A stretch of 64,000 bases of DNA from Pseudobdellovibrionaceae bacterium. Its GTDB lineage: Bacteria; Bdellovibrionota; Bdellovibrionia; Bdellovibrionales; Bdellovibrionaceae. Position 1 is the stretch's first letter. The number at the start of each line of letters is the position of its first letter. The notes under the pieces were generated by a model. That model had not been told where the DNA came from and did not search any database. It saw nothing but the letters and a program-made list of their open reading frames with translations. Positions 1-64,000 of the stretch are shown here, in pieces. The stretch lies in assembly GCA_019637915.1 (NCBI GenBank), contig JAHBUV010000001.1:1396565-1460564 (forward strand), written 5' to 3'. The position numbers were made by a program, and so were the translations under genes.

Positions 1-1000
1 CCGCGTCCTGGAAGGCATGTTGCTGTCCGGCGATCCCGGCACGGGCCTGATCCGCGTCGCCGTCGGCGGGCGCAGTTTCCGCATGACCCAGTTCAACCGC
101 GCCGTGGACAGCCGCCGCCAGGTGGGCTCATTGATGAAACCCTTCGTCTTTCTCACCGCCCTCGGGGAAACCCGCAAGGACGGCACGCGCTTCACGCCCA
201 TCACTTTGCTGAACGACGAAAAGTTCTCGCTGAAATACGACGCTCAGACATGGAATCCCGCCAACTACGAGGGCAAATACTTCGGCGAAGTGCCGATGTT
301 TTTCGCGCTGAAGAATTCCCTCAACGCCGCGACGGCGCAGGTGGGGCTCGAGGTCGGCCTCGACAAGGTCATCACGACGGCGCAGCAGGCCGGCGTGGAA
401 TCGCCCTTGAAACCCCTGCCGTCCCTGACCCTGGGCGCTTTCGAGATCGCGCCCAAGGAAGTGCTCGGCGCCGCCATGACCTTCGCCTCCCTGGGGCAAC
501 GGCCGCGCCTGTCCTTCATCCGCCGCGTGGACTACGGCGACGGCGACACCTTGTACGAGCACGATCCCGCGCCCGCCCCGGCCCTGGATCCCGTCAACAC
601 GTCCGTGCTCGTCGGCATGATGAAACAAACGGTGATCTCGGGCTCGGCGCGCGCGGCGCCGCTTCTGGGCTTCACTCACCCGGCGGCCGGGAAAACCGGC
701 ACCACCAATGACAACCGCGACACCTGGTTCATGGGCTTCACCCCCCATGTCGCCACCGTGGTCTGGGCGGGTTACGACGACAACACGGTGACGAAACTCA
801 CCGGCGCTTCGGGCTCGGTGCCCATCTGGACGGAATTCATGAAAAAAGTGGCGACGCGTTTTCCCGCGGATGATTTCCCCTGGCCGGAGGGCACGGTGAA
901 AGTCACTCTGGACCGAAGCGATCTGGAAGCCCTGCATGCCTTGCGGGAAAAAGATCCGGACACGGTGGAACTGATTTTCGCCGAGGGCACTCAGCCCTAA
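1..1000 (+). CDS. Class A penicillin-binding protein, C-terminal transpeptidase part (5' truncated by window edge)
   Basis: This is the C-terminal part of a bifunctional peptidoglycan synthase. The reading frame is open to the left edge, so the glycosyltransferase domain and N-terminal membrane anchor lie outside the window. The penicillin-binding motifs are visible in order: a catalytic SxxK as GSLMKPF (Ser codon at 128-130), SxN as SLN near 317, and KTGTT near 692. The stretch AVGGRSF followed by FNRA resembles the PBP1b/PBP1a transpeptidase entry. The enzyme cross-links peptide stems in the periplasm and is the target of beta-lactams. Its TAA stop (998-1000) overlaps the TAG of the convergent hydrolase gene. 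Which class A subfamily it belongs to cannot be decided from this fragment. Confidence 0.9.
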   Translation, partial: RVLEGMLLSGDPGTGLIRVAVGGRSFRMTQFNRAVDSRRQVGSLMKPFVFLTALGETRKDGTRFTPITLLNDEKFSLKYDAQTWNPANYEGKYFGEVPMFFALKNSLNAATAQVGLEVGLDKVITTAQQAGVESPLKPLPSLTLGAFEIAPKEVLGAAMTFASLGQRPRLSFIRRVDYGDGDTLYEHDPAPAPALDPVNTSVLVGMMKQTVISGSARAAPLLGFTHPAAGKTGTTNDNRDTWFMGFTPHVATVVWAGYDDNTVTKLTGASGSVPIWTEFMKKVATRFPADDFPWPEGTVKVTLDRSDLEALHALREKDPDTVELIFAEGTQP

Positions 1001-1986
1001 AGCTTCACTTCCAGGCCTTCGTACGCGAAACCCCATTTCACCGGGGGCAGGGGCTGGCCGTTCTCCTTGGCGTTTTGGATGCGCCAGCTGTAGTACTCCT
1101 GCGTCTGGCGGCGGATGTCCTGGATGGTCTGGATGGACGCGCCCGGGTCGTGGTGCGCGAACAGCATGTGCTTCACGTTCTCGCGGAAAGCGATGTCGAG
1201 GCCGATCTGGGCCGCGCTGTGGCCCCAGTTCGCCTTGTCGGCGAGCTCGGGAAACGTGTACTGCGCGTCGTAGTACATCAGATCGATGTTCTGGTACAGG
1301 GGCAGATCCGGTCCCAGGTCCTCGCGCGTGACCCGCGTTCCTTCCGTGTCCACGCAATGGGCGTAAGCCTTGCCCCCGTACTCGACTTTCAGGCCCCAGC
1401 AGGGATCCGGATGATCGAGCTGGTACGGGGTGATCGTCATGTCGTCGATCCGCACGGGCTGACGCGGCTCCAGGGTGTGGAAGCGGATCTTCGATGGCAG
1501 GCTCTCGAAAGGCACCGGGAAATACGGCTTGCGGAAAATGCCGCGGATCAGGGACTCCATCTCGGGATGGACGGCGTAATAGTTCACCTGCACGTTCGGC
1601 AGGAAGTGCGGCGTGAAAAAGGGCAGGCCGATGACGTGGTCCCAATGGAAGTGCGTCATGTAGATGTGGAACGGGCCCTTCGCCCGCGCGTGCGTGCCGC
1701 TCATGATGCGTTCGCTGAGCTGGCGGATGCCGCTGCCGCCGTCGATGATCAACTGCCCTTGCGGCGTTTCCACCTCAACACAAGTTGTTGAGGCGCCGTA
1801 ACCGCCGACGATGGGGATCTCCAGGCTGTCGAAATACTTCTGCACCTGCGAGGGGTCGCGGTGGCCGGCGGAAAAAAACCCGCGCACCAGGCCTTCGAAA
1901 TGAAGGCTCCACTCGCCCGGCTGCATGCTCGAAGGGATCGAGCCCCTCGTGCCCCAGTATTTGACGTTCAGATGCGATAAGGACAT
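997..1986 (-). CDS. Metallo-beta-lactamase-fold hydrolase
   Basis: The 329-residue protein opens with a YWGTRGSIP segment and a GGYGASTTCVEV segment, typical of the MBL-fold branch that includes cyclic-nucleotide and cyclic-phosphate phosphodiesterases. The metal-binding HxHxDH motif is present as HFHWDH, with a further histidine in FAHHDPG near the C-terminus. No signal peptide is visible, so it is probably cytoplasmic. I start it at ATG 1986; an in-frame TTG lies three codons upstream, and neither has a strong ribosome binding site. It is divergent from the radical SAM gene and convergent with the PBP gene. The substrate cannot be named from the sequence. Confidence 0.85.
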   Translation of the reverse strand: MSLSHLNVKYWGTRGSIPSSMQPGEWSLHFEGLVRGFFSAGHRDPSQVQKYFDSLEIPIVGGYGASTTCVEVETPQGQLIIDGGSGIRQLSERIMSGTHARAKGPFHIYMTHFHWDHVIGLPFFTPHFLPNVQVNYYAVHPEMESLIRGIFRKPYFPVPFESLPSKIRFHTLEPRQPVRIDDMTITPYQLDHPDPCWGLKVEYGGKAYAHCVDTEGTRVTREDLGPDLPLYQNIDLMYYDAQYTFPELADKANWGHSAAQIGLDIAFRENVKHMLFAHHDPGASIQTIQDIRRQTQEYYSWRIQNAKENGQPLPPVKWGFAYEGLEVKL

Positions 1987-2072
1987 ACACTTCAAGAATC
2001 CGGCGGGCTTCCGGGGCGTTCAATTAAATTTTCTCCTGCCGCGACAAAGGCCGGGGCGGCGAAGTCTTGAAC

Positions 2073-2087
2073 AACTCTGTCAGAGTT
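2073..2087. promoter_or_regulatory. Perfect 7-bp inverted repeat, possible operator upstream of the radical SAM gene
   Basis: AACTCTG and CAGAGTT form a perfect dyad around one central base in the 253-nt gap between the divergent hydrolase and radical SAM genes. The rest of the gap shows no hairpin-plus-U-tract terminator. A TATAAA follows at 2131. Operator function is inferred only from the symmetry and position. Confidence 0.3.
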
Positions 2088-2239
2088 ACATTGCCACCGC
2101 CCGCCCGCCAAGGCCGTCCCGGGGCGGAAATATAAACACCCGGAATAACTCATGTATTCAAACCGCCCCGGAGCGCGACCTTGGTGCGCTTCTTGCTCTG
2201 TTCCCCACTGAGGTCAAAACGCACCCGAAGGTTGATGCG

Positions 2240-3547
2240 ATGGAATGGCGACGACACAAAGACATCTTCGCGATGAAAGAAGGCTCCCGCCCCGCGGTGG
2301 CCCTGCACGCGCGCAACCTGCAGGTGGCCGAGCTTTCCGCGGAGGCCTGGGATTCCATGTCCCCCGTCACTCTTCTGGACTCCGCCCCGGTGAGCCTCCC
2401 CTCCCCGACGGAAGGCCGCGAGGAGCTCGAGGAGTGGAACGGCTCCGACGATCCCCGCTCCACCGCCGATCGCAATGATTTCTCGGTCCGCAGCCTGACC
2501 CTGAACGTGACCCAGATCTGCAATCTGCACTGCACCTACTGCGCGGCCGGCGGTGACGGCACCTACGGCGATCCCGTGCGCGACATCTCCATCGAGAACA
2601 CCCTGCCGCAATTGCGTTTCTTCATCGAGAAGATCCCGGCGGGCGGTCACTTCCACATCGCCTTCCTCGGCGGCGAGCCTTTGCTGTACCCCGACACGCT
2701 GCTGGCCCTGGGCCGGTACGCCCGCGAGACCGGCGAGGCCCGCGGCGTGAGCGTCAGTTTCAAAGTCACCACCAACGGCACCCTGATCAATGACAAAGCC
2801 CTGCGGGCCCTGACCGACCTGGGCTGCCACGTCACCGTCAGTTTGGACGGGCCGGCGGAAATCAACGACCGCCAGCGCCTGCAGAAAAACGGCCGCGGCA
2901 GCTTCGAAGCCGCCTTCCAGGGACTGCAGCGCCTGATGGCGCGCAAAAGCAAGCTCGCCAGCCTCGGCGTTCACGCCGTTTTCAACGAGAAAAACCTCGA
3001 GGTGGAAAAAGCCTGGGAATTCCTCTCGCCCCTGCCCGTGGATTACATGGAGTTCACTTACTCCGTGAACGGCGCCAACCACGAGGCGACCTCGACCTAC
3101 AATCAGCAGCTGGCCCGCGTCCTGCGCCTGGCCTGGAAGCGCGGCGGGGAGCAGGAACTGCGCCGCATCTCCAACGTGCGCGAGATCTTCGACCGCCTCG
3201 ATCAGCAGCGCCGCCGCCTGAACCACTGCGGCCTGGGCAAGAGCATGATGGTGGTCGACGCCCGCAACCAGCTGTGGAGCTGCCCCTGGACCGTCGGGCG
3301 CGCCAATGACCGCCTGGGGACGGGCACCGTCCTCGACGAGGACCGCCTGGCCGTGCATCAACGCTCGCAGATCGAGGTGAACGAGTGCGGTTCGTGCTGG
3401 GCGCGCTTCCTGTGCGGCGGCGGCTGCTCCTTCATCCACGGCAGCACCGACGGATTCTTGCGCGACAAAAAAAGCGACTTCTGCGAACGCACGCGTTTTT
3501 TGATCGGCGCGAGCCTGGCTTATTACCACCGCGCGAGAGCGCTTTGA
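2240..3547 (+). CDS. Radical SAM/SPASM peptide maturase
   Basis: This 435-residue enzyme carries the radical SAM CX3CX2C motif as CNLHCTYC (Cys94, Cys98, Cys101). A full SPASM-type cysteine set follows: Cys330, Cys348, a CX2CX5CX3C block (383, 386, 392, 396) and Cys415. Family knowledge: SPASM proteins bind two auxiliary 4Fe-4S clusters and mostly modify ribosomally made peptides or a partner protein. Residues 1-85 form an N-terminal extension with no obvious RRE. I chose ATG 2240 because GAAGG sits 8 nt upstream and because earlier in-frame starts run into the divergent gene. A 32-residue peptide gene starts 43 nt after the stop, and a sensor kinase and response regulator follow. Maturase function is well supported; substrate and chemistry are inference. 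Confidence 0.88.
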   Translation: MEWRRHKDIFAMKEGSRPAVALHARNLQVAELSAEAWDSMSPVTLLDSAPVSLPSPTEGREELEEWNGSDDPRSTADRNDFSVRSLTLNVTQICNLHCTYCAAGGDGTYGDPVRDISIENTLPQLRFFIEKIPAGGHFHIAFLGGEPLLYPDTLLALGRYARETGEARGVSVSFKVTTNGTLINDKALRALTDLGCHVTVSLDGPAEINDRQRLQKNGRGSFEAAFQGLQRLMARKSKLASLGVHAVFNEKNLEVEKAWEFLSPLPVDYMEFTYSVNGANHEATSTYNQQLARVLRLAWKRGGEQELRRISNVREIFDRLDQQRRRLNHCGLGKSMMVVDARNQLWSCPWTVGRANDRLGTGTVLDEDRLAVHQRSQIEVNECGSCWARFLCGGGCSFIHGSTDGFLRDKKSDFCERTRFLIGASLAYYHRARAL

Positions 3548-3590
3548 TTTGAAAGATCTGGCAAGAAACGGAAAACCGGAAGGTGAGAAC

Positions 3591-3689
3591 ATGAACGACA
3601 AGAAGCACGTGAGAATCCTGGCCACCAAGCCGCTGCCGAGCCCCGTGATCATGGCCCCGCCCGGCGAAGGCTGCATCCCGATCAAATAA
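3591..3689 (+). CDS. 32-residue peptide, candidate substrate of the radical SAM maturase
   Basis: A short ATG-to-TAA frame has a strong ribosome binding site (GGAAGG, about 7 nt before the ATG). The peptide starts MNDKKHVRIL, continues with a Pro-rich middle, and ends GEGCIPIK with a single cysteine at residue 28. It has no signal peptide and no membrane segment. It sits between the SPASM maturase and the sensor kinase, and only one base separates its TAA from the kinase ATG, which has no good ribosome binding site of its own; translational coupling is therefore likely. Context and composition (charged N-terminal half, Gly/Cys/Pro C-terminus) suggest a RiPP precursor with its modified part at the end. 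I do not recognise the family. It could instead be a leader peptide controlling kinase expression. Confidence 0.6.
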   Translation: MNDKKHVRILATKPLPSPVIMAPPGEGCIPIK

Positions 3690-3690
3690 G

Positions 3691-5571
3691 ATGGCGATCC
3701 CTCCTTCCCTCGACGCAGCCGAAACCCCCGGCCCCCGCCGGAAGAAGATCCTTTTCGGGATCCTGCGGCTCGCTCTCGCCCTGGGATTGGCGGGATTCAT
3801 CGCCCAGATCAAGCTCGATTACATCGAGGCTTATTTCTACGACCTGCGCACCCGCATCCGCCCCGCGCCGGCGACGACGGGGCACCTTGAAATGATTTTT
3901 GTTGATCCCGTCACCATCCGGGACCTCAAACGCTCCCCGGGCTTCGGCGCCCACGCCCGGCTGCTGGAAATCCTGTCGACGGCGTCGGCCCGCGCCATCG
4001 TTTACGACCTCGATCCGACGCAGCTCAAAGGCTCCGACCAGGACCGCGCGCGCTTCCTGCGGGTCGCCGCCGGCATGCCGAACCTGCTCTTCCTCACCGA
4101 CGACCTGGAGATGAACGGCGAGGAGGGCAAACTGCGTTTCCCCGCCCCCTTCGACAAACTGCGCGTCGCCCCGGGCCCGAAAAGCAGCGACACCAGCAAC
4201 TTCGCCAAAGACGGGGTGACCCGGCGCTTTTTGATCTCTTACCAGGACCGGCCCACGGCCCACGTGGAGCTCGCGCGCCTGTTCCGCCCGCGGATCGCGG
4301 ACACGGAAAAAGTCCGCGGCCGGTTCTCCTTCCTCGGCACCGAGCAGTCCCACATCAACTTCCGGCCGCCGCGCTCCTACCCCGAGTCCTCCCTGTCGGA
4401 CCTGATCGACGGGCACGAGAGCGCCGCCCGCTTCCGCGACCGCATCGTGCTGATCGGCCAGGACACCCAGATGTCGGAGCGCGACTACGCCCGCACGCCC
4501 TACTCGCGGGAAAGCGTCGGCATGCGCTCGGCGGAGGTCCACGCCAACATCATCGACACCCTCCTGCGCAACGATGCCCCGGCGCGAGCGCCCCTCTGGC
4601 TGAACCTGTTTTTCATCGCCGTCGTTTCCGTGCTCACCGTGCACGTCGTGTTCGCCATGAAGCCCACGCGCGGCCTCGTCATCCTGGCTTTCGCTTTCGC
4701 GGGCTTCACCTTCCTGAATTTCTTTTTGTTCTGGCCCTTCGCCTGGTGGGTGTCCCTCGCCCACCCGCTCCTGGCCTTTTTCCTGTGCTACTACTTCTTC
4801 ATCCCCTACCGCCTGATCATCGAGAACCGCCGCAGCTGGGAGATCTACCAGAAGCACCGTCTGCTGCAGCAGGTGGAGGAGCTCAAGACCAACTTCATCT
4901 CGATGATGTCCCACGACCTGAAAACGCCCATCGCGCGCATCCAGGGGATGACCGACATCATCCAGCGCGATCCGACGCCCCTGTCGAACGGGCAGCGCGA
5001 GGCCCTGGACACCATCCGCGCCTCCGGCGACGACCTGCTGAAGTTCATCAACGCCATCCTGCAGTACGGCCGCATCGAGGCCCAGCAGGTGCCCGTGCGC
5101 CGGCAGTCCCGCGACATCAACGTCATCCTACTGGACGTGATCCGCCGGCACGAATTCCTGGCGAAGCTCAAACGCATCCGCCTGATCGACGAGCTCGAAC
5201 CCCTGTTCCCCATCCCCGTCGATCCGGAACTGATGGGACAGGTGTTCTCGAACCTCATCGAGAACGCCATCAAGTACAGCCCCGAGGACACGAAGGTCCT
5301 GATCTCCTCCGAGGAGAAAGACGGCCGCGTCGTCGTGCAGATCGCCGACCAGGGACCCGGCATCCCCCCGGACGAGATCGCCCACGTGTTCATGAAATTC
5401 TTTCGCAGCAAAAACGCCCGCAGTTCCACCGTCAAGGGATCGGGTTTGGGGCTCTACCTGGCCCGCTATTTCACCGAGATCAACGGCGGCACTCTGACTG
5501 TAGAATCTTCGTATGGCCAAGGTTCCACTTTTACGATAGAACTGCCCTTGCAACACACACCAGGGGAGTGA
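3691..5571 (+). CDS. CHASE2-like membrane sensor histidine kinase
   Basis: The 626-residue protein has one N-terminal membrane helix (about residues 27-43) and an extracytoplasmic sensor of about 250 residues. The sensor has CHASE2-like features (FYDLRTRIRP near the start, IVLIGQD near its end). Further hydrophobic helices follow between about 302 and 375. The cytoplasmic part has HisKA with SHDLKTP (His408), an N-box NLIENAIKYS, G1 DQGPGIP and G2 GSGLGL. All catalytic boxes look intact, so it should autophosphorylate. It starts 1 nt after the peptide gene and ends 1 nt before the response regulator ATG, so peptide, kinase and regulator form a single unit. The ligand is unknown; the modified peptide is a candidate by context only. 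Confidence 0.88.
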   Translation: MAIPPSLDAAETPGPRRKKILFGILRLALALGLAGFIAQIKLDYIEAYFYDLRTRIRPAPATTGHLEMIFVDPVTIRDLKRSPGFGAHARLLEILSTASARAIVYDLDPTQLKGSDQDRARFLRVAAGMPNLLFLTDDLEMNGEEGKLRFPAPFDKLRVAPGPKSSDTSNFAKDGVTRRFLISYQDRPTAHVELARLFRPRIADTEKVRGRFSFLGTEQSHINFRPPRSYPESSLSDLIDGHESAARFRDRIVLIGQDTQMSERDYARTPYSRESVGMRSAEVHANIIDTLLRNDAPARAPLWLNLFFIAVVSVLTVHVVFAMKPTRGLVILAFAFAGFTFLNFFLFWPFAWWVSLAHPLLAFFLCYYFFIPYRLIIENRRSWEIYQKHRLLQQVEELKTNFISMMSHDLKTPIARIQGMTDIIQRDPTPLSNGQREALDTIRASGDDLLKFINAILQYGRIEAQQVPVRRQSRDINVILLDVIRRHEFLAKLKRIRLIDELEPLFPIPVDPELMGQVFSNLIENAIKYSPEDTKVLISSEEKDGRVVVQIADQGPGIPPDEIAHVFMKFFRSKNARSSTVKGSGLGLYLARYFTEINGGTLTVESSYGQGSTFTIELPLQHTPGE

Positions 5572-5572
5572 C

Positions 5573-7066
5573 ATGCTGAAAGTCCTCGTCGTCGATGATG
5601 ATCAGGGTTTGCGACGGGCGGTGACTTCCGCCCTGCTCAGCACCGGCCGCTTCGAAGTCGACGAGGCCTTCGACGGCGTCAACGCGCTGGAGAAATTCAA
5701 AGCCGCCGCCCCGAAACACGACATCGTCATCCTCGACGTCGACATGCCCCGCCTGAACGGCCTCGAAGCCCTGCGCCAGATCAAGGAGAACGAACCCGGC
5801 ACCATCGTGCTGATGCTCACCGCCCACGCCACCGTGGCGGACGCCGTGCAGGCCGTGAAGGACGGCGCCTTCGATTTCCTGTCGAAGCCGATTTCCGCCG
5901 ACGGGCTGATCGCCCTCGTCGACCGCGCCATCCAGGCCCACGCCCTGATCTCGAACATCGCCGCCTCGAGCCCCGTCATGGTCGAGGCCGGGCGCAAGAT
6001 CATCGGCAACACCTCGCAGATGCAGAAGGTGTTCAACATCATCCACAAGCTCGCCAAGGTCGACACGCCGGTCCTGATCCGCGGCGCTTCCGGCACGGGC
6101 AAAGAGCTCGTCGCCAAGGCCATTCACTTCAACTCGTCCCGCAAGGACGGCAAGTTCGTGGCCATCAACTGCTCGGCCATCCCCGAGAACCTCTTCGAAT
6201 CCGAGCTCTTCGGCCACGAGAAGGGCTCCTTCACCGGCGCCCACGAGCGCAAGATCGGCAAATTCCAGTTCGCCGAGGGCGGCACGCTCTTCCTCGACGA
6301 GGTCGGCGACATGCCGCCGCTCATGCAGGTGAAGATCCTGCGCGTGCTGCAGGAAAAGCTCTTCACCCCCGTCGGTTCGAACCGCGAGATCTCCAGCAAC
6401 GTGCGCATCATCGCCGCCACCAACCGCCCGCTGGAGGACATGATCAAAACCGGCGCGTTCCGGGAGGACCTGTTTTACCGCCTGAACGTCGTGCCGATTT
6501 TCCTGCCGAACCTGGCCGAGCGCAAAGACGACATCGAGCGCCTGATCCAGATCTTCATCAAGAAGTTCAACGAGACCCACAAAAAACGCGTCACCGGTTT
6601 GTCCGCCGACGCGTTGAACGTCTTGAGGCGCCACGAGTGGCCCGGCAACATCCGCGAGCTGGAAAACGTCATCGAGCACGCCTTCGTTCTCGAACCCGGC
6701 CACGTCATCACCCTCGCCTCCCTGCCGGAATCCGTGCTGTCGAGCTGTGGCATCGACCTCCTGCAACTGCCCGATCAAGGGACGAGCGCCGAGATGCCCC
6801 GTCCCGCGCCGGTCGCCTTCGAGGGCGGCCGCGACGTGACGGATGAAACGGACGGGGACGAAACCCCGGAGCCCCTCGACGGCGCTCTCGCCCAATCCAT
6901 GGACTTCAACGCCCAGAAAGAGGCTTTCGAGAAGGAATTCATCATCAAGGCCTTGAAGACCTTCAAGGGCCGCATCAATCAGACGGCCCTGCACGCCAAC
7001 ATCCCGAAAAAGACTTTGCTCCGCAAAATCGAAAAGTACGGCATCGTCGCCAAAGACTACATCTAG
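5573..7066 (+). CDS. NtrC-family sigma-54-dependent response regulator
   Basis: The 497-residue regulator has a receiver domain (VVDDDQ acidic patch, phosphoacceptor Asp55 in LDVDMP, and the conserved Lys in SKPI). An AAA+ sigma-54 activator domain follows with Walker A GASGTGKE and Walker B FLDEVGD, and the protein ends in a Fis-type helix-turn-helix. The sigma-54 contact loop reads GSFTGA (from residue 218) instead of GAFTGA. A Pro/Asp/Glu-rich linker separates the AAA+ domain from the DNA-binding domain. It is the evident partner of the preceding kinase: the kinase stop and this ATG are 1 nt apart, and a GGGGAG ribosome binding site lies inside the kinase end. Targets should have -24/-12 promoters. 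Confidence 0.92.
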   Translation: MLKVLVVDDDQGLRRAVTSALLSTGRFEVDEAFDGVNALEKFKAAAPKHDIVILDVDMPRLNGLEALRQIKENEPGTIVLMLTAHATVADAVQAVKDGAFDFLSKPISADGLIALVDRAIQAHALISNIAASSPVMVEAGRKIIGNTSQMQKVFNIIHKLAKVDTPVLIRGASGTGKELVAKAIHFNSSRKDGKFVAINCSAIPENLFESELFGHEKGSFTGAHERKIGKFQFAEGGTLFLDEVGDMPPLMQVKILRVLQEKLFTPVGSNREISSNVRIIAATNRPLEDMIKTGAFREDLFYRLNVVPIFLPNLAERKDDIERLIQIFIKKFNETHKKRVTGLSADALNVLRRHEWPGNIRELENVIEHAFVLEPGHVITLASLPESVLSSCGIDLLQLPDQGTSAEMPRPAPVAFEGGRDVTDETDGDETPEPLDGALAQSMDFNAQKEAFEKEFIIKALKTFKGRINQTALHANIPKKTLLRKIEKYGIVAKDYI

Positions 7067-7200
7067 TGCCACGGGGGTGCTCCGAACCCCTGCAAGAGAT
7101 TTTTTCGTTGTTCCGCCGCGCTTCAAATCGCGGAAAGTCGGCCTGTCGAAGGTTCGGCAATTGACTCGTGTCGAGGCCTGTTTTTAAGTCACAGATCCGC

Positions 7201-7812
7201 ATGAGCATGAATCCGTTGCCGCCACAGGCCTACACCAAAGACACGATGCTGAAAGCCTATCAATGGCTGCAGGCGCAGCCGTCGAACATCCGCGAGATGG
7301 CTCTCACTCCGGATATTCTGGTGAGTCTGTACCTCAAGGCTTCGCGCGACGGCGAGCAATCCCTGGATCGTCCCAGCATTCAGAACTTCAAAGCCGAACT
7401 GAAAAATCTGGCGGGCCTCATGGGGGAATTGGACGGGCCGCCGAGCTTGGCGGCGGAAGCCATGCCGAAGCCTCGCCCCAGCCAGGCACCGCCGCCGCCG
7501 GAAGCGCCGCCCGCGTTCATCGCTCCCCCCTCGGCTCCGCCGCCGCAGGCACCGCCTCACGCTTCGCCCTCGACGGTTTTCATACCGCCGCCAACGCCAA
7601 GCGTTGAGAGTCCGTTTCCAACGCCGGCCCCGGCGGGAACCATCTCGACCGCGCCGACGGCCGCGGTCTCGGGTCTGGGGGTGGATCCCCGGTCTTTCGA
7701 AATGCTCAAGGAAATCAAAGAGGACTTCAACCTCTCCTGCGAGCGCGAGGCCTTGCGCATGCTGATCAAAATTGGCTTCACCAAAGCCAAATCCTTGCTC
7801 AAGGACCACTGA
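7201..7812 (+). CDS. Hypothetical protein with a Pro/Ala-rich linker
   Basis: This 203-residue protein is not recognised. It has a soluble N-terminal segment of about 80 residues (predicted helical), a central Pro/Ala-rich low-complexity linker (about residues 83-160) and a compact charged C-terminal segment of about 40 residues ending KSLLKDH. No signal peptide or membrane helix is visible. The start is uncertain: ATG 7201 or 7207, with a GTG at 7168, none with a clear ribosome binding site. It stands between the response regulator and ileS in the same direction. The two-ends-and-linker layout suggests an adaptor, but nothing in the sequence names a function. Confidence 0.6.
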   Translation: MSMNPLPPQAYTKDTMLKAYQWLQAQPSNIREMALTPDILVSLYLKASRDGEQSLDRPSIQNFKAELKNLAGLMGELDGPPSLAAEAMPKPRPSQAPPPPEAPPAFIAPPSAPPPQAPPHASPSTVFIPPPTPSVESPFPTPAPAGTISTAPTAAVSGLGVDPRSFEMLKEIKEDFNLSCEREALRMLIKIGFTKAKSLLKDH

Positions 7813-7895
7813 TCCGCGCTCCGTGATTCAACTTGTCAAAAGGCTGAAATCAAAAGCATTTTTTGTTAAGCTGCCCGCTTCACGAAGGAGTTCCC

Positions 7896-10646
7896 GTGTC
7901 GCAGACCCCGGATTACAAATCCACGATCCGCCTTCCGCAAACGGATTTCCCGATGAAGGGCAATCTTCCGCAGAAGGAACCTGAAATCATCAAGGGCTGG
8001 GACGACAAAAAGATTTACGCCCGCATGGTGGAGCGCAACCGCGGCAAGACGCCGTTCACCCTCACCGACGGCCCGCCCTACGCCAACGGCTCCATCCACA
8101 TGGGTCACGCCCTCAACAAGACGTTGAAGGACATCATCATCAAGTACAAAAACCTGCAGGGCTTTCATGCGCCCTACATCCCGGGCTGGGACTGCCACGG
8201 CCTGCCCATCGAACACAAGGTGATGAAGGGCCTGAGCGAGAAAAAACAGGTCAAGACGGACGCCGAGATCCTGGCGCTCTGCCGGGCCGAAGCGCAGAAG
8301 TGGGTGGACCACCAGCGCGAGCAGTTCCGCCGCCTGGGACAATTGGGCGACTGGGAGAACCCCTACCTGACCATGTCCCGCGAGTACGAGGCCGAGGAGG
8401 TGCGCGAGTTCGCGCGCGCCTTCCAGAAAGGGCTGATCTACCGCGGTGAAAAACCCGTCTACTGGAACTGGACCCTGAAGACCGCCCTGGCCGACGCCGA
8501 GGTCGAGTACCACGACCACAAAAGCCCGGCGATTTATGTCAAATTCAGCGTCACCGATCAGGCCACGCTGAAGAAACTCGGCCAGCCCTCGAAGCCGGTG
8601 AACTTCGTCATCTGGACGACGACCCCGTGGACGCTGCCGGCGAACCTCGCCATCAGCCTGCACCCCGATTTCGAATATGGCCTGTACGACACGGGCGCCG
8701 AGATCATCATCCTCGTGAAGGAGCTGAAGGAGTCCGTGGAGAAAGACACGGGCCTGTCCCTGACCCTGGTCTCCACGATCAAGGGCGCCGATCTCGAGTT
8801 CAGCAAGGCCCGCCACCCCTGGATCGACCGCGACTCGCCCATCATCCTCGGCGACCACGTCACCAAGGACGCGGGCACGGGCGCCGTGCACACCGCCCCG
8901 GGCCACGGCGCGGACGACTTCCGCGTCGGCCAGAAATACAACCTCGGCGTGCTCAATCCCGTCGACGACGCCGGCCGCTTCACCGAGGCCGTGCCGGAGT
9001 TCGCGGGGCAGAACATCTTCAAGGCCAATCCGCTGATCATCGAGAAACTCCGCGAGTCCGGCCACCTGATGGGTCATAAGGAGATCACCCACAGCTACCC
9101 GCACTGCTGGCGCTCGAAGACGCCGCTGATCTTCCGCACGACGCCGCAATGGTTCCTGGGACTCGATCTCGAAGCCAGCCAGATCCGCCAGAAAACCCTG
9201 AAGGCGATGGATGACATCGGCTTTTTCCCCGAATGGGGCGAGGCCCGCTTCCGCGCCATGATGGAAAACCGCCCCGACTGGTGCCTGAGCCGCCAGCGCA
9301 TCTGGGGCGTGCCGATCCCGATCCTGTATTGCAAAGCCACCGGCGAACCCGTGGCCGACGTGGACGTCATGATGAGGATCGCCGACGTCATCGAAAAGGG
9401 CGGCATCGAGGCCTTCTGGGCGACCTCCGCCGACGAACTCGCCGGCTCGGGGCGCGCCGACGGCAAATTCGGCTCCGAGGGTTTCCGTCACGGCAAGGAC
9501 ATCCTCGACGTGTGGTTCGACTCGGGCGTCTGCCACGCGGCCGTGCAAAAACGCCGTGGCCTCGGCATGCCCGCGGACATTTACCTCGAAGGCAGCGACC
9601 AGCACCGCGGCTGGTTCAACACGTCGATGCTGTCCTCCATGGCGACCAACGGTTTCCCGCCCTACAAGGCCCTGCTCACCCATGGTTTCGTCACCGACGC
9701 CCAAGGGCGCAAGATGTCCAAGTCCCTGGGCAACTACATCGATCCGATGGAAGTGAACCAGAAATCCGGCGCCGAGATCATCCGCCTGTGGGCCTCGTCC
9801 GAGGACTACGGCCAGGACGTCAACTGCAGCCAGGAAAGCCTCACCCGCGTCACGGAAACCTACCGCCGCTTGCGCAACACCATGCGCTTCCTGCTGGGGG
9901 CCCTCGATGATTTCGATCCGGTGAAGGATGTCGTGCCGGTGGAGAAGATGCCGGCCCTGGACCGCTGGGCCCTGCACGAGCTCAATGACCTGGTCGAGAG
10001 GATCACGGCGGCCTACGACGCCTATGAATTCCACCGCGTCTATCACTCGCTGAACGTGTTCTTCACGGTCTTCCTGTCGGCCACCTACCTGGACGTGCTG
10101 AAGGACCGCTTGTACACCTGGCGCCCCGACGGTCTGCCCCGCCGCAGCTCGCAGACGGCGCTTCACCACATCACGGGAGCCCTGATCCCGATGATGGCGC
10201 CGATCCTGTCCTTCCTGGCGGAGGAGTCCTACGGCCATTTCAAAGGCAAAAAGGCCGACAGCGTGTTCCTGACGGATTTCCCGAAGGCCCGCCCGGAATG
10301 GAAAAACGCCGAACTGAAAGCGCATTTCGACGAGCTGCTGAAAGTGCGCTCCGAAACGCAGAAGGTCCTCGAGAACCTGCGCGCCCAGAAAATCATCGGC
10401 GCCAGCCTCGAGGCCGCCGTCACCATTCACGCCGAGGGCGATTCGCTGAATCACCTGCGGCGATGCGAAAACCTGCGCGAGCTGCTGATCGTCTCCCGCG
10501 TGGACCTGGCGACGGGTCCCTTCAAAGTCGAGGCGGTCAAGGCGAACGGCGAAAAGTGCGCGCGCTGCTGGGTTTATTCGGAAGAGATCGGCAAGGATGA
10601 ACGTTTCCCGGGCGTCTGCCCGAAATGCACGGAGGCCCTGGCATGA
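7896..10646 (+). CDS. ileS: Isoleucyl-tRNA synthetase
   Basis: The 916-residue class I aminoacyl-tRNA synthetase charges tRNA-Ile with isoleucine. The N-terminus has the family YKSTIRLPQTDFPM-like opening. HIGH appears as HMGH (residues 68-71) and KMSKS is exact (606-610). The editing CP1 region lies between them, including TTTPWTLP. The C-terminus carries a zinc knuckle with CARC and CPKC. I start it at GTG 7896 because AAGGAG lies 5 nt upstream; the longer frame would begin at a TTG without such a site. It overlaps lspA by 4 nt (ATGA), the common bacterial ileS-lspA arrangement. Confidence 0.97.
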   Translation: MSQTPDYKSTIRLPQTDFPMKGNLPQKEPEIIKGWDDKKIYARMVERNRGKTPFTLTDGPPYANGSIHMGHALNKTLKDIIIKYKNLQGFHAPYIPGWDCHGLPIEHKVMKGLSEKKQVKTDAEILALCRAEAQKWVDHQREQFRRLGQLGDWENPYLTMSREYEAEEVREFARAFQKGLIYRGEKPVYWNWTLKTALADAEVEYHDHKSPAIYVKFSVTDQATLKKLGQPSKPVNFVIWTTTPWTLPANLAISLHPDFEYGLYDTGAEIIILVKELKESVEKDTGLSLTLVSTIKGADLEFSKARHPWIDRDSPIILGDHVTKDAGTGAVHTAPGHGADDFRVGQKYNLGVLNPVDDAGRFTEAVPEFAGQNIFKANPLIIEKLRESGHLMGHKEITHSYPHCWRSKTPLIFRTTPQWFLGLDLEASQIRQKTLKAMDDIGFFPEWGEARFRAMMENRPDWCLSRQRIWGVPIPILYCKATGEPVADVDVMMRIADVIEKGGIEAFWATSADELAGSGRADGKFGSEGFRHGKDILDVWFDSGVCHAAVQKRRGLGMPADIYLEGSDQHRGWFNTSMLSSMATNGFPPYKALLTHGFVTDAQGRKMSKSLGNYIDPMEVNQKSGAEIIRLWASSEDYGQDVNCSQESLTRVTETYRRLRNTMRFLLGALDDFDPVKDVVPVEKMPALDRWALHELNDLVERITAAYDAYEFHRVYHSLNVFFTVFLSATYLDVLKDRLYTWRPDGLPRRSSQTALHHITGALIPMMAPILSFLAEESYGHFKGKKADSVFLTDFPKARPEWKNAELKAHFDELLKVRSETQKVLENLRAQKIIGASLEAAVTIHAEGDSLNHLRRCENLRELLIVSRVDLATGPFKVEAVKANGEKCARCWVYSEEIGKDERFPGVCPKCTEALA

Positions 10647-11161
10647 AGAAGAAGTACCTCTATCTGACCGTCATCACCGGCCTGCTCGTCGCCATCGACC
10701 AGCTGGTGAAGCTCTACGTGCACACCCAGTTCCGCCTGGGGGAATCCATGACGGTGATCCCGAATTTCTTCAACATCACCTACGTGCGCAACTTCGGCGC
10801 GGCCTTCGGCTTCCTGGCGGAGAGCCATCCGTCCTTCCGGGAGATTTTTTTCCTGGCCATGCCGCCGATCGCGCTGCTGATCATCCTGATGATTCTGCGC
10901 GGGGTGAAGGACGACGACACCAAACAGATCTTCGCCCTGTCGGCGATTTTCGGCGGCGCCATCGGCAATTACATCGACCGCCTGCGGTTCCGCTACGTCA
11001 TCGACTTCCTGGATTTCCACCTGGGCAACCGCTGGAGCTGGCCGGCCTTCAACATCGCCGACGCGGCCATCGTCAGCGGCGTCACGCTGCTCCTGATCCT
11101 GATGTTCCTGGAAGGGAAGACCACCGGCAAGGCTGCAAAAAAAACGGACACTATCCCCTGA
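10643..11161 (+). CDS. lspA: Lipoprotein signal peptidase (SPase II)
   Basis: The 172-residue inner-membrane aspartic protease cleaves prolipoprotein signal peptides after lipid attachment to cysteine. It has four hydrophobic segments. The two catalytic aspartates are in the conserved contexts GNYIDR and FNIADA, and the RNFGAAFG-like segment of the family is present. The ATG overlaps the ileS stop as ATGA, so translation is coupled. Its presence fits the many lipobox proteins in this window. The last residues are basic and probably cytoplasmic. Confidence 0.96.
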   Translation: MKKKYLYLTVITGLLVAIDQLVKLYVHTQFRLGESMTVIPNFFNITYVRNFGAAFGFLAESHPSFREIFFLAMPPIALLIILMILRGVKDDDTKQIFALSAIFGGAIGNYIDRLRFRYVIDFLDFHLGNRWSWPAFNIADAAIVSGVTLLLILMFLEGKTTGKAAKKTDTIP

Positions 11162-11179
11162 TTTCATCCGCGAAAAATG

Positions 11180-11210
11180 CCTGAAACCCGCTTCCAGAGC
11201 GGTTTTCAGG
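11180..11210 (+). terminator. Hairpin after lspA, possible terminator
   Basis: Two 13-nt arms (11180-11192 and 11198-11210) pair with one mismatch around a 5-nt loop, 19 nt past the lspA stop. No strong U tract follows. The rest of the 285-nt gap to the next gene shows nothing else I can name except a good ribosome binding site at its end. Confidence 0.35.
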
Positions 11211-11446
11211 CCGTTTGAACATTGCCGCGAAAGCCCCTTCTCCAATCAATTCCCTCGTTCCCCCGGACGCGTCCGCGCGAAGATGCCGGCAAAACGTCGA
11301 CAAAAAAGACGCCGTCGTCTTTTCAACAGAATCCATGGGATTTTCCCGCATCCCCGCCGCCTGTTTCGCTTCCCGGGTTTTTTCCCCCTGGCACGCCCTT
11401 CGCTTTCCAGTTGGCGATGAAGAACTCGTCCTTTCACGGAGGAAAC

Positions 11447-12667
11447 ATGCGTCTCACAATGATTCTGCTCTCGGCCCTGTCCCTCACGGCGTGCAACAAC
11501 GCCGTCCGCTTCTCGCCCATCGAAAAAATGCAGTCGTCCCTGGGCGCGCCGGAAAATCCCGTCGTCACGCCGGAACTTCCCCCGTCGGCCGAGCCGCCGA
11601 TCGTGACCGAGCCCCCCGTCGTCGTGGAACCTCCCGTGGTGATTCCGCCGGTCGTGGTGGAACCGCCGGTGGTCGTGCCTCCGGTGGTGGAACCTCCCGT
11701 CGTGGTCGATCCGCCGACGACGCCGTCCAGCCAGGCGGTCAGCGAGAGCTTTCAAGCCCCCCCGGCCTCCGACAAAGTGGACATCCTGGTGATTCTCGAC
11801 ACGACGGAATCCATGGACACCAAACTGGACAAACTCGCGGCGCGTTTCCGCGATCTCACGAAGCATCTGTCGAATCTCGACTTTCAGGTCGCCGTCACCA
11901 ACGCCGGCGCCACGCGCAGCTCGTTCTGGATCCACGGGCATCGCTTCGGGAAAATCATGGAGTTCCAGTCCGACTCCGCCCGCCGCAGCATCCTGAGCTC
12001 CAAGGACGAATATGTGGACTATTACTTCCAGCTCACCGTCGGCCGCGACAACTTCCGCGCCGGCGAGATCCGCTGCGAAGTGCAGCCCTACTGCATGGTC
12101 CCCTCGCCGGAACCCCTGGCCGCCCTGGTGCGCTCTTTCAACGAGCGTCAGGGCGCGAACAAGGGTTTTTTCCGCCAGGACGCCTGGCTCGTGCCGCTGA
12201 TCATCTCGGACGCCGATGAAAACGAGAACGGCGCCGACCTGCAGTTCAGCGTCGACAGCGTCATCGCCCGCTTCCAGCAAACCCTCGGTTCCACCATGCG
12301 CGGCATGGCCGGCGTCGGCATCATCGTGCAACCCGGCGACGAGCAGTGCCTGCGCGCCGAAAACAGCGGCCTCATGAAGGGCGGCCACTACGGCCACGTG
12401 CTGTCGGATTTCGCCCGCCGCACGAAGGGTCTCACCATGAGCATCTGCGACCAAGATTACGGCCCGGGTCTCGAGCGCATCAGCGACCACATCCGCGAAC
12501 TCATGACCTCGGTGGAACTCAAGCACGAACCTTTGGCCGGCACCCTGCGGGTGAACATCTCCCCCGCCGACGGCGTCACCTGGAAACTGGAAGGCCGCAA
12601 AGTGGTCTTCTCGAAGCCCCTGCCCGCCAACGCCCGCGTCGACGTGAGCTACCGCATCGGCCTGTGA
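11447..12667 (+). CDS. Lipoprotein with Pro-Val repeat stalk and von Willebrand A-like domain
   Basis: The 406-residue protein starts at ATG 11447 behind GGAGGAAAC. A signal peptide ends in a lipobox LTAC (Cys16). Residues about 49-90 are tandem PPVV-type repeats that would make an extended stalk. A vWA-like domain follows with the start ILDTTESMD, a variant of the DxSxS metal-binding motif with Thr at the second position. The C-terminal 60 residues look like a small beta domain. Lipidation and the stalk suggest display of the vWA domain away from a membrane surface, perhaps for adhesion or protein assembly; this is inference. Its stop abuts that of the convergent gene. Confidence 0.8.
   Translation: MRLTMILLSALSLTACNNAVRFSPIEKMQSSLGAPENPVVTPELPPSAEPPIVTEPPVVVEPPVVIPPVVVEPPVVVPPVVEPPVVVDPPTTPSSQAVSESFQAPPASDKVDILVILDTTESMDTKLDKLAARFRDLTKHLSNLDFQVAVTNAGATRSSFWIHGHRFGKIMEFQSDSARRSILSSKDEYVDYYFQLTVGRDNFRAGEIRCEVQPYCMVPSPEPLAALVRSFNERQGANKGFFRQDAWLVPLIISDADENENGADLQFSVDSVIARFQQTLGSTMRGMAGVGIIVQPGDEQCLRAENSGLMKGGHYGHVLSDFARRTKGLTMSICDQDYGPGLERISDHIRELMTSVELKHEPLAGTLRVNISPADGVTWKLEGRKVVFSKPLPANARVDVSYRIGL
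11591..11716 (+). repeat. Tandem Pro-Pro-Val-Val coding repeat
   Basis: About 42 codons encode imperfect repeats of EPPVV, VPPVV and IPPVV inside the vWA lipoprotein. Synonymous codons differ between units, so it is maintained as a protein repeat more than as an identical DNA repeat. Copy number could vary between strains. Confidence 0.75.
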
Positions 12668-14110
12668 TCAGGAAAAGAAGTAGTGGAAGGAGGGATTCGG
12701 TTCCCTCTTTCCGCCTTCGACGTAGAAAAGACAAATGACTTCGGTGCGAACGCCCTTCTTGACGTTGAAGATCGTCAAGTCGGCGTTTTCCACGATTTGG
12801 TGCAGGCCGCGGCCGGCGCCGCCCTTGCCTTCCTTCTCGTTCAGGTTCGCTTCACCTTTGTAGTTGCTCTCGAGGTAGCGCAGAATCACGTTCTTGGTCA
12901 GCGCGCCGAAGGGGTCGACGACGGAGATCGCCAGGAACACGCCGTCGGAGGCGTAGTGCATGCTGCTCTGCAAGTGGCTGTCCAAAAGAACTTCCGACGT
13001 GCGGGGCAGGTGGTTGTAGATGGCGCGCCCCTGGGAATCGGTGGGGGCGTCGTAGATGGCGTTCATCAAAAGCTCTTCGCTCACCGTGTTGACGCGATCA
13101 AGGATGGTGCGGCGCACGCCGAGTTTTTGGAAATAATCGCACATCTCCTCGCGCAGGGCCTCGCGGTCGCGGCTCGAACGCACCACGCGGTTCTGCACCT
13201 CGACGCCCCAGGTGAGGTACTTTTCCAGGCCGAACAGGTCGTTGCTCAGGACCTTGGTCAGGGTGGTCAGGATGGTGCGGATGGTGAAGTGCCGGTCGGT
13301 CGGGTCCCGCGTGATCATGTGATCCACGAACTCCATGCTCTTGATGGTCGAAAGGTTCTTCGACACGTCCTTCGTCATCATCATGACCAGCTTGCCGGGA
13401 TAGGCGGTGTCGTAGGCGTGGCGGAGGAAGGCGAGACCCGTCTCGTCGGCCACCAAGGCGTCGTACTCGCTCCCCACCAGCATGCCGTTGGCCTGCCCCA
13501 CTTCCGGGGAGGTGTCGAGCTTCACGCCCGTGCTGCCGAGGGCCACTTTCGCCAGGGCGAGCTGCTTTTTGTCCGATTCCACGAGCAGCACGTGTTTTTC
13601 GCCGGTGTTGTGCAGGGCCACCTGCGCCTCATGCAACTCGCGGTTGGCGATCTCGAACAGGCGCGCCTTTTCGTTCGTCTTCACCAGACGATCGGCCAGG
13701 ATGTTCGAATAGATCCGGTAGAGGAGATGCAGGAAGTGATCCTTTTCCTTGGCCGGGACGAAGCTGAAATGATCGGTGTTGATCTTGAAACAATGGGCTT
13801 CCTTCAGCACGCGGATCGTGGTCGACGCCGGCTTGCCGGTGACGACGCTCATCTCGCCCATGACCTCGCCGGTGTTCTGCAGCAGCATCACCACCTCGCC
13901 GGCCAGCACCACCTCGGCCTGCCCCTGGCGCAGGAAATAGAGGCATTTGTTCTCCTCGTTTTCCTGGAGGATGCAGGAGCCTTGGGGGAATTGCACGACT
14001 TCCACCAGGGTCGCCACTTGCAACAACAGGTCTTCCGGAAAAGATCGAAAGAATTGGAATTGTTTGAGCTCTTTGGCGATCTCGACCGGATGCATCTTCA
14101 TGTCTTTCAT
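12668..14110 (-). CDS. Cyclic-nucleotide-binding protein with receiver-like and RsbW-like ATPase domains
   Basis: The 480-residue protein begins with a cNMP-binding domain (about residues 18-130; LRQGQAEVVL and GEMSVVTGKPASTTIR are family-like). A receiver-like segment follows (about 172-290, VLLVESDKK and YDALVADE) that lacks the usual KP pair, reading MITRD instead. A GHKL-type ATPase region occupies about 300-470, with an N-box EELLMNAIYDAP and a glycine box GGAGRGLHQI. The ATPase part resembles the RsbW/anti-sigma type more than classical histidine kinases, and no HisKA is visible. It is probably a cytoplasmic signalling protein controlled by a nucleotide. ATG 14110 is used; ATGs three and five codons later are possible. 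It diverges from lgt. Confidence 0.75.
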   Translation of the reverse strand: MKDMKMHPVEIAKELKQFQFFRSFPEDLLLQVATLVEVVQFPQGSCILQENEENKCLYFLRQGQAEVVLAGEVVMLLQNTGEVMGEMSVVTGKPASTTIRVLKEAHCFKINTDHFSFVPAKEKDHFLHLLYRIYSNILADRLVKTNEKARLFEIANRELHEAQVALHNTGEKHVLLVESDKKQLALAKVALGSTGVKLDTSPEVGQANGMLVGSEYDALVADETGLAFLRHAYDTAYPGKLVMMMTKDVSKNLSTIKSMEFVDHMITRDPTDRHFTIRTILTTLTKVLSNDLFGLEKYLTWGVEVQNRVVRSSRDREALREEMCDYFQKLGVRRTILDRVNTVSEELLMNAIYDAPTDSQGRAIYNHLPRTSEVLLDSHLQSSMHYASDGVFLAISVVDPFGALTKNVILRYLESNYKGEANLNEKEGKGGAGRGLHQIVENADLTIFNVKKGVRTEVICLFYVEGGKREPNPSFHYFFS

Positions 14111-14194
14111 GAAACCTCATCTGACTGAGGTGAGAAAGTCCAGATTGCCTCGGCTGGCCCCTTCACCGAGAATGGGAAAGAAGGGGGAAGTTCG

Positions 14195-14980
14195 ATGCAT
14201 CCATGGCTCCAAATCGGCGACTCGGCGATCCCCGTTTTCCTGCTGGTCCAAAGTCTGAACGCCTGCCTGATCCTGCTCTGGGCCTCCCGCCGGGCCGCGG
14301 ACGCCGGCCTGTCGCGCGCGACCGCCATCGATCTGGTGCTGCTCTGCCTGGGAACCGGCCTGATCGGCGGGCGCCTGCTGCACGTCCTGTGGGAGGCGCC
14401 GGAGTTCTACCGCCAGGAACCCCTTCGCGTCCTGAACCTGATGGCCGGGGGCTACGTTTACTACGGTGGACTTCTCTTCGCGGTGCCGGCGGGCTGGCTT
14501 TTCCTGCGCGCCAAACGCGACCCCGCGCCGGCCCGTTGGTTTGATTTCTCCGCCCCCCTCTTGTCCCTGGGGACGGCGATCGGCCGGTTGGGATGTTTTT
14601 TCGCCGGCTGCTGCTACGGCAAGGTCTGCGTCCTGCCCTGGGCTTTCCCGTTCAAGGACGAGCAGGGCCTGTCCCTGCTCCGCCATCCCACCCAGCTTTA
14701 TTCCTTCTTTTGGGAGATCGGCGTCCTCTTGATCCTCCTGGGGCTGGAGCGCTTCCCCCCGGAGCGCCGCCCGCGCTGGCTGCGTCCGGACGGGTCGGTT
14801 TTCCTGGTGTGGATGATCCTGCACGCCGCCGGCCGCTTCGCCATCGAGGCCTACCGCGACGATTTCCGCGGCGCCCATTGGCTCCTTTCCCTTTCCCAAT
14901 GGGTGTCCCTCGCCCTGATCCTCGCGGCCTGTCTCATTCTGAGACAGCGACAATCTGCGCTCGACAGTCCTCCGGTTTGA
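14195..14980 (+). CDS. lgt: Prolipoprotein diacylglyceryl transferase, divergent type
   Basis: The 261-residue polytopic membrane protein belongs to the Lgt family, which moves a diacylglyceryl group from phosphatidylglycerol to the lipobox cysteine. Family features are GGRLLHVLW, HPTQLY and the C-terminal RFAIEAYR. It is the variant subtype with YYGG where E. coli Lgt has an essential His-containing HGG, and with GRLGCFFAGCCYG in place of GRIGNFxNGE. A GGGGGAA ribosome binding site precedes ATG 14195. It shares an 84-nt gap with the divergent cNMP-binding gene. Lgt is the best call, but a related activity is possible because of the His substitution. Confidence 0.82.
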   Translation: MHPWLQIGDSAIPVFLLVQSLNACLILLWASRRAADAGLSRATAIDLVLLCLGTGLIGGRLLHVLWEAPEFYRQEPLRVLNLMAGGYVYYGGLLFAVPAGWLFLRAKRDPAPARWFDFSAPLLSLGTAIGRLGCFFAGCCYGKVCVLPWAFPFKDEQGLSLLRHPTQLYSFFWEIGVLLILLGLERFPPERRPRWLRPDGSVFLVWMILHAAGRFAIEAYRDDFRGAHWLLSLSQWVSLALILAACLILRQRQSALDSPPV

Positions 14981-15093
14981 ACACAGTGGCGTTCCATGCG
15001 GCTTCCATGGATTGCATTGGAGGCCGTCATTCCTGGCACGCCTTGTGAATTCCCTCTTCGTGTGGAAATGGTTTTTCGAACAAAGAGGTTTCT

Positions 15094-15885
15094 ATGAAAC
15101 ACGCTCTGTGGATCTTCCTGGGCCTTTACGTCTCCGCGATGGTGGTCGCCTGCGGCGGCGGCACCAACAACATCTCGGAGTCCGACGGCCTGAGCAACGC
15201 CGGTTGCCCCTCGGGGTCGACCTTCTACATGGGTTATTGCATGAACACCTACGGCCAGCCGATCGCCGGTTACAACGGGGTCGCTTACCAGTCGGCGACG
15301 TCCAACCCTTACGGTTACTCCAACGCCGGCCAGCTGACCATCACCAACTCCAGCGTCTACAACCAGCTTTTGCGCGAGGGTTTCGGCATCTGCGACCAGG
15401 CTTCCTACAGCGGCGGCAACACCAGCTGCAGCAGCTTCAACTACTTCATGCTGAGCCTGCAAGCCCCCAACGTCGATTCCAACACCATCCGCCTGACCAT
15501 GGAGACCTGGCCGACGAACTACAACAACTACCAGTACTACGTGAACGCCCCGTCCTGGTCGCAAGCCGGCAGTTGCATGTTCACGAGCTTTTTCTTCGGC
15601 GGTTGCTACATGATGCCGAACCAATACCAGGCGCAGTACTACCACAGCAACATCATGCCCTTGAACATGGTGGTCTCGAACATCAACAACAGCAAAGGCT
15701 TCGAGGCCCGCTCCTACGGTCCCTCGGGAACCATCTCGCAGAACAAGCTGATCCAGTTCCAGGTCGCCAACGGCAAGTTCCAGGACGGTTACTTCGACTT
15801 CCAGCTGGTCTACGGCGGTCAGGGCAACATCTTCGCCACCGGCCGCATGGTCCGCTGCAACACCGTGAGTTGTGGACTTTACTGA
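15094..15885 (+). CDS. Lipoprotein rich in Tyr, Asn, Ser and Gly
   Basis: The 263-residue protein has a signal peptide with lipobox VVAC (Cys20) followed by GGG. The mature part is unusually rich in Tyr, Asn, Ser and Gly and contains ten further Cys residues, some closely spaced ([27 protein letters not shown]), suggesting disulfides. I do not recognise a family. It starts at ATG 15094 behind AAAGAGG. It precedes yacG by 25 nt but differs from it in composition. Surface or periplasmic location is inferred from the lipobox. Confidence 0.75.
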
Positions 15886-15910
15886 GCCGTCGCGCTTATC
15901 CTCACACGCC

Positions 15911-16135
15911 ATGGAAAAACGATCTCAAGCACGACAAGTCAAATGCCCGCAGTGCGGGCATCTGGCGTTGTTCAGCGCTGAAAATCCCTTCCGTCCTTTT
16001 TGCTCGGAACGCTGCCGGCTGATCGACCTCGGGCAATGGGCCGAGGGCACTTACCGCATCCCCGCCGAGGACTCAACGGCGCTCGATGAGTCCGATTCAC
16101 GACACGGCCACGAAGAGACTGAAGATTCCCATTGA
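15911..16135 (+). CDS. yacG: DNA gyrase inhibitor YacG-type zinc protein
   Basis: This 74-residue protein matches YacG: a CPQC pair, about 17 residues, then FCSERC and the hallmark RLIDLGQW followed by YRIP. Four cysteines bind one zinc. In E. coli YacG binds GyrB and inhibits gyrase. The C-terminal tail is acidic and His-rich ([13 protein letters not shown]). ATG 15911 is chosen; an in-frame GTG at 15872 would overlap the lipoprotein gene. A likely promoter for the HU gene starts over its stop codon. Confidence 0.92.
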
Positions 16136-16160
16136 CCTTGAACCCGAATTGTTTTTTGAT
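16132..16160 (+). promoter_or_regulatory. Sigma-70-like promoter for the HU gene
   Basis: TTGACC and TTTGAT are separated by 17 nt, upstream of the HU gene and inside a short AT-richer stretch. The -35 box overlaps the yacG stop codon. Confidence 0.45.
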
Positions 16161-16194
16161 TTTGTCACCAACGACATCTTAAGAAGGAGTCACA

Positions 16195-16467
16195 ATGAAC
16201 AAAGCTCAGTTGATCGAGAAAATCGCCTCGGAAACCAAAGTCTCCAAAGCCCAAGCCGAGATGATCCTCGACTGCGCCATGGAGAACATCAAAAAATCCG
16301 TGAAAAAAGGCGACGACGTGAAACTGGTCGGTTTCGGCACGTTCACGAAAGCCAAGCGCAAAGCCCGCACGGGTCGCAACCCGCAAACCGGCAAAGCCAT
16401 CAAAATCCCGGCCTCCTTCGCTCCGAAGTTCCGCGCCGGCGCTGAATTCAAATCCCTGGTGAAGTAA
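16195..16467 (+). CDS. hup: HU-family nucleoid DNA-binding protein
   Basis: The 90-residue protein has the full HU fold: N-terminal helices MNKAQLIEKIA, the VGFGTF turn, and the DNA-binding arm with RTGRNPQTGKAIKIPA. It bends and compacts DNA as a dimer. AAGGAG lies 5 nt before the ATG. Codon use is biased to a narrow set, as in highly expressed genes. It is followed by a strong intrinsic terminator and has its own promoter candidate. Confidence 0.97.
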   Translation: MNKAQLIEKIASETKVSKAQAEMILDCAMENIKKSVKKGDDVKLVGFGTFTKAKRKARTGRNPQTGKAIKIPASFAPKFRAGAEFKSLVK

Positions 16468-16505
16468 TCGGCACAGCCGGTTCTTGACCCTTTGAATCAA
16501 TGAAA

Positions 16506-16534
16506 GGGGCCGCTTGGCGGCTCCTTTTTATTTT
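16506..16534 (+). terminator. Intrinsic terminator after the HU gene
   Basis: An 8-bp G+C-rich stem (16506-16513 with 16517-16524) with a 3-nt loop is followed by the T-rich run TTTTTATTTT. It ends only 15 nt before the pfkA start codon. Confidence 0.88.
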
Positions 16535-16549
16535 GGGATAAGTGCCTTC

Positions 16550-17539
16550 ATGGCGCAGTTTCAAAAAGACATTCGTAAAATCGGAATTTTCACCAGTGGT
16601 GGCGACGCTCCGGGCATGAACGCGGCCATTCGCGCCGTTGTCCGCATCGCGACCTCGAGGAATCTCGAGACGGTGGGCATCCTCTCCGGCTACATCGGTT
16701 TGATCGAAGGCCTTTTCCGCCCCCTGCAGACGCGGGACATGGGCAACATCATCCAGCGCGGCGGCACCATTTTGAAAACCGGGCGCAGCGCGGATTTCCT
16801 GAAAGCGGACGTGCGCCAGCAGGCCGTGGAGAACCTGAAGCGCGCCGGCATCGACGCCCTGGTCTGCATCGGCGGCGACGGCTCGTTCCGTGGGGCGCAC
16901 ACCCTGTGGACGGAGCACCAGGTCCCGGTGGTCGGCATTCCGGGCACCATCGACAACGACATTTTCGGCACGGACCGCACCATCGGTTTCGACACCGCTG
17001 TGAACACCGCCCTGGGCGCCATCGACAAGATCCGCGACACGGCGGACAGCCACGACCGCGTTTTCATCGTGGAAGTCATGGGCCGCAATTCGGGCTTCAT
17101 CGCCTCCTGGGTGGGTCTGGCGGGCGGCGCGGAAGAGATTTTCACGCCCGACGCCAACACCACGGTGGACAAAGCCGTGGATCGCATCCGGGAAGCGCAG
17201 AAGCGCGGTAAAAAAAGCTCCATCATCATCGCGGCGGAGGGGCAAAAACCCGGCCGCGCCTATGACCTCGCTGACGCTATTCGCAAAAAAACCGGTCTCG
17301 ATGCCAAGGTCTGCATCCTCGGCCACCAGCAACGGGGCGGTTCGCCCACCGCCAATGACCGCATCCTGGCCAGTCGCATGGGGGCCGCCGCCGTCGATGC
17401 CCTGCTGAAAGGCCACTGCGACGTCATGGTGGGCACGGATCGCGACCAGCTCACCCTGGTGTCCCTGGAGCAGGCCACCTCGCAGGAGAAAAAAACCCCC
17501 TTGGACTACATCCAACTGGCAAATTGGCTGGCAACCTGA
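16550..17539 (+). CDS. pfkA: 6-phosphofructokinase
   Basis: The 329-residue glycolytic kinase phosphorylates fructose 6-phosphate. The nucleotide-binding TSGGDAPGMNAAIR start, GGDGSFRGA, the catalytic PGTIDND and the C-terminal LGHQQRGGSPTANDR are all present. GGDGS at the position that separates ATP- from PPi-dependent enzymes supports ATP use. The length is close to the E. coli enzyme. The ATG lies 15 nt beyond the HU terminator U tract and the ribosome binding site is weak (GGGATAAG), so expression probably relies on readthrough or on a promoter I cannot see. Confidence 0.95.
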   Translation: MAQFQKDIRKIGIFTSGGDAPGMNAAIRAVVRIATSRNLETVGILSGYIGLIEGLFRPLQTRDMGNIIQRGGTILKTGRSADFLKADVRQQAVENLKRAGIDALVCIGGDGSFRGAHTLWTEHQVPVVGIPGTIDNDIFGTDRTIGFDTAVNTALGAIDKIRDTADSHDRVFIVEVMGRNSGFIASWVGLAGGAEEIFTPDANTTVDKAVDRIREAQKRGKKSSIIIAAEGQKPGRAYDLADAIRKKTGLDAKVCILGHQQRGGSPTANDRILASRMGAAAVDALLKGHCDVMVGTDRDQLTLVSLEQATSQEKKTPLDYIQLANWLAT

Positions 17540-17547
17540 ATCACGCA

Positions 17548-17576
17548 TTGACCCCCTTTGCCGCTTTTGCTTTAGT
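17548..17576 (+). promoter_or_regulatory. Sigma-70-like promoter for the liv operon
   Basis: TTGACC and TTTAGT are separated by 17 nt in the 114-nt gap before livK. The same TTGACC -35 box with a 17-nt spacer occurs before the HU gene. Confidence 0.42.
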
Positions 17577-17653
17577 GGCTTGGTTATCTTAAGCCTTGAA
17601 TTCATTTCGGTTTCCGAAAACACCATCGGTGACCGCCAGGGGAGAACACAGCG

Positions 17654-18781
17654 ATGAAAAAACAGATTTTGGCTGCCTTGCTTTCGGGCCTTTTCGTGGT
17701 GGGTTGCACCAAATCCGGCGATGAAATCCGTGTCGGCGAGTTCGGCTCCCTGACCGGCAACGAAGCCACCTTCGGCATCTCGACCAACAAGGGCATCCGC
17801 ATGGCCATCGACGAGGTGAACGAAAAAGGCGGCATCAAGGGCAAAAAAATCAAGCTCATCACCCTCGACGACCAGGGCAAGGACACCGAAGCCGTGCAGG
17901 TCGTGACCCGTCTGATCACCCAGGAAAAAGTCGTCGCCGTCCTCGGCGAGGTCGCCTCGAGCCGCACCAAGGCCGCGGCGCCGATCGCGCAGGAATACAA
18001 GATCCCGTTGATCACGCCCTCCTCCACCAACCCGGAAGTCACCAAGATCGGCGACCATGTCTTCCGCGTCTGCTTCATCGATCCCTTCCAAGGTTACGTC
18101 ATGGCGAAATTCGCCTCGGAGAACCTGAAGCTGAAAAAGGTCGCCATCCTGCGCGACGTGAAGAACGACTACTCCGTGGGTCTGGCCGACGTCTTCGCCG
18201 CCGACTTCAAAAAGATGGGTGGCGAGATCACCTCCGACATCAGCTACCAGGCCGGTGACGTCGACTTCAAAGCCCAGCTCACGCAGATCCGCTCGAAAAA
18301 CCCCGACGCCATTTACGTGCCCGGCTACTACACGGAAGTGGGACTCATCGCCAAACAGGCCCGCGACCTCGGCATCAAGGCTCCCCTCATGGGCGGCGAC
18401 GGCTGGGACTCCAGCAAGCTCTCCGAGATCGGCAAAGACGCCATCAACGGCAGCTACTTCTCCAACCACTACACCAGCGAATCCACCGATCCCGTGGTCC
18501 AGGATTTCATCAAGCGCTTCAAGGACAAATACGGCGAAACCCCGGACGGTCTCGCGGCCATGGGTTACGACGCCGCCAAAGTGCTGATCACCGCCATGGA
18601 GCGCGCTCCGGACCTCAACCCGAAAAGCATCCGCGACGAGATCGCCAAAACCAAGGACTTCGTCGGCGTCACCGGGAAAATCACCCTCAATGAAAATCGT
18701 GATGCCGTGAAGTCCGCCGTGATCGTGCAGGTCCAGGGCGCGACCAACAAATACGTGACCACGATCAACCCGACACCTTAG
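17654..18781 (+). CDS. livK: Branched-chain amino acid ABC importer, substrate-binding lipoprotein
   Basis: The 375-residue protein has a lipobox VVGC (Cys18) and a type I periplasmic binding fold of the Leu/Ile/Val-binding family: IRVGEFGSLTG opening, GIRMAIDEVN, and AVLGEVASS. It captures the amino acid and delivers it to LivHM. It heads a five-gene operon with livHMGF. The lipid anchor, instead of a free periplasmic form, is worth noting for a diderm, though it occurs elsewhere. The exact substrate could be another amino acid or an amide. Confidence 0.93.
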   Translation: MKKQILAALLSGLFVVGCTKSGDEIRVGEFGSLTGNEATFGISTNKGIRMAIDEVNEKGGIKGKKIKLITLDDQGKDTEAVQVVTRLITQEKVVAVLGEVASSRTKAAAPIAQEYKIPLITPSSTNPEVTKIGDHVFRVCFIDPFQGYVMAKFASENLKLKKVAILRDVKNDYSVGLADVFAADFKKMGGEITSDISYQAGDVDFKAQLTQIRSKNPDAIYVPGYYTEVGLIAKQARDLGIKAPLMGGDGWDSSKLSEIGKDAINGSYFSNHYTSESTDPVVQDFIKRFKDKYGETPDGLAAMGYDAAKVLITAMERAPDLNPKSIRDEIAKTKDFVGVTGKITLNENRDAVKSAVIVQVQGATNKYVTTINPTP

Positions 18782-18790
18782 AGTCGAACC

Positions 18791-19693
18791 ATGCAGGATT
18801 TCCTCCAACACGTCATCAACGGCCTCAGTCTGGGCAGCATCTACGCGCTGATCGCCCTGGGTTACACCATGGTGTACGGCATTCTGCAGATGATCAATTT
18901 CGCCCATTCGGACGTTTACATGGTGGGGGCTTTCGCCTCCTACTACGCGGCCAAGTGGCTCGGCATCGAGAACCAGCCGGGCCTCATGACCCTGGCCACC
19001 CTGCTGGTCGTGTCCATGCTGGTCTGCTCCCTTCTCGGCCTGACCATTGAGCGTTTGGCCTACCGTCCGTTGCGCAAAGCCCCCAAGCTGAACATCCTCA
19101 TCACCGCCATCGGCGTGAGTCTGTTCCTCGAGTACACCGGTCAGATCGTCTTCGGCGCGGACCCCAAGGTCTTTCCCGAGGTGGTCAATGACATGGTGCT
19201 GGCGGACTTCGGGCGCCTGCAGCTGAAAAGCTCCGACATCACCGTGCTGATCGTCTCGCTGATTTCCATGGTGGCTTTGCAGTTCCTCATTCACCGCACC
19301 AAAGTCGGCCGCGCCATGCGCGCCGTCAGCCAGAACGCCGCGGTGGCCGCCATGCTCGGCGTGAACACCGACCGCATCATCGCCTTCACCTTCGTGGTGG
19401 GTTCGTCCCTCGCCGGCGTCGGCAGCGTGCTCGTCGGCATGAAGTACCCGAAGATCGAACCCCTGATGGGCATGATGATCGGGCTGAAGGCCTTCGTCGC
19501 CGCCGTCCTCGGCGGCATCGGCAACATCACCGGCGCCGTGCTGGGCGGACTGATCATGGGCTTGTCCGAAGAGATGGTCGTGGCCTACCTGTCCAGCACT
19601 TACCGCGACGCCCTCGCCTTCGGTTTGCTGATCCTGATTTTGCTTTTCCGTCCGGCGGGCCTCCTCGGCCGCTATCAGATGGAGAAGGTCTGA
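18791..19693 (+). CDS. livH: Branched-chain amino acid ABC importer, permease LivH
   Basis: The 300-residue integral membrane protein has the LivH opening (GLSLGSIYALIALGYTMVYG) with several further hydrophobic helices. The coupling region around VGRAMRAVSQN and AAMLGVN contacts the ATPases. It forms the transmembrane channel with LivM. It starts 9 nt after livK and its TGA overlaps the livM ATG by one base. Confidence 0.95.
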   Translation: MQDFLQHVINGLSLGSIYALIALGYTMVYGILQMINFAHSDVYMVGAFASYYAAKWLGIENQPGLMTLATLLVVSMLVCSLLGLTIERLAYRPLRKAPKLNILITAIGVSLFLEYTGQIVFGADPKVFPEVVNDMVLADFGRLQLKSSDITVLIVSLISMVALQFLIHRTKVGRAMRAVSQNAAVAAMLGVNTDRIIAFTFVVGSSLAGVGSVLVGMKYPKIEPLMGMMIGLKAFVAAVLGGIGNITGAVLGGLIMGLSEEMVVAYLSSTYRDALAFGLLILILLFRPAGLLGRYQMEKV

Positions 19694-20685
19694 TGCTCAA
19701 GTCCCTGAAGGCCCCCGTCCTGTCTTTCCTGGGTTTCATCCTGATCGGCGTCGTTCTGGAGTTCGGCTTTTCCGCCTTCATCCAGATCACCGCCCTCTTC
19801 GTGCTGGTGAACATCATCCTGGCCATGAGCCTCAACCTCGTGAACGGCACGACCGGACAGTTCTCCCTGGGGCATGCGGGGTTCATGGCGGTGGGCGCCT
19901 ACGTGTCCGCCTATTCGAGCCAGCACTGGGTGCCGCTGCCGGAGAGCCTGGGTTTTTTGAACTTCATCATCTACGCCGTTCTCGCCGGCCTTTTCGCGGC
20001 GTTCTTCGGTTTTTTGGTGGGCCAACCCTCCCTGCGCCTGAAGGGCGACTACCTCGCCATCGTCACCCTGGGATTCGGCGAGATCATCCGCGTCGCCCTC
20101 CTCAACATGGATTTCCTGGGCGGGGCTCGCGGCATTCACGCCATCCCGACTTTGCCGGAGGGCTGGGGACTCAGCCGTTTCATGTCGCAGTATTTGTTCG
20201 GCCTGTTCTGGACGGTGACCTGTTTCTTCGTTCTTTGGCGCATCATCCACAGCAGCCATGGCCGCGCTTTGCTGAGCGTGCGCGAGGACGAGATCGCCGC
20301 GGAAGCCATGGGCGTCAACACCACCTCCATGAAGGTGCGCGCCTTCGTGATCGCCGCTTTTTTCGCCGGCGTCGCCGGCGCCATGAGCGCCCACTACGTC
20401 CGCTACATCAGCCCGAGCTCCTTCGGGTTCCTGAAGTCCGTCGACGTCGTCATCATGGTGGTCCTCGGCGGCATGGGCAGCATGACGGGCGCGATCTTCG
20501 CCGCCATCCTGGTGACGCTCCTGCCGGAAGTGCTGCGCGGCCTGCAAGACCTCACCGGCGTCGACCTGCGCATGGTGATCTACTCGCTCGCCTTGATCCT
20601 GGTGATGATCCTGCGCCCGAAGGGACTCTTCGGCGAAATGGAACTGCCCGACCTGTGGAGGCGTTATGTCCGACGCTCTTCTTGA
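19693..20685 (+). CDS. livM: Branched-chain amino acid ABC importer, permease LivM
   Basis: The 330-residue multi-helix permease has the LivM signature NGTTGQFSLGHAGFMAVGAY and the coupling loop around GRALLSVREDEIAAEAMGVN. It pairs with LivH. The one-base overlap with livH (TGATG) and the 20-nt overlap with livG show tight translational coupling. The C-terminus is short and basic. Confidence 0.95.
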   Translation: MLKSLKAPVLSFLGFILIGVVLEFGFSAFIQITALFVLVNIILAMSLNLVNGTTGQFSLGHAGFMAVGAYVSAYSSQHWVPLPESLGFLNFIIYAVLAGLFAAFFGFLVGQPSLRLKGDYLAIVTLGFGEIIRVALLNMDFLGGARGIHAIPTLPEGWGLSRFMSQYLFGLFWTVTCFFVLWRIIHSSHGRALLSVREDEIAAEAMGVNTTSMKVRAFVIAAFFAGVAGAMSAHYVRYISPSSFGFLKSVDVVIMVVLGGMGSMTGAIFAAILVTLLPEVLRGLQDLTGVDLRMVIYSLALILVMILRPKGLFGEMELPDLWRRYVRRSS

Positions 20686-21439
20686 AGTCAGCGGCATCAC
20701 CATGCGTTTCGGCGGCCTGAAAGCCGTCGACAACTTGAGCTTCACCCTCAAAAAGGGACAGCTGGGCGGGCTGATCGGCCCGAACGGCGCCGGCAAAACG
20801 ACCGTTTTCAACATGCTGACCGGCGTTTACCGCCCCACTCACGGCGACGTGAAGCTCGGCGGGCGATCCATGGTGGGGCTGCGCCCTTACCAGATTTCCC
20901 ATCACGGTCTGACGCGGACCTTCCAGAACATCCGCCTGTTCAAGAATCTTTCCGTTTTGAACAACGTTCTGATCGCCACCCACCAGCACGCGCGGACCGG
21001 TCTGTGGGCCGCCGTGGCCCGCAACCAGGCTTTCCGCAAAGAAGACCGGGAAATGCGCGAACGGGCGCTCGACCTGCTGAAGATCTTCAAATTGGACGGC
21101 AAAGCGGACGAGCAGGCCGGCAGCCTTCCCTACGGGCAGCAACGTCAGCTTGAGATCGTGCGCGCCATGGCCACGCAACCGAAGGTCATCCTGCTCGATG
21201 AGCCCGCCGCCGGCATGAACCACAGCGAGACCCACTCCCTGATGGAGACCATCGCCCGCATCCGCCAGGACTTCCAACTGACGGTTCTGCTCATTGAGCA
21301 CGACATGAAGCTCGTCATGGGCATCTGCGAGAACATCGTCGTGCTCGATCACGGCGTGAAAATCGAAGAAGGCGCGCCCGAGCGCATCCGCAGCTCGCCC
21401 AAGGTCATCGAGGCCTACCTCGGCGTGGAGGAAGAATGA
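20666..21439 (+). CDS. livG: Branched-chain amino acid ABC importer, ATPase LivG
   Basis: The 257-residue ABC ATPase has Walker A GPNGAGKT, a signature region reading LPYGQQRQLEIVRA, Walker B VILLDEPAAGMN and the H-loop IEHDMK. The AAGMN after Walker B is typical of LivG. The start codon lies inside livM and the stop overlaps the livF start (ATGA). Confidence 0.96.
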   Translation: MSDALLEVSGITMRFGGLKAVDNLSFTLKKGQLGGLIGPNGAGKTTVFNMLTGVYRPTHGDVKLGGRSMVGLRPYQISHHGLTRTFQNIRLFKNLSVLNNVLIATHQHARTGLWAAVARNQAFRKEDREMRERALDLLKIFKLDGKADEQAGSLPYGQQRQLEIVRAMATQPKVILLDEPAAGMNHSETHSLMETIARIRQDFQLTVLLIEHDMKLVMGICENIVVLDHGVKIEEGAPERIRSSPKVIEAYLGVEEE

Positions 21440-22149
21440 GCGATGTTCTCCTGCAGGTCCGCGACCTGCACGTCAGTTACGGCTCGATCCACGCCATCAA
21501 AGGCATCAGCTTCGATGTCCGCCGCAACGAGATCGTGTCCCTGATCGGCGCCAACGGCGCCGGCAAAACCACCACGCTGCGGGCCATCTCGGGTTTGGCG
21601 GGCTTCAAAGGCTCCATCCGCCTGGACAACCACGATCTGTCGCAAATCCCCCCGGACAAGAGGGTCAAGCTCGGTTTGGCGCAATCCCCGGAAGGGCGCG
21701 GGGTTTTTCCCCAGATGTCCGTTCTGGAAAATCTCGAGATGGGCGCCTATTCGCGTTCGGATCGTGACGGCATCGAAAAAGACCTGCGGCGCTGCTATGA
21801 AATGTTCCCGCGCCTGAAGGAACGCCGTTCCCAGATGGCCGGCACCCTGAGCGGCGGCGAGCAGCAGATGCTCGCCATCTCCCGGGCCCTGATGTCGCGC
21901 CCGAAGCTGTTGCTGCTGGATGAACCCTCCCTGGGCCTGGCGCCTTTGATCGTGGCGCAGATCTTCGAGATCATCAAACAGGTGCACTCGGAGGGCATGA
22001 CCATCCTGCTGGTGGAACAAAACGCCCGCATGGCCCTGAAGGCCGCCGACCGCGCCTACGTGCTGGAGACCGGCAAGATCGTGCTCGACGGGCGCGGGCA
22101 GGACCTGCTCGACAACGACGAGGTCCGCCGCAGTTATCTGGGGATCTGA
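21436..22149 (+). CDS. livF: Branched-chain amino acid ABC importer, ATPase LivF
   Basis: The 237-residue ABC ATPase has Walker A GANGAGKT, signature LSGGEQQMLAISRAL, Walker B LLLLDEPSLGLAP and the H-loop-equivalent VEQNAR. The SLGLAP and VEQN pairing is characteristic of LivF. It is the last gene of the operon and is followed 16 nt later by a strong terminator. Confidence 0.96.
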   Translation: MSDVLLQVRDLHVSYGSIHAIKGISFDVRRNEIVSLIGANGAGKTTTLRAISGLAGFKGSIRLDNHDLSQIPPDKRVKLGLAQSPEGRGVFPQMSVLENLEMGAYSRSDRDGIEKDLRRCYEMFPRLKERRSQMAGTLSGGEQQMLAISRALMSRPKLLLLDEPSLGLAPLIVAQIFEIIKQVHSEGMTILLVEQNARMALKAADRAYVLETGKIVLDGRGQDLLDNDEVRRSYLGI

Positions 22150-22165
22150 AGTTTCCTTTCTTCCC

Positions 22166-22207
22166 GGAAAATAAAAAACCCTCCGCGCGGAGGGTTTTTT
22201 ATTTTCC
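22166..22207. terminator. Perfect 21-bp palindromic bidirectional terminator
   Basis: The two 21-nt arms (22166-22186 and 22187-22207) are perfect reverse complements with no spacer. They contain a GGGAGG-type core flanked by A and T runs on both sides, so it can work for livF on the plus strand and for the convergent small secreted protein gene on the minus strand. Confidence 0.92.
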
Positions 22208-22230
22208 ATGATCCGGAAAAAAGCGTCGAA

Positions 22231-22536
22231 TCAGTTTCCGCCGCTTCTGGCGCCGCAGCGGTAGCCGGCGAAGCAGTTCAACTGGTCACGGGTCGGAACG
22301 AACATCGGGTACGAGCTGGCGCCCGTGGCGCGATCCGGGCAACCGCCGACGTAGGCGATGTCATAGAGATCAACCGGGGCGCGGGTGGAACGCGAGTAGA
22401 TCAGGGCCTGACCGTGTCTTTGCACGACGGCTTGGACCTGGGCGCAGGTGAATTGTTCCGAGTAACGAACGACCGGACGGGCTTCGGCGAAAGCGGCGGT
22501 GCCCAGAACCAGGGCGAAAATGGACAGCATTTTCAT
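22231..22536 (-). CDS. Small secreted cysteine-containing protein
   Basis: The 101-residue protein has a signal peptide with probable cleavage after AEA near residue 19. The mature part contains four cysteines (FTCAQV, GGCPD, NCFAGYRC). The pattern of an early FTCAQV, a central YVGGC and a late PTRDQLNC resembles small exported proteins that I associate with alphaproteobacteria; that link is from memory and unverified. Function is unknown. The ATG has a strong AGGAGG site, and a good promoter lies upstream. Confidence 0.75.
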   Translation of the reverse strand: MKMLSIFALVLGTAAFAEARPVVRYSEQFTCAQVQAVVQRHGQALIYSRSTRAPVDLYDIAYVGGCPDRATGASSYPMFVPTRDQLNCFAGYRCGARSGGN

Positions 22537-22572
22537 GGTTTCCTCCTGAAGGTAAGGGTTGCGATTACCCCC

Positions 22573-22601
22573 TTTAAACGGGAAAAAACCTGAACAGGCA
22601 A
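22573..22601 (-). promoter_or_regulatory. Sigma-70-like promoter for the small secreted protein
   Basis: On the minus strand TTGCCT (22596-22601) and TTTAAA (22573-22578) are 17 nt apart, about 36 nt before the start codon. Confidence 0.5.
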
Positions 22602-22654
22602 GGTAGGATTTCTAGATCAGAAAAAAACACGTTCCCCCTGCGCTGAAAACCCGG

Positions 22655-22689
22655 AAAAAAGGGGTTTCCCGCCACCTGGGGTGGACCCC
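22655..22689 (-). terminator. Probable terminator of the flagellar block, after flgE
   Basis: On the minus strand GGGGT pairs with ACCCC around an inner CCACC/GGTGG stem with a bulge, followed by six U residues (A run at 22655-22660 on the plus strand). It lies 51 nt past the flgE stop and before the next gene's promoter. Confidence 0.5.
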
Positions 22690-22739
22690 GCTCACCGGAG
22701 TGGCGGGGCCGAGGTCAGAGACTTTCAAAAATCACATCA

Positions 22740-24023
22740 TTATCTTTTCAATTGGATCACTTCGTTCAACAGCTCGTCGGTCGTCGTGATCGTCTTGGCG
22801 TTCGCCTGGAAGGAACGCTGGTTCTGGATCAGGTTCACGAACTCGGCCGCGAGGTCGACCGTGGAGCGCTCCAGGGACTTGGCGAAGAGCTTGCCGCGGC
22901 CGTTGTTGCCCGGGGCGCCCAAAGCGGGCGAACCGGAATCGCGGGACTCTTTCAGACGGTTGTTACCGACTTTGAACATGGCTTCCGGGTTCTCGAACTT
23001 CGCCAGGGAGATCTGGGCGAGATCCGCGGACTGGCCGTTCGAGTAAACGGCGGTCAGGATCCCCTCGTCGTTGAAGGACAGGCCCGTGATCGTTCCGGCG
23101 GCGGCGCCGTCCTGGCCCCAGGTGATGAGGTCGGATTGGCGGCCGTACTGTTTCGAACCGTCGATGCCTTTTCCGCCGTCGTCGATGGCGTCACCGAAGT
23201 TCATTTTGATTTTCTGGTTCTGCAAAGCGCCGCCCGCGAAGTTGAAGTCGGAATCATCGAGGCTCTGGGACTTCAATTTCCCGTCCACGGTGAACTCGAG
23301 GGTTCCTTTGCAGACTTGCGACATCGTTCCGGCTTCGCCGCCGGTGACTTCCTTGCCGTCGACCAGGCCGCGGTATTCCCACTTGCGGTCGGCGGTCTTG
23401 TTGAAGAAGTACGTGCACAGGTGCTTGTTCCCTTGCGAGTCGTAGATCTCGACGCCCGTCGAATAGTGCGAGGTCGCGTACGGATCCTTGGGATCGAATT
23501 TCTTGGTGGCCTCGACGCGGGAATCGAGGTTCAGATCCATTTTCAGTTCGGTCGTGGCTTTGGCCGGGATGAGGGCGCGGGGGAAGCGGATGTCGCCCGT
23601 CTTGTTGATCAAGCGGTTCTTCTCATCCGTCTGGAAACCCTGCACGCGCTGGTTGTCGTTGGTGACGAGGTAACCTTCGCGGTCGAAGTGGAAGGAACCG
23701 TCACGGGTGTAGGATTCGCCGTCGCTGCCTTTGACTTTGAAGTAACCGTCGCCGGAGATGGCCAAGTCGGTGACCTTTTCCGTGGAGTCGACGTTCCCCT
23801 GGGTCAGGATGGGGTTCACGGCGCCGATTTTCACGCCGCGGCCGATCTGGTTGCCGCCGAGGATGCCCTTCAGGTTCTTGGAAATGATGTCCTGGAATTC
23901 GGCCCGCGAGGCCTTGAAACCCGTGGTGTTGGCGTTGGCGATGTTGTCAGCCACCACACCCAGCGCTTCACCTTGCGCGGACAAACCGGAAACACCGGTG
24001 AAAAGCGACGAAAGAATACCCAT
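22740..24023 (-). CDS. flgE: Flagellar hook protein FlgE
   Basis: The 427-residue hook subunit has the axial-protein N-terminus with GVSGLSAQGEALGVVADNIANANTTGFK and the matching C-terminal helix EFVNLIQNQRSFQANAKTI. The central part is the variable hook domain. It is exported by the flagellar type III system and polymerises on the rod. A GGAGG site precedes the ATG. It is the last gene of the leftward flagellar block, 135 nt after the preceding gene; I see no clear promoter in that gap. Confidence 0.96.
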   Translation of the reverse strand: MGILSSLFTGVSGLSAQGEALGVVADNIANANTTGFKASRAEFQDIISKNLKGILGGNQIGRGVKIGAVNPILTQGNVDSTEKVTDLAISGDGYFKVKGSDGESYTRDGSFHFDREGYLVTNDNQRVQGFQTDEKNRLINKTGDIRFPRALIPAKATTELKMDLNLDSRVEATKKFDPKDPYATSHYSTGVEIYDSQGNKHLCTYFFNKTADRKWEYRGLVDGKEVTGGEAGTMSQVCKGTLEFTVDGKLKSQSLDDSDFNFAGGALQNQKIKMNFGDAIDDGGKGIDGSKQYGRQSDLITWGQDGAAAGTITGLSFNDEGILTAVYSNGQSADLAQISLAKFENPEAMFKVGNNRLKESRDSGSPALGAPGNNGRGKLFAKSLERSTVDLAAEFVNLIQNQRSFQANAKTITTTDELLNEVIQLKR

Positions 24024-24158
24024 ATGACCTCCATGTCATCGACCGGCCTCAATCAATCAGCCGATCATTTGGAGGGCCCCCTTGTGAGGACCGGCCCTTG
24101 TTTTTGTTCACCCCTCGCTCACGACCTCATGTCGCTCGCGAAAATTCATTTTCTCCCG

Positions 24159-24599
24159 TTACATGACGATCGTCGAATCGATGTTGGTGAAAACGTTCTC
24201 TTTCAGAGCGTTTTTATCCATCACCGTGACCACCGTGTTGTTCTTCACGCTGACGATCAGGGCGGATTCGTTCATCAGAATGAGCGAGTCCTTGCTGCCT
24301 TTCGCCGCGGCCCTCGACACCGCGTCACCCAGACGCTGCAGATCCTCGGGCTTGAACGAAATCCCCCGCGTCTGCATGCGCTCGATGGCATGGTTCGAGA
24401 ACTTGATCCCTCCGGCCGCTTTCGCCATCCCGTTCTGGGGAACGGCGATCGGAGCCGTGGACCCCGCCGGACCGGAAACCTGGTTCAGGGTTTCGCGGAA
24501 CGACGGACCGATGCCGGCCGGCGCCTTCGGCGGCGCGCCGGGCGTCTGGGGCATCAGGTTTTCAAGTCCGTTGATCTTCTTCAAATCCATTTTTTTCAC
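24159..24599 (-). CDS. TIGR02530-type flagellar operon protein
   Basis: The 146-residue protein matches the small flagellar operon family known from Bacillus and spirochaetes: FSNHAIERMQTRGI, then LGDAVSRAAAKGSKDSLILM and the C-terminal KENVFTNIDSTIVM. It lies between flgD and flgE, as in those groups. The role is not well defined; hook assembly is likely from position. The start is GTG 24599, overlapping the flgD stop as GTGA, or ATG 24590 three codons later. Confidence 0.88.
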   Translation of the reverse strand: MKKMDLKKINGLENLMPQTPGAPPKAPAGIGPSFRETLNQVSGPAGSTAPIAVPQNGMAKAAGGIKFSNHAIERMQTRGISFKPEDLQRLGDAVSRAAAKGSKDSLILMNESALIVSVKNNTVVTVMDKNALKENVFTNIDSTIVM

Positions 24600-25603
24600 C
24601 CGCCGGGTTGGGTTTCCTTTTGCAACCGCGACATCATCTCCCTCGAGAGGGAAACATTGTCCATCAGCTTGGGCTTCGCCTCTTCAACGGCGCCCTCGGA
24701 AGCTTTTCCGGCGTTTCCTTTCTCAGTTTGCGCGCTGTCATCCGCTTTTTTCAAGTCCTGCGCGGTGACGTCACGCACATTCTGGTCGTTTCTCATAAGA
24801 CTTGGGTCGACGATCTTCTTCACGTCGGACATTCGAACAGTCTGGTTCCCGACCAAAAGCACCGGACCTTCCGGCGTGTAATTCACGCCGCTGATCACGC
24901 CTTCGAAGTCGGACTTCACGTGGAACTTCTGTCCCGCGATGTCCTTGGCTTCGACGATGAACGTGTACTCGTCGGGGCGGGTCGAAAGATCCCTGTCGTC
25001 GTTCCCGTTCCAAGTGATTTTGTTTTGACCTTCCTTCAAGTTCTTCAGATCGTAAGTGCGGACGATGTCCCCGTCTGAATTGCGGACCTTCACCGTCACT
25101 TCCGAGGCCGCCTTCGGCAGGTTGAAACGGAAATCGTGCTCTTTGTCGCCCTTCGAGCGAACCAGCTTCGACGAGTCGCCGGAAACAGCCTTGCCCAGCA
25201 GGTTCAACGCCTGGAACTGCTCCGTCGGCTTCTGGCCGTTCTTCATTTCGTTCAACGTCTGATTGATGTTCTGCATCTGTTCCAGGGAGGAGAAATTCGC
25301 CAGCTGCGCCGACATCTCGTGGGGCTTCAGCGGATTCGTCGGATCCTGGTTCTTCATCTGCGCGATCATCAGCTTGAAAAAAGCGTCCTTGTCCAGTTTG
25401 TCGTTCCCGGAGGTGCGCATCTTTTTCGACGGATCGACCCAGTTGGGGTCGGCGATCTTGTTCAAAACCTCGCCGACGTTCTCCCCGCCGAGTTTATCCA
25501 TGTCATGGGCGCTCAGGTTCGACGGCATGTCGTTCGTGCTCACCGGTTTTTCCGATGTCTGCCCGAACGCCTTGGTTCCCAATTTCACGCCCATCGTTCC
25601 CAT
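24596..25603 (-). CDS. flgD: Flagellar hook-capping protein FlgD
   Basis: The 335-residue protein has the FlgD core: DAFFKLMIAQMKNQDPTNPLKPHEMSAQLANFSSLEQM, followed by the Tudor/Ig-like part with ITWNGNDDRD. It caps the growing hook. It is longer than the E. coli protein because of an N-terminal extension of about 60 residues and a charged C-terminal tail of about 70. A strong AAGGAGG site lies before ATG 25603. It overlaps the following gene by 4 nt and starts 16 nt after fliK. Confidence 0.94.
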   Translation of the reverse strand: MGTMGVKLGTKAFGQTSEKPVSTNDMPSNLSAHDMDKLGGENVGEVLNKIADPNWVDPSKKMRTSGNDKLDKDAFFKLMIAQMKNQDPTNPLKPHEMSAQLANFSSLEQMQNINQTLNEMKNGQKPTEQFQALNLLGKAVSGDSSKLVRSKGDKEHDFRFNLPKAASEVTVKVRNSDGDIVRTYDLKNLKEGQNKITWNGNDDRDLSTRPDEYTFIVEAKDIAGQKFHVKSDFEGVISGVNYTPEGPVLLVGNQTVRMSDVKKIVDPSLMRNDQNVRDVTAQDLKKADDSAQTEKGNAGKASEGAVEEAKPKLMDNVSLSREMMSRLQKETQPGG

Positions 25604-25619
25604 TCACGCCTCCTTGCGT

Positions 25620-27395
25620 TTACGCCACCAGGTCCAAACCACGGCCCTTGCCCTCGGCCTTCCTGCCCGCCGCGACGCCGGGGGCGTCGATGGGCTGCAG
25701 GGGATCGGGGCGCCTCATCTGGCGATAGCCCTTCAGGTTGGGCATGTCCCAGAATCCTTCGCGGGCGCCGCGATTGCCGAAGTTCTCTTGGAACTGATTC
25801 CAGAACTGGCGGTTGCCGTCCCGCTGCGGGTTCTGGTTCATGTTCGAGTCGTTGCGCGTCTGCGAATCCGTGTTCGTTCCGCTCACGACGTCCACCTTCA
25901 CATGATCCATCGACAGCTTGTGGGCCGCAAGACTGGATCTGAGGTCGGACAAGGAACCATCGATGGCTTTCTTGGCCTCCGGGCTTTCCGTCAGCATCTG
26001 GACGTTCACCTTGCCGTCTTTGACGAGGACCTTCATCTGGATCTGGCCGAGTCCTTCCGGAGTCATCTCGACCTTCACCTCGCCGCCGCCCTTTTTGATC
26101 AGGTACTGGGCCTGATTCATCAGCTGGCGCACGTTGGCCTCGTTGTCGGCCGGGGTCATCGACAGGGCCGCGGCCGTCGAACCCGCCGCGGGAAGCGGAT
26201 TGGCTTTCAACGCCGCCGCCACGTCTTCCATGCGCAGAGGTTGCGGCGCGCTCATGGCGCTCTGAAAACCCTTGCCGCCGGAAGCGGAGCTTTCCTTCTT
26301 CCCGGAGGAAGAGGATTCGCCCCGTGAACCACCCTGGCCTTCGCCGAAGGACTGTTCCTGCCGCGTCGACTTGTCCATGGGGCTCGTCCAGGCCGGGGCT
26401 TCCGCCGCCGCGTTCGGCGTTCCGGAAACCTCGGCGGGCTTCGCCTCACGCGGGGAATTCGCCGACGCCGTCTCCACCGGAGCCTGGGACGCCAGGGCCG
26501 CCTCTTTCAGCGGGGTTTCGGACTCGGCGCCCTCCCCGGACGTCGCGGCTTGAGCCGCGTCCTTCATCTCCCGCAGCAGACGTTGCATGTCTGGCGGGAG
26601 CGGCTGATCGGCTTCCATTTCCATGCCCAGCGCCTGAAGAGCGGACGCGTTCACGTCCGTCATCGGCATCGGCTCCATCCCCGTTCCCTCGTCCATGCCG
26701 TCCATCATCATGGGGGCGCTCAGGACGGGTCCCGGCGTTTTCGGCTCCATGGCCTTGCCGTTCGTCATCCAGAATTTCTGGTTGAGCTGGTCGACGGATT
26801 GGTTCAAAGCCGTGCGCTTTTCCTGCGCCTGGGACAAACGGGCTTGCACCATGGGCGGGGCCATCAAAGGCTCTTTTTCGGAGAAGGCCGTCGGCTTGCC
26901 CATGCGATCCGCGGCGGACAGGTTCAGGAGGAGGGCGGCGTACATCGCCTGCGCCTCTTCCTGATCCTCTTCCGGGAGATCCAGATGAGCGATCACCGCC
27001 TCGGCCGTTTCTTCCGGGGCTTTGTTCAGATCCTGGGGCTGGAGGAGGGCCATCGCCTCGACGATTTTCGTCGGTGGGATCCCGAATTCACTCTCGAAAG
27101 AGTCCATGAATTTCTGGATCGCCTGCTCCCGAGCCGTTGCTGCTCGTTTTGGTTCCGGTCGTTCCGGCGGTGCTGGCTGAGGGGTTGCCGCTGGAACATC
27201 CTCGTCGCTCTTTTCCGCTCTCCGGGGCGAAGCTCGGTTCGCTTCCGGTGCCGGAGGGGTTTTCGGGTTGAGTTTTTCCCCGAGAGCCCTCTCGAAAGAG
27301 TCCGACGAGTCGTTCCTTGGCCCCTTCGCCGCTTCCCGCAGCTCCGGACCGGGGAACCCCTGCAGTGGGGGTCCGACCGTCAAATTGACTGACAA
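25620..27395 (-). CDS. fliK: Flagellar hook-length control protein FliK
   Basis: The 591-residue protein has a long Pro/Ala/Glu/Met-rich disordered N-terminal part and the compact FliK C-terminal domain (about 460-545) with VEMTPEGLGQIQMKVLVKDGKVNVQ. It measures hook length and switches export specificity through FlhB. The start appears to be TTG 27395 with an AGGAGG site 6 nt upstream. It sits between motE and flgD. The length is above the E. coli norm, which may fit a different hook length. Confidence 0.9.
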   Translation of the reverse strand: MSVNLTVGPPLQGFPGPELREAAKGPRNDSSDSFERALGEKLNPKTPPAPEANRASPRRAEKSDEDVPAATPQPAPPERPEPKRAATAREQAIQKFMDSFESEFGIPPTKIVEAMALLQPQDLNKAPEETAEAVIAHLDLPEEDQEEAQAMYAALLLNLSAADRMGKPTAFSEKEPLMAPPMVQARLSQAQEKRTALNQSVDQLNQKFWMTNGKAMEPKTPGPVLSAPMMMDGMDEGTGMEPMPMTDVNASALQALGMEMEADQPLPPDMQRLLREMKDAAQAATSGEGAESETPLKEAALASQAPVETASANSPREAKPAEVSGTPNAAAEAPAWTSPMDKSTRQEQSFGEGQGGSRGESSSSGKKESSASGGKGFQSAMSAPQPLRMEDVAAALKANPLPAAGSTAAALSMTPADNEANVRQLMNQAQYLIKKGGGEVKVEMTPEGLGQIQMKVLVKDGKVNVQMLTESPEAKKAIDGSLSDLRSSLAAHKLSMDHVKVDVVSGTNTDSQTRNDSNMNQNPQRDGNRQFWNQFQENFGNRGAREGFWDMPNLKGYRQMRRPDPLQPIDAPGVAAGRKAEGKGRGLDLVA

Positions 27396-27427
27396 AACGT
27401 CCTCCTTCCTTGGATGGATGCGTTGTT

Positions 27428-28228
27428 TTACTTCCCGCTCGCCGGCGCGCGCTTGTATCCCGCGTATTTCTCGGAGAACACCTGCGCTTTGGCGGCGGGC
27501 AACAAATTCATGATATCGGCGGCGCTCTTCTTCTTCATCCGGCTGAGGATCTCCACCGCCAGATCCTCATCCATGCTCTCGAACACCTTCGCCGCCTGCG
27601 GCGGTTTCATGTTCGAATACATCTGCACCAGGGTTTCGACTTTCTGATCGTCGACTTTCACGCGATCGGCGAGGATCTCGGAGATCTTGGCCCGCATGCC
27701 CTCGAGTTCCTTCAGGCGGGACTCCAGATCCTCTTTCATCCGCGCCAGTTCGACTTCCTGGCGGCCGATTTCCTCTTCACGGGCATCGAGCTCTTTTTTC
27801 CGGTCGTTGAGTTTGGTCAGGTGGTTCAGATCCACCGGCGCGGCTTCCGGAGCCTTCGCCGCCGCCGGCGCTTCCGCGGGCGCCGCTTTCGGGGCCGGAG
27901 CGGCGTCGGCCGCCGAGGCCTCGCCCAGGAAATTCACTTCGACGCGTTTCACGAAGGCTTCGACGCTTTCGGCGTTCAGCATGCCCCAACCGGCCAGGGC
28001 CACGCCGAGGGCCGAACACAGGACCAAACCGAAGGGGAAGGATTTTTTGCGGCGGCGCGGGGGACGCGCGCCCGCCTTGCGCTTCAGGTGTTCTTCCAGC
28101 TGTTCCGCCGTCAGCTCGAAACGCGGCGAACCGTTCAGCGCGAAGGACGATGCGGGACGCGCCGGCGGTTTCCCGCCGTGGGAGGCTTTGCGCGCGTTTT
28201 TGAAGAACTGGTCATATCCGTTTTTCAT
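27428..28228 (-). CDS. motE: MotE-like flagellar protein
   Basis: The 266-residue protein has one membrane helix (about residues 64-83), an Ala/Pro-rich linker, a coiled coil (about 135-180) and a C-terminal MgtE-N-like domain with LVQMYSNMKPPQAAKVFESMDEDLAVEILSRM. This is the MotE architecture, known as a periplasmic motility chaperone for the stator protein MotC in alphaproteobacteria and present in many flagellar operons after fliJ. The start overlaps the fliJ stop (ATGA). The exact partner here is inferred. Confidence 0.82.
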   Translation of the reverse strand: MKNGYDQFFKNARKASHGGKPPARPASSFALNGSPRFELTAEQLEEHLKRKAGARPPRRRKKSFPFGLVLCSALGVALAGWGMLNAESVEAFVKRVEVNFLGEASAADAAPAPKAAPAEAPAAAKAPEAAPVDLNHLTKLNDRKKELDAREEEIGRQEVELARMKEDLESRLKELEGMRAKISEILADRVKVDDQKVETLVQMYSNMKPPQAAKVFESMDEDLAVEILSRMKKKSAADIMNLLPAAKAQVFSEKYAGYKRAPASGK

Positions 28229-28677
28229 TCATCATCCCTGATCTCGAAGCGCAAAACGCTGAGCTCATCCGCTTCTTTCTGTTCCGCTCTCTTCGCGTCG
28301 AGAACGAACTGCTCTTTTTTCCGCTCTTTGAGCCTTTCCATGATTTTAGAATCAATGGCCTTCTGCCGCAAAATTTCCCGCTTCTCCTCGACCAATTTTT
28401 CCCATTCCCCGACTTTGGCCTTCTGACGTTGGATGCGGATTTCCTGGAGAACGCTGAATTCGTGAATCTGTTTCAGGCGCTCCGGCGCTCCTGGACCGGA
28501 CTCCGCGCCGATCCTCCCCGCCTCCAGTCGGGCTTCGTGCAGGGCCCGGATCTGCTCCTCCCAGATATTTTTCTGGCGCAGGTACTCGGCCTGGATCTCC
28601 TCGAAATCCTTCTGCGCGATGTCGCGCAAGGTGTGCCGGTGATCGAGGACTTTCTGCAGGGGAAATCGGAACTTCAC
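28225..28677 (-). CDS. fliJ: Flagellar export protein FliJ
   Basis: The 150-residue, almost wholly helical, charged protein begins KFRFPLQKVLDHRHTL, the usual FliJ opening, and is a coiled coil throughout. FliJ is the central stalk of the FliI/FliH export ATPase. The start is GTG 28677 with an AAGGTG site. Position between fliI and motE fits. Sequence conservation in this family is low, so context carries much of the call. Confidence 0.88.
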   Translation of the reverse strand: MKFRFPLQKVLDHRHTLRDIAQKDFEEIQAEYLRQKNIWEEQIRALHEARLEAGRIGAESGPGAPERLKQIHEFSVLQEIRIQRQKAKVGEWEKLVEEKREILRQKAIDSKIMERLKERKKEQFVLDAKRAEQKEADELSVLRFEIRDDE

Positions 28678-28688
28678 GGTTCACCTTT

Positions 28689-30011
28689 TCAGGAGTTCAT
28701 GAAAATTTGTTGAAGCCGCCGCATCGTCTGCGTGAAATTCCCCGGATCGTCGACTTCCTGGCGCAGGAATTCCGTCACCGGGTCGATGAGCTTCACGGCC
28801 TTGTCGATGCGCGCGTTGGATCCGGGTTTGTAGGCGCCGATGTTGATCAGATCCTCGGCCTCCTTGTACACGGCCAGGGTCTCGCGCATTTTCTGCGCGA
28901 GCTTGACGTGCTCCGGGGCCGCCACCTGGCGCATGACCCGGCTGGCGCTCTGCAGGACGTCGATGGCGGGGTAATGGGCTTTCTGCGCCAGCTGGCGGGT
29001 CAGGACGATGTGGCCGTCCACGATGGAGCGCACGGCGTCCCCGATGGGATCGTTCATGTCGTCGCCTTCGACGAGGGTCGTGTAAAGACCCGTGATGCTG
29101 CCCTCGCCCTCGAAGTTCCCGGCGCGTTCCAGCAGGCGCGGCAGCAGCGCGAAAACGCTCGGCGTGTAACCTTTCGAGGAGGGCGGCTCACCCGCCGACA
29201 GGCCGATCTCCCGCTGGGCCATGGCGAAGCGGGTGACCGAATCCATCATCAGCAGGACGTTTTTCCCCAGAGAGGCGAAATGCTCGGCGACGGCGGTCGC
29301 CACGTAGGCGCCGCGCATGCGCAGGAGCGGACTCTGGTCGCTGGTCACGCACACCACCACGGAACGGGCCATGCCCTCGGGACCGAGGTCATGCTCGATG
29401 AACTCACGGACCTCGCGGCCGCGCTCACCGATCAGCGCGATGACGTTCACGTCGGCGGAGGTGTTGCGGGCGATCATGCCCAGCAAAACGGACTTGCCGA
29501 CGCCGGAACCGGCCATGATGGCGACCCGCTGCCCCTGGCCGACCGTGAGGCAGGAGTTGATGGCGCGCACGCCCAGGTCGAGGGGCTCGCGGATCGGCCG
29601 CCGCAGCAAGGGGTTGCGCACTTCGCTGTACAGGGGGACTTCGCGGAAATTCTCCAGCTCGCCTTGCGCGTCGAGGGGACGGCCCAGGCCGTCGACCACG
29701 CGGCCGAGCAGATCGTCCCCGACCCGCACGGAGGCGATCTGCCGGGTCAGGATGATCTTCGATCCCAGGCCCACGCCGCGCATGTCGTTCAGGGCCATCA
29801 TCAGGACGTGCTTGTCCTTGAAACCCACCACCTCCGCCAGGAAGGATCTCTCCAGTCCCGAGGGCGTGATCTCGACGATGCTGCCGACGCTGGCGCCGGG
29901 CAGGGTGCCCTTGATCAGCAGGCCGTTGACCTCCGTCACCCGGCCGCTGTCCTTCGACAGGTGCAGGTTGCCGATCAGGTCGTTGTATTTGTCAAAATCG
30001 ATGATCGCCAT
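28689..30011 (-). CDS. fliI: Flagellum-specific export ATPase FliI
   Basis: The 440-residue ATPase is of the F1-beta type. Walker A is GSGVGKS, Walker B is VLLMMDSVTRFA, and the family ALIGERGREVREF and PPSSKGYTPSVF segments are present. It powers entry of axial substrates into the export gate with FliH and FliJ. The start lies 1 nt after the fliH stop. Confidence 0.96.
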   Translation of the reverse strand: MAIIDFDKYNDLIGNLHLSKDSGRVTEVNGLLIKGTLPGASVGSIVEITPSGLERSFLAEVVGFKDKHVLMMALNDMRGVGLGSKIILTRQIASVRVGDDLLGRVVDGLGRPLDAQGELENFREVPLYSEVRNPLLRRPIREPLDLGVRAINSCLTVGQGQRVAIMAGSGVGKSVLLGMIARNTSADVNVIALIGERGREVREFIEHDLGPEGMARSVVVCVTSDQSPLLRMRGAYVATAVAEHFASLGKNVLLMMDSVTRFAMAQREIGLSAGEPPSSKGYTPSVFALLPRLLERAGNFEGEGSITGLYTTLVEGDDMNDPIGDAVRSIVDGHIVLTRQLAQKAHYPAIDVLQSASRVMRQVAAPEHVKLAQKMRETLAVYKEAEDLINIGAYKPGSNARIDKAVKLIDPVTEFLRQEVDDPGNFTQTMRRLQQIFMNS

Positions 30012-30012
30012 C

Positions 30013-30783
30013 TCATCCCACGTTTTGCGGTTTCACGCGCGGCAGGCCGTCGGCCAGGGAGTCCCACAGCTGCTGCAGGCGCGTTTCCACCCGGGCGTCG
30101 ACTTCGCCGTAATTGGTTTCGACGATGCAGCCGCCGGGGCGGATATCGGCATTGCCTTCCAGTTTGATTTTTTTCACGAAGTCCGCGTCGCGTCCCGTTT
30201 GCTGGCGCAATTCCTCGAGGAAAGCGATCTGCTGCGGGTGCAGGCGCACCAGGATGTTTTCCTCGTCCTGGGCCAGGGCCACGGCGGACCGCAGGACCTC
30301 CAGGATGGCCTCGTTGTTGTCGTCCAGATGGGCCATGGCGATGCGCGAAGCCATGTGGAACATCAGCTTCACCATGTGGGTTTCGTTCTGCTGCAGAACC
30401 TGTTTTTTGACTTCGGCCATGGACTGCAGCATCTCGCCGAAGCTGCCCATCTGCTGGCGGATCGAGGCGTCGCTCTCCTCGAAAGCTTTTTTGCGCCCCT
30501 CGTCCAGACCCAGTTGGTAGGCCGTCTGATAGGCTTTCTCCTCGATCTCGGCGAGCATCTCGAGGGCGCGGCGTTCGGCGCGCTCCTCGTCGCTGGCTTT
30601 CTCGATGCGGTCGACGCCCGTGGTGACCTCGACCTGATCGTTCATGCGGAAATCCCCGCCGGGTTTGCGCTGCAGATACTCGAGCGCCGCTTCCGGCGTC
30701 CCCAGGTCGATTTTCTGGGGAACGAACTCGAGAACCTTCGTCTGCGCGACCTCTTTGGGGAGGTAGGATCTAGACCATCGCAT
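30013..30783 (-). CDS. fliH: Flagellar export regulator FliH
   Basis: The 256-residue protein has a charged helical middle (about 85-135) and a C-terminal FliH/V-ATPase E-type domain with NILVRLHPQQIAFL and GGCIVETNYGEVDARVETRLQQL. It anchors FliI to the export apparatus. I use ATG 30783, which has GAGAGG upstream; a GTG four codons earlier is possible. The gene overlaps the end of fliG by 14 nt. Confidence 0.92.
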   Translation of the reverse strand: MRWSRSYLPKEVAQTKVLEFVPQKIDLGTPEAALEYLQRKPGGDFRMNDQVEVTTGVDRIEKASDEERAERRALEMLAEIEEKAYQTAYQLGLDEGRKKAFEESDASIRQQMGSFGEMLQSMAEVKKQVLQQNETHMVKLMFHMASRIAMAHLDDNNEAILEVLRSAVALAQDEENILVRLHPQQIAFLEELRQQTGRDADFVKKIKLEGNADIRPGGCIVETNYGEVDARVETRLQQLWDSLADGLPRVKPQNVG

Positions 30784-31801
30784 CTTCCGAACCACCTCTC
30801 GCGATCAGGATCTTGCCTTCGGCTTCCAAGCGTCGGGCCGTGTTGACGATCTCTTGTTGCGCTCCCTCGACGTCCGACAGGCGCGACGGGCCCATGTTGG
30901 CCAGATCCTCCCGCAGCATTTCCGCCGCGCGGGCGGAGATGTTCTTGAAGACCTTGTTGCGGATGTCCTCGTTCGCCGTTTTGAGGGCGAGCAGGAGTTT
31001 CTCGTTCGGCACTTCCTTGAGGAGGGCCTGGATGCCGCGGTCGTCGATCTTCGAGATGTCGTCGAACACGAACATGAGCTTGCGGATCTCCTCCGCCAGC
31101 AGCGGATCCTTCTCCTCGAGGCGGGACATGATGCTGGTCTCGGTGTTCTTGTCCATGACGTTGAGCATTTCCGCCACCGGCTGCACGCCGCCCAGGGTGG
31201 CCTGGTCCATGGTGGCCGTGTTGGACAGCTGATTGCGCAACACCTTGTCGATCTCGAGGATCAGCTCGGGATCGACGTGCTCCAGGTTCGCCATCCGCAG
31301 GACCACTTCGGCCTGCAAGGAGTCCGGCAGACGCTTCAGGACCTCGCCTTTTTTCTCCGGCTCCAGGTGGGCGATGATCACCGCGACGGTCTGCGGGTGT
31401 TCGTTCACCAGGAAGGTCGCCAGCGACTTGGCGTCGACCATCTCGAGGGACTCCAGCGAACGCGCGCCGGAGCTGATGTTCAAGCCCCCCAGGATCCCCC
31501 GGGCCCGTTCCTCACCCAGGGCGTCGACGATGGAATCCTTGTTGGAAACGTTTTCCGAGAAGATGTACTCCTCGGTCTCGTTGACCATCTCGTAGAACTC
31601 CTCGAGCACGCGTTTGGTGACGTGCACGGGAACGATGCGGAACTTGCTCATGACGTTGATGAGCTTGCGGATGTCCCCGTCGTCCATGTGCTTCAGGAAA
31701 ACCTTCAACGCGTCCTTGCCCAGGTAGTTCACCAGGATGGCCGCTTTCTCGAAGCCCTTCAGCTGCTCGTAATCGATGTTGTCGACCTTGAAGATTTTCA
31801 C
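30770..31801 (-). CDS. fliG: Flagellar motor switch protein FliG
   Basis: The 343-residue rotor protein has FliG N, middle and C domains: GFEKAAILVNYLG at the start, the middle-domain EHPQTVAVIIAHL, and the torque-helix region MFVFDDISKIDDRGIQALLKEV at about 235-260. It binds the MS ring and interacts with the stator. Its GTG start directly follows the fliF TAA, and its ribosome binding site (GAAAGGACG) lies within the fliF end. Confidence 0.97.
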   Translation of the reverse strand: MKIFKVDNIDYEQLKGFEKAAILVNYLGKDALKVFLKHMDDGDIRKLINVMSKFRIVPVHVTKRVLEEFYEMVNETEEYIFSENVSNKDSIVDALGEERARGILGGLNISSGARSLESLEMVDAKSLATFLVNEHPQTVAVIIAHLEPEKKGEVLKRLPDSLQAEVVLRMANLEHVDPELILEIDKVLRNQLSNTATMDQATLGGVQPVAEMLNVMDKNTETSIMSRLEEKDPLLAEEIRKLMFVFDDISKIDDRGIQALLKEVPNEKLLLALKTANEDIRNKVFKNISARAAEMLREDLANMGPSRLSDVEGAQQEIVNTARRLEAEGKILIARGGSEDAMV

Positions 31802-33454
31802 TTAAGCGTCCTTTCTCACGAGCCACATGCCGAAGGCGTTGGCGGCCTTTTCCTCGTCGGTCTGCATGAGGCCCATGATGCGGTCCTTGAGCAGTTCCGA
31901 TTCGGCCTTCTCCGGATCCACGGATTCCTGCAGGACCGGCAGCGCCGTCGACATGCCCGGCAGCGTGCTGTCCACGGACTGCAGCTCCTCGAGCTCCTCG
32001 ATGGTGCGCGGAAGCATCTCCTCGACGGAATCCTGGAAGCTGTCGGTGATCCACTGCATGAAGGGGCGCACGACGATGAAGAAGAACAGCGCCAGGGAGA
32101 AGCCCAGCAGGGCCCATTTGAAGAGGGCGTGCAGGAGTTTGCGGCGCTCGAGGTTCGTCAGCAGTTTCTCGGCTTCGGAGAAATCCTCCGGCTGGAACTG
32201 GATGTTCTCGATCTTCACGTTGTCGCCGCGATCGGCCTTGAAGCCGATGGCGTTCTTGACGAGGTCCTCGTACTTTTTCAGCTCTTCCGGGCTGCGCGCC
32301 ACCCATTTGGTCTCGACGCTGCCGTCTTCCTTGGTGGTGCTCTGCATGACGCCGTCGACGAGAACGGCCACGCTCAGGCGCTCGACGTTGCCGGCGCCCT
32401 CTTTGATGTTGCGGACGTTCTTCGAAACCTCGAAGTTCTGCGTCTTGATCTCGCGCTTCACGTCCTGCTTGAAACCGACCTGGCCGGCGCCGTCCTCGGC
32501 GCCCGGCAGGTTGGCGCGGGAACCGGGCACGCCCGTGGGGTTGGTGCGCGAGCCGTCGAGCGATTCCTCCTCGGCCTGCTGGCTGCGGATGGCGGTGCGG
32601 TCCGGATCCACGGACTCCTCGATGGAAGAGACGATGCGGTGATTCAAAGTGGCGTCGACCTTCGCCACCACTTTGGCGTGACCGACGGCTTTGCTGAGGA
32701 TGGATTCGATGCGGCCCTCGAGATCGCGCTCGACGCGGCCTTTGAGCTCGAGGATCTCGTCGGAACCGGCGGTGGAACCGTTGCTCTGACGGCTCATGAT
32801 CTTGCCGCGTTCGTCCAAAACGGTGACGCGGTCCGGATCGAGGTTTTCCACGGCGTTCCCCACGAGGAAACGGATGCCGCGAATCTGATCGGCGCTGAGC
32901 TCCTTGCCCTGGTGCAGTTCCACGACGACGGAGGCCGAGGGCTGGCCGCCTTCCTCGAGGAAGGTCTTCTTGTTCGGAATGGCCAGGATGACCTTGGATT
33001 GCTTCACCGCGGTCAGGGTGTTGATGGCGCGCATGAGCTCGCCCTGCAGGGCGCGCTGGTAGTTGATCTTCTGCACGTAGGAGTTCACGCCGAAATCCTG
33101 CTTGTCGAAGATCTCCATGCCGATGCTGCCCATTTTCGGGCCGCCGATCTCGGACATCAGCGTCATCTGCGTGCTGTAAAGGAGGTCCTTCGGCACGGCG
33201 ATGGTTTTGCCCTCGTCCTTCAGCTGGAAGGGGACGTTCTTCTCGTTCAGTTTGGCGATGATGGTCGACACCTGGTCCGAGGGGATGTCCTTGAACAGGG
33301 GCGCGTAATCGCGGCCGGACGCCATCAGCATCATGATCACGAGCGAAGCCACCGCGATCAAACTGACGGCGACCACCGACAGGCGCTTGGTCGGTCCGAG
33401 GTTCTTGAAGAACTCGCGGAACTGGATAACGAGACCACCGATGATCTTATTCAC
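31802..33454 (-). CDS. fliF: Flagellar MS-ring protein FliF
   Basis: The 550-residue ring protein has a membrane helix at about 25-45, the secretin-like ring-building motifs with FKDIPSDQVSTIIAKLNEKNVPF, the GxVERDLEGRIESIL region, and a second membrane helix at about 445-465. The cytoplasmic C-terminal tail that binds FliG follows. The start is GTG 33454 with a weak ribosome binding site. It is 12 nt downstream of fliE. Confidence 0.97.
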   Translation of the reverse strand: MNKIIGGLVIQFREFFKNLGPTKRLSVVAVSLIAVASLVIMMLMASGRDYAPLFKDIPSDQVSTIIAKLNEKNVPFQLKDEGKTIAVPKDLLYSTQMTLMSEIGGPKMGSIGMEIFDKQDFGVNSYVQKINYQRALQGELMRAINTLTAVKQSKVILAIPNKKTFLEEGGQPSASVVVELHQGKELSADQIRGIRFLVGNAVENLDPDRVTVLDERGKIMSRQSNGSTAGSDEILELKGRVERDLEGRIESILSKAVGHAKVVAKVDATLNHRIVSSIEESVDPDRTAIRSQQAEEESLDGSRTNPTGVPGSRANLPGAEDGAGQVGFKQDVKREIKTQNFEVSKNVRNIKEGAGNVERLSVAVLVDGVMQSTTKEDGSVETKWVARSPEELKKYEDLVKNAIGFKADRGDNVKIENIQFQPEDFSEAEKLLTNLERRKLLHALFKWALLGFSLALFFFIVVRPFMQWITDSFQDSVEEMLPRTIEELEELQSVDSTLPGMSTALPVLQESVDPEKAESELLKDRIMGLMQTDEEKAANAFGMWLVRKDA

Positions 33455-33466
33455 GAACTACCCCCG

Positions 33467-33817
33467 TCAGACCTGCATTTTCATGATTTCGTTGTAGGCG
33501 TCGATGACTTTGTTCCGGACCTGCACCATCACGCGCAGGGCGATGTCGGCCTTTTCGGCGGCGATCATCACGTCGGCGACGTTGTCGGTGCGGCCGGTGG
33601 CCAGGTCCTGCATCGCCTTGTCCGACGATTTCTGCAGGCCGTTCACCTGATCGATGGCCTGCTTCAGCGTGTCCGCGAAGCTGGCGCCGCCGGACTGCGA
33701 CGTCGAACCGAGGCCCACCGTCGTCGTCGTCGGTTGCTCGACCCGCAGCGATTTCGCGTCGGTCATCGCTCCCGTCTGCAGGAAGCGGCTGGCGTTTGTT
33801 ACCGTGAAACCGTCCAT
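33467..33817 (-). CDS. fliE: Flagellar hook-basal body protein FliE
   Basis: The 116-residue protein has the FliE C-terminal domain with SFADTLKQAIDQVNGLQKSSDKA, MIAAEKADIALRVMVQVRNKVIDAYNEI and the final MKMQV. It joins the MS ring to the rod. The first 40 residues are variable. Position between flgC and fliF is the classical flgBC-fliEFGHIJ order. Confidence 0.96.
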   Translation of the reverse strand: MDGFTVTNASRFLQTGAMTDAKSLRVEQPTTTTVGLGSTSQSGGASFADTLKQAIDQVNGLQKSSDKAMQDLATGRTDNVADVMIAAEKADIALRVMVQVRNKVIDAYNEIMKMQV

Positions 33818-33843
33818 GGCGTCACCTCACTCCTTCATCTATT

Positions 33844-34287
33844 CTAGCGGCCGATTTCCAAAGCGGAAAGGGCCAAGTCCTTCGTCGCCTGCAGGGCCGA
33901 GACGTTGGCCTCGTAAGCGCGGCTGGCTTGGATCATATTGGTCATTTCTTCCATCAAATTGATGTTCGGATAGGCCACGTAGCCGTCCGGGTTCGCATCA
34001 GGATGATCCGGTTCGTACTTCAGGATCGGGGCCTTGCGGTCCGAGGTGACGTCGGTCACCTGCACGCGGCGGAAGTCCTGGCGCGGATCCGTCGTCGACA
34101 GGATCTCGCCGAAGCTCTTGGCCTCCGGGATGGCCTCGAACACCACGTCCTTGCGGCGGTAGGGGCCGCCTTCCGCCGTGGTCGTGGTGTTGATGTTGGC
34201 GATGTTCGAAGAGATGGTGTTCATGCGCGTGCGCTGCGCCGTCATCCCGCTCGAACTGATCCTCATGCCCGTGAAAAAATCAGCCAT
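33844..34287 (-). CDS. flgC: Proximal rod protein FlgC
   Basis: The 147-residue protein has MRISSSGMTAQRTRMNTISSNIANINTT, YEPDHPDANPDGYVAYPNIN, and the C-terminal MIQASRAYEANVSALQATK. All are FlgC rod features. It forms the proximal rod with FlgB and FlgF. It lies 8 nt downstream of flgB and has a GTGAGG site. Confidence 0.97.
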   Translation of the reverse strand: MADFFTGMRISSSGMTAQRTRMNTISSNIANINTTTTAEGGPYRRKDVVFEAIPEAKSFGEILSTTDPRQDFRRVQVTDVTSDRKAPILKYEPDHPDANPDGYVAYPNINLMEEMTNMIQASRAYEANVSALQATKDLALSALEIGR

Positions 34288-34295
34288 GGTCTACC

Positions 34296-34700
34296 TCACC
34301 GGCCTTCCGAGGCGGCGTACTTCAACGCGGCCATCTTCTTGTTGATGAGCTGCAAGGCGGCTTTGTAGAGGATGGCGTTCTCCGCCAGGGTCGACATTTC
34401 CTTCTCCAGGTCGACGGTGTTGCCGTCCGGGTTCACTTCCGCCTGGGGATTGTCATAGATGTCAGGACGCACGCGGGCGCTTTTTCCGCCCACCGAGAAA
34501 TGATCGCCGTGGTTGGCGCTCATGCCGCGCAGGCCGTCGAGGTCCACGGCGCGGGCCAGGGCGTCCTCGAAATCCACCTTCTGCGCGTGGTACCCCGGGG
34601 TTTCGGCGTTGGCGACGTTCGAAGAGGTCACGTTGTGACGCAGTTGCCTCATCGCCAGGGACGTTTGCAGGGCTTGGGACGTTTTATCGAAAAGACTCAT
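34296..34700 (-). CDS. flgB: Proximal rod protein FlgB
   Basis: The 134-residue rod protein has the axial N-terminal region with LRHNVTSSNVANAETPGYHAQKVDFEDAL and the C-terminal NTVDLEKEMSTLAENAILYKAALQLINKKM. Its start codon overlaps the stop of the upstream regulator gene (ATGA), so the regulator and the basal-body genes are translationally coupled. Confidence 0.97.
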   Translation of the reverse strand: MSLFDKTSQALQTSLAMRQLRHNVTSSNVANAETPGYHAQKVDFEDALARAVDLDGLRGMSANHGDHFSVGGKSARVRPDIYDNPQAEVNPDGNTVDLEKEMSTLAENAILYKAALQLINKKMAALKYAASEGR

Positions 34701-35554
34701 ACGACACCCGCCTCCTTGTATTCGTTCAGTTTGTTTCTCAATGTCCGGATGCTGATTCCCAGCATCTGCGCGGCCCGCGTGCGGTTCTGCGCCGTGAGCT
34801 CGAGCGTCTGGATGATCAGACGCTGCTCCACCTCGGAAAGGGACATGCCCGGGCCGAGGTCCGAACCCGTCCGGGTCTCGCGGTCGTCGAAGCGGATCAT
34901 CTCGCCGCCGATGATTTCCCCGGCGGTCAGGGCGACGGCGCGCTCGATGACGTTTTCCAGTTCACGGATGTTGCCCGGCCAGCTCCAGGACAGGATGCGG
35001 TCGCGGGCCTCGTCGTTCAGGTTCAGATTTCTTTTTCCGTGCAGAATGGCGTTCACCTGGACGAGGAAGAGCGCCAGGGAAATCAGGTCTTCCTTGCGTT
35101 GCTCCAGGGACGGGATCTCCACCGTGACCACGCTGATTTTGTAATACAGATCCTGGCGGAACTGGTCCTGGCGCGCGAGCGAACGCAGGTGACGGCGGCT
35201 CGTGCAGATCCAACGGCACGGCTGGGAGTTTTTTTGTTCCAACTCACGCACCAAAGCGGCGTGGAATTCATCCGATCCCAGGTCCACGTCCTCGATCACC
35301 AGGGTGCCGTCGCGGACTTCCGACAGGGCGGATTTCAGCGACGCCTCGGTGGCTTCCGCGCCGGAGAGGACCGCCAAAGGGCGTCCGGGACGGCCGCGTT
35401 GATGGGTCCAACGGGCCAAAGAGGTTTTTCCGGTGCCGGCGGCGCCGATGATCAAAAGAGGGGCCGGCGTCGGCGCCACGGCGCGAACCGTTTCGATCGC
35501 GTCCTGCATCTTTTTGTTCCGGATCTCCAAACCGCTGAAATCCACTTCCGACAT
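34697..35554 (-). CDS. Sigma-54-activator-like regulator without receiver domain and without GAFTGA loop
   Basis: The 285-residue protein has an AAA+ domain with Walker A GAAGTGKTS and Walker B GTLVIEDVDL. A sensor-like SRRHLRSL and RQDLYYKISVV region, SWPGNIRELENVIERAV, and a Fis-type helix-turn-helix (NRTRAAQMLGISIRTLRNKL) follow. The segment between Walker A and Walker B is about 40 residues shorter than normal and lacks the ELFGHEKGAFTGA stretch that contacts sigma-54. Family knowledge: regulators such as TyrR lack this loop and act without sigma-54. I start it at ATG 35554 behind AAGGAG. It precedes and overlaps flgB, so it is probably a flagellar regulator, but not a classical sigma-54 activator. 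Confidence 0.83.
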   Translation of the reverse strand: MSEVDFSGLEIRNKKMQDAIETVRAVAPTPAPLLIIGAAGTGKTSLARWTHQRGRPGRPLAVLSGAEATEASLKSALSEVRDGTLVIEDVDLGSDEFHAALVRELEQKNSQPCRWICTSRRHLRSLARQDQFRQDLYYKISVVTVEIPSLEQRKEDLISLALFLVQVNAILHGKRNLNLNDEARDRILSWSWPGNIRELENVIERAVALTAGEIIGGEMIRFDDRETRTGSDLGPGMSLSEVEQRLIIQTLELTAQNRTRAAQMLGISIRTLRNKLNEYKEAGVV

Positions 35555-35561
35555 GGCGGAT

Positions 35562-38321
35562 CTACTCCTTCTTGTTGTCCTGAACCATCGCGGGAATGCG
35601 CTGGATGTACTTCTTGTAGTCATCCCGCCATTCCGAGTTGCGCAGCTGCTCTTTCGCGAGCTTCTGCCAGAATTCGATTTTCTCCCCTTTGAACTCGCTC
35701 CAGATCTGCGACGCCTTCTGCGGCTCGCCGCGGTCGAAATAAATCCGGCCCAGGCGGTAACGGATGGAGGCCAAGGGACGCTTTTCCTCGTAAGCTTTCA
35801 AAAGATCCTCGTACACGGCGGCGGCCTGGTCCTTGGCGCCGGTTTCAAGGTAAAGATCGCCCAGGGTTTCCAGCGCGCGCGCGTGCACGGCGTCGGGAAC
35901 CTGGCCCGAGTCCTTGGCCAGGGTGTCGATCTTTTTCAAGGACGTGACGGCGTCGGACTTCTTTCCTTGCTTGAGTTCAAGGCGGGCCAGTTCCGCGTAA
36001 GGCGCGGCCACCAGCTCGGCGCGGCCTTGCCAGGCCTTCAGCAATTCCGTCAGGTAGCGGACGGCGGAGTCCAGGTCCCCCCGGCGCTCCAGCAGGCGCA
36101 CGGCCAGGTCGACGCGCTCGATTTGCTCTTCTTCCGACAGTTTTTCCGGCGTCTTGATCAAGCGCAGGTGCTCGTAGGCGGTTTGCGAGTTTTTCAGGGC
36201 GTCCGCCACCGCCGCCAGACGCAGGTTCACGCTTTCTTCCGAAGGGACGTTCTGCAGGACGCGCAGGCTTTTTTCCTGGGGCGTGCCTTTGACGGCGTGG
36301 ATGCGGTTCAGCACGTCCTGGTAGGTTTTCTGCGCCTCCGCCTGGACGCCGGCCATCTCGAAAGCGCGCGCCAGGCTGTAGGACACGTCCAATCGGTTGG
36401 CGCCGCGCAACCAGTTGTCGGCGTACTTCTGGTGGGTCTTCAGGGCTTCGATGAAGCGGCCCGCGTCCACCTGCTGGCGAAACTGATCGGCGATGTTGGA
36501 AACGATCCGGCGCTTCAGGGGTTCCAGGTCCGGCGACGTGGGATTCTGCTGATAATAGCGGGTCAGCAGATCGATGGCTTTGTCGTACTCCTTGCGGCTG
36601 GTGTAACCGTCGGCGATCAGCACCGTCGAGAACTGCTCGATGTTGGGGAGGTCCGAGGTCTTCGCCAGGGAGGAGATCTCCTTCACGGCGACTTCGACCT
36701 CTTTCGGTTTCATCCCCTTCATGCGGGCGGAAAGCATGCGCAGGCGCGCCACCACGGCCCGCGGGTTTTCGCCGTAACGGAAGAAGGTCTCGAGGTAAGC
36801 GCCCATCACCTTGGTGGCGTCGGCGCCCAGGATCTCCAGGAGCTCCGCCAGGCGGGTCATGGCGAACGGCGCGTGTTCGTCCGTCGGGAATTGGCGGACG
36901 AAATCGCGGAAGACGTCCAGACTCGGGCGATGGGCATTGGTCAGGAACATCGCCTCGCCCTGGTTGAAAACCGCGCCCGGGTGCTTCTCGCGGCCTTCGG
37001 GGTAAGCCTTCAGGGCGCGCTGGTACTCCTCGATGGCCTTCACGTATTGTTTCGCGGCGGTGTAGACGTCCCCTTTGCGGTAGGCGGCGTCGATTTTGAG
37101 GTCCTTGAAGGTGGATTTTTTCTCGAGCTCGTCGAAGGCTTTGAGGGCCTCGTCGGCGCGGAAGATCTTCATGTACGAAAGGCCCATCCCCAGCTGCGCG
37201 AGGTCCTTCGAAAAGCGCGGGCCCTGGCCGAACTTCGGATGATTGATGTGGGCGCCGAAGTATTTCAGGGCCCCCAGGGTGTCGCCGCGTTCGAGGGCGA
37301 TCACGCCGAGCAGGAGCGAGGTGCGTTCGGCGGCGGGCGCATCGGGATATTTCAGAATGGCGTCCTGATAGGCCTGAACGGCGTGCTCGTAGTCCTCGAC
37401 GTTGCCGTTCTCCTCCCAGCGCTGCAAGTAAACGTCGCCCGTCATGTAGGCGAAAAGGTCGTTGTACGAGGACTCGGGGAATTTTTCCTTGAACCAGTTC
37501 AGGGTTTTCAAATAGACGGCCAGGCGTTTGCGCTCGAACAACGTCAGCAGCAGGCGCGCCATCTTGTTCTCTTCCGTGTCTTTCGGCGAGATCTGGTAAA
37601 CCGGGGCCGCGGCGCGCACCTTCTCGAAATCGTCGTTGCGGCCCATCAGCATGGGATAGGGGATGTAGTAGTTGTCCTTGCTGCGCAGGATGGCTTCGTC
37701 CCTGATCTCGTAATCCTTCATGGAAAAACGGGTGTAATCAGGGTCGCCGCCGTCGAAAATCCCGGCCTTCATCACGGACGGCGAAGAGGTCAGATCGGCG
37801 GCCTGTCCCTGGTCGGCCAGGATCAGCGCGTCGGCGGCGGCGGGCTTGCGCGCGTCCTTCGCGGCCGCGGCGGTTTCTTTTTTCGCCGGGGCCTTGACGG
37901 CCGCGGTCTTCGCTTTCCTCGAGGATTGGCTCACGTAGAAATCGATGATCAGGCGCGAAGGCTGGTCCGTCAGATAATCGAAAGACTCCACGTCGCCGTG
38001 GGCGAGCTCGAAGCTCACCACGGTCCGGCCGTCCGGTCCCTTGGGGTCGACCCGCACGCCGCGCACGAAGTCCGATTTGAAGGCCTGCATGGCCTTCACC
38101 GTTCTTTCGTCCAGGGCGTCCACCGTCAGCTCGGCGTACTCTTTCTTGTCGCGGTTGACGCGCTTGAGGTCGTAGTTCCAGTTGGCGCGGCCTTCGAACT
38201 CGGCGTGCGTGATGTCGCCCTGAGCGCTCATCGCGCCGACGACGTCAGCCGCCTCGACTTTCGCCGCGCTCAAAAGCAAACCCAGGATCAAGAAGAGGAA
38301 TCGGTTCCGTGTCGAATGCAT
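35562..38321 (-). CDS. Large exported TPR protein with AMIN-like N-terminal segment
   Basis: The 919-residue protein has a signal peptide (MHSTRNRFLFLILG, cleavage near VEA-A). An N-terminal domain of about 110 residues ends in PSRLIIDFY, similar to AMIN-type domains. The rest is helical TPR-like repeats across about residues 210-900, with recurrent Ala/Tyr/Leu spacing and stretches such as YLETFFRYGENPRAV and LGDLYLETGAKDQAAAVYEDLLKAY. It is probably periplasmic or outer-membrane-associated. It is the first gene of the leftward flagellar block, 7 nt before the regulator, suggesting a scaffold role for the flagellum, similar in idea to PflA of Campylobacter. That comparison is inference. The start is not supported by a ribosome binding site. 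Confidence 0.7.
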   Translation of the reverse strand: MHSTRNRFLFLILGLLLSAAKVEAADVVGAMSAQGDITHAEFEGRANWNYDLKRVNRDKKEYAELTVDALDERTVKAMQAFKSDFVRGVRVDPKGPDGRTVVSFELAHGDVESFDYLTDQPSRLIIDFYVSQSSRKAKTAAVKAPAKKETAAAAKDARKPAAADALILADQGQAADLTSSPSVMKAGIFDGGDPDYTRFSMKDYEIRDEAILRSKDNYYIPYPMLMGRNDDFEKVRAAAPVYQISPKDTEENKMARLLLTLFERKRLAVYLKTLNWFKEKFPESSYNDLFAYMTGDVYLQRWEENGNVEDYEHAVQAYQDAILKYPDAPAAERTSLLLGVIALERGDTLGALKYFGAHINHPKFGQGPRFSKDLAQLGMGLSYMKIFRADEALKAFDELEKKSTFKDLKIDAAYRKGDVYTAAKQYVKAIEEYQRALKAYPEGREKHPGAVFNQGEAMFLTNAHRPSLDVFRDFVRQFPTDEHAPFAMTRLAELLEILGADATKVMGAYLETFFRYGENPRAVVARLRMLSARMKGMKPKEVEVAVKEISSLAKTSDLPNIEQFSTVLIADGYTSRKEYDKAIDLLTRYYQQNPTSPDLEPLKRRIVSNIADQFRQQVDAGRFIEALKTHQKYADNWLRGANRLDVSYSLARAFEMAGVQAEAQKTYQDVLNRIHAVKGTPQEKSLRVLQNVPSEESVNLRLAAVADALKNSQTAYEHLRLIKTPEKLSEEEQIERVDLAVRLLERRGDLDSAVRYLTELLKAWQGRAELVAAPYAELARLELKQGKKSDAVTSLKKIDTLAKDSGQVPDAVHARALETLGDLYLETGAKDQAAAVYEDLLKAYEEKRPLASIRYRLGRIYFDRGEPQKASQIWSEFKGEKIEFWQKLAKEQLRNSEWRDDYKKYIQRIPAMVQDNKKE

Positions 38322-38335
38322 CAATGAACGCAATA

Positions 38336-38350
38336 GCACATCCGGTGCCA
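38336..38350 (-). promoter_or_regulatory. Sigma-54-like -24/-12 element before the flagellar block
   Basis: On the minus strand TGGCAC and GTGC are placed so that GG and GC are separated by exactly 10 nt. The first box is perfect and the second differs from TTGC by one base. The expected transcript start falls only a few bases before the proposed start codon at 38321, which weakens the call unless the message is nearly leaderless. Confidence 0.35.
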
Positions 38351-38548
38351 GCCCGATCAGGACCGGCCGGACGGGCGAGCGGCAAATAGATTCCATCTGG
38401 GAAAAAAGTGTCATCAATTCTCCGGCAGTCCTGACAAAGACCTGACGCCCGACCTAAGTCTTCGCGGCGAAAATAAAAACCGCGGCCGGACTGTTTTTCC
38501 GCGGGGGAGTCGCCGATAAAACCTTGTGAAATGAAAGGCTTCGACATC

Positions 38549-39061
38549 ATGAAACGGCATCGCGACAAATATTTCCCGCTTCTCCTCCTCATCCTCGCGT
38601 CGATGTTCGCGCTGAGCGCCTGTGTCAGCGTCTCGCTCCCGAAATCACAAGGGAAAAAAGCCTCCGACGTGGTCTTCGCCGCGCCCCCCTCCCCCTTCCG
38701 GGCTTTGCCCGCCCCGCAAGCCGATCAGGCGTGGGTCAACGACGGGACCGGGAACACCATCTCGTTCATGTCGGACTGCGCCGGCAAAGCCGATCCCTCC
38801 CTGGAGCAATTGCAGGCCGAGTCCCTGAACGCCATGTCGCAGCTGAAAGTGCTGAGCGACGAACGCCGCCCCTACAACGCCCGCCTGGCCGCCGTTTCCC
38901 TCGCGGAGGGCGAAGTCGACGGCATCGCGGTGAAAATGAAAGTCCTGACGCTCAAGAAAAACGACTGCAACTACACCTTGAGCTACACCGGCGTGCGCGC
39001 CGGTTTCGACCGCGACCTCGCCGCCTTCGAGCGGTTCGTGCAAGGGTTCAAGGCCCCCTGA
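38549..39061 (+). CDS. Lipoprotein heading the mla-like operon
   Basis: The 170-residue protein has a signal peptide and lipobox LSAC (about residue 25). The mature domain has two cysteines (SFMSDCAGK and KNDCNYTLS) that could form a disulfide, and ends with a helix FDRDLAAFERFVQGF. No family is recognised. It overlaps mlaE by one base (TGATG), so it is very likely part of the lipid transport operon. ATG 38549 is preferred; an ATG six codons earlier has no ribosome binding site. Confidence 0.78.
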   Translation: MKRHRDKYFPLLLLILASMFALSACVSVSLPKSQGKKASDVVFAAPPSPFRALPAPQADQAWVNDGTGNTISFMSDCAGKADPSLEQLQAESLNAMSQLKVLSDERRPYNARLAAVSLAEGEVDGIAVKMKVLTLKKNDCNYTLSYTGVRAGFDRDLAAFERFVQGFKAP

Positions 39062-39849
39062 TGGCATCGATGATCCTTCCCCTCAGCGCCATGTTCTCCG
39101 ATCTGGTCCACCTGGCCGGGGGCATGGGCATTTTGTCGGGCCGGATCCTGCGCGATCTGTTCCGCGGCCCGTTTTACTTCCGCCTGCTGATGGAACAGAT
39201 CGCCGTCGTCGGCATGAAGTCCCTGCCGCTGATCCTCATCACCGCCGGCAGCATCGGCATGGTCATGTCCCTGCAGTTCGGTCTCGGCCTGGAAAAATTC
39301 GGCGGCAAACTCTACGTCCCGAAGCTCGTCACCGCCACCGTCCTGCGCGAACTGGGACCGGTCTTCACGAGCCTCATGGTCGCGGCCCGAGTCGGCGCCG
39401 GCATCGCCAGCGAGATCGGCTCCATGGTGGTCACCCAGCAGATCGACGCCATCCGCGCGCTGGGCACCTCGCCGATCAAGAAGATCGTCATTCCCCGCGT
39501 GCTCGCCTGCCTGATCACCCTGCCCCTGCTCGTCGCCGTCACGAACATCGTCGCCACCCTGGGCGGCCTCGTGGTCGGCGTCACCGAACTGCGCCTGGAC
39601 GCGAACTTCTACTACCTGAAGGTCCTCGGCACCGCCGGTCTGCCGGATTATTTCTCGGGCATCGCCAAGAGTGTTTTCTTCGCCCTCTTCATCTCCATCC
39701 CGGCCTGCTACTACGGATTGAACGTCAAGAACGGCACCCGCGAAGTCGGGCTGGCCACCACCAAAGCCGTCGTGTCGGCCTCCATCCTGATCCTGGTCGG
39801 CGATTTTTTCCTCACCAAACTCCTGTGGATGATTGAAAAATGGGCATGA
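39061..39849 (+). CDS. mlaE: MlaE-family ABC lipid transport permease
   Basis: The 262-residue permease has the MlaE core: MKSLPLILITAGSIGMVMSLQ, LVTATVLRELGPVFTSLMVAARVGAGIASEIGSM and the coupling helix TQQIDAIRALGTSP. It works with MlaF and MlaD to move phospholipids between the inner membrane and the periplasm. It overlaps the lipoprotein by 1 nt and mlaF by 10 nt. Confidence 0.95.
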   Translation: MASMILPLSAMFSDLVHLAGGMGILSGRILRDLFRGPFYFRLLMEQIAVVGMKSLPLILITAGSIGMVMSLQFGLGLEKFGGKLYVPKLVTATVLRELGPVFTSLMVAARVGAGIASEIGSMVVTQQIDAIRALGTSPIKKIVIPRVLACLITLPLLVAVTNIVATLGGLVVGVTELRLDANFYYLKVLGTAGLPDYFSGIAKSVFFALFISIPACYYGLNVKNGTREVGLATTKAVVSASILILVGDFFLTKLLWMIEKWA

Positions 39850-40571
39850 TCGAAGTGGTGGATTTCAAAAAAAGCTTCGGCGCGAAGGTGGTCCACAACG
39901 GCGTCACTTTTTACGTCAAGAAGGGCGAGTGCCTGGGCTTGATCGGCGGTTCCGGCGCCGGCAAATCGGTCATCCTGCGCAGCCTGATCGGGCTCGAGAA
40001 ACCCGATGAGGGACGCATCATCATCGACGGGGAGAACATCGCGGCCATGCGCGAGAACGAACTCGTCGGCGTCCGCAAAAAAGTCGCCTACGTGTTCCAG
40101 GGCGGCGCGCTTTTCGATTCCATGACCGTTTACGAGAACCTCGCCTACCCCTTGCGGGAGCACACCCGCATGGAGGAAACAGCCATCAAAAACCGCATCC
40201 TCGAACAGCTGGCGGAGTTCGGCCTCCAGGGCTCCGAGTCCCTGTACCCCGGCAACCTCTCCGGGGGGATGCAGAAACGCGTGGGCCTGGCGCGCGCCAT
40301 GATGATGAACCCCGAGATCGTCCTGTACGACGAGCCGACGGCGGGTCTGGACCCTTACAACACCAAGGTCATCCAGGAGCACATCCTGAACCTGAAAAAC
40401 CGCGGCGTCACCTCGATCCTCGTGACCCACGACATGCCCACGGCCTTCGCCGTCTGCGACAAGCTGGCCTTCCTGCTGAAGGGCCGCATCGGCGCGCAGG
40501 GAACCCTCGAAGAACTCAAAAAAGATCCGCAAGGTCTGATCACGAAATTCATCAACGGAGAGGCCTCATAG
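39840..40571 (+). CDS. mlaF: MlaF-family ABC lipid transport ATPase
   Basis: The 243-residue ATPase has Walker A GGSGAGKS, signature LSGGMQKRVGLARAM, Walker B IVLYDEPTAGLDP and the H-loop VTHDM. The YVFQGGALFDSMTVYENL segment is MlaF/Ttg2A-like. ATG 39840 is used; a second in-frame ATG is two codons on. It ends directly before mlaD. Confidence 0.96.
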   Translation: MGMIEVVDFKKSFGAKVVHNGVTFYVKKGECLGLIGGSGAGKSVILRSLIGLEKPDEGRIIIDGENIAAMRENELVGVRKKVAYVFQGGALFDSMTVYENLAYPLREHTRMEETAIKNRILEQLAEFGLQGSESLYPGNLSGGMQKRVGLARAMMMNPEIVLYDEPTAGLDPYNTKVIQEHILNLKNRGVTSILVTHDMPTAFAVCDKLAFLLKGRIGAQGTLEELKKDPQGLITKFINGEAS

Positions 40572-41384
40572 ATGGAAGCCACGCTCAAAACGCAGTTCAA
40601 GGTGGGTGTTTTCCTGCTGATCACGATCTTCCTGGTGCTGCTCTCGATCTTCATGATCGGCGGGGAAGGTTCTTTCTTCCGCAACTACGTCCAACTGCAC
40701 GCCCACTTCACGGAAGTGCAGGGCCTGGCCGAGGGCAGCGTCGTCTCCCTGTCCGGCGTCAGCGTCGGCAACATCGAAAAGATCGAATTCGTCTCCGAGA
40801 TCAACAAACTCGACGTCGTCATGCGCGTCGACACCCGTTTCCTGCCGCGCATCCGCCAGGGCACCCAGGTCGAGATCCGCACGCAGGGCGCCCTGGGCGA
40901 CAAGTTCATTTTCCTCATCCCCGCCGACCCGAAGAACCCGCCGGTGCGGGCCGGCGAGGTGCTCGACGTCGCCCGCGCCACGGATCTTTTCAGCATCGTC
41001 TCCGAACGCGGCAAGGACACCGAGCGGTTTTTCGACATCCTCAACGAAGTCCACCGCATGACCAAAACGGTGAACGACCAGGGCCGCCTGGAGAAAATCA
41101 TGATCAACATGGCCGCGACCAGCGGGGCGCTGAGGGATGTCGCCCTGAGCGCCCAGAAATTCAGCGCCGCCATGGGTGAAGATTCCGCCACAAAGCTGCG
41201 CCAAAGCATCGACAAGCTGGAGAGCGTGATCTCCAAGATCGATCGCGGCCAGGGCACCCTGGGCGCCCTGATCAACGACGCCAGCGTGCATGAACAACTC
41301 AAGGAAATTCTGGGGGGGTCGTCACGCAAGCAGCACATGAAATCGATGATCCGGACATCCATCGAAAAAGCCGAATCGAAGTGA
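40572..41384 (+). CDS. mlaD: MlaD-family MCE-domain lipid-binding protein
   Basis: The 270-residue protein has one N-terminal membrane helix (about residues 10-29) and an MCE domain (about 38-115) with VQLHAHFTEVQGLAEGSVV and VEIRTQGALGDKFI. A helical C-terminal half follows. MCE proteins form hexameric lipid tunnels in the periplasm attached to MlaEF. It begins 1 nt after the mlaF coding end. It is longer than E. coli MlaD because of the C-terminal helices. Confidence 0.93.
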   Translation: MEATLKTQFKVGVFLLITIFLVLLSIFMIGGEGSFFRNYVQLHAHFTEVQGLAEGSVVSLSGVSVGNIEKIEFVSEINKLDVVMRVDTRFLPRIRQGTQVEIRTQGALGDKFIFLIPADPKNPPVRAGEVLDVARATDLFSIVSERGKDTERFFDILNEVHRMTKTVNDQGRLEKIMINMAATSGALRDVALSAQKFSAAMGEDSATKLRQSIDKLESVISKIDRGQGTLGALINDASVHEQLKEILGGSSRKQHMKSMIRTSIEKAESK

Positions 41385-41439
41385 CAGGACTTTCCCGTCC
41401 GTCATAAGATCAACGGGTCCAATCAATGAAGGAGGACCC

Positions 41440-42225
41440 GTGAAACAGATTTTCTTGATCCTGACCGCCGCCCTGCTCCCCCTCTCCGCCCTGGCCGTCG
41501 ATCCGACCCCCAATAAAGACCGCAAAGAAAAAGTCGAAAGCGTGCAAAAATCCGGTGGCGCCCTCAAGGTGGAGAAAAAACCCGCCGTTCCCCCGGAAGC
41601 CCTGAAAAACGACGCCGTGCCCGCTCCGCAAGCCGCGCCGGCTCCGGCGGAAGAAACCCCCGCCTTCAAGGAAAGCCGTTCCTCCGGCGAACACTTTTTC
41701 GGCCTGCACGCCGCCGTCGGCCTGCCCCACCCGATCAACTACGGCCTGATCTACGTTCACTCGTCCCGCCTGTTCAGCGCCGACTTCGGCACGGGCAGCT
41801 ACAAGTTCACCGTGGACGGCGTCAACGCCAAGATCGACAACACGGAAGTGGCTTTGCGCTGGCACCCCTGGGCCGGCTCCTTCTTCCTGGGCGCCGCCGT
41901 CGGCAACTAGAAAGTCAACGCCGACAAATCCGAAACCCATCTCGGCCAGTACGTCACCGCCACGGCCGAAGTGAAATCGGATTACCTCACCCCGCAGGTC
42001 GGCTGGATCTGGGGCGCCGATGACGGCGGCTTTTTCATGAGCTTCTCGATCGGTTATCAATCGCCCTCGAACGTGAAGACCTCGGTGGGCAGCGACGCCC
42101 CGGGTTTCGTCCAGGCCGACCCCGATTACCAGAAAACGGAAAAAGACGTGAAGGACGACGCCGAGAAATACGGCAAAATGGGCCTGCCCTCCCTGACGCT
42201 CCTGAAAATCGGCTGGCTGTTCTAA
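41440..42225 (+). pseudogene. Beta-barrel-like secreted protein gene interrupted by an in-frame TAG
   Basis: The gene starts at GTG 41440 behind AAGGAGG. It encodes a signal peptide (ending ALA), a charged Pro/Ala-rich region and a barrel-like domain with alternating aromatic residues. At 41908-41910 a TAG interrupts the frame after GAAVGN. Beyond it the same frame continues for about 105 codons of clearly related barrel-like sequence (QVGWIWGADDGGFFMSFSIGYQS) and ends TAA at 42223-42225. A single C-to-T change of CAG would explain it. TAG ends other real genes here, so recoding is unlikely. It lies 55 nt after mlaD. It could be a recent pseudogene or a sequence error. Confidence 0.75.
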
Positions 42226-42788
42226 AAATCCAGCTTCAGGCCGAAGCCCGAGCTGATGAAATTCTCCAGGGCCTGCGACCAGCCGTTGTTGCTGGCGGAA
42301 AGCAGGCCCTGTTCCAGGATGGTCATGAACCATCCGACGCTCAGGACCCTGCCCTCATCCAGCTTCCGCCCCACGGAAAATCCCAGGGTCAAACCGCCGC
42401 GGATTTTGGTCACATCGTAATAATTGTCGTCGTCGTACTTGCCGGGGCTCGAGATGAAATACTCCTTGCGGCTCGTCGACGTCAGCACCACCCCCGCCTC
42501 CAGGGGACGCAGCACCCATTCATCCCGTTCAATCCGCCAGGGCGAATAGACGTAGCTCAGGTTCAGCTGGCGGATCGGCCCCATCAGCTGGTCGGGCGTG
42601 TAAGCCCAGGAAAAACCGAAGTGGTGTCTGCCTTGGGGCGTGTAGGACAGGCCCAGATTGTACCGGCCGAGGTACCCGCCGCTCGTCGAGGTCATGGACC
42701 AGTCAGCGCGTGACATCGAGGGCGCGGCAAGAATCACCAACGCACTCATAGAGAGTATCGCCGTTGCCATCCGATTCCAGAATCGCAT
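42222..42788 (-). CDS. Small outer-membrane beta-barrel-like protein
   Basis: The 188-residue protein has a signal peptide (cleavage near SRA-DW). The mature part has alternating hydrophobic and polar strands rich in Tyr, Gly and Ser, ending in FGLKLDF with a terminal phenylalanine, the usual barrel assembly signal. No family is recognised. AAGGAG lies 8 nt before ATG 42788. The 5' end overlaps the upstream metallophosphoesterase gene by 86 nt, and the stop overlaps that of the convergent interrupted gene (CTAA). Confidence 0.75.
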   Translation of the reverse strand: MRFWNRMATAILSMSALVILAAPSMSRADWSMTSTSGGYLGRYNLGLSYTPQGRHHFGFSWAYTPDQLMGPIRQLNLSYVYSPWRIERDEWVLRPLEAGVVLTSTSRKEYFISSPGKYDDDNYYDVTKIRGGLTLGFSVGRKLDEGRVLSVGWFMTILEQGLLSASNNGWSQALENFISSGFGLKLDF

Positions 42789-43521
42789 ACTGCTCTCCTT
42801 CCACGCGGGCCACCGTGCGCACGTGCAAAGTGCCGACGGTGCCGCCGCCGAAGACGTGCTGATGGCCGTTCAGGGACAAACGCAAATTCGAACTGCCCGC
42901 CATGAGCGACGACAGCAGGTCCGTCTGCCCGGCGGAGTAATACAGGGGGTTGTCGTAGTTCACGTGCTGGAACAAATAGGCGGGCTCCGACGTCAAGGTC
43001 AGTTGATCCTCGAGCCATTCGGGCTCGAACCCGCCGCGGCCGTTGAACTCGAGGGAGTTCGAGTTGAACAGCACGAAACGGCGTCCTTTGTAGACGAAGC
43101 TGTTGTTGTAGGCGCCGAAGATCTTGTCGTACAGGCCGATGCCCGCGCCGATGGCGTCGTGGTTGCCGATCACCACGAGCATGGGATGGGCCGACTGCCG
43201 CATGATCTCGGTGAAAATGTCGTACTCGTCGTTGGTGGAAATGTTGGTGAAATCGCCCATGTGGATGATGAAATCGAGATCCAGGCCGTTCAGGCGACGG
43301 ATGGTTTTCTCCAGGTCCGAATAGTTTTGGTGCGAATCCGTGATCACGCCGATGCGCAAAGGTCCTGAACCCGGATCCCAGGCCTGCAATTCCTGAATGG
43401 TCGCGCCGTTGTGGCCCCGGACCGAAGTCCTGACCTGCGTCCCGAAAGGGGAATCCACCTTCGCCCAACAGCCGCTGAGCAGGACGCCGATGGCGAGAAG
43501 CTGCAGGAACTGGCGTTTCAT
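42703..43521 (-). CDS. Metallophosphoesterase lipoprotein
   Basis: The 272-residue protein has a lipobox LSGC (Cys18) and the calcineurin-like metallophosphoesterase motifs in order: VITDSHQN, GDFTN, GNHD, a His in FQHVNYDN, and GHQH. It should hydrolyse phosphoesters outside the cytoplasm. ATG 43521 is preferred because GGAG precedes it and because the signal peptide begins there. It diverges from the MarR gene across a 122-nt gap with a palindrome, so MarR may regulate it. Confidence 0.88.
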   Translation of the reverse strand: MKRQFLQLLAIGVLLSGCWAKVDSPFGTQVRTSVRGHNGATIQELQAWDPGSGPLRIGVITDSHQNYSDLEKTIRRLNGLDLDFIIHMGDFTNISTNDEYDIFTEIMRQSAHPMLVVIGNHDAIGAGIGLYDKIFGAYNNSFVYKGRRFVLFNSNSLEFNGRGGFEPEWLEDQLTLTSEPAYLFQHVNYDNPLYYSAGQTDLLSSLMAGSSNLRLSLNGHQHVFGGGTVGTLHVRTVARVEGEQYAILESDGNGDTLYECVGDSCRALDVTR

Positions 43522-43550
43522 GGGGCTCTCCTTTAAATCGTTCCGACGAA

Positions 43551-43596
43551 CAATCATTCCTATTACTGATAATATCATTGGCGATAGGAACGATTG
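43551..43596. promoter_or_regulatory. Imperfect inverted repeat, candidate MarR operator
   Basis: Two 13-nt arms (43551-43563 and 43584-43596) match as inverted repeats with one mismatch. Between them lies a smaller dyad TGATA-A-TATCA. The right arm overlaps the -35 box of the MarR promoter, a typical place for autorepression. Confidence 0.5.
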
Positions 43597-43622
43597 ACTA
43601 AAGAAATAATTTTTGTTACGAT
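43594..43622 (+). promoter_or_regulatory. Sigma-70-like promoter for the MarR gene
   Basis: TTGACT and TACGAT are separated by 17 nt, upstream of the MarR start codon in an AT-rich stretch. Confidence 0.55.
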
Positions 43623-43643
43623 CTATATTGAGACGGAGGTCCT

Positions 43644-44090
43644 ATGGACGACCATCAGAAGTGCCGCCTGCATTCCGCCATGAAGCCCTTTTTGGGATAT
43701 TGCTTTTACAAGTCCGCGGCGAATCTCAAAGAGCGCATGGATGAATCCGTGAAACCCTTGGGTCTGGTGATCCAGCAATGCGGGATCCTCACCATCCTGG
43801 AAGTCCTGGGGAACCTCAGTCAGACCGAGCTCGCCGAGCAGCTGGAGATGGACACCACCTCCGTCGTGCGTTTCATCGACGGCCTGGAGAAAAAGAAATA
43901 CGTCGAACGCATCGCTGACCCCAAAGACCGCCGCGTGCGCATGCTGCACCTCACGCCCGCCGGGCAAAAGGCCCTCGCGGAGGTCCGCAAAGTGGGCCGC
44001 GAAGCCGAGGAGAAATTCCTCTCCCCCCTCTCGGCGGAAGAGAGAAAAGCCATCCGTTCGATTGTCCCGAAACTGATCACTGAAGGCTGA
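43644..44090 (+). CDS. MarR-family transcription regulator
   Basis: The 148-residue winged-helix protein has the MarR core: ILTILEVLGNLSQTELAEQLEMDTTSVVRFIDGLEKKKYVER, followed by the wing ADPKDRRVRMLHLTPAGQ. Members sense small ligands or oxidants and usually repress a neighbouring gene. Four cysteines or fewer lie near the N-terminus (KCRLH, GYCFY, QQCGI), which leaves redox sensing possible. GGAGG lies before the ATG. The adjacent palindrome and divergent metallophosphoesterase gene are likely targets. Confidence 0.9.
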   Translation: MDDHQKCRLHSAMKPFLGYCFYKSAANLKERMDESVKPLGLVIQQCGILTILEVLGNLSQTELAEQLEMDTTSVVRFIDGLEKKKYVERIADPKDRRVRMLHLTPAGQKALAEVRKVGREAEEKFLSPLSAEERKAIRSIVPKLITEG

Positions 44091-44501
44091 TCAACGACCG
44101 TCGCCCTCTTCCGGGGCGACCTTGCCGAGCATCTGGCGGATCCGCGCCTGCTCCTCTTCGCCCGAGGGAACCTCGCGGCGGTCCAAGGTGAAACGAATGC
44201 CGTGCACGAAATCCACGCCCATCTTGGCGTTGATGGTGCGGCGGATGTCCTCTTTCATGAAAACCATCTGCTGCATCCACGCGCTGTTGCGCACCCACAA
44301 CCACAAAGTGCCGCGGCTGTAACCCACGGGCTCGGTGGACGTGGCGATGGTGGGGCCGACGATTTCTTTCCAACGGGCCCACAATTTCCAGCGCAGGAAA
44401 GGGCCTGAGAGGGGCGACTTGCCATTCTCGAAAAGAGCCTGTAGGACATCGGCTCCCTGGCTGAATCTGGTTTTGTAATCGATGTCGTCCCTGTCGCCCA
44501 T
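44091..44501 (-). CDS. dciA: DUF721/DciA-like protein
   Basis: The 136-residue protein has the DUF721 pattern: LWARWKEIVGPTIATSTEPVGYSRGTLWLWVRNSAWMQQM. Family knowledge: DciA loads or assists the replicative helicase in bacteria lacking DnaC-type loaders. The start is ATG 44501 with a weak ribosome binding site. Its start is about 15 nt from the putative start of divergent trmFO. Its stop abuts that of MarR (TGATCA). Confidence 0.75.
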   Translation of the reverse strand: MGDRDDIDYKTRFSQGADVLQALFENGKSPLSGPFLRWKLWARWKEIVGPTIATSTEPVGYSRGTLWLWVRNSAWMQQMVFMKEDIRRTINAKMGVDFVHGIRFTLDRREVPSGEEEQARIRQMLGKVAPEEGDGR

Positions 44502-44516
44502 TCTTCGAGGTGTATC

Positions 44517-45878
44517 ATAGGAAGCCCGGATTTCACCAAAAAACCCACCGTCCACGTCGTTGGTGCGGGCCTTGCCGGCAGCGAATGCGCCTTGCAATTG
44601 GCCCACCGCGGTTTCCCCGTGATCCTGCATGAAATGCGTGGCGGCATGATGACTCCGGCCCACAAAACCTCGGATTTCGCCGAGCTCGTCTGCTCGAACT
44701 CCTTCGGCAGCCTCGGCGAGAATTCCGCGCCGGGCGCCCTCAAGTGGGAGGCCGAGCAACTGGGGAGCTTCATCCTGAAAACCGCGAAGGAAGCGGCCGT
44801 GCCGGCGGGGCAAGCCCTGGGCGTCGATCGCGAACTCTTCGCCCGCGAAGTGTCGCGCCAGGTGCGCTCGCACCCCCTCATCGAGGTGCGCGAGGAAATG
44901 ATTTTCCGCCTGGCCGACGTGTCACGCCCCGCCGTCATCGCCACGGGACCCCTCACCCACGAGGATCTGGCCCACGACCTGCAACGCCATTTCGGCGACG
45001 AATTCCTGTACTTCTTCGACGCCATCGCCCCCATCGTCGACGCGGACTCCATCAACACCGACATCGCCTGGAAACAGGATCGTTACGACAAAGGCACGGC
45101 GGATTATTTCAACTGCCCGCTGAACAAAGAGGAGTACGACCGCTTCATCGCGGAAGTTCAAAACGCCCGCAAGATCGAACCCAAACATTTCGAGACGACG
45201 GATTTCTTCGAGGGCTGCATGCCCATCGAGGCGATGATCGACCGCGGCCCGGAAACGCCGCGCTTCGGCCCGATGAAACCGGTGGGCCTGAAGGACCCGC
45301 GCACCGGCCGCGAGCCCCACGCCGTCGTGCAACTGCGCCAGGACAACAAAGAAGCCACGGCTTACAACATCGTCGGTTTCCAGACGCGCATGGCTTACGG
45401 CGAGCAAAGCCGCGTCTTCCGTCTGATCCCGGGCCTGGAAAACGCCGAGTTCCTGAAACTCGGCAGCATCCACCGCAACCTCTACATCAATTCACCGAAG
45501 CGCCTGAACCGCGACCTGTCGAGCCGCCATGACCCGTGGCTGTTCTTCGCCGGTCAGATCACCGGCGTGGAAGGTTACTTCGAATCCACCTGCATCGGTC
45601 TTTTGGTGGCGCGCTTCCTCGAACAAAAGCTGCGGGACCTCCCTTTCCAGGCCCCGCCGCGGGAAAGCGCCATGGGCTCCCTGCTGGAAGCCATCACCGA
45701 TCCCTCGCGCGCCGACCACTTCCAGCCGACGAACATCAATTTCGGGCTCTTTCCCCCGTTGAATGAAACGGACCTCGCCGAGCTCGGGCGCAAAGCCCGG
45801 GACAAGTCCGTCAAAAAAGATCGTCAGCTGAAAAAGGCGCGGGAAGCCCTCGGCGCCTGGATGCGACAGCTCACTTGA
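44517..45878 (+). CDS. trmFO: Methylenetetrahydrofolate-tRNA-(uracil-5)-methyltransferase TrmFO, start codon non-canonical
   Basis: The flavoprotein (about 453 residues) makes 5-methyluridine at position 54 of tRNA using methylene-tetrahydrofolate. The FAD-binding start VHVVGAGLAGSECALQLA, HKTSDFAELVCSNSFGS, and the GQITGVEGYFES segment are family hallmarks. The Rossmann start lies upstream of the first TTG (44592), so that cannot be the true start. No ATG, GTG or TTG occurs in frame between the upstream stop at 44442 and the Rossmann motif. The best site is ATA 44517, 6 nt after GAGG. ATC 44514 or CTG 44457 are alternatives, and a sequence error is possible. It is convergent with the lipoprotein gene, overlapping by 8 nt. 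Confidence 0.88.
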   Translation: MGSPDFTKKPTVHVVGAGLAGSECALQLAHRGFPVILHEMRGGMMTPAHKTSDFAELVCSNSFGSLGENSAPGALKWEAEQLGSFILKTAKEAAVPAGQALGVDRELFAREVSRQVRSHPLIEVREEMIFRLADVSRPAVIATGPLTHEDLAHDLQRHFGDEFLYFFDAIAPIVDADSINTDIAWKQDRYDKGTADYFNCPLNKEEYDRFIAEVQNARKIEPKHFETTDFFEGCMPIEAMIDRGPETPRFGPMKPVGLKDPRTGREPHAVVQLRQDNKEATAYNIVGFQTRMAYGEQSRVFRLIPGLENAEFLKLGSIHRNLYINSPKRLNRDLSSRHDPWLFFAGQITGVEGYFESTCIGLLVARFLEQKLRDLPFQAPPRESAMGSLLEAITDPSRADHFQPTNINFGLFPPLNETDLAELGRKARDKSVKKDRQLKKAREALGAWMRQLT

Positions 45879-47448
45879 CGCCGAAAGGCAGGTCGATGGC
45901 CGGGATCGGCCGCGGTTCCGTGCGCAAGGCGGGGCGCCGCTGGTCGTGCTCGGGCCAATGCGGCTCGAGGCGGTAGAAGGCTTTTTCATAGCCCTCCGGG
46001 CCCGTCGCCGAAATCACCGGCAGACCTTTCACCTGGGGAAAGTGATCGCTTTCGAAATCCGCCTGCGGACCCAGGGTCAGGATCAGGCGCAGGCTCGAGG
46101 CGTTGCTCTTCATCACCGCTTCCATGGTTTTTTTCCGCCAGGCGCGCGACGCCGCGAGCAGCTTTTGCACTTCACGTGAATCCAGGCGCGAGGTGTCCAC
46201 CGGCAGAGTGCGCAGGATCAGGTAACGCGAACCCACGCCGAGCCCCTGCAAAAACGCCTGCAGGCGCTGGCCTTCCCGGCCCACCAAAGCGCGACCGGCC
46301 GCCTCATCCTCGCCGACGGCGGTCTGATCCGCGATCACCAGCACTTCCACGTCGCTCCAGCGGCCGCGGTACAGGGCCCGGCCCGGCAGGGGATTTTGTT
46401 CCGTCAGGATTTTCGCCCACATCTCCCCCGGCCCGCGGTCGAACAGCGGCGAGGAGGAATCGACCCACAAAGGAGCGCCGGCCTCCAGCCCGCCCGTGTG
46501 GTCGGGAAAACCGAAGTGCACGTCGCCGCGGGGAAGAGCGCGCACGCGCCCTTGGAAACCGCGGTCGAACTTCTGCGCCAGGGCTTTGCCCTTGGCATCG
46601 CGGTCGGGCTCCAACGCCCAACCCGCTTCGCGCCATTCGCGCAGATACCCCAGGACGGCCTGGCTTTTCACCAGCACGGTGGCGTCGGCCGGATTCATCG
46701 GCGGCAGCCCCAGCACCCTCGCGTCCCGCGACAGGCCCAGCAGGCCCGCCAGCGTGCCGTAACGTCCCTGCATGGCGCAGGTCTCAAGGCGGATTTCCGG
46801 CTTCACCTCGCACTGGGCGCCCCACAAGCGCATGGACTGCGCGAAGAAACGCTGCGTGTCCGCGCCGGTGACGAGCACCAGGCTCAAAGACTCCCGGTTG
46901 TTTTCAAAAACGCTTTTCAGCAAACCCTGCCTCACCGCCGGCGGCGCCTTCGCCAGGCCCTGCAGGAACAGATAGCCGCGATCGATGCCCATGGTGGAGA
47001 GGATCTCCTGCAGGTAGGCCCCCGCCGGGCCGCTGAAGGCCTTGCGCGTGTCCCGCTCGCTGCCGGTCAGATCCTCGCCCACGATCAGCACCTTCACCTG
47101 GTTTTCCCCCAGGCGGCCGCGATAAAAAACATTCGGGTGTTTCAGCAAAGCCGCCAGGCGACGTCCTGATTCCGTCGTCACGTCCGGCCCCAGATCGTAG
47201 TCCCACGGATCACCGGCGTCGAAGCGCACCTGTTCCGGCAACGGGGCCGCCAGCAGGTTCCTGGATTTTTCATCGGCGGGAAGAGTCTCTTTCTCGGAAG
47301 CGATCACGCGCAGCTGTTCGAGGTTTTCAGGGGTCCACGCTACGCCCGGTCGCGTGTCGACCGGAGCGCTCGTTTGGGCGCGTTTGCTCTGGCAGGAGAT
47401 GAGCAGCAGAAGGACCGGCAGAAAAACCGAAACAAGACCCTGTCGCAT
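45871..47448 (-). CDS. Lipoprotein with two uracil-DNA-glycosylase-like segments
   Basis: The 525-residue protein has a lipobox LISC (Cys19). Residues about 115-275 read VKVLIVGEDLTGSERDTRKAFSG, then AGAYLQEILSTMGIDRGYLF and, later, LVLVTGADTQRFF and PPMNPADA, which align by eye with family 4/5 uracil-DNA glycosylases. A second copy (about 365-500) reads VEVLVIADQ, then EAAGRALVGREGQRLQAFLQGLG, and later LILTLGPQAD. The catalytic motif positions look altered: no clear GEAPG and no HPS. It is exported, unlike DNA repair enzymes. It lies 105 nt downstream of a secreted S1/P1 nuclease gene in the same direction. The fold assignment is inference. Confidence 0.6.
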   Translation of the reverse strand: MRQGLVSVFLPVLLLLISCQSKRAQTSAPVDTRPGVAWTPENLEQLRVIASEKETLPADEKSRNLLAAPLPEQVRFDAGDPWDYDLGPDVTTESGRRLAALLKHPNVFYRGRLGENQVKVLIVGEDLTGSERDTRKAFSGPAGAYLQEILSTMGIDRGYLFLQGLAKAPPAVRQGLLKSVFENNRESLSLVLVTGADTQRFFAQSMRLWGAQCEVKPEIRLETCAMQGRYGTLAGLLGLSRDARVLGLPPMNPADATVLVKSQAVLGYLREWREAGWALEPDRDAKGKALAQKFDRGFQGRVRALPRGDVHFGFPDHTGGLEAGAPLWVDSSSPLFDRGPGEMWAKILTEQNPLPGRALYRGRWSDVEVLVIADQTAVGEDEAAGRALVGREGQRLQAFLQGLGVGSRYLILRTLPVDTSRLDSREVQKLLAASRAWRKKTMEAVMKSNASSLRLILTLGPQADFESDHFPQVKGLPVISATGPEGYEKAFYRLEPHWPEHDQRRPALRTEPRPIPAIDLPFGVK

Positions 47449-47526
47449 GCCGAATCCCCCTTCCCACCGTGGATGAATCCATTTCGGCTCGAAGGGGGTT
47501 CCGGTGAAGTCTTGTTCAGGGGTCCG

Positions 47527-47546
47527 GCCCCGACGGACGTCGGGGC
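47527..47546 (-). other. GC-rich hairpin after the S1/P1 nuclease gene
   Basis: An 8-bp stem (47527-47534 with 47539-47546) with a 4-nt loop lies 7 nt past the nuclease stop on the minus strand. No U tract follows, so it may slow decay or reduce expression of the downstream lipoprotein more than terminate. Confidence 0.4.
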
Positions 47547-47553
47547 TAGAAAA

Positions 47554-48525
47554 TCAATACTCGAGGTAGCGCTCGCGGCGCTCGCCCTGATTGGCGCGGG
47601 GGCCGGCGGTGATGAAATCAGCCAGGCGGCCGACGATCATTTCCAGGCGTTTCACGAATTCGAGTTGCATGTTCGGGGGAGCGGCGTTGGCGAAGATCCG
47701 GTTCAGCACGTCGGCGATGCGCACGCCGGCGGCGTAAACCCGCTGATCCAGCACGGGCAGGGCGCGGTCTTGGTACTGCGATTGATTGGTTTCATAGCGA
47801 CGGTCGTACATCAGCTGACGCTGCGGGCCCTGGGATTCGCGCAACCAGGCTTCCGGATTGTCGCGGGTCGGTCCTTTCAGGACGTCGCTCTCGCGGCCAC
47901 GGAAGTTTTGCAGCAACCAGCGGGCGTAAAGGGCGGCGTAATCGGCGTTTTGCGGCTGGCCTTCGAAGATTTCGCCGTGACCGGTGAAGATCATGCCCGT
48001 GTCCCACACCTGGTGAAGATTGCCCGGGCGGTTGAACCACACGAGGCGGATGGTGTTGCCGCCTTTGTCGTCGGCGCGGCCCGTGTGAAAGGGCTGGTGG
48101 AGATCGCCGATGAAGTGCACCAGCAGTTTCAAGGCGACTTGTTTTTGTTCGTAAGTGGTCTTGGGATCCTGCAGGGTGCGCTCGGCGATGATGATGGCGC
48201 TGATGGAGCCGCCCTTTTTGCGATCCGGCTCCGACAAGCGGCCGACGTGATCGAGGAAGTTCGTCGTGTCCGCGACGTTCTCGAAGTGGTACCAGTAGGT
48301 GTGGGCGAGGGCGTTGTCGCTTTTGATGGTGTCGGCCCAGAAGGCCACGTCGGCGAGGCTCTGACCGCGGAGCAATTGCTGAACGGCGGTTCTGGCTTGG
48401 GGGCTCAAAAAGCTGTCGGCGATGGCGCCGGTGGTGCGATGACCCAGGCTTCCCCAACCCCAGGCGGTGGCGCTCACGAACAAGATGGAACAAATCCCCA
48501 AACCCCGACGCAACAAGCCTTTCAA
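47554..48525 (-). CDS. Secreted S1/P1-type nuclease
   Basis: The 323-residue protein has a signal peptide and a mature start at or near WGSLGHRTTGAIA. The N-terminal tryptophan and the following His are zinc ligands in this family. Other ligands are in FWADTI, LLVHFIGDLHQPFHTG, and NLHQVWDTGM. It cleaves single-stranded DNA or RNA and 3'-nucleotides outside the cytoplasm. It appears to start at TTG 48525, with AGGAGG 5 nt upstream. It carries about 40 extra C-terminal residues. A role in degrading external nucleic acid is likely. Confidence 0.9.
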   Translation of the reverse strand: MKGLLRRGLGICSILFVSATAWGWGSLGHRTTGAIADSFLSPQARTAVQQLLRGQSLADVAFWADTIKSDNALAHTYWYHFENVADTTNFLDHVGRLSEPDRKKGGSISAIIIAERTLQDPKTTYEQKQVALKLLVHFIGDLHQPFHTGRADDKGGNTIRLVWFNRPGNLHQVWDTGMIFTGHGEIFEGQPQNADYAALYARWLLQNFRGRESDVLKGPTRDNPEAWLRESQGPQRQLMYDRRYETNQSQYQDRALPVLDQRVYAAGVRIADVLNRIFANAAPPNMQLEFVKRLEMIVGRLADFITAGPRANQGERRERYLEY

Positions 48526-48702
48526 GCGACCCCTCCTGAAAAGTAATTATGCACTTTATGCAATTTTTGATGCCTAAAATAAATGATTAATTCGAGCCCC
48601 AAAGGATTTGACTCAGGGCGCGTGAAAAAACTAACCGGTCCCTGACAAAAATCGGCGCCCGGCTTGCCCCCCTCTCAAAACAGGGGTACTTCCCCCCTCC
48701 TT

Positions 48703-50085
48703 ATGAGTTGGAGAGACTTGGGTTTTTCAGAAAAACTCGGTCGTCTCGGCGCCGCCTTCGGCCTGTCTGTTTTCGTGACCACCATGAACGGTTGTGAAGG
48801 GATGAGCTGGGGTGAGGCAACCCTGGCCGCCAAAGTGCAAAGCCAGGGCGAGATCCGGGTTCTCACCCTCGAACACCCGCTTGTCGACGAGTCCCAAGGG
48901 GCCGGCGGCCGGCAAGGAATGGAGCGCGAACTGCTGCTCCATTTCGCGGACACCTATCAGCTCAAAATCCGTTTCATCCGCAAAAAGAATCTCGACGACC
49001 TTTATGACAGCCTGCGGCGCGGGGAAGGCGACGTGGGCGCGGCCCGTCTGTGGATGAACGAACAGCCCAATCAATTCAGCTCCGGCCCCGCCTTCGAAGA
49101 AAGCCACTTGAGCCTCTTTTGCCGGCGCCGCCTCAAAATCGCCCATCTCCGCGACCTGTCCCGCCGCCGCGTCGGCCTGGCCGGCAAGGACAATGTGCAG
49201 TCCCTGGACACCCGCCTGCGCTACCTCGTGCCCGACGTGGAGCTGCAGTTGCGCCCCCTGGGCCGGGCGCGGTCCTTGATCCGCGACGTCGCCGAGGGCC
49301 GCCTGGATTGCGCGGTCACGGAGAACCTCGAGGGCGCGCAGTTCTCGCGCGCCTGGCCGCAGGTCGAAAAGGTCACCGCCCTCACCGAAAACCGCTCCCT
49401 GGCCTGGGTGGTGCGGCCGCAACGCACGGACCTCGCGGCCCTGATGCGGGCCTGGTTTCAACGCGCCAGCCGCGACGACGAAATCATGCGCATCGAAGAT
49501 CCTTACCGGGCGAGCCTCAGCAGCCTGGACATGGCGGACACGCGGCGTTTCCTGGTGAACCTGCGCCAGCGCCTGCCGCGCTTCAAAGAGTCCTTCCTCG
49601 AGTCGGCCCGGGAGCATGGCCTCGATTGGCGGCTCGTCGCCTCCATCGCTTACCAGGAATCCCATTGGAATCCGGAGGCCCGCAGCTACACCGGGGTCCT
49701 CGGCATCATGCAATTGACCCAGGAAACCGCGGATGACGTGGGCATTGAAGACCGCACCGATCCCCAGCAAAGCATCTGGGGCGGGTCTTATTACATCCGT
49801 TTTCTCCTCAATCGCATGCCCAAAGCCGTCAATTCGCAGGAGCGCACGGCTTTGGCTTTGGCCGCTTACAACTGCGGGCTGGCGCATTTGCGCGATGCCC
49901 AGGGCCTGGCCATCGAACGGGGTTTGAATCCCTATTCGTGGCGGCACCTGAAAACGGTTTTGCCTTTGCTGGAAAATCCCGAGATCGCCGCCCGTCTGCC
50001 GGCCGGCGCCGCCCGCGGCCGCGAGACCGTGCAGTTCGTGGAGCGCGTGCGCTCCTTCCACGATCTCTGGCGCATGGTCGACTGA
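48703..50085 (+). CDS. mltF: MltF-type membrane-bound lytic transglycosylase
   Basis: The 460-residue protein has a hydrophobic N-terminus ending in a possible lipobox NGC (Cys31), a periplasmic-solute-binding-type domain (about 50-265), and a C-terminal lysozyme-like domain. The catalytic Glu319 is in IAYQESHWNP, followed by LGIMQLTQETA and LALAAYNCG. It cleaves peptidoglycan glycan strands with anhydro-ring formation. No clear ribosome binding site precedes ATG 48703. The 177-nt gap with the divergent nuclease is AT-rich, with two TTATGCA direct repeats near 48549. Confidence 0.92.
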   Translation: MSWRDLGFSEKLGRLGAAFGLSVFVTTMNGCEGMSWGEATLAAKVQSQGEIRVLTLEHPLVDESQGAGGRQGMERELLLHFADTYQLKIRFIRKKNLDDLYDSLRRGEGDVGAARLWMNEQPNQFSSGPAFEESHLSLFCRRRLKIAHLRDLSRRRVGLAGKDNVQSLDTRLRYLVPDVELQLRPLGRARSLIRDVAEGRLDCAVTENLEGAQFSRAWPQVEKVTALTENRSLAWVVRPQRTDLAALMRAWFQRASRDDEIMRIEDPYRASLSSLDMADTRRFLVNLRQRLPRFKESFLESAREHGLDWRLVASIAYQESHWNPEARSYTGVLGIMQLTQETADDVGIEDRTDPQQSIWGGSYYIRFLLNRMPKAVNSQERTALALAAYNCGLAHLRDAQGLAIERGLNPYSWRHLKTVLPLLENPEIAARLPAGAARGRETVQFVERVRSFHDLWRMVD

Positions 50086-50089
50086 CCCC

Positions 50090-51973
50090 TCACTCCACCG
50101 TCACGGACTTCGCCAGATTCCGCGGCTGATCGACGTCGTAACCCAGGTTGCAAGCCATGTGGTAGGACAACAGCTGCAGCGGGATCACCGACAGGATCGG
50201 GTTCACCGTCCAGTGCGCCTTCGGCAGCGGCAGGTAGTACTCGCTCACCTTGCGCAGATGCTCGTGCTCGCCCGTGCTCAGGCAAATGACTTTGCCGCCG
50301 CGGGCGCGCGCTTCCTCCAGGTTGCTCAAGGTTTTTTCGAACAGCTGATCGGCCGGGATGATCATCACGATGGCCATGTTCTCGTCGATCAGGGCCAGCG
50401 GGCCGTGTTTCATTTCGCCGGCGGCGTAGCCTTCGGCGTGCAGATAGGCGAGCTCCTTCAGCTTCAGAGCCCCCTCCATGGCGATCGGGAAGCTCACGCC
50501 CCGGCCCATGTAGAGGAACCCGCGGAAGAGCTTCAACCTGTTCGCCGCCTCGCCGAAGTACTTGTCGTAGGACAGCACCACTTCGAGCTGCGAGGGCGCC
50601 GACAAAAGCGCCTGCACGAATTCCTTCTCCTCCGCGGCGTTGATGGCGTTTTTCAAACGCCCCAAAGCGACGGACAGGCAGTTGAGCACCGTCAGGGTCG
50701 AGGTGAAGGCCTTGGTGCTGGCGACGCCGATCTCGGGGCCCGAATTCATGTACAGGTGCCCGTGGGCCTCGCGATCGATGGACGAGTGGCGCACGTTGCA
50801 GATGCTCAGGGTGAGGGCGCCTTTTTCCTTCGCCAGGCGGATGGCGGCCAGGGTGTCGGCGGTCTCCCCACTCTGGGAAATGGTGATGACCAGGGTGTTC
50901 GGCGGGATCACCGGGTGGCGGTAGCGGAATTCGCTGGCGATGTCCGTCTCCACCGGGATCCTGGCGATGGTCTCGATCAGGTATTTCCCCACCATGGCGG
51001 CGTAACTCGAGGTGCCGCAGGCGATGAACATCACGCGTTCGACGCCGTTCAGGATTTTTCGCGTGTTCTCCCAGTCCTTCAGCGGATCCAGGGAATCCAC
51101 GCCGGGCAGGGGTTCGTTGAAACCGACGTTTTTCAACCGCACGGCGAAGTTCCGCGTGTCGATGTGCGGCTCCATGGCGGCGGCCACGGCGCGGGGTTGC
51201 TCGTAGATTTCCTTCAGCATGAAGTGGGGATGGCCCTGCTTCTCGACGCTCTCGGGGCTGAGGTCGATCTCGACGACCTTTTTGGTGATCGGCACGCCCC
51301 GGGACGAATACACCTGCACCTGCGCGCCCTTGACCTCCACGATCTCGCGGTCCTCGAGGTAAATGAATTTTTTCGTGTACTGCAGACAGGCCTGGACGTC
51401 GCTGACCACGAAGGTCTGCTGATCGCCCAGCCCCACCACCAGGGGCGGCCCGTCCTTGAAAGCCACCATGGTGTCGGGTTCTTTCTCCCACATGGCGACG
51501 ATGGAAAAAGCCCCTTGCAAACGATCGAGGATGTTTTGCACGGCCTTCAGCAGGTGCCCGGTCCGGTCGACCTCTTCGGCCAGCAGATGGGCCACGAGCT
51601 CCGTGTCGGTGTCGGAAGAGATGTCGGCGCCGCGGGCCAGGAGCTCCCGGCGGATCTCGGCGTAGTTTTCAATGATGCCGTTGTGCACGAGGCTGATGCC
51701 GCGGACTTGGTGGGGGTGGGCGTTGCGCTCGCTGGGACCGCCGTGGGTCGCCCAGCGGGTGTGGCCGATGCCGAGATGCCCGTTGAAGGATTCGTGGGCG
51801 AGCTTTTCCTCGAGGAATTTCAGTTTTCCCTCGGCGCGCACGCGCTTGGTGCGGCCGTCGTGAAGGATCGCCACGCCGGCGCTGTCATAGCCGCGGTACT
51901 CGAGTTTTTTCAGGCCGCCGACGATGACGTCCTTCGGGTTCAAGGGGCCGAGGTAGCCGACAATTCCGCACAT
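50090..51973 (-). CDS. glmS: Glutamine-fructose-6-phosphate aminotransferase
   Basis: The 627-residue enzyme makes glucosamine 6-phosphate, the first step to UDP-GlcNAc. The N-terminal nucleophile Cys2 is in MCGIVGYLG, the glutaminase domain has GHTRWATHG and YDSAGVAI, and two SIS isomerase domains follow (CGTSSYAA, SQSGETADTL). It ends PRNLAKSVTVE as in all GlmS. ATG 51973 is fixed by the Cys. It is 4 nt downstream of glmU. No glmS ribozyme is visible, as there is no room for one. Confidence 0.98.
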   Translation of the reverse strand: MCGIVGYLGPLNPKDVIVGGLKKLEYRGYDSAGVAILHDGRTKRVRAEGKLKFLEEKLAHESFNGHLGIGHTRWATHGGPSERNAHPHQVRGISLVHNGIIENYAEIRRELLARGADISSDTDTELVAHLLAEEVDRTGHLLKAVQNILDRLQGAFSIVAMWEKEPDTMVAFKDGPPLVVGLGDQQTFVVSDVQACLQYTKKFIYLEDREIVEVKGAQVQVYSSRGVPITKKVVEIDLSPESVEKQGHPHFMLKEIYEQPRAVAAAMEPHIDTRNFAVRLKNVGFNEPLPGVDSLDPLKDWENTRKILNGVERVMFIACGTSSYAAMVGKYLIETIARIPVETDIASEFRYRHPVIPPNTLVITISQSGETADTLAAIRLAKEKGALTLSICNVRHSSIDREAHGHLYMNSGPEIGVASTKAFTSTLTVLNCLSVALGRLKNAINAAEEKEFVQALLSAPSQLEVVLSYDKYFGEAANRLKLFRGFLYMGRGVSFPIAMEGALKLKELAYLHAEGYAAGEMKHGPLALIDENMAIVMIIPADQLFEKTLSNLEEARARGGKVICLSTGEHEHLRKVSEYYLPLPKAHWTVNPILSVIPLQLLSYHMACNLGYDVDQPRNLAKSVTVE

Positions 51974-51977
51974 GGGT

Positions 51978-53357
51978 TCACTCCGTCGTCTTTTTGATGA
52001 CGTAATTCTCTTTGATGAACTGGCGGCCGCGCGCGACCGCCAGGGCCTTCGCCGGGACGTCCTTCGTGATGGTGGAGCCGGAACCGATGACGGCCCCGTC
52101 ACCCACCGTGACCGGCGCCACGAACTGCGAATCGCTGCCGACGAACACGTCGTTGCCGATCCGGGTTTTGTACTTCTTTTTGTCCGCGGCGTAGTTGCAG
52201 GTGATCGTGCCGCAACCGACGTTCACGTTCTCGCCGATCTCGGCGTCACCCAAGTACGACAGGTGCCCGGCCTTCGATTTTTTGCCGAACTTCACTTTTT
52301 TCAATTCCACGAAGTTGCCGATGTGGGCCTCTTCCTGCAGGACCGTCTCGGGGCGCAGGCGGGCGTAGGGACCCACCGTGCATTTCGCGTGCACCTGCGA
52401 CTGCTCGAGATAGCTGCCGGCGCGGATCTGCACGCTGTCGCCGATCTCGCAATCCGAGATGAAGGCGTGGCTTTCCACCACGCAGAAAGAACCGATGCGC
52501 GTGTGGCCGCGCAGGAAACAACCCGGGTACAGCACCGAACCCGGCCCGACCCGCACGCCGTCCTCGACATAAGTGGCGCGCGGGTCGATGACCATCACGC
52601 CGTCCTCCATCAGGCGCTGGATCTTGCGCTTGAAGAGGAGTTTGGTGGCCCGGGCGAGCTCGGCTTGCGTGTTCACGCCCACCGCCACTTTCGGCGAAGC
52701 GACGATGGCGTTGACTTTCTTGCGCCCCTCGATGGCGATGGAGACCAGGTCCGTCAGGTAAAACTCGCCCTTGGCGTTCTGGTTGCCGATCTTCGGCAGA
52801 TCCTGCGCCAGCAGCGAGGCCTTGACGATGTAGATGCCGGTGTTCACCTCGTTGATTTTCAAGGTTTCGCGGGAGGCGTCTTTCGCCTCGACGATGGCCT
52901 TCATCACGCCGTGCTGCCGCACGATGCGGCCGAACTCGTGGGGCTTCTTCAGCACCGAAGTCACCACCGCGAGGTCGAGTTTCTCCTCGCGGAACTCCTT
53001 CACGAAGGCCGCGATGTCCGCGGCCTCGATCAAAGGATGGTCGCCGTTCATGATGACGACATCGCCGTCCATGTCGGTGATTTCCGCGCTCGCCACGGCG
53101 TTGGCCGTCCCCAACTGCTCTTTTTGCTCGAAACAGCGCACGCCCCAGTTCTCGGAAACGTGACGCACGAGCGTCGCGCCGTGGCCGACGACGAGGCGGA
53201 TGTCGCGGGCCCCCGCGCCCTTGGCGGCGTAGACGACTTTTTCCAGCATCGGGCGGCCGGCCACCGGGTGCAGCACCTTCGGCAAAGGGGATTTCATGCG
53301 GGTGCCTTTGCCCGCCGCCAAAATAATGACCGTCAAAGCCTGTTCGGTTGTCGACAT
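51978..53357 (-). CDS. glmU: Bifunctional GlmU
   Basis: The 459-residue enzyme makes UDP-GlcNAc. The N-terminal uridylyltransferase has LAAGKGTRMKS and the QKEQLGTANAV region. The C-terminal acetyltransferase is a left-handed beta-helix of hexapeptide repeats (about 250-445) with IGNFVELKKVKFGKKSKAGHLSYLGDAEIGENVNVG. It forms an operon with glmS and diverges from the M14 peptidase gene. Confidence 0.97.
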   Translation of the reverse strand: MSTTEQALTVIILAAGKGTRMKSPLPKVLHPVAGRPMLEKVVYAAKGAGARDIRLVVGHGATLVRHVSENWGVRCFEQKEQLGTANAVASAEITDMDGDVVIMNGDHPLIEAADIAAFVKEFREEKLDLAVVTSVLKKPHEFGRIVRQHGVMKAIVEAKDASRETLKINEVNTGIYIVKASLLAQDLPKIGNQNAKGEFYLTDLVSIAIEGRKKVNAIVASPKVAVGVNTQAELARATKLLFKRKIQRLMEDGVMVIDPRATYVEDGVRVGPGSVLYPGCFLRGHTRIGSFCVVESHAFISDCEIGDSVQIRAGSYLEQSQVHAKCTVGPYARLRPETVLQEEAHIGNFVELKKVKFGKKSKAGHLSYLGDAEIGENVNVGCGTITCNYAADKKKYKTRIGNDVFVGSDSQFVAPVTVGDGAVIGSGSTITKDVPAKALAVARGRQFIKENYVIKKTTE

Positions 53358-53404
53358 GTGAAGCTGCCCTTTCCAAAACCGGAAAAATCAGGTTGAATCA
53401 TCGC

Positions 53405-54088
53405 ATGTCCGAAGCCATTTTGCACCTTCCTTCCTGGGCTCAGAGCGCCCTCGGAACGCCGATTCCGCTGTTTCGAAAAGAGCACACCGACGGTGAGGCG
53501 CCGATGCTTTTCATCGGCGGCGTGCACGGTGACGAGCCCGAGGGCGTGCGCCTCGCGGAGGATCTGCTCGTCTGGATTCAAGGCGCGGTGAAGCTGCGCC
53601 GGAAACTTCACCCGTGGATCCTCATTCCCAACATCAATCCCGACGGCTTCAAAGCGAAGCAGCGCACCAACGGCCGCGGCGTCGACCTCAATCGCAACTT
53701 TCCCTCGAGCGATTGGTCTCCGGAAGCGAAAGCGCCTCGCTATCATCCCGGCCCCGCCCCCGCCTCCGAGCCCGAGGTGCAGGCCCTGGTGGCCTTGATC
53801 GCGGCCGTGAAACCGAAACTCATCGTGCACTTCCACTCGTGGGAGCCCTGCGTTGTCTATTCCGGCGCGAGCGGCAAACCCTGGGCGGAGAAAATCGCGC
53901 GCGGCACGGGCTACGAAGCCCGCGAGGACATCGGCTACCCGACCCCCGGCAGCCTGGGGCAATATGGGGCCCTCACCCTGCAAATCCCGGTGATTTGCGT
54001 GGAAGCGAAAGAGGGCGACGTTCCCGACGAGCTCTGGCCCCGCTTCGGCCGCGGCCTCACCTCTTTGCTGAAAGGATCCCCGCCGTGA
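53405..54088 (+). CDS. M14-family zinc carboxypeptidase (MpaA-like)
   Basis: The 227-residue protein has the zinc motif HGDEPEG (HxxE), NPDG, GVDLNRNFP with the substrate-binding Arg, the third zinc ligand in VHFHSWE, and the catalytic Glu in ICVEAKEG. It is most like the small M14 enzymes that trim peptidoglycan peptides, such as MpaA. No signal peptide is visible, so it probably acts in the cytoplasm on recycled muropeptides. ATG 53405 is used. The stop overlaps the next start (GTGA). Confidence 0.85.
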   Translation: MSEAILHLPSWAQSALGTPIPLFRKEHTDGEAPMLFIGGVHGDEPEGVRLAEDLLVWIQGAVKLRRKLHPWILIPNINPDGFKAKQRTNGRGVDLNRNFPSSDWSPEAKAPRYHPGPAPASEPEVQALVALIAAVKPKLIVHFHSWEPCVVYSGASGKPWAEKIARGTGYEAREDIGYPTPGSLGQYGALTLQIPVICVEAKEGDVPDELWPRFGRGLTSLLKGSPP

Positions 54089-54762
54089 TCCGCGCCATCG
54101 CCTTCGATCTCGACGACACTTTGCTGGACACGACGGGCCTGCTGCTGCCCGCGGCGGCGCGACGCGCTTGCGAGGTCATGCGCGACAAGGGATTGAACTG
54201 CTCCCTCGAGACCTGCCTGCAGTGGCGTGCGGAGTTATCCACGCGTTTTTCCCACAAGGAGATCTTCCGCAAAATCGCCGAGCGCGCCGGCCACGGGGAA
54301 AACTCCTCCCTGGGCGAAGCGGGGATGCGCAGCTTTTACCACTCGCCCATCCCGGACAGCCTGCCGCTGCTGGAGGGCGCGGACGAGGTTTTGAAAAGCG
54401 TGCATGGCCGTTACAAAATGTTCCTCGTCACCTCCGGCGAGACGGAAACGCAGTGGAACAAAGTGCGCGCCACCGGCCTGACGGCGCGTTTTCAGGAGAT
54501 CTTCGTCGTCGACAAAATGCGCTCGGAAAACAAACGCGACGTTTTTCACCGCATCCTGCGCCAGGAGAACCTGCGGCCCGACGAGCTTCTCAGCGTCGGC
54601 AACCGCCTGGCCGAGGAGATCCGCCAGGCCAAAGAGCTCGGGGCGCGGACCTGCTACTTCGAATACGGGGAGCATGTCGGCGAGCGGATTGAAAAAGCCG
54701 AGGACAAGCCGGACTTCACGGTCCGCGCCTGGAAGGATTTCCTCCGCACATGCCGGCTTTGA
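54085..54762 (+). CDS. HAD-superfamily hydrolase
   Basis: The 225-residue protein has the HAD motif I FDLDDTLLD, motif II FLVTSG, a Lys in MRSENKRD and a motif IV region with VGNRLAEEIRQAKELG. The last motif has Asn and Glu where typical members have D-x3-D (GDxxxxD), so activity should be checked. It starts at GTG 54085 overlapping the M14 gene, and overlaps the next kinase gene by 13 nt. The substrate is unknown. Confidence 0.82.
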   Translation: MIRAIAFDLDDTLLDTTGLLLPAAARRACEVMRDKGLNCSLETCLQWRAELSTRFSHKEIFRKIAERAGHGENSSLGEAGMRSFYHSPIPDSLPLLEGADEVLKSVHGRYKMFLVTSGETETQWNKVRATGLTARFQEIFVVDKMRSENKRDVFHRILRQENLRPDELLSVGNRLAEEIRQAKELGARTCYFEYGEHVGERIEKAEDKPDFTVRAWKDFLRTCRL

Positions 54763-56579
54763 AAGCTCGCTTCCTGCTGATCGGATCCTGGGATCCCCGC
54801 CTGGCGGAAATCGGCGCCGTGCTGACGGACACGCTCTCGGCCGCCGCGCCCTGGACGGATTCCGAATTCGACGTGGTGGGCGTCACCGCCACCTCCCTGC
54901 TGGAAAAAAAATTCCCCTCTTTCTGGAAAGAGATCTGCGAGCTCTCCCCGGGGGCGCGCCTGGTCGCGGCCCTGCCCGAGGAGCTGCCCGCCGCGACGCT
55001 TTTGCAACTGCACCGCGACCACGCGCCTTTCCGCGTTCTGAAGACCACCTCCTTCGAAGAGGCCGAGGCCGTTCTCTATGAAGCCCTCGAGGCCGCCAGC
55101 CGCCTGCGCCAGGACCGCGCCGTCGAGAAACTCCTGCAGGAGCAGGAAAGGACCCTCGAGACCCTGCGCGAGGAGCTTGAAACACGCGTGGAAAAGCGCA
55201 CGCGCATGCTGGCGGAATCGCGGCACAACCTGCACCTGCGCAACACCCGCCTGGAGGGCCTGCGCAAAGCCCTGATGGCCGTTCAGGAGGCCTCCTCCCT
55301 CGGCGAGATGGAAAAATCCCTGACGGAATCCCTGGCGAGCCTGGCCGAGATCTCCTGGATCCGCATCGTCTCGACCCCGCAGGACGAGGAGTTCGCCCGG
55401 CAGGTCACGGCCATGGACGGTTTCACCTGGCGCATCGTGCCCCTGTGGCGCCACCAGGAAAAAATCGGTTCGGTCTTCTACATGCGCCCGAAGGACCGCC
55501 CCTTCCGCCGCGACGACCACGACTTCCTCGACAAGGTCTCGGAAGGCGTGTCCCTCGCCCTCGACCGCATGATGAAGCTGAGCGAGGCCGAAAACCTCAA
55601 AGAGCAGTGGGAGACGACCTTCGCCGCGATCTCGGACCCCGTCGCCATCATCGATCGCTCCTACAACGTCGTGCAGACCAACACCGCCGGCGGCGGCGAG
55701 GCGACCTGCCATCAGCGTTTTTTCCAGCGCGACACCCCCTGCCCCGGCTGCCGGCGCGGGGAGAGCTTCCTCCTGCAGGAAGGCGACCGCGAGTGGCAGG
55801 TGCATTCGCAGCTCCTGTCCCTCGATCCGCAGAGCGAGCCTTACTACGTCAACCTCTACACCGACGTCACCGAGCGGCGGCGCATGGAGAGGCGCATCCT
55901 CGAGTCCGCCAAGATGGCGGAGATCGGGACCATCGGCTCGAGCATCGCGCACGAGCTCAACAACCCCCTGGGCGGCGTCCTGAACTTCGCCCAGCTCCTG
56001 CGCATGGACCTCGCCCCGGATCACCCCTTTCAGGAGGACCTCAAGGCCATCGAGGCCGGCGCGCAACGATGCAAGGAGATCGTCGAGAACCTGCTGGGTT
56101 TCACCCGCGTGCCCCGGGCCGACGAGATCCGCGAGGTCGACCTGCGGGAGGTCGCGCGCCGATCAATGAAAATTGTTGAATTGAGGAGCAAGAGCCTCGG
56201 CATCGAGATCCGCCTGCAGGAAAGCCCGCGATCCTGGCTGGTGCGCGGGCACCTGAACCTGCTGTCCCAGGCCCTGAAAAACCTCCTGGAGCGGGCCATC
56301 GACGCCGTGCTCCTGCGGCGGGAAAAAGAAACGGGCCACCGCGGCTGGATCGAAATTTCTCTGGACAACGAAATGTCCGCGGAAGGCCGCGAGATCTTCA
56401 CCCTCACGTTGCGGGACAGCGGCACCGGGGAAAGCCCCACCGCCGGGCGCCATGGCCTGGCCCTGCAAATTTCTTCACAGATCCTGCTCGACCAGGACGC
56501 CCGACTGGAAATCAGTGCCCCGTCCAGTCCAGATTCTTGGGCAAAAATTTCCTTCTCTCGTCCAGTTTTGCGGTCCTGA
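54750..56579 (+). CDS. Sensor histidine kinase with divergent ATPase domain
   Basis: The 609-residue soluble protein has an N-terminal receiver-like domain (about 1-120) without an obvious phosphoacceptor, a coiled coil (about 125-165), a GAF-like region, and a PAS-like region with cysteines (CHQRFFQRD followed by CPGC). HisKA contains SIAHELNNPLGG (His401). The ATPase part is abnormal: the N-box reads NLLERAIDA, G1 is DSGTGES, and G2 HGLAL follows after only a few residues, so the ATP lid is nearly missing. It is paired with the NtrC regulator 90 nt downstream. It may be a weak kinase or a phosphatase. Confidence 0.8.
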   Translation: MPALKARFLLIGSWDPRLAEIGAVLTDTLSAAAPWTDSEFDVVGVTATSLLEKKFPSFWKEICELSPGARLVAALPEELPAATLLQLHRDHAPFRVLKTTSFEEAEAVLYEALEAASRLRQDRAVEKLLQEQERTLETLREELETRVEKRTRMLAESRHNLHLRNTRLEGLRKALMAVQEASSLGEMEKSLTESLASLAEISWIRIVSTPQDEEFARQVTAMDGFTWRIVPLWRHQEKIGSVFYMRPKDRPFRRDDHDFLDKVSEGVSLALDRMMKLSEAENLKEQWETTFAAISDPVAIIDRSYNVVQTNTAGGGEATCHQRFFQRDTPCPGCRRGESFLLQEGDREWQVHSQLLSLDPQSEPYYVNLYTDVTERRRMERRILESAKMAEIGTIGSSIAHELNNPLGGVLNFAQLLRMDLAPDHPFQEDLKAIEAGAQRCKEIVENLLGFTRVPRADEIREVDLREVARRSMKIVELRSKSLGIEIRLQESPRSWLVRGHLNLLSQALKNLLERAIDAVLLRREKETGHRGWIEISLDNEMSAEGREIFTLTLRDSGTGESPTAGRHGLALQISSQILLDQDARLEISAPSSPDSWAKISFSRPVLRS

Positions 56580-56669
56580 AGTCCCGACGGGCAGCGGTTT
56601 TTTTGACAGTCCCGTCAATTCGCTTTTACCCTTAAAGAAGAAGTTGAACCCACCAAGGAAGGAAGGTTC

Positions 56670-58085
56670 ATGCGCACGAATCGGGTGCTGATTCTGGATG
56701 ACGAGTCGAGCCTGCGGACCGCTTTGTTCCGCGTTCTCGACCGCAAAGGTCACAACGTCCTCACCGCCAACCGCATCGAGGAAGCCCGCACCCTGTGCCA
56801 GGGCGAAGTGCCGGTGGATCTGGCGATCGTCGACCTCAACCTGCCCGACGGCGACGGCATCGAGTTCATGACGTGGATCCGTTCCATCTATCCCGCTTGC
56901 GAAGTCATCATCCTGACCGGTCACGGCAGCATCGAGTCCGCCATCCGCGCCACGCAGAAAGGCGCCTTCCACTTCGTCACCAAGCCGTTCAATCTCGATG
57001 AACTGATGAGTCTCGCCGAAAAGGCGCTGACCCACAAAAAACTCCAGCAGGAAAACATCCAGCTGCGCAGCGAGCTCAACAAGAAATACAAGTTCGACCA
57101 GATCATCGGCACCAGCGAGCAGATCCACTCCGTGCTCCGCCTCGTCGAGCGCGTCGCCGACTCCGACTCCACGATCCTGGTCACGGGCGAAAGCGGCACC
57201 GGCAAGGAGCTGATCGCCCGCGCCATCCATTACAACTCCCCGCGCGCCAACGCCGCCTTCGTGCCGATCAACTGCGGCGCCATTCCCAGCGAACTCCTGG
57301 AGTCCGAGCTTTTCGGCCACGTCAAAGGCGCCTTCACCGGCGCCATCGCCAACCGCATCGGCCGTTTCGAGATGGCCGACGGCGGGACGATCTTCCTCGA
57401 CGAGATCGGCGACCTCGAGCCGACTCTGCAGGTGAAACTGCTGCGCGCCCTGCAGGAGCGCAGTTTCGAGCCCGTCGGTTCGACCAAGACCGTGCAGGTG
57501 AACGTGCGCGTGATCGCGGCCACCAACATCAACCTGGAGGAGGCCGTCGAGGCCGGGCGTTTCCGCGAGGATCTGTACTACCGCCTGAACGTCATCCCGA
57601 TCGGCGTCCCCGCCCTGCGCGAGCGCCGCGCCGACATCCCTCTGCTGCTGAAGCATTTCATGGATCTGTTCTCGCGCACCAAAGGCCGCGGCCTGAGCGG
57701 CATCGCCGGCGACGCCCTCGACTGCCTGTGCAACTACGCCTGGCCGGGCAACATCCGCGAGCTCGAAAACCTCGTCGAGCGCATGACCATCCTGAAAGGC
57801 CAAGGCCAGGTGGAAGTCATCGACCTGCCGCCGAAGTACCGCGCCAGCAGCTCATCCGTCGGCACCGATCTCGACAACCTCGACATCCCCGACGGCGGAC
57901 TCGACTTCAACAACGCCGTCGACTCCTACGAGAACGCCCTCATCATGCGCGCCCTCGAGAAAACCGGTTGGAACCGCAATCAGGCCGCCATGCTGCTGCG
58001 CCTGAACCGCACCACGCTGGTGGAGAAGATCAAGAAAAAAGGCCTGCGCCCTCCGGGCGAGGACGAGGGGCTCGCCCTCGTCTGA
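56670..58085 (+). CDS. NtrC-family sigma-54-dependent response regulator
   Basis: The 471-residue regulator has a receiver (Asp55 in VDLNLP, Lys in TKPF), an AAA+ domain with GESGTGKE, a complete GAFTGA, FLDEIGD, and a Fis-type helix-turn-helix with NRNQAAMLLRLNRTTLVEKI. It is the partner of the preceding kinase. A repeated AAGGAAGGAAGG site lies before the ATG. It is the only one of the three sigma-54-type regulators in this window with an exact GAFTGA loop. Its stop lies 2 nt from that of the convergent agmatinase gene. Confidence 0.93.
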   Translation: MRTNRVLILDDESSLRTALFRVLDRKGHNVLTANRIEEARTLCQGEVPVDLAIVDLNLPDGDGIEFMTWIRSIYPACEVIILTGHGSIESAIRATQKGAFHFVTKPFNLDELMSLAEKALTHKKLQQENIQLRSELNKKYKFDQIIGTSEQIHSVLRLVERVADSDSTILVTGESGTGKELIARAIHYNSPRANAAFVPINCGAIPSELLESELFGHVKGAFTGAIANRIGRFEMADGGTIFLDEIGDLEPTLQVKLLRALQERSFEPVGSTKTVQVNVRVIAATNINLEEAVEAGRFREDLYYRLNVIPIGVPALRERRADIPLLLKHFMDLFSRTKGRGLSGIAGDALDCLCNYAWPGNIRELENLVERMTILKGQGQVEVIDLPPKYRASSSSVGTDLDNLDIPDGGLDFNNAVDSYENALIMRALEKTGWNRNQAAMLLRLNRTTLVEKIKKKGLRPPGEDEGLALV

Positions 58086-58087
58086 AC

Positions 58088-59020
58088 TCAGGCCACGGCC
58101 ATCAAACACATGATTTCGAACATCGCGTCCACCCCCGCCAGGGCGGTGATCTGCGATTGATCAAAGGGCGGCGAGATCTCGACGATGTCCGCGCCCACCA
58201 GATTGGGGACTTTCAAAGCCCGCAGGATGCGCTGGGTTTCATAGGTCGTCAGGCCCCCCGGCACCGGCGTGCCCGTGCCCGGCGCGAAGGCCGGATCCAG
58301 GCAATCGATGTCGTAGCTGATGTAGGCGGGCGTGTCGTCGAAGGTCGGCAGGTTGTGCAAGGCATCGTTCAGCGTGGTGTTGCGCAGTTCATCCACGGTG
58401 ATGACGCGGATGCCGTTCTGGCGCACGAAATTCAGGTCATCGCCGCCCGCCAGGGGACCGCGGATGCCGATCTGAAGCATTTTTTTCGGATCCACCAGCC
58501 CCTCCTCCACCGCGTGGCGGGCGAAAGCGCCGTGATGGTACTCGCAGCCCCAGGCCGCGGGATAAGTGTCGAGGTGGGCGTCGAAGTGAATGAAGGCCAG
58601 GGGACGGCCGTGCTTTTTGCGCAAGGCCCGCAGCACCGGCAGCGTCGTCGAGTGATCGCCTCCGCAGGAGATGAACTTCTTGCCGCCGTTCACGATCTGG
58701 CCGACGAAATCCTCGATGCGGGCATAAGTCTGGCCGATGTCGATCGGCACGGTGGGACAATCGCCGATGTCCGCCACCCGCATTTTTTCGAAGACGGTGA
58801 GACCGCGGCTCATGTGAAAGCCGCGCCCCAAACTCGAGGCCTCGCGCACCGCCGTCGGGGCGAAGCGCGCGCCGGGACGGTAGGAAACGCCGCCGTCAAA
58901 AGGGATTCCGAAGAGGGCCAGGTCGAAATCTTGATTGACCTCGGCGATCGGCAGACGGAAAAACGTTTTGATGGCGGAAAAACGCGGAAACTGTCGACCA
59001 CTCAAAGGTTTGAATTCCAT
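58088..59020 (-). CDS. speB: Agmatinase/arginase-family ureohydrolase
   Basis: The 310-residue protein has the manganese-binding motifs GGDHS, DAHLD and DIDCLDP, and the agmatinase-like FAPGTGTPVPGGLT. It should convert agmatine to putrescine and urea. Arginine or guanidino acids are possible other substrates. ATG 59020 is used; the frame also contains an ATG at 59071, inside mutY. The ATG overlaps the mutY ATG on the other strand. Confidence 0.85.
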   Translation of the reverse strand: MEFKPLSGRQFPRFSAIKTFFRLPIAEVNQDFDLALFGIPFDGGVSYRPGARFAPTAVREASSLGRGFHMSRGLTVFEKMRVADIGDCPTVPIDIGQTYARIEDFVGQIVNGGKKFISCGGDHSTTLPVLRALRKKHGRPLAFIHFDAHLDTYPAAWGCEYHHGAFARHAVEEGLVDPKKMLQIGIRGPLAGGDDLNFVRQNGIRVITVDELRNTTLNDALHNLPTFDDTPAYISYDIDCLDPAFAPGTGTPVPGGLTTYETQRILRALKVPNLVGADIVEISPPFDQSQITALAGVDAMFEIMCLMAVA

Positions 59021-60035
59021 GGGTCGAGAATCAGCCAAAAGCCCAGATGATTCAAGGCCTTTTGACCACAAGGCCTTGCTCGCCTGGTATCGCGCAAACC
59101 GCCGCAGCCTGCCCTGGCGCGAGAACCGCGATCCCTACCGCATCTGGATCTCCGAAGTGATGCTGCAGCAGACCACGGTCGCCGCCGTCATTCCCTATTA
59201 TGAACGTTTCTTGAAGAGCTTTCCCGATGTGAAGACTTTGGCGGAAGCGCCCGAGGGCGACGTGCTGCGGGCCTGGGCGGGATTGGGTTACTATTCCCGC
59301 GCCCGCAATCTGCACAAAGCCTCCAAGGCCCTGGCCGCGGGCGGTTTTCCCCGCACGGCGGCCGAGCTGATCGAGCTGCCGGGCTTCGGCCCCTACACCT
59401 CCGCGGCCGTCGCCAGCATCGCCTTCGGGGACGAGGTGGGAGTCCTCGACGGCAACGTCATCCGCGTTTTGTGCCGTCGTTACGGGCTCGACATTCCCTG
59501 GTGGAACAACGCCGAGAAAAAGATGCTGCAGGCTTTTGCCGATGCGTTCGCGCGCCTGGGGCGGCCCGATGAAATCAACCAGGCCCTGATGGAGCTCGGG
59601 GCCACGGTGTGCACGCCCTCGTCGCCCTCCTGCCTGCTCTGTCCCTGGAGTTCCGTTTGCGAAGCCCGGCGCCAGGACAAGGTTTCCTCCCTGCCGCGCC
59701 CGAAACCCCGCCGCGCCCTGGAGACCTGGGTGTGGTCCCCCATCGTCACGATCAAAAACGAGCGTGTGGCCTTGGTGCAGAACAGCCAGGGCCCCGTGCT
59801 CAAAGGACAATGGATCTTCCCCGGTGATTTCCGTCCCAGCGACGTGAAGCCGAAAAAATTCGCCGCCCGTCACGGCATCACTCACCATGATCTTTACGTG
59901 TGCTGGCCGGAAGACAAAGGCCGCTGGAAACCGGATCCCGAAACCAAGTGGGTGCCGTTGAAGGATTTGGAAAGCGTCACCCCCTCCAAGCTGCTGCGCA
60001 AAGTCCTGCAGGCCGCCGAAGGGCAAAAGCCATGA
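59019..60035 (+). CDS. mutY: Adenine DNA glycosylase MutY
   Basis: The 338-residue repair enzyme removes adenine opposite 8-oxoguanine. It has the catalytic Glu in ISEVMLQQT, a helix-hairpin-helix LPGFGPYTSAAVAS, the catalytic Asp in VLDGNVIRV, and the iron-sulfur loop CX6CX2CX5C. The C-terminal NUDIX-like part (about 225-335) contacts 8-oxoG. AAAGG lies 10 nt before ATG 59019. The stop overlaps the next start (ATGA). Confidence 0.95.
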   Translation: MGRESAKSPDDSRPFDHKALLAWYRANRRSLPWRENRDPYRIWISEVMLQQTTVAAVIPYYERFLKSFPDVKTLAEAPEGDVLRAWAGLGYYSRARNLHKASKALAAGGFPRTAAELIELPGFGPYTSAAVASIAFGDEVGVLDGNVIRVLCRRYGLDIPWWNNAEKKMLQAFADAFARLGRPDEINQALMELGATVCTPSSPSCLLCPWSSVCEARRQDKVSSLPRPKPRRALETWVWSPIVTIKNERVALVQNSQGPVLKGQWIFPGDFRPSDVKPKKFAARHGITHHDLYVCWPEDKGRWKPDPETKWVPLKDLESVTPSKLLRKVLQAAEGQKP

Positions 60036-61036
60036 GGATCCGCCTCCCGATCGCCTTGCTCCTGGCGGGCGCCGCCCTCCTGGGCGGCTGCAAATCCAAA
60101 CCTGTTTCGCCCGCGCATCAGCTGAGCCAGGCCGCCAAAGGCCCGGCGAAGAACCTGCCCCACGACATCAAGCTGCTGTTCTTGAAAGGCTCCTGCGAGC
60201 GCGGCGTGTTTTCCCCCGACGGCCGCTCCGCCCTGGCTCTTTGCACGCAGCCCGAAGGGCCGGCACTGCCGCAGCTTTACAGCGTTGATCTCGACGGTTT
60301 TTCCGAAAAGCGCGTCACCTGGCAGGACGGCAGCATCGGCTCCGCGGACTGGCTGGAGAATGACCTGCTGGTTTACGCCTCCACCACCGACGAGCTGAAG
60401 GAAATCCCTTTTCTCCCGACGAAACCGCCGCCCGAGGAAATCCCCTCCGATCTGTACATCAGCGACCGCGTCGGCGATTCCATCGATCGCCTGACCAAAC
60501 GCATCGGCTTTGACGGCGATCTTTCGTACTGGCCGCGCGGCAAAGAGGTGCTCTACGTGTCCCGGCGCGGGAAAGACGATCTGATCCAAAGGATCAACGG
60601 CCGCGGAAAGTCCGCGATCGTTTATCACAGCCGGGGACGTTCCGTGCGCTCCCCCGCCGGTCTCGCCAACGGCCAGGTGGCGTGGCTGGAATCCTCGCCG
60701 GACGGATCCGGCGTGGATTTGCGTTTTTCCGGCATGAAAGAACCGCGCCTCCGCGGTCGCCGTCTTTTGTCCCTGCGCCCCGCGCCCGGGGGACAGGCGG
60801 TGATCGCCGTGGAATCTTTCGCGGACGGATCGGCCCGGGTGCTGCTGGTCGGCGCGCCGGCCTCCTGCGAACGCACTCTGGCGGAAGTGCCCCTGGACCT
60901 TCGTGCGGCGGACGGCTCTTTGAACCCGCCGCGCCTTCTGCTCAGCGTGACCACGGGAACCCAGGGCGTTTTCGCTCTGAAAGAGCTGCCGGGAGAGGGC
61001 TTTTCTTGCCCCCCTCCCGCGGCTTCCGTAAAATGA
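60032..61036 (+). CDS. Beta-propeller-like lipoprotein
   Basis: The 334-residue protein has a lipobox LGGC (Cys20) and a repetitive all-beta mature part with TolB-like strands (FSPDGRSALALC, YWPRGKEVLYVSRRGKDDLI, SPAGLANGQVAWLES). A WD40-like or TolB-like propeller is the best guess. It overlaps mutY by 4 nt, but the functional link is probably only transcriptional. The next gene follows after 4 nt. Confidence 0.7.
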   Translation: MRIRLPIALLLAGAALLGGCKSKPVSPAHQLSQAAKGPAKNLPHDIKLLFLKGSCERGVFSPDGRSALALCTQPEGPALPQLYSVDLDGFSEKRVTWQDGSIGSADWLENDLLVYASTTDELKEIPFLPTKPPPEEIPSDLYISDRVGDSIDRLTKRIGFDGDLSYWPRGKEVLYVSRRGKDDLIQRINGRGKSAIVYHSRGRSVRSPAGLANGQVAWLESSPDGSGVDLRFSGMKEPRLRGRRLLSLRPAPGGQAVIAVESFADGSARVLLVGAPASCERTLAEVPLDLRAADGSLNPPRLLLSVTTGTQGVFALKELPGEGFSCPPPAASVK

Positions 61037-61040
61037 TCCC

Positions 61041-61574
61041 ATGATCATTTCCTGGCTTTTCGCCGCCGCTACCGCCTTCGCCGCCCCTCATCCCGCGACG
61101 GGCTCTTCGGTGCTCACCGATCCCGCCAAGGGTTTGTTCTTTCACGGCTTCGGCTTTCGCCTGAGCACTCTCGGCACGCCCTGGACGGCGGCGCCCTCCC
61201 TGGAAAAAGAAACGATTTTCGAAACGGTGCGTTTCGAAAACCGCGGCGCTCCCGGGAGCGCCGAGTCCTCGTTGTCCATCCGCATGGACGAGCTCCCCGA
61301 CAAAACCAATCTCGAGTCCTACGCCCGCAAGTGGATGCGCGATTACCCCAGCTACGGATTCGAGGTGCTCGGCACGAAGAACCTGAATCTCGGCGGCGGG
61401 CGCGCCCTGGTCGTCGACCTCGTCCAAAAAAACAAGAACCGCCAGCTGCGCCAGGTGATCCTGCAAAAAGACCAGCAGGTCGCCGTGGTCACCTGCCTGG
61501 ACCGCAAGGACCGCTTCGCGGACACTCTGCAGTCCTGCAATCAGATCCTGAAAAGTTTCGAGTGGTCGAAATAA
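61041..61574 (+). CDS. Small exported protein, family not recognised
   Basis: The 177-residue protein has a short signal peptide (cleavage near FAA-AP). The mature domain contains FRLSTLGTPWT, ESYARKWMRDYPSYGFEVL and a central strand pair around GGGRALVVDLVQKNKNRQLRQVIL, with CLDRKDRF and QSCNQILKSFEW at the end. The layout resembles PsbP/DUF1795-like periplasmic proteins, but I cannot assign it. It lies in the mutY run. Confidence 0.72.
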   Translation: MIISWLFAAATAFAAPHPATGSSVLTDPAKGLFFHGFGFRLSTLGTPWTAAPSLEKETIFETVRFENRGAPGSAESSLSIRMDELPDKTNLESYARKWMRDYPSYGFEVLGTKNLNLGGGRALVVDLVQKNKNRQLRQVILQKDQQVAVVTCLDRKDRFADTLQSCNQILKSFEWSK

Positions 61575-61691
61575 GGGCCGAGGCCCTTTTGAAAGAATCT
61601 CCCGGCTGTCCAAATTTTAGACGGGCGGACGCCTCTCAAATTCATCTTGTTGTTGCCTTTCCCGGCACGCCGGCTGCATTCTTTTTTCCTC

Positions 61692-62963
61692 GTGATTCAT
61701 CGTCGCTTTGTTTGGATTTTCCTGAGCCTGCTCCTGACGGTTCCCGCCTCGGCGGCGAGCCTCGCTTCCTTCTGCACCTTGCGCGAGAGCAAAGACGGCG
61801 TCGACATCGCCGGCCGCGATGAAAATCGCCGCCTGCCCATCGCCTCCGTCTCGAAACTCATGACGGCCTGGTGGGGCTTGTCGGTGAAAGGCCTCGAGGG
61901 GCGCTACCGCACGCGCTTTCACGTCACCCCCGTCGGCGACGGGCGCTTTGACGTGCACATCGAGGGCACGCGGGATCCGTACTTCGGCAAGGAGTCCCTG
62001 CACCTCGCCCTGTCCGAGCTGCACCGCCGCGGCGTGCGCCGCATCCGCCTCCTGAGTTTCGACGAAGGATTCAAGTTTTACGTCAACGTCACCTCGGATT
62101 TCGTCGCCGCCAGCTTTTACACCACGGCCTCCCCGCAACCCGCCACGGTGCTGGCGCAACTGCAATCGATGAGGGGCCTCACCAACGGCTGGGAGCAGAC
62201 CCAGCGCGAGGCCCGCGCCCGCGGCGTGCGCCTGATCAACCGTCCGTCCCTGCCCGTCGAGGAGATGCGTTTCGTGTCCCGCGCGGATTTCGCCGCGACC
62301 GTGGAAACCACGGACTACACCCTGCGATCGGCCCCGTTGAGCGCCCTGCTCAAGGAAATGAACCGCAACTCCAACAACCACGCCGCCAACCAGATCTTCG
62401 AAAACCTGGGCGGCGCGGCCGCCTTCTCCCGCTTTGCCCTTCAGAAATTGAATCTCGGCGCTTCCGCCCTGAGTTTTCACAACGGCACGGGTGACCGCAT
62501 CGATTTCCCGAACGGCGCCTCCGGCTACAACGAAGCGACCTGCGCGGCCACGCTCAAAGTCCTCCGCGCCCTGCGCCAGGACCTGAAAAGACTCGGCAAG
62601 GATCTCCAGGACGTCATGCCCGTCACCGGCGGGGACGCCGACAGCTCCGTCTCGAAATACTATGAGAACGATGAAACCCGCGGCAGCCTGATCGGCAAAA
62701 CGGGCACGGTCAATCCGAGCATCACCTTGGCCGGCCTCGTGCACACGCGCCGGGGCGAGTACCTGTTCATGTACAACGTCTCGACCAACGGAACCGCCGC
62801 CGACTGGAACCGCGGCCGCGCCCTGATCCGCGAAAAAATCACCGGCCTGATCCGTGAGCTCAATGGCGGCGATCCCATCCGGTACACCTCAGTGAGTTTC
62901 CTCAGTTTCGATCAGCGCTCGGTCTTTGAAGTCCCCGCCGCGGACACGGAAAGATTGCCATGA
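61692..62963 (+). CDS. dacB: D-alanyl-D-alanine carboxypeptidase/endopeptidase, S13 family (PBP4)
   Basis: The 423-residue protein has a signal peptide (ending ASA-AS) and the three active-site motifs of S13: SVSK, SNN and KTGT. The order and spacing fit PBP4/DacB, which removes terminal D-Ala or cuts cross-links in the periplasm. The frame is open further upstream, but GTG 61692 gives the shortest complete signal peptide; no good ribosome binding site was seen. The gene overlaps the following ankyrin gene by 4 nt (ATGA). Confidence 0.9.
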   Translation: MIHRRFVWIFLSLLLTVPASAASLASFCTLRESKDGVDIAGRDENRRLPIASVSKLMTAWWGLSVKGLEGRYRTRFHVTPVGDGRFDVHIEGTRDPYFGKESLHLALSELHRRGVRRIRLLSFDEGFKFYVNVTSDFVAASFYTTASPQPATVLAQLQSMRGLTNGWEQTQREARARGVRLINRPSLPVEEMRFVSRADFAATVETTDYTLRSAPLSALLKEMNRNSNNHAANQIFENLGGAAAFSRFALQKLNLGASALSFHNGTGDRIDFPNGASGYNEATCAATLKVLRALRQDLKRLGKDLQDVMPVTGGDADSSVSKYYENDETRGSLIGKTGTVNPSITLAGLVHTRRGEYLFMYNVSTNGTAADWNRGRALIREKITGLIRELNGGDPIRYTSVSFLSFDQRSVFEVPAADTERLP

Positions 62964-63391
62964 GGAAAGCCTGGATCCTTTTCCCTTTGCTGTGGGCCCA
63001 GATCGCCGCCGCCGCCGGGGACAATGCGCTGATCAAGGCCGTGCACGCCTCGAACCGCGCCTCCGTGGAACGCCAGCTGCGCCAAGGCGCTAAGATCAAC
63101 GCCGCCGACAAGGAAGGCTACACGGCGCTTTACTACGCCGTGGCCCTGGGGGAAGACGACATCTCCCTTTTGCTCATTGAAAAAGGCGCCGATCTGCGCC
63201 GGACCTACGGGCCCCGCCAAGAGAATTTGCTTTTCGAAGCCGGCCGCCTGGGCCGGATGAAGATCATCAAAGCGGTCCTGGCCAAAAACCCCGCCCTCGC
63301 CCGACAAAAGAACACCGCCGGGAAGACTCCCGCGGATGAAGCGAAAACGGCCGCGCAGAGCGCGGCCGCCGAACTTCTCAAAGTGAAATGA
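62960..63391 (+). CDS. Exported ankyrin-repeat protein
   Basis: The 143-residue protein has a signal peptide (cleavage near AAA-AG) and about three ankyrin repeats, with NALIKAVHASNRASVERQLRQG and DKEGYTALYYAVALGEDDISLLLIEKGADL most typical. Such proteins usually bind a partner protein; here it would be periplasmic. Overlap with dacB suggests joint expression, and the partner may be DacB (inference). Confidence 0.85.
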   Translation: MRKAWILFPLLWAQIAAAAGDNALIKAVHASNRASVERQLRQGAKINAADKEGYTALYYAVALGEDDISLLLIEKGADLRRTYGPRQENLLFEAGRLGRMKIIKAVLAKNPALARQKNTAGKTPADEAKTAAQSAAAELLKVK

Positions 63392-63397
63392 CGGACC

Positions 63398-64000
63398 TTA
63401 AGTGAAGAGCTTCTTGAAGAAGCCTTTGACCTTCGAACCCAGGCCCTTGGGCGGAACAGCCGCGGATTTTTTCGGACCACCGTGACGGGGCCCTCCGTGG
63501 CGGGATGAGGCCGAACGGCCTTTGCCGTTTTCGTGGCGGCCACCCTCGTGTCGACGACGGTGTTCACCTCCGCCGCGCGGCCCCTGGTGACCTTGACCCT
63601 CACGACGGGGAGGTCGGTTCTCACCACCCTGCTGCTGGGGCGAGCCGCCTTGTCCCTGGGACGGACGGTGCTCGCCGCGGGCCTGCGGCTCTCCCGGACG
63701 GCGATCGCGACGGTCACGGCGTTCACCGCGATCACCACCACGATCCCGTTCGCCACCGCGACCGCCGCCCTGAGGCCCGCCGCTGCGGGGGCCACGGGAA
63801 CGGTTGTCACGACGGGGGGGACGGCCCTCATTCATCGCTTCATTCAAACGACGGCCCGGACCGACATCACCGTTCGACAAGCGTCGGAAGTCCTTCACGA
63901 GATCCTTGTCTTCCAGGTAGCCGACTTCGAGTTTGTGCTTCAGGAACTCCTCGACGCGCATCAAAGAGTCGACATCGCGATCCCCGACCAGGCTGAAAGC
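63398..64000 (-). CDS. DEAD-box RNA helicase C-terminal part (5' truncated by window edge)
   Basis: The frame is open to the right edge. The first visible residues (FSLVGDRDVDSL, then RVEEFLKHKLEVGYL) resemble the end of the helicase C domain of RhlB/RhlE-type proteins. The rest, over 120 residues, is a basic disordered tail very rich in Arg, Gly and Pro with many RGG and RDRR units, ending GSKVKGFFKKLFT. Such tails bind RNA and can drive condensates. The helicase core lies outside the window, so the call rests on the short domain end and the tail. Confidence 0.65.
   Translation of the reverse strand, partial: AFSLVGDRDVDSLMRVEEFLKHKLEVGYLEDKDLVKDFRRLSNGDVGPGRRLNEAMNEGRPPRRDNRSRGPRSGGPQGGGRGGERDRGGDRGERRDRRDRRPGEPQARGEHRPSQGQGGSPQQQGGENRPPRREGQGHQGPRGGGEHRRRHEGGRHENGKGRSASSRHGGPRHGGPKKSAAVPPKGLGSKVKGFFKKLFT

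Follow-up and report, generated by a model that had tools for sequence, protein, structure and literature searches.

A conserved single-cysteine peptide encoded between a radical SAM/SPASM maturase and a CHASE2 histidine kinase in Bdellovibrionaceae, a candidate RiPP precursor

The stretch of DNA analysed here, 64,000 nucleotides in length and called the window below, encodes at 3591..3689 of its plus strand a peptide of 32 amino acids, MNDKKHVRILATKPLPSPVIMAPPGEGCIPIK*, which is preceded by the gene for a radical SAM/SPASM peptide maturase and followed by that for a CHASE2 sensor histidine kinase. The frame is a real, functional gene, as judged from its conservation, the constraint on its codons, and the comparison of its motif with shuffled DNA; quite probably, it encodes a radical SAM RiPP precursor which is modified at its Cys and the product of which regulates the adjacent kinase. 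Precursor and maturase would constitute a new family, near-universal in Bdellovibrionaceae and present also in Bdellovibrio bacteriovorus, which carries the peptide (G063; kdesi record L159); the modification is predicted from the CteB-like enzyme. The initial annotation of this DNA holds up in part: an unannotated gene with its Cys as the target of a radical SAM enzyme draws strong support from its conservation, from the constraint on its codons and from its occurring together with the maturase (the bond being a prediction), while a leader peptide serving to couple the translation of the kinase, also considered there, was dismissed as the main role.

Cys28 is the only Cys among the 32 residues and lies near the C-terminus, as had been recognized at the outset. 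The stop codon (TAA, 3687-3689) is separated by one base from the kinase ATG at 3691 (TAAGATG), which agrees with the earlier reading, and so do the ribosome binding sites: the ATG of the peptide is preceded by GGAAGGTGAGAAC, a moderate Shine-Dalgarno sequence matching AGGAGG in four of six positions, whereas the kinase ATG is preceded merely by TGCATCCCGATCAAATAAG and has no Shine-Dalgarno sequence. Across loci, Shine-Dalgarno sequences ahead of the peptide are moderately enriched (27/64 versus 13% in shuffles). The longest hydrophobic run in the peptide is four residues and no signal peptide is evident. A search for a second copy in the 3.3-Mb genome returned as sole other match an unrelated frame of 214 amino acids (E 0.92), and 55 of the peptides gave no credible match to a known precursor family in Pfam or NCBIfam; as the gene is short and belongs to no Pfam or NCBIfam family, annotations may lack it.

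The maturase is encoded in 60 of 66 Bdellovibrionaceae genomes, each time in single copy, and it is followed by a peptide of 27-64 amino acids in all 58 loci of the family where the DNA is complete at this position (the count omits L075, the locus of which is interrupted by a contig end; peptide starts in relatives were picked by eye). A broken frame in relatives that keep the flanking genes, which would have spoken against the gene, was looked for and is seen in none of the 58. Searching relatives with the peptide, as the initial annotation had proposed, gave weak matches (E 0.002-0.02), which lie in the same gene slot in three other genomes. The nearest named relative is a Bdellovibrionaceae MAG of the same genus (JAHBUU010000009.1), the maturase of which is 62% identical. 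Over 16 disjoint pairs of peptide genes, differences were counted at 235.6 of 387 synonymous and at 175.4 of 1236 non-synonymous sites; this codon-level conservation, likewise proposed as a check, amounts to a dN/dS of 0.126, and purifying selection (dN/dS ~0.13) acts on the codons of the peptide. The window's own nearest pair is near saturation, with approximately 15 synonymous changes at 21 sites and 28 non-synonymous ones at 72.

Aligned, the peptides consist of a basic N-terminal segment (HIKKVKP), a variable middle rich in Gly and Pro, and a C-terminal core. In the window the first corresponds to KHVRILATKPL (3603..3635, plus strand), a putative maturase-recognition segment, and the last to PGEGCIPIK (3660..3686, plus strand) with the invariant Cys28 and Pro30. 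Cys and a Pro at position +2 to it are present in all 57 tabulated peptides of the family, the Cys being single in 56 of them, and Gly is found at −3 in 37. Exactly four residues past the Cys, 31 of the 57 terminate, mostly with Arg or Lys, and 21 of the 26 longer peptides have Gly at +4, from which the core is derived as C-x-P-x-[G/R/K]. No acceptor residue around the Cys is conserved among the family peptides; a conserved Asp or Glu adjoining it (GEGC in the window) was considered and rejected, with Glu at −2 in only 17/57. Of the 59 real gaps, 50 contain the strict motif, compared with a single one among 2950 dinucleotide-shuffled gaps; the remaining loci deviate slightly from it and were recognized by reading. 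Shuffles, conservation and dN/dS together rule out a chance ORF. Related Cys peptides are found in 19/19 readable loci of two other families of the same order; in some, the core reads C-P rather than C-x-P (CPER, CPEL), L228 is without the Pro and L219 has two Cys. One locus (L066 of genome G080) has the precursor twice in tandem directly behind the maturase, and the two copies, MNTKTQHIKKVKPVKAIATSTTGLSCIPIG and MKTTTTKHVKKVKPSKKSSSSTTGLACIPSGLPNSSSN, have diverged. Another (L145, CALQIT020000002.1) is a Bdellovibrionaceae locus in a MAG labelled Streptomyces griseus, a title which is evidently wrong.

The maturase gene (2240..3547, plus strand) encodes 435 amino acids with a Pfam Radical_SAM domain (2.6e-19); that it is a radical SAM/SPASM maturase had been missed by the initial annotation, as had the conserved N-terminal motif and the invariant Cys-x-Pro of the peptides. 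The CX3CX2C motif (C94, C98, C101) is invariant in 51 homologues, as are the seven cysteines C330, C348, C383, C386, C392, C396, and C415, which form the SPASM signature (CX2CX5CX3C plus flanking Cys) and are shared with CteB, the best solved relative (6.7e-45; identity 20-22%). The AlphaFold model (pLDDT 90.6) matches CteB over residues 7-433 (Z 35.3, rmsd 3.2), and the match to the anSME structure starts at residue 82 (Z ~30). The model begins with at least three strands followed by helices and, within the whole-model alignment, is aligned to CteB from residue 7, so that its N-terminal region appears RRE-like. None of the NCBIfam equivalog cut-offs is reached, be it PapB (2.8e-54; 184.6/340), SCIFF (126.2/425) or QhpD (137/453); therefore, the enzyme is taken to be a new family near these three.

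Within the phylum, the maturase is confined, at the threshold used, to three families of one order, and the kinase is distributed more widely. The peptide motif is present in 0/20 kinase loci without maturase; G007, a member of the family with a genome 99% complete, has kept kinase and regulator and lacks both the maturase and the Cys peptide. On the kinase tree, a quick tree with some long branches, the maturase-less label requires at least five changes, four of them forced by well-supported branches, which argues that the association recurs and does not stem from one single event; together with the lack of the motif in loci without maturase, this means that gains and losses took maturase and peptide together. 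The peptide tracks the maturase and not the kinase, and the pairing of maturase and peptide is well supported. Some kinase loci without maturase (L255, which is that of G007, L258, L259, and L261) have small, often basic ORFs without Cys just ahead of the kinase, for example MKSLKKKLRKSTPVSKIAFSGLKAD and, with an AGGAG site, MKKMNQENQAPSFAQSWNGNGKPPFNLDPNGNGGGGTKPPFT of G007; these may be equivalents of the peptide that undergo no modification.

The kinase (3691..5571, plus strand; Pfam CHASE2 2.9e-27, HisKA, HATPase_c) is the proposed target of the product, and it is followed by a sigma54-activating response regulator (5573..7066, plus strand; Pfam Response_reg, Sigma54_activat, HTH_8), which adjoins the kinase in nearly all loci. 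In 78/78 loci where the kinase was seen, the genes for maturase, peptide and kinase follow one another without interruption on the same strand, also in L073 and L099, where the response regulator has been relocated; other neighbours (PBP, MBL, ileS) differ between loci. The first placement is explained by descent from one insertion, and the unbroken contiguity suggests a functional link, but adjacency alone is no proof of signalling. A penicillin-binding-protein-like gene, judged as such by eye, lies upstream of the kinase in the window (17-1000) and in several maturase-less loci (L256-L274), which suggests that the maturase-peptide pair was inserted into an older arrangement of PBP, kinase, and regulator.

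From these data the following scenario may be drawn. The basic N-terminal segment of the HIKKVKP type would be bound by the RRE-like region of the maturase, which is likely, and the enzyme would modify the C-terminal core at its only Cys, which is very likely. By analogy to CteB, the modification is probably a thioether formed within the peptide. Either at full length or after trimming, the product would act as a dedicated regulator of the CHASE2 kinase and, through it, of the sigma54 response regulator; control of the kinase by the product has a somewhat better than even chance of being correct. In many lineages the kinase/regulator pair is present and the peptide missing, so that the pair must respond to some other input as well. 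As no signal peptide or hydrophobic stretch is evident in the peptide and no transporter was noted at the locus, the product may act from within the cytoplasm just as well as be exported to a periplasmic CHASE2 sensor; this is the least secure step of the scenario.

The chemistry could also be that of anaerobic sulfatase maturases, which the enzyme matches (TIGR03942, 1.5e-23) and with which it shares the SPASM enzyme fold; C-x-P-x-R, the sulfatase maturation motif, is present in 17/57 peptides and C-x-P in all, so that the maturase might make formylglycine and thereby an aldehyde-bearing peptide. This is improbable: Arg is absent from the core of most peptides, the presumed substrate is here an adjacent peptide, and the RRE-like N-terminus and the full-length match favour CteB. 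Moreover, Asp277 of anSME, the catalytic Asp that follows Cys276, has no counterpart in the maturase, where Pro349 follows the aligned Cys, and neither has the ligand Cys261 of anSME. In CteB, auxiliary cluster I (Aux I) leaves a site open, while in anSME it leaves none, Aux I being fully ligated there, including the extra Cys261 (PMC6231123). A thioether is preferred over formylglycine because the maturase has the Cys set of CteB without the additional Cys and Asp of anSME.

As to the role of the product, the RiPP may be real and yet no ligand of the kinase; it could be secreted, with an antibacterial or intercellular function, or be a redox cofactor, the adjacency of the kinase being operon history. 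The maturase is younger than the kinase/regulator pair and more narrowly distributed, and many radical SAM RiPPs are antimicrobials or cofactors (PMC8326336). Still, no gene for a transporter, a protease, immunity or a cofactor was noted in the locus, the precursor gene is near-universal, single-copy, and, unlike diversifying antimicrobials, under strong purifying selection, and it stays next to the kinase although insertions occur elsewhere, which makes this alternative rather unlikely. A coupling leader, the amino acids of which matter little, would account for the one base between stop and start in the window and for a kinase without ribosome binding site, but it is very improbable: the spacing between peptide and kinase ranges from overlapping to >100 nt (median ~33) and is mostly tens of nucleotides in relatives, Cys and Pro are invariant under codon constraint, and the peptide is absent where the maturase is. 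Variable spacing and codon constraint also rule out an RNA element as the main role.

Among known systems, the precursor and maturase proposed here resemble the SCIFF/CteA peptide and CteB of Clostridia (ranthipeptides), where likewise a radical SAM and seven-Cys SPASM maturase, with an RRE to which the N-terminal region described here may correspond, adjoins a short Cys peptide that is near-universal in its own clade; SCIFF, reported in quorum sensing (PMC8326336), differs in having six Cys in approximately 45 residues, while here there are one Cys, a C-x-P core, and a kinase in the locus. PapB and QhpD, the best NCBIfam matches, form thioethers from Cys to a side chain, but the peptides described here lack a conserved Asp/Glu acceptor. 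A single thioether from a single Cys is known from the ranthipeptide NxxcA of Streptococcus orisratti (Cys23-Asn20; PMC8326336); its acceptor Asn is at −3, a position mostly occupied by Gly in the present family. AgrD/AgrC also combine a small Cys peptide with sensor kinase and regulator, and the frequent ending four residues past the Cys may be set beside them, but a radical SAM maturase takes the place of AgrB, and AgrB (PF04647) was found in 0/4 genomes searched. An earlier description of the locus was not found in the open-licence literature on Bdellovibrio RiPPs and CHASE2 kinases.

If the proposed scenario is true, this is a RiPP class with maturase, peptide, and sensor as one fixed module, and a family with a single invariant Cys-x-Pro core would allow probing how SPASM enzymes choose an acceptor when none is conserved. 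Bdellovibrio is a model bacterial predator, the decision of which when to attack, grow or leave is poorly understood. It is conceivable, though the chance is somewhat less than even, that the single-Cys RiPP is a core-genome modified-peptide signal, that is, a dedicated ligand of the CHASE2 kinase/sigma54 system, which possibly times the predatory life cycle; a near-universal modified-peptide gene tied to a sensor kinase would be a concrete and testable candidate signal for predation decisions.

Follow-up and report, generated by a model that had tools for sequence, protein, structure and literature searches.

A shortened, motif-altered tandem UDG-fold lipoprotein beside an exported S1/P1 nuclease, and its wider family in Bdellovibrionota

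The lipoprotein and nuclease genes

The window analysed here (the whole stretch of 64,000 nucleotides from a Pseudobdellovibrionaceae bacterium) carries on its minus strand, to which all coordinates below refer, an open reading frame for a 525-amino-acid lipoprotein (45871..47448) in which a structure model, joined for the first half by Pfam, places two uracil-DNA glycosylase (UDG)-fold domains. The protein begins MRQGLVSVFLPVLLLLISC|QSK and, as read from the sequence and not by a trained predictor, residues 1–19 form a lipoprotein signal peptide (47392..47448) with a hydrophobic stretch and a lipobox (LLLLISC19) whose Cys19 comes last, in keeping with the export as a lipoprotein originally proposed. 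Domain 1 (residues 80–322; 46483..47211), delimited by the Pfam UDG match, the match to BdiUNG and a family N-domain profile, aligns with relatives over motif A, which reads GED (residues 124–126; 47071..47079) where relatives have GQD or GQE, and over the motif B position, which reads Asn252-Pro253 (46690..46695) where relatives have His-Pro. It also holds a Cys213…Cys224 pair (46777..46812), found too in short-type relatives, that may form a disulfide. Domain 2 (residues 340–524; 45877..46431), defined by a match to PDB 4zbx and a family C-domain profile, lacks motif B and stops ahead of the C-terminal ~90 amino acids of the family.

Upstream on the same strand, as had been predicted, lies the complete gene of a secreted S1/P1 nuclease (47554..48525), with a TTG start after AGGAGG and a predicted mature end at Trp24. 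Its residues 24–278 cover positions 1–257 of the 258 of PF02265 (E=7e-57), and its alignment to S1/P1 nucleases of the PDB (E=1e-28, residues 24–279) begins at W24, so that it has both the full domain and the mature N-terminal Trp of this group. It is a full-length member with no notable difference from known S1/P1 nucleases; what is new is its link with an exported UDG-fold protein. The lipoprotein and nuclease genes have GC3 values of 0.80 and 0.81, respectively, and their neighbours are similar.

The 105-bp gap past the nuclease stop contains the GC hairpin noted in the original prediction (47527..47546), which has no U-tract. It is present in a single copy in the genome, and we rejected a dispersed repeat; we also rejected an intrinsic terminator, since it is absent from the terminator scan and terminator-like sites in the region numbered 4, with 3.9 expected. 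A second strong hairpin in the RNA fold (47450..47504) pairs the purine-rich ribosome-binding stretch ahead of the lipoprotein ATG, and the gap as a whole folds more stably than any of 200 shuffles (z=-3.95; 0/200).

UDG fold and active-site motifs

Half 1 of the lipoprotein matches the Pfam UDG family directly (PF03167, residues 114–205, E=1e-7, passing its cut-off) as well as the family N-domain profile (E=4.5e-14). Half 2 had no direct Pfam match; it matches half 1 by BLASTP (E=7e-8, 27% over 132 amino acids) and the family C-domain profile (E=5e-22), and that profile in turn matches BdiUNG (PDB 5gn2, Blr0248 of Bradyrhizobium diazoefficiens; E=8e-8), as the N-domain profile does by itself (E=4e-9). 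In structure searches, residues 80–322 of the moderately confident window model (pLDDT 69.6) matched BdiUNG (Z 12.8) and residues 340–524 matched the family 4 UDG 4zbx (Z 11.8, rmsd 3.5, 150 residues aligned). A long relative was modelled with higher scores (pLDDT 88.7, pTM 0.88), its C-domain (505–773) matching BdiUNG (Z 21.5, rmsd 2.8, 237 aligned) and its N-domain (44–412) a family 4 UDG (Z 13.5). Structure prediction thus gave the alpha/beta fold of the UDG superfamily in each half; a fold in neither, the outcome that would have told against the original prediction, did not occur, given the BLASTP match between the halves, the profile chain for half 2 and the 4zbx match. Several single searches were weaker: the N- and C-domain profiles of long members were barely similar to each other (hhalign probability 19%, E=0.0012), phmmer gave no PDB match for the isolated C-domain of one relative, and a Pfam scan of ten relatives missed UDG in five and reached just E=0.06 in one more. 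That the UDG resemblance is due to chance, for which one could cite the confinement of the Pfam match to half 1 and the moderate window model, is nevertheless so improbable in the face of independent profile, duplication and structure evidence that we discard it.

Both segments had been likened to family 4/5 UDGs; the fold was confirmed, and the class was not. The only Cys residues of the window copy are 19, 213 and 224, and the four Cys of the 4Fe-4S cluster, on whose absence we reject family 4/5 membership, are also not to be found in 27 relatives, which have 0–4 Cys beyond residue 41, the two four-Cys members having two of theirs in the far C-terminus. Family 4 UDGs (4zbx, 1vk2, 1ui0) and UdgX do share the fold (Z 10–13.5), and their NCBIfam models match half 1 at E about 1e-7, far below the models' cut-offs; in contrast to these enzymes, the present proteins are exported, lack the four-Cys FeS cluster and have GED or GQD in motif A instead of GE(A/G)PG. 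In long members, motif A (GQD) and motif B (HPxxLS) resemble GQDPY and HPSPLS of family 1 Ung (PMC10359453), from which the family differs in being tandem and exported. Only weak vaccinia D4 rows of the Ung kind were among the structure matches listed. Each VIA-align list is dominated by one domain, so that a family missing from it is uninformative.

The nearest characterized protein is BdiUNG, a BdiUng-like broad-specificity UDG. It is the top PDB match of both family domains by sequence profile and the top structure match for window half 1 and for the C-domain of the long relative, and the alignments share with it the GQD motif A, the NT..(Y)SV.GQ pocket strand and the HP motif; profile and fold matches to Blr0248 (E=4e-9 and 8e-8; Z 21.5 and 12.8) fit this class, of which excision of uracil, hypoxanthine or xanthine from DNA is a further mark. 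Unlike this 272-residue chain with its single UDG domain, the family is exported and tandem and carries long insertions.

Residues of the N-domain are strictly conserved in the long members: Q98, D99, H102, N136, H377 and P378 are kept in 27/27, giving GQD, the base-pocket Asn and the motif B HP in every one examined, and N270 and Q336 in the N-domain insertions are likewise invariant. The window copy retains D126 of GED, the putative catalytic acid of motif A, and has lost both the base-pocket Asn and the motif B His (H to N as aligned, or H to P if shifted), in which it also departs from BdiUNG; the altered catalytic positions of the original prediction are therefore real. Motif B of Mug/TDG (MPSSSAR) is also without the His (PMC10359453), so the UDG superfamily as such does not demand it.

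Relatives and partner genes in Bdellovibrionota

Relatives of the lipoprotein are present in 79 of the 368 genomes of the phylum, which record titles give as Bdellovibrionota, usually as proteins of 640–950 amino acids with an apparent signal peptide. By a crude test 55 of 59 family sequences have a hydrophobic N-terminal stretch, an internal start having been taken by the script in the remaining four. A single-query scan of genome contigs from P0001 gave no relative, but alignment A2 did recover relatives. We conclude that the family consists of exported tandem proteins of two BdiUNG-class UDG domains, is phylum-wide and is undescribed, and that the window lipoprotein represents it in a shortened form with altered motifs: ~90 C-terminal residues and most N-domain insertions of the full-length proteins are gone, while half 2 is conserved with up to 45% identity. 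No member turned up in g6, a large genus (by inference probably Bdellovibrio) with many closed genomes, and the suggested link to predation is not supported. A phage origin was rejected, as a pattern-limited scan gave no relative in viral contigs and the UDG proteins had no match in PHROGs, where the NADAR-like protein described below matches two families of unknown function.

Family genes often adjoin the gene of a NADAR-like protein, an amidohydrolase or an exported nuclease. The pairing seen in the window recurs, an S1/P1 gene lying within about 110 bp of the UDG gene in 3/79 genomes, in three arrangements (G014 and G010 show it too); co-occurrence across the phylum is weak (43/79 genomes with the family vs 114/289 without, p=0.02, such p-values taking no account of shared ancestry). 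The relatives have stronger partners, namely an exported NADAR-like protein, an amidohydrolase resembling guanine deaminase and a nuclease of the EEP type. The first occurs in 71/79 genomes with the family and 42/289 without (46/50 vs 13/131 by genus) and lies within 3 kb of the UDG gene in 10 genomes, against 0.13 expected; the second occurs in 36/79 vs 9/289 genomes and lies within 3 kb in 19 of the 36. One-strand gene runs (UDG-S1/P1-NADAR and UDG-EEP-NADAR) were seen in L041 and L089. Conversely, 44 of 69 loci have no member of the four partner families nearby, and the window genome has neither the NADAR-like protein nor the amidohydrolase.

All seven NADAR-like partners scanned match both Pfam NADAR and gp30.3 (best E=2e-9 and 7e-6), although the one listed in full falls short of the Pfam cut-offs, and the PDB match is to YbiA (2b3w, E=3e-6). 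The partner resembles proteins of DarT1/YarT-NADAR operons and phage gp30.3 (PMC11125620), from which it differs in being exported; no ADP-ribosyltransferase toxin was recognized by eye in the listed, partly annotated neighbourhoods.

Possible functions of the exported set

DNA glycosylases are intracellular repair enzymes, and we know of no earlier case of extracellular base-excision chemistry. Among open-licence PMC papers, none was found on a secreted, periplasmic, extracellular or exported uracil-DNA glycosylase, on a secreted or periplasmic DNA glycosylase, or on a UDG, tandem UDG or UDG-like lipoprotein in Bdellovibrionota, and the sole paper combining UDG, signal peptide and Bdellovibrio is unrelated by its title. 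If the reading below is true, an exported and duplicated UDG family that spans the phylum, keeps conserved catalytic motifs and is linked to exported NADAR, deaminase-like and nuclease genes would be the first such chemistry known to us, and it would offer a concrete, assayable protein set in relatives of predatory bacteria.

The idea that the window pair binds and processes foreign nucleic acid at the cell surface keeps its tandem UDG folds, export signal, altered residues and S1/P1 link, and loses the family 4/5 class and the link to predation. From the computed fold, export signal, family, co-occurrence and neighbourhood we infer catalysis, substrate, division of labour and location as follows. 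We see an even chance that the exported set (UDG family, nuclease, NADAR-like protein and amidohydrolase) breaks nucleic acid down outside the cytoplasm, with the window copy probably binding it or acting otherwise. An exported EEP or S1/P1 nuclease would cut foreign or prey nucleic acid, the UDG domain would then remove bases, a step suggested by its motifs, and the NADAR-like protein and amidohydrolase would deal with base adducts and bases. In full-length members the N-domain retains the residues expected of a functional uracil/deaminated-base glycosylase; the C-domain is a diverged copy, with nucleic-acid binding as its probable role. The window copy, to which only the nuclease remains as partner, is probably a binding or altered-specificity version, most likely holding nucleic acid, or acting on another base, beside the S1/P1 nuclease at the outer membrane. 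Against this reading stand its loss of the motif B His, pocket Asn, ~90 C-terminal residues and most N-domain insertions, the two missing partners in its genome, the 44/69 loci without partner families and the weak S1/P1 co-occurrence; uracil in DNA also looks unrewarding as a food source, and the true substrate may therefore be something else. More tentatively, the proteins could make up a Bdellovibrionota base-stripping system outside the cytoplasm (a surface tandem UDG, a NADAR N-glycosidase, an exchangeable EEP or S1/P1 nuclease and a guanine-deaminase-like hydrolase) that dismantles or demodifies foreign nucleic acid, with the window as a reduced version of UDG and nuclease.

It is rather unlikely that the UDG domains act instead on small molecules (free nucleotides, nucleosides, or flavin- or NAD-derived N-glycosides) in a periplasmic base-salvage pathway with the NADAR-like protein and amidohydrolase. 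The best NCBIfam matches of these partners are indeed a riboflavin-intermediate N-glycosidase (E=2e-7) and guanine deaminase (E=2e-10, 1e-13), and the invariant N270 and Q336 might seal the pocket around a small molecule, but EEP and S1/P1 nuclease genes are recurrent neighbours and the nearest characterized fold is that of a DNA glycosylase. Improbable, too, is a weapon or shield in which surface base excision and a nuclease destroy prey DNA or modified-base phage DNA. The functions of UDG, gp30.3/NADAR-like protein and nuclease all concern modified or damaged DNA, and a bacteriovorus passage (PMC7925074), as far as that passage goes, counts in its favour; yet the UDG proteins have no match in the PADLOC defence library and the NADAR-like protein a marginal one (E=0.002, 0.0035), viral contigs yielded no relative by the pattern scan, and the family is confined to 79/368 genomes and was not found in g6. 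We give equally little credence to the window copy being a decaying remnant with a coincidental S1/P1 neighbour, as its mere 525 amino acids, lost motifs and missing partner genes might imply, for the frame is intact with its lipobox, GC3 is that of the neighbours, the Cys pair is common to short-type relatives, half 2 keeps its identity of up to 45%, and G014 and G010 likewise have an S1/P1 gene next to the UDG gene.

UDG fold and catalytic residues of the lipoprotein

The 525-amino-acid lipoprotein of the window (45871-47448, minus strand; lipobox Cys19) is encoded head to tail with, and 105 bp after, an exported S1/P1 nuclease of 323 amino acids on the same strand (47554-48525, TTG start; PF02265, E=7e-57; E=1e-28 to PDB S1/P1 nucleases, starting at residue 24), both genes being like their neighbours in GC by codon position. 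The original prediction of a tandem uracil-DNA glycosylase (UDG)-like lipoprotein beside a secreted S1/P1 nuclease was borne out by Pfam, profile and structure matches. Residues 114-205 match Pfam UDG (E=1e-7) and the two halves align with each other (BLASTP E=7e-8). In an AlphaFold2 model with 27 relatives in the alignment (pLDDT 69.6, pTM 0.67), half 1 (residues 80-322) matched BdiUNG, Blr0248 of Bradyrhizobium diazoefficiens (PDB 5gn2; Z 12.8, 193 aligned, rmsd 3.2; Foldseek E=8.5e-6), and half 2 (residues 340-524) the family 4 UDG 4zbx (Z 11.8, 150 aligned, rmsd 3.5), in agreement with the UDG fold proposed for both. These halves also match the N-domain (E=4.5e-14) and C-domain (E=5e-22) profiles, respectively, of a family of apparently exported tandem-UDG proteins of Bdellovibrionota (the UDG family). 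The long relative L080 gave a far better model (pLDDT 88.7, pTM 0.88), with Z 21.5 between its C-domain and BdiUNG (237 aligned, rmsd 2.8) and Z 13.5 between its N-domain and a family 4 UDG, and 5gn2 was found by sequence alone with both the N-domain (E=4e-9) and C-domain (E=8e-8) profiles. Counting against the UDG fold, the N- and C-domain profiles compared weakly with each other (hhalign) and a Pfam UDG match was absent in 5 of 10 relatives scanned. The family 4/5 assignment first suggested is weakened, since no plausible FeS-cluster Cys set was found in any member examined and the profiles find BdiUNG.

All 27 aligned long members share Q98, D99 and H102 (GQDxTH), N136, Q145, H377 and P378, the invariant Asn being what we take to be the counterpart of the uracil-binding Asn of Ung. 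These residues resemble the stretches GQDPAQHE, NTFLYSVYGQ and THPT of BdiUNG, as well as the Ung motifs GQDPY and HPSPLS, as given in PMC10359453. The C-domain of the family retains ADPxGxDD...ALTGxRGQ, without motif B. Shorter-type relatives (~690 amino acids) carry GQE and PHPG. Catalytic positions are altered in the window copy, as had been predicted: it has GED, NP where relatives have HP, and has lost the pocket Asn (a gap or Gln163 in the alignment). Because the motif-B His and this Asn are missing, the window copy more probably serves for binding, or as an enzyme whose specificity has changed, and on these residues the case for its activity appears weakened. Its Cys213/Cys224 pair recurs in short-type members, which fits both an exported protein and a relationship to the short type. 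In many long-type relatives a lone Cys close to the C-terminus is part of a CxxxF-like ending (e.g. residue 849 of the L080 protein).

Extent of the family and its exported partners

The scope of the original prediction can be widened to an exported UDG module found phylum-wide. With a single sequence as query, 18 of 59 genomes gave matches, among them that of the window, and alignment profiles detected the family in 33/140 genomes of the order and 79/368 of the phylum. A scan of genome contigs, bounded by its two patterns so that other phyla may also carry the family, yielded 42 loci, 36 titled Bdellovibrio-, Bacteriovorac-, Halobacteriovor- or Oligoflex- taxa and six more vaguely. Uncut relatives are mostly 640-950 amino acids in length, the window protein being the shortest apparently whole member seen. 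A crude Kyte-Doolittle test found a hydrophobic N-terminal stretch in 55 of 59 sequences (relatives plus window; duplicates kept, one fragment omitted), the script having picked an internal start in the other four.

Three partner types in relatives, NADAR-like proteins, amidohydrolases and EEP nucleases (PF19580, E=1e-25), start with signal-like hydrophobic stretches. Each of the seven NADAR-like proteins compared scores against both the gp30.3 and the NADAR family of Pfam (E=2e-9 and 7e-6 at best), with matches to PDB YbiA (E=3e-6) and, below cut-off, to the NCBIfam riboflavin-intermediate N-glycosidase (E=2e-7). Genes of this kind include L041:10830-11501, L089:9762-10424, L104:5287-5913 and L113:4056-4724. 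NADARs are described as reversing guanine ADP-ribosylation (PMC11125620). The amidohydrolase (~700 amino acids; L032:6234-8408, L136:6-2081, L138:7850-9961), tied to UDG and NADAR genes, has guanine deaminase as best NCBIfam match (E=2e-10 and 1e-13), far below cut-off, and is therefore termed deaminase-like only. In two genomes (G113, G367) it adjoins NADAR on a contig other than that of the UDG gene.

Kinship ignored, NADAR-like proteins occurred in 71/79 genomes with the UDG family vs 42/289 without (Fisher 1e-36; still 71 of 79 with strong matches only) and, by genus, in 46/50 vs 13/131; the amidohydrolase (E up to 1e-20) in 36/79 vs 9/289; and S1/P1 (PF02265, E up to 1e-3) in 43/79 vs 114/289 (p=0.02). 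Exported NADAR/gp30.3-like lipoproteins or secreted proteins were present in 113/368 phylum genomes, 42 of them without the UDG family. Judged from match coordinates, linkage within 3 kb was observed for UDG and NADAR in 10 genomes (0.13 expected) and for UDG and amidohydrolase in 19/36 (0.065 expected), while S1/P1 adjoined UDG in three genomes among the matches listed (~0.025 expected, post hoc, assuming copy number 60 and a 700 bp target). Phylum-wide searches found no NADAR in the window genome, in G001 (the sole same-genus genome) or in the genome G014, and no amidohydrolase in the first two.

Neighbourhoods were compared at 69 loci (the window, L028-L044 and others, obvious duplicates removed). 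Within 3 kb of the UDG gene lay NADAR-like genes in 11 loci and EEP nucleases in seven (one further at 3.2 kb), both counts biased upward by seven loci (L122-L128) picked for a known nearby NADAR, amidohydrolases in 11 (none among L122-L128) and S1/P1 in three; 44 loci had none of the four families within this distance. Partners differ in order and strand from locus to locus, evidence against synteny that was simply inherited; L031, L033 and L100, however, have a wider syntenic block in common. UDG, S1/P1 (95 bp) and NADAR (overlapping) follow on one strand in L041, as do UDG, EEP (124 bp) and NADAR (6 bp) in L089, and an EEP-NADAR pair is divergent to UDG in L122, L123 and L124; from these arrangements EEP and S1/P1 seem interchangeable in one nuclease slot, that of S1/P1 in the window. 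Some loci encode, between the UDG gene and that of the amidohydrolase, small exported proteins (L136:2094-2987, L135:3894-4742, L138:6357-7838), for which no Pfam match rose above cut-off.

Proposed role and setting of the window genes

We propose that the exported nuclease would cut foreign nucleic acid outside the cytoplasm, that the C-domain of the UDG family would hold it, and that the N-terminal UDG domain may detach uracil or deaminated bases by cleaving their N-glycosidic bonds, enzymes like BdiUng being described as broad-specificity (PMC8307549); NADAR and amidohydrolase would process adducts and bases. Scavenging of nucleic acid by predators has a precedent in the secreted Bdellovibrio nucleases described in PMC7925074. 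The suggested role in predation is weakened by the failure to find the UDG family in the large genus g6 in the search of 368 phylum genomes; if g6 is, as is probable, Bdellovibrio, the family is no general requirement for predation.

RNA folding of the 105-bp gap gave a strong fold (z=-3.95) with two hairpins, one of them already pointed out in the original prediction. The second strong hairpin (47450-47504) base-pairs the purine-rich stretch preceding the lipoprotein start codon, and translational control by it is possible. A promoter scan of the region found no promoter-like site, which is compatible with co-transcription or with a promoter type outside the scan. A convergent GidA/TrmFO-type gene (44655-45878; PF01134) overlaps the 3' end of the lipoprotein gene by 8 bp. 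A divergent gene (48664-50085) encodes a presumably MltF-like SLT lytic transglycosylase whose N-terminal part is of the solute-binding type. The product of 42703-43578, a metallophosphoesterase, starts with a signal-like sequence and a Cys, and the next gene on that strand encodes a small exported protein.
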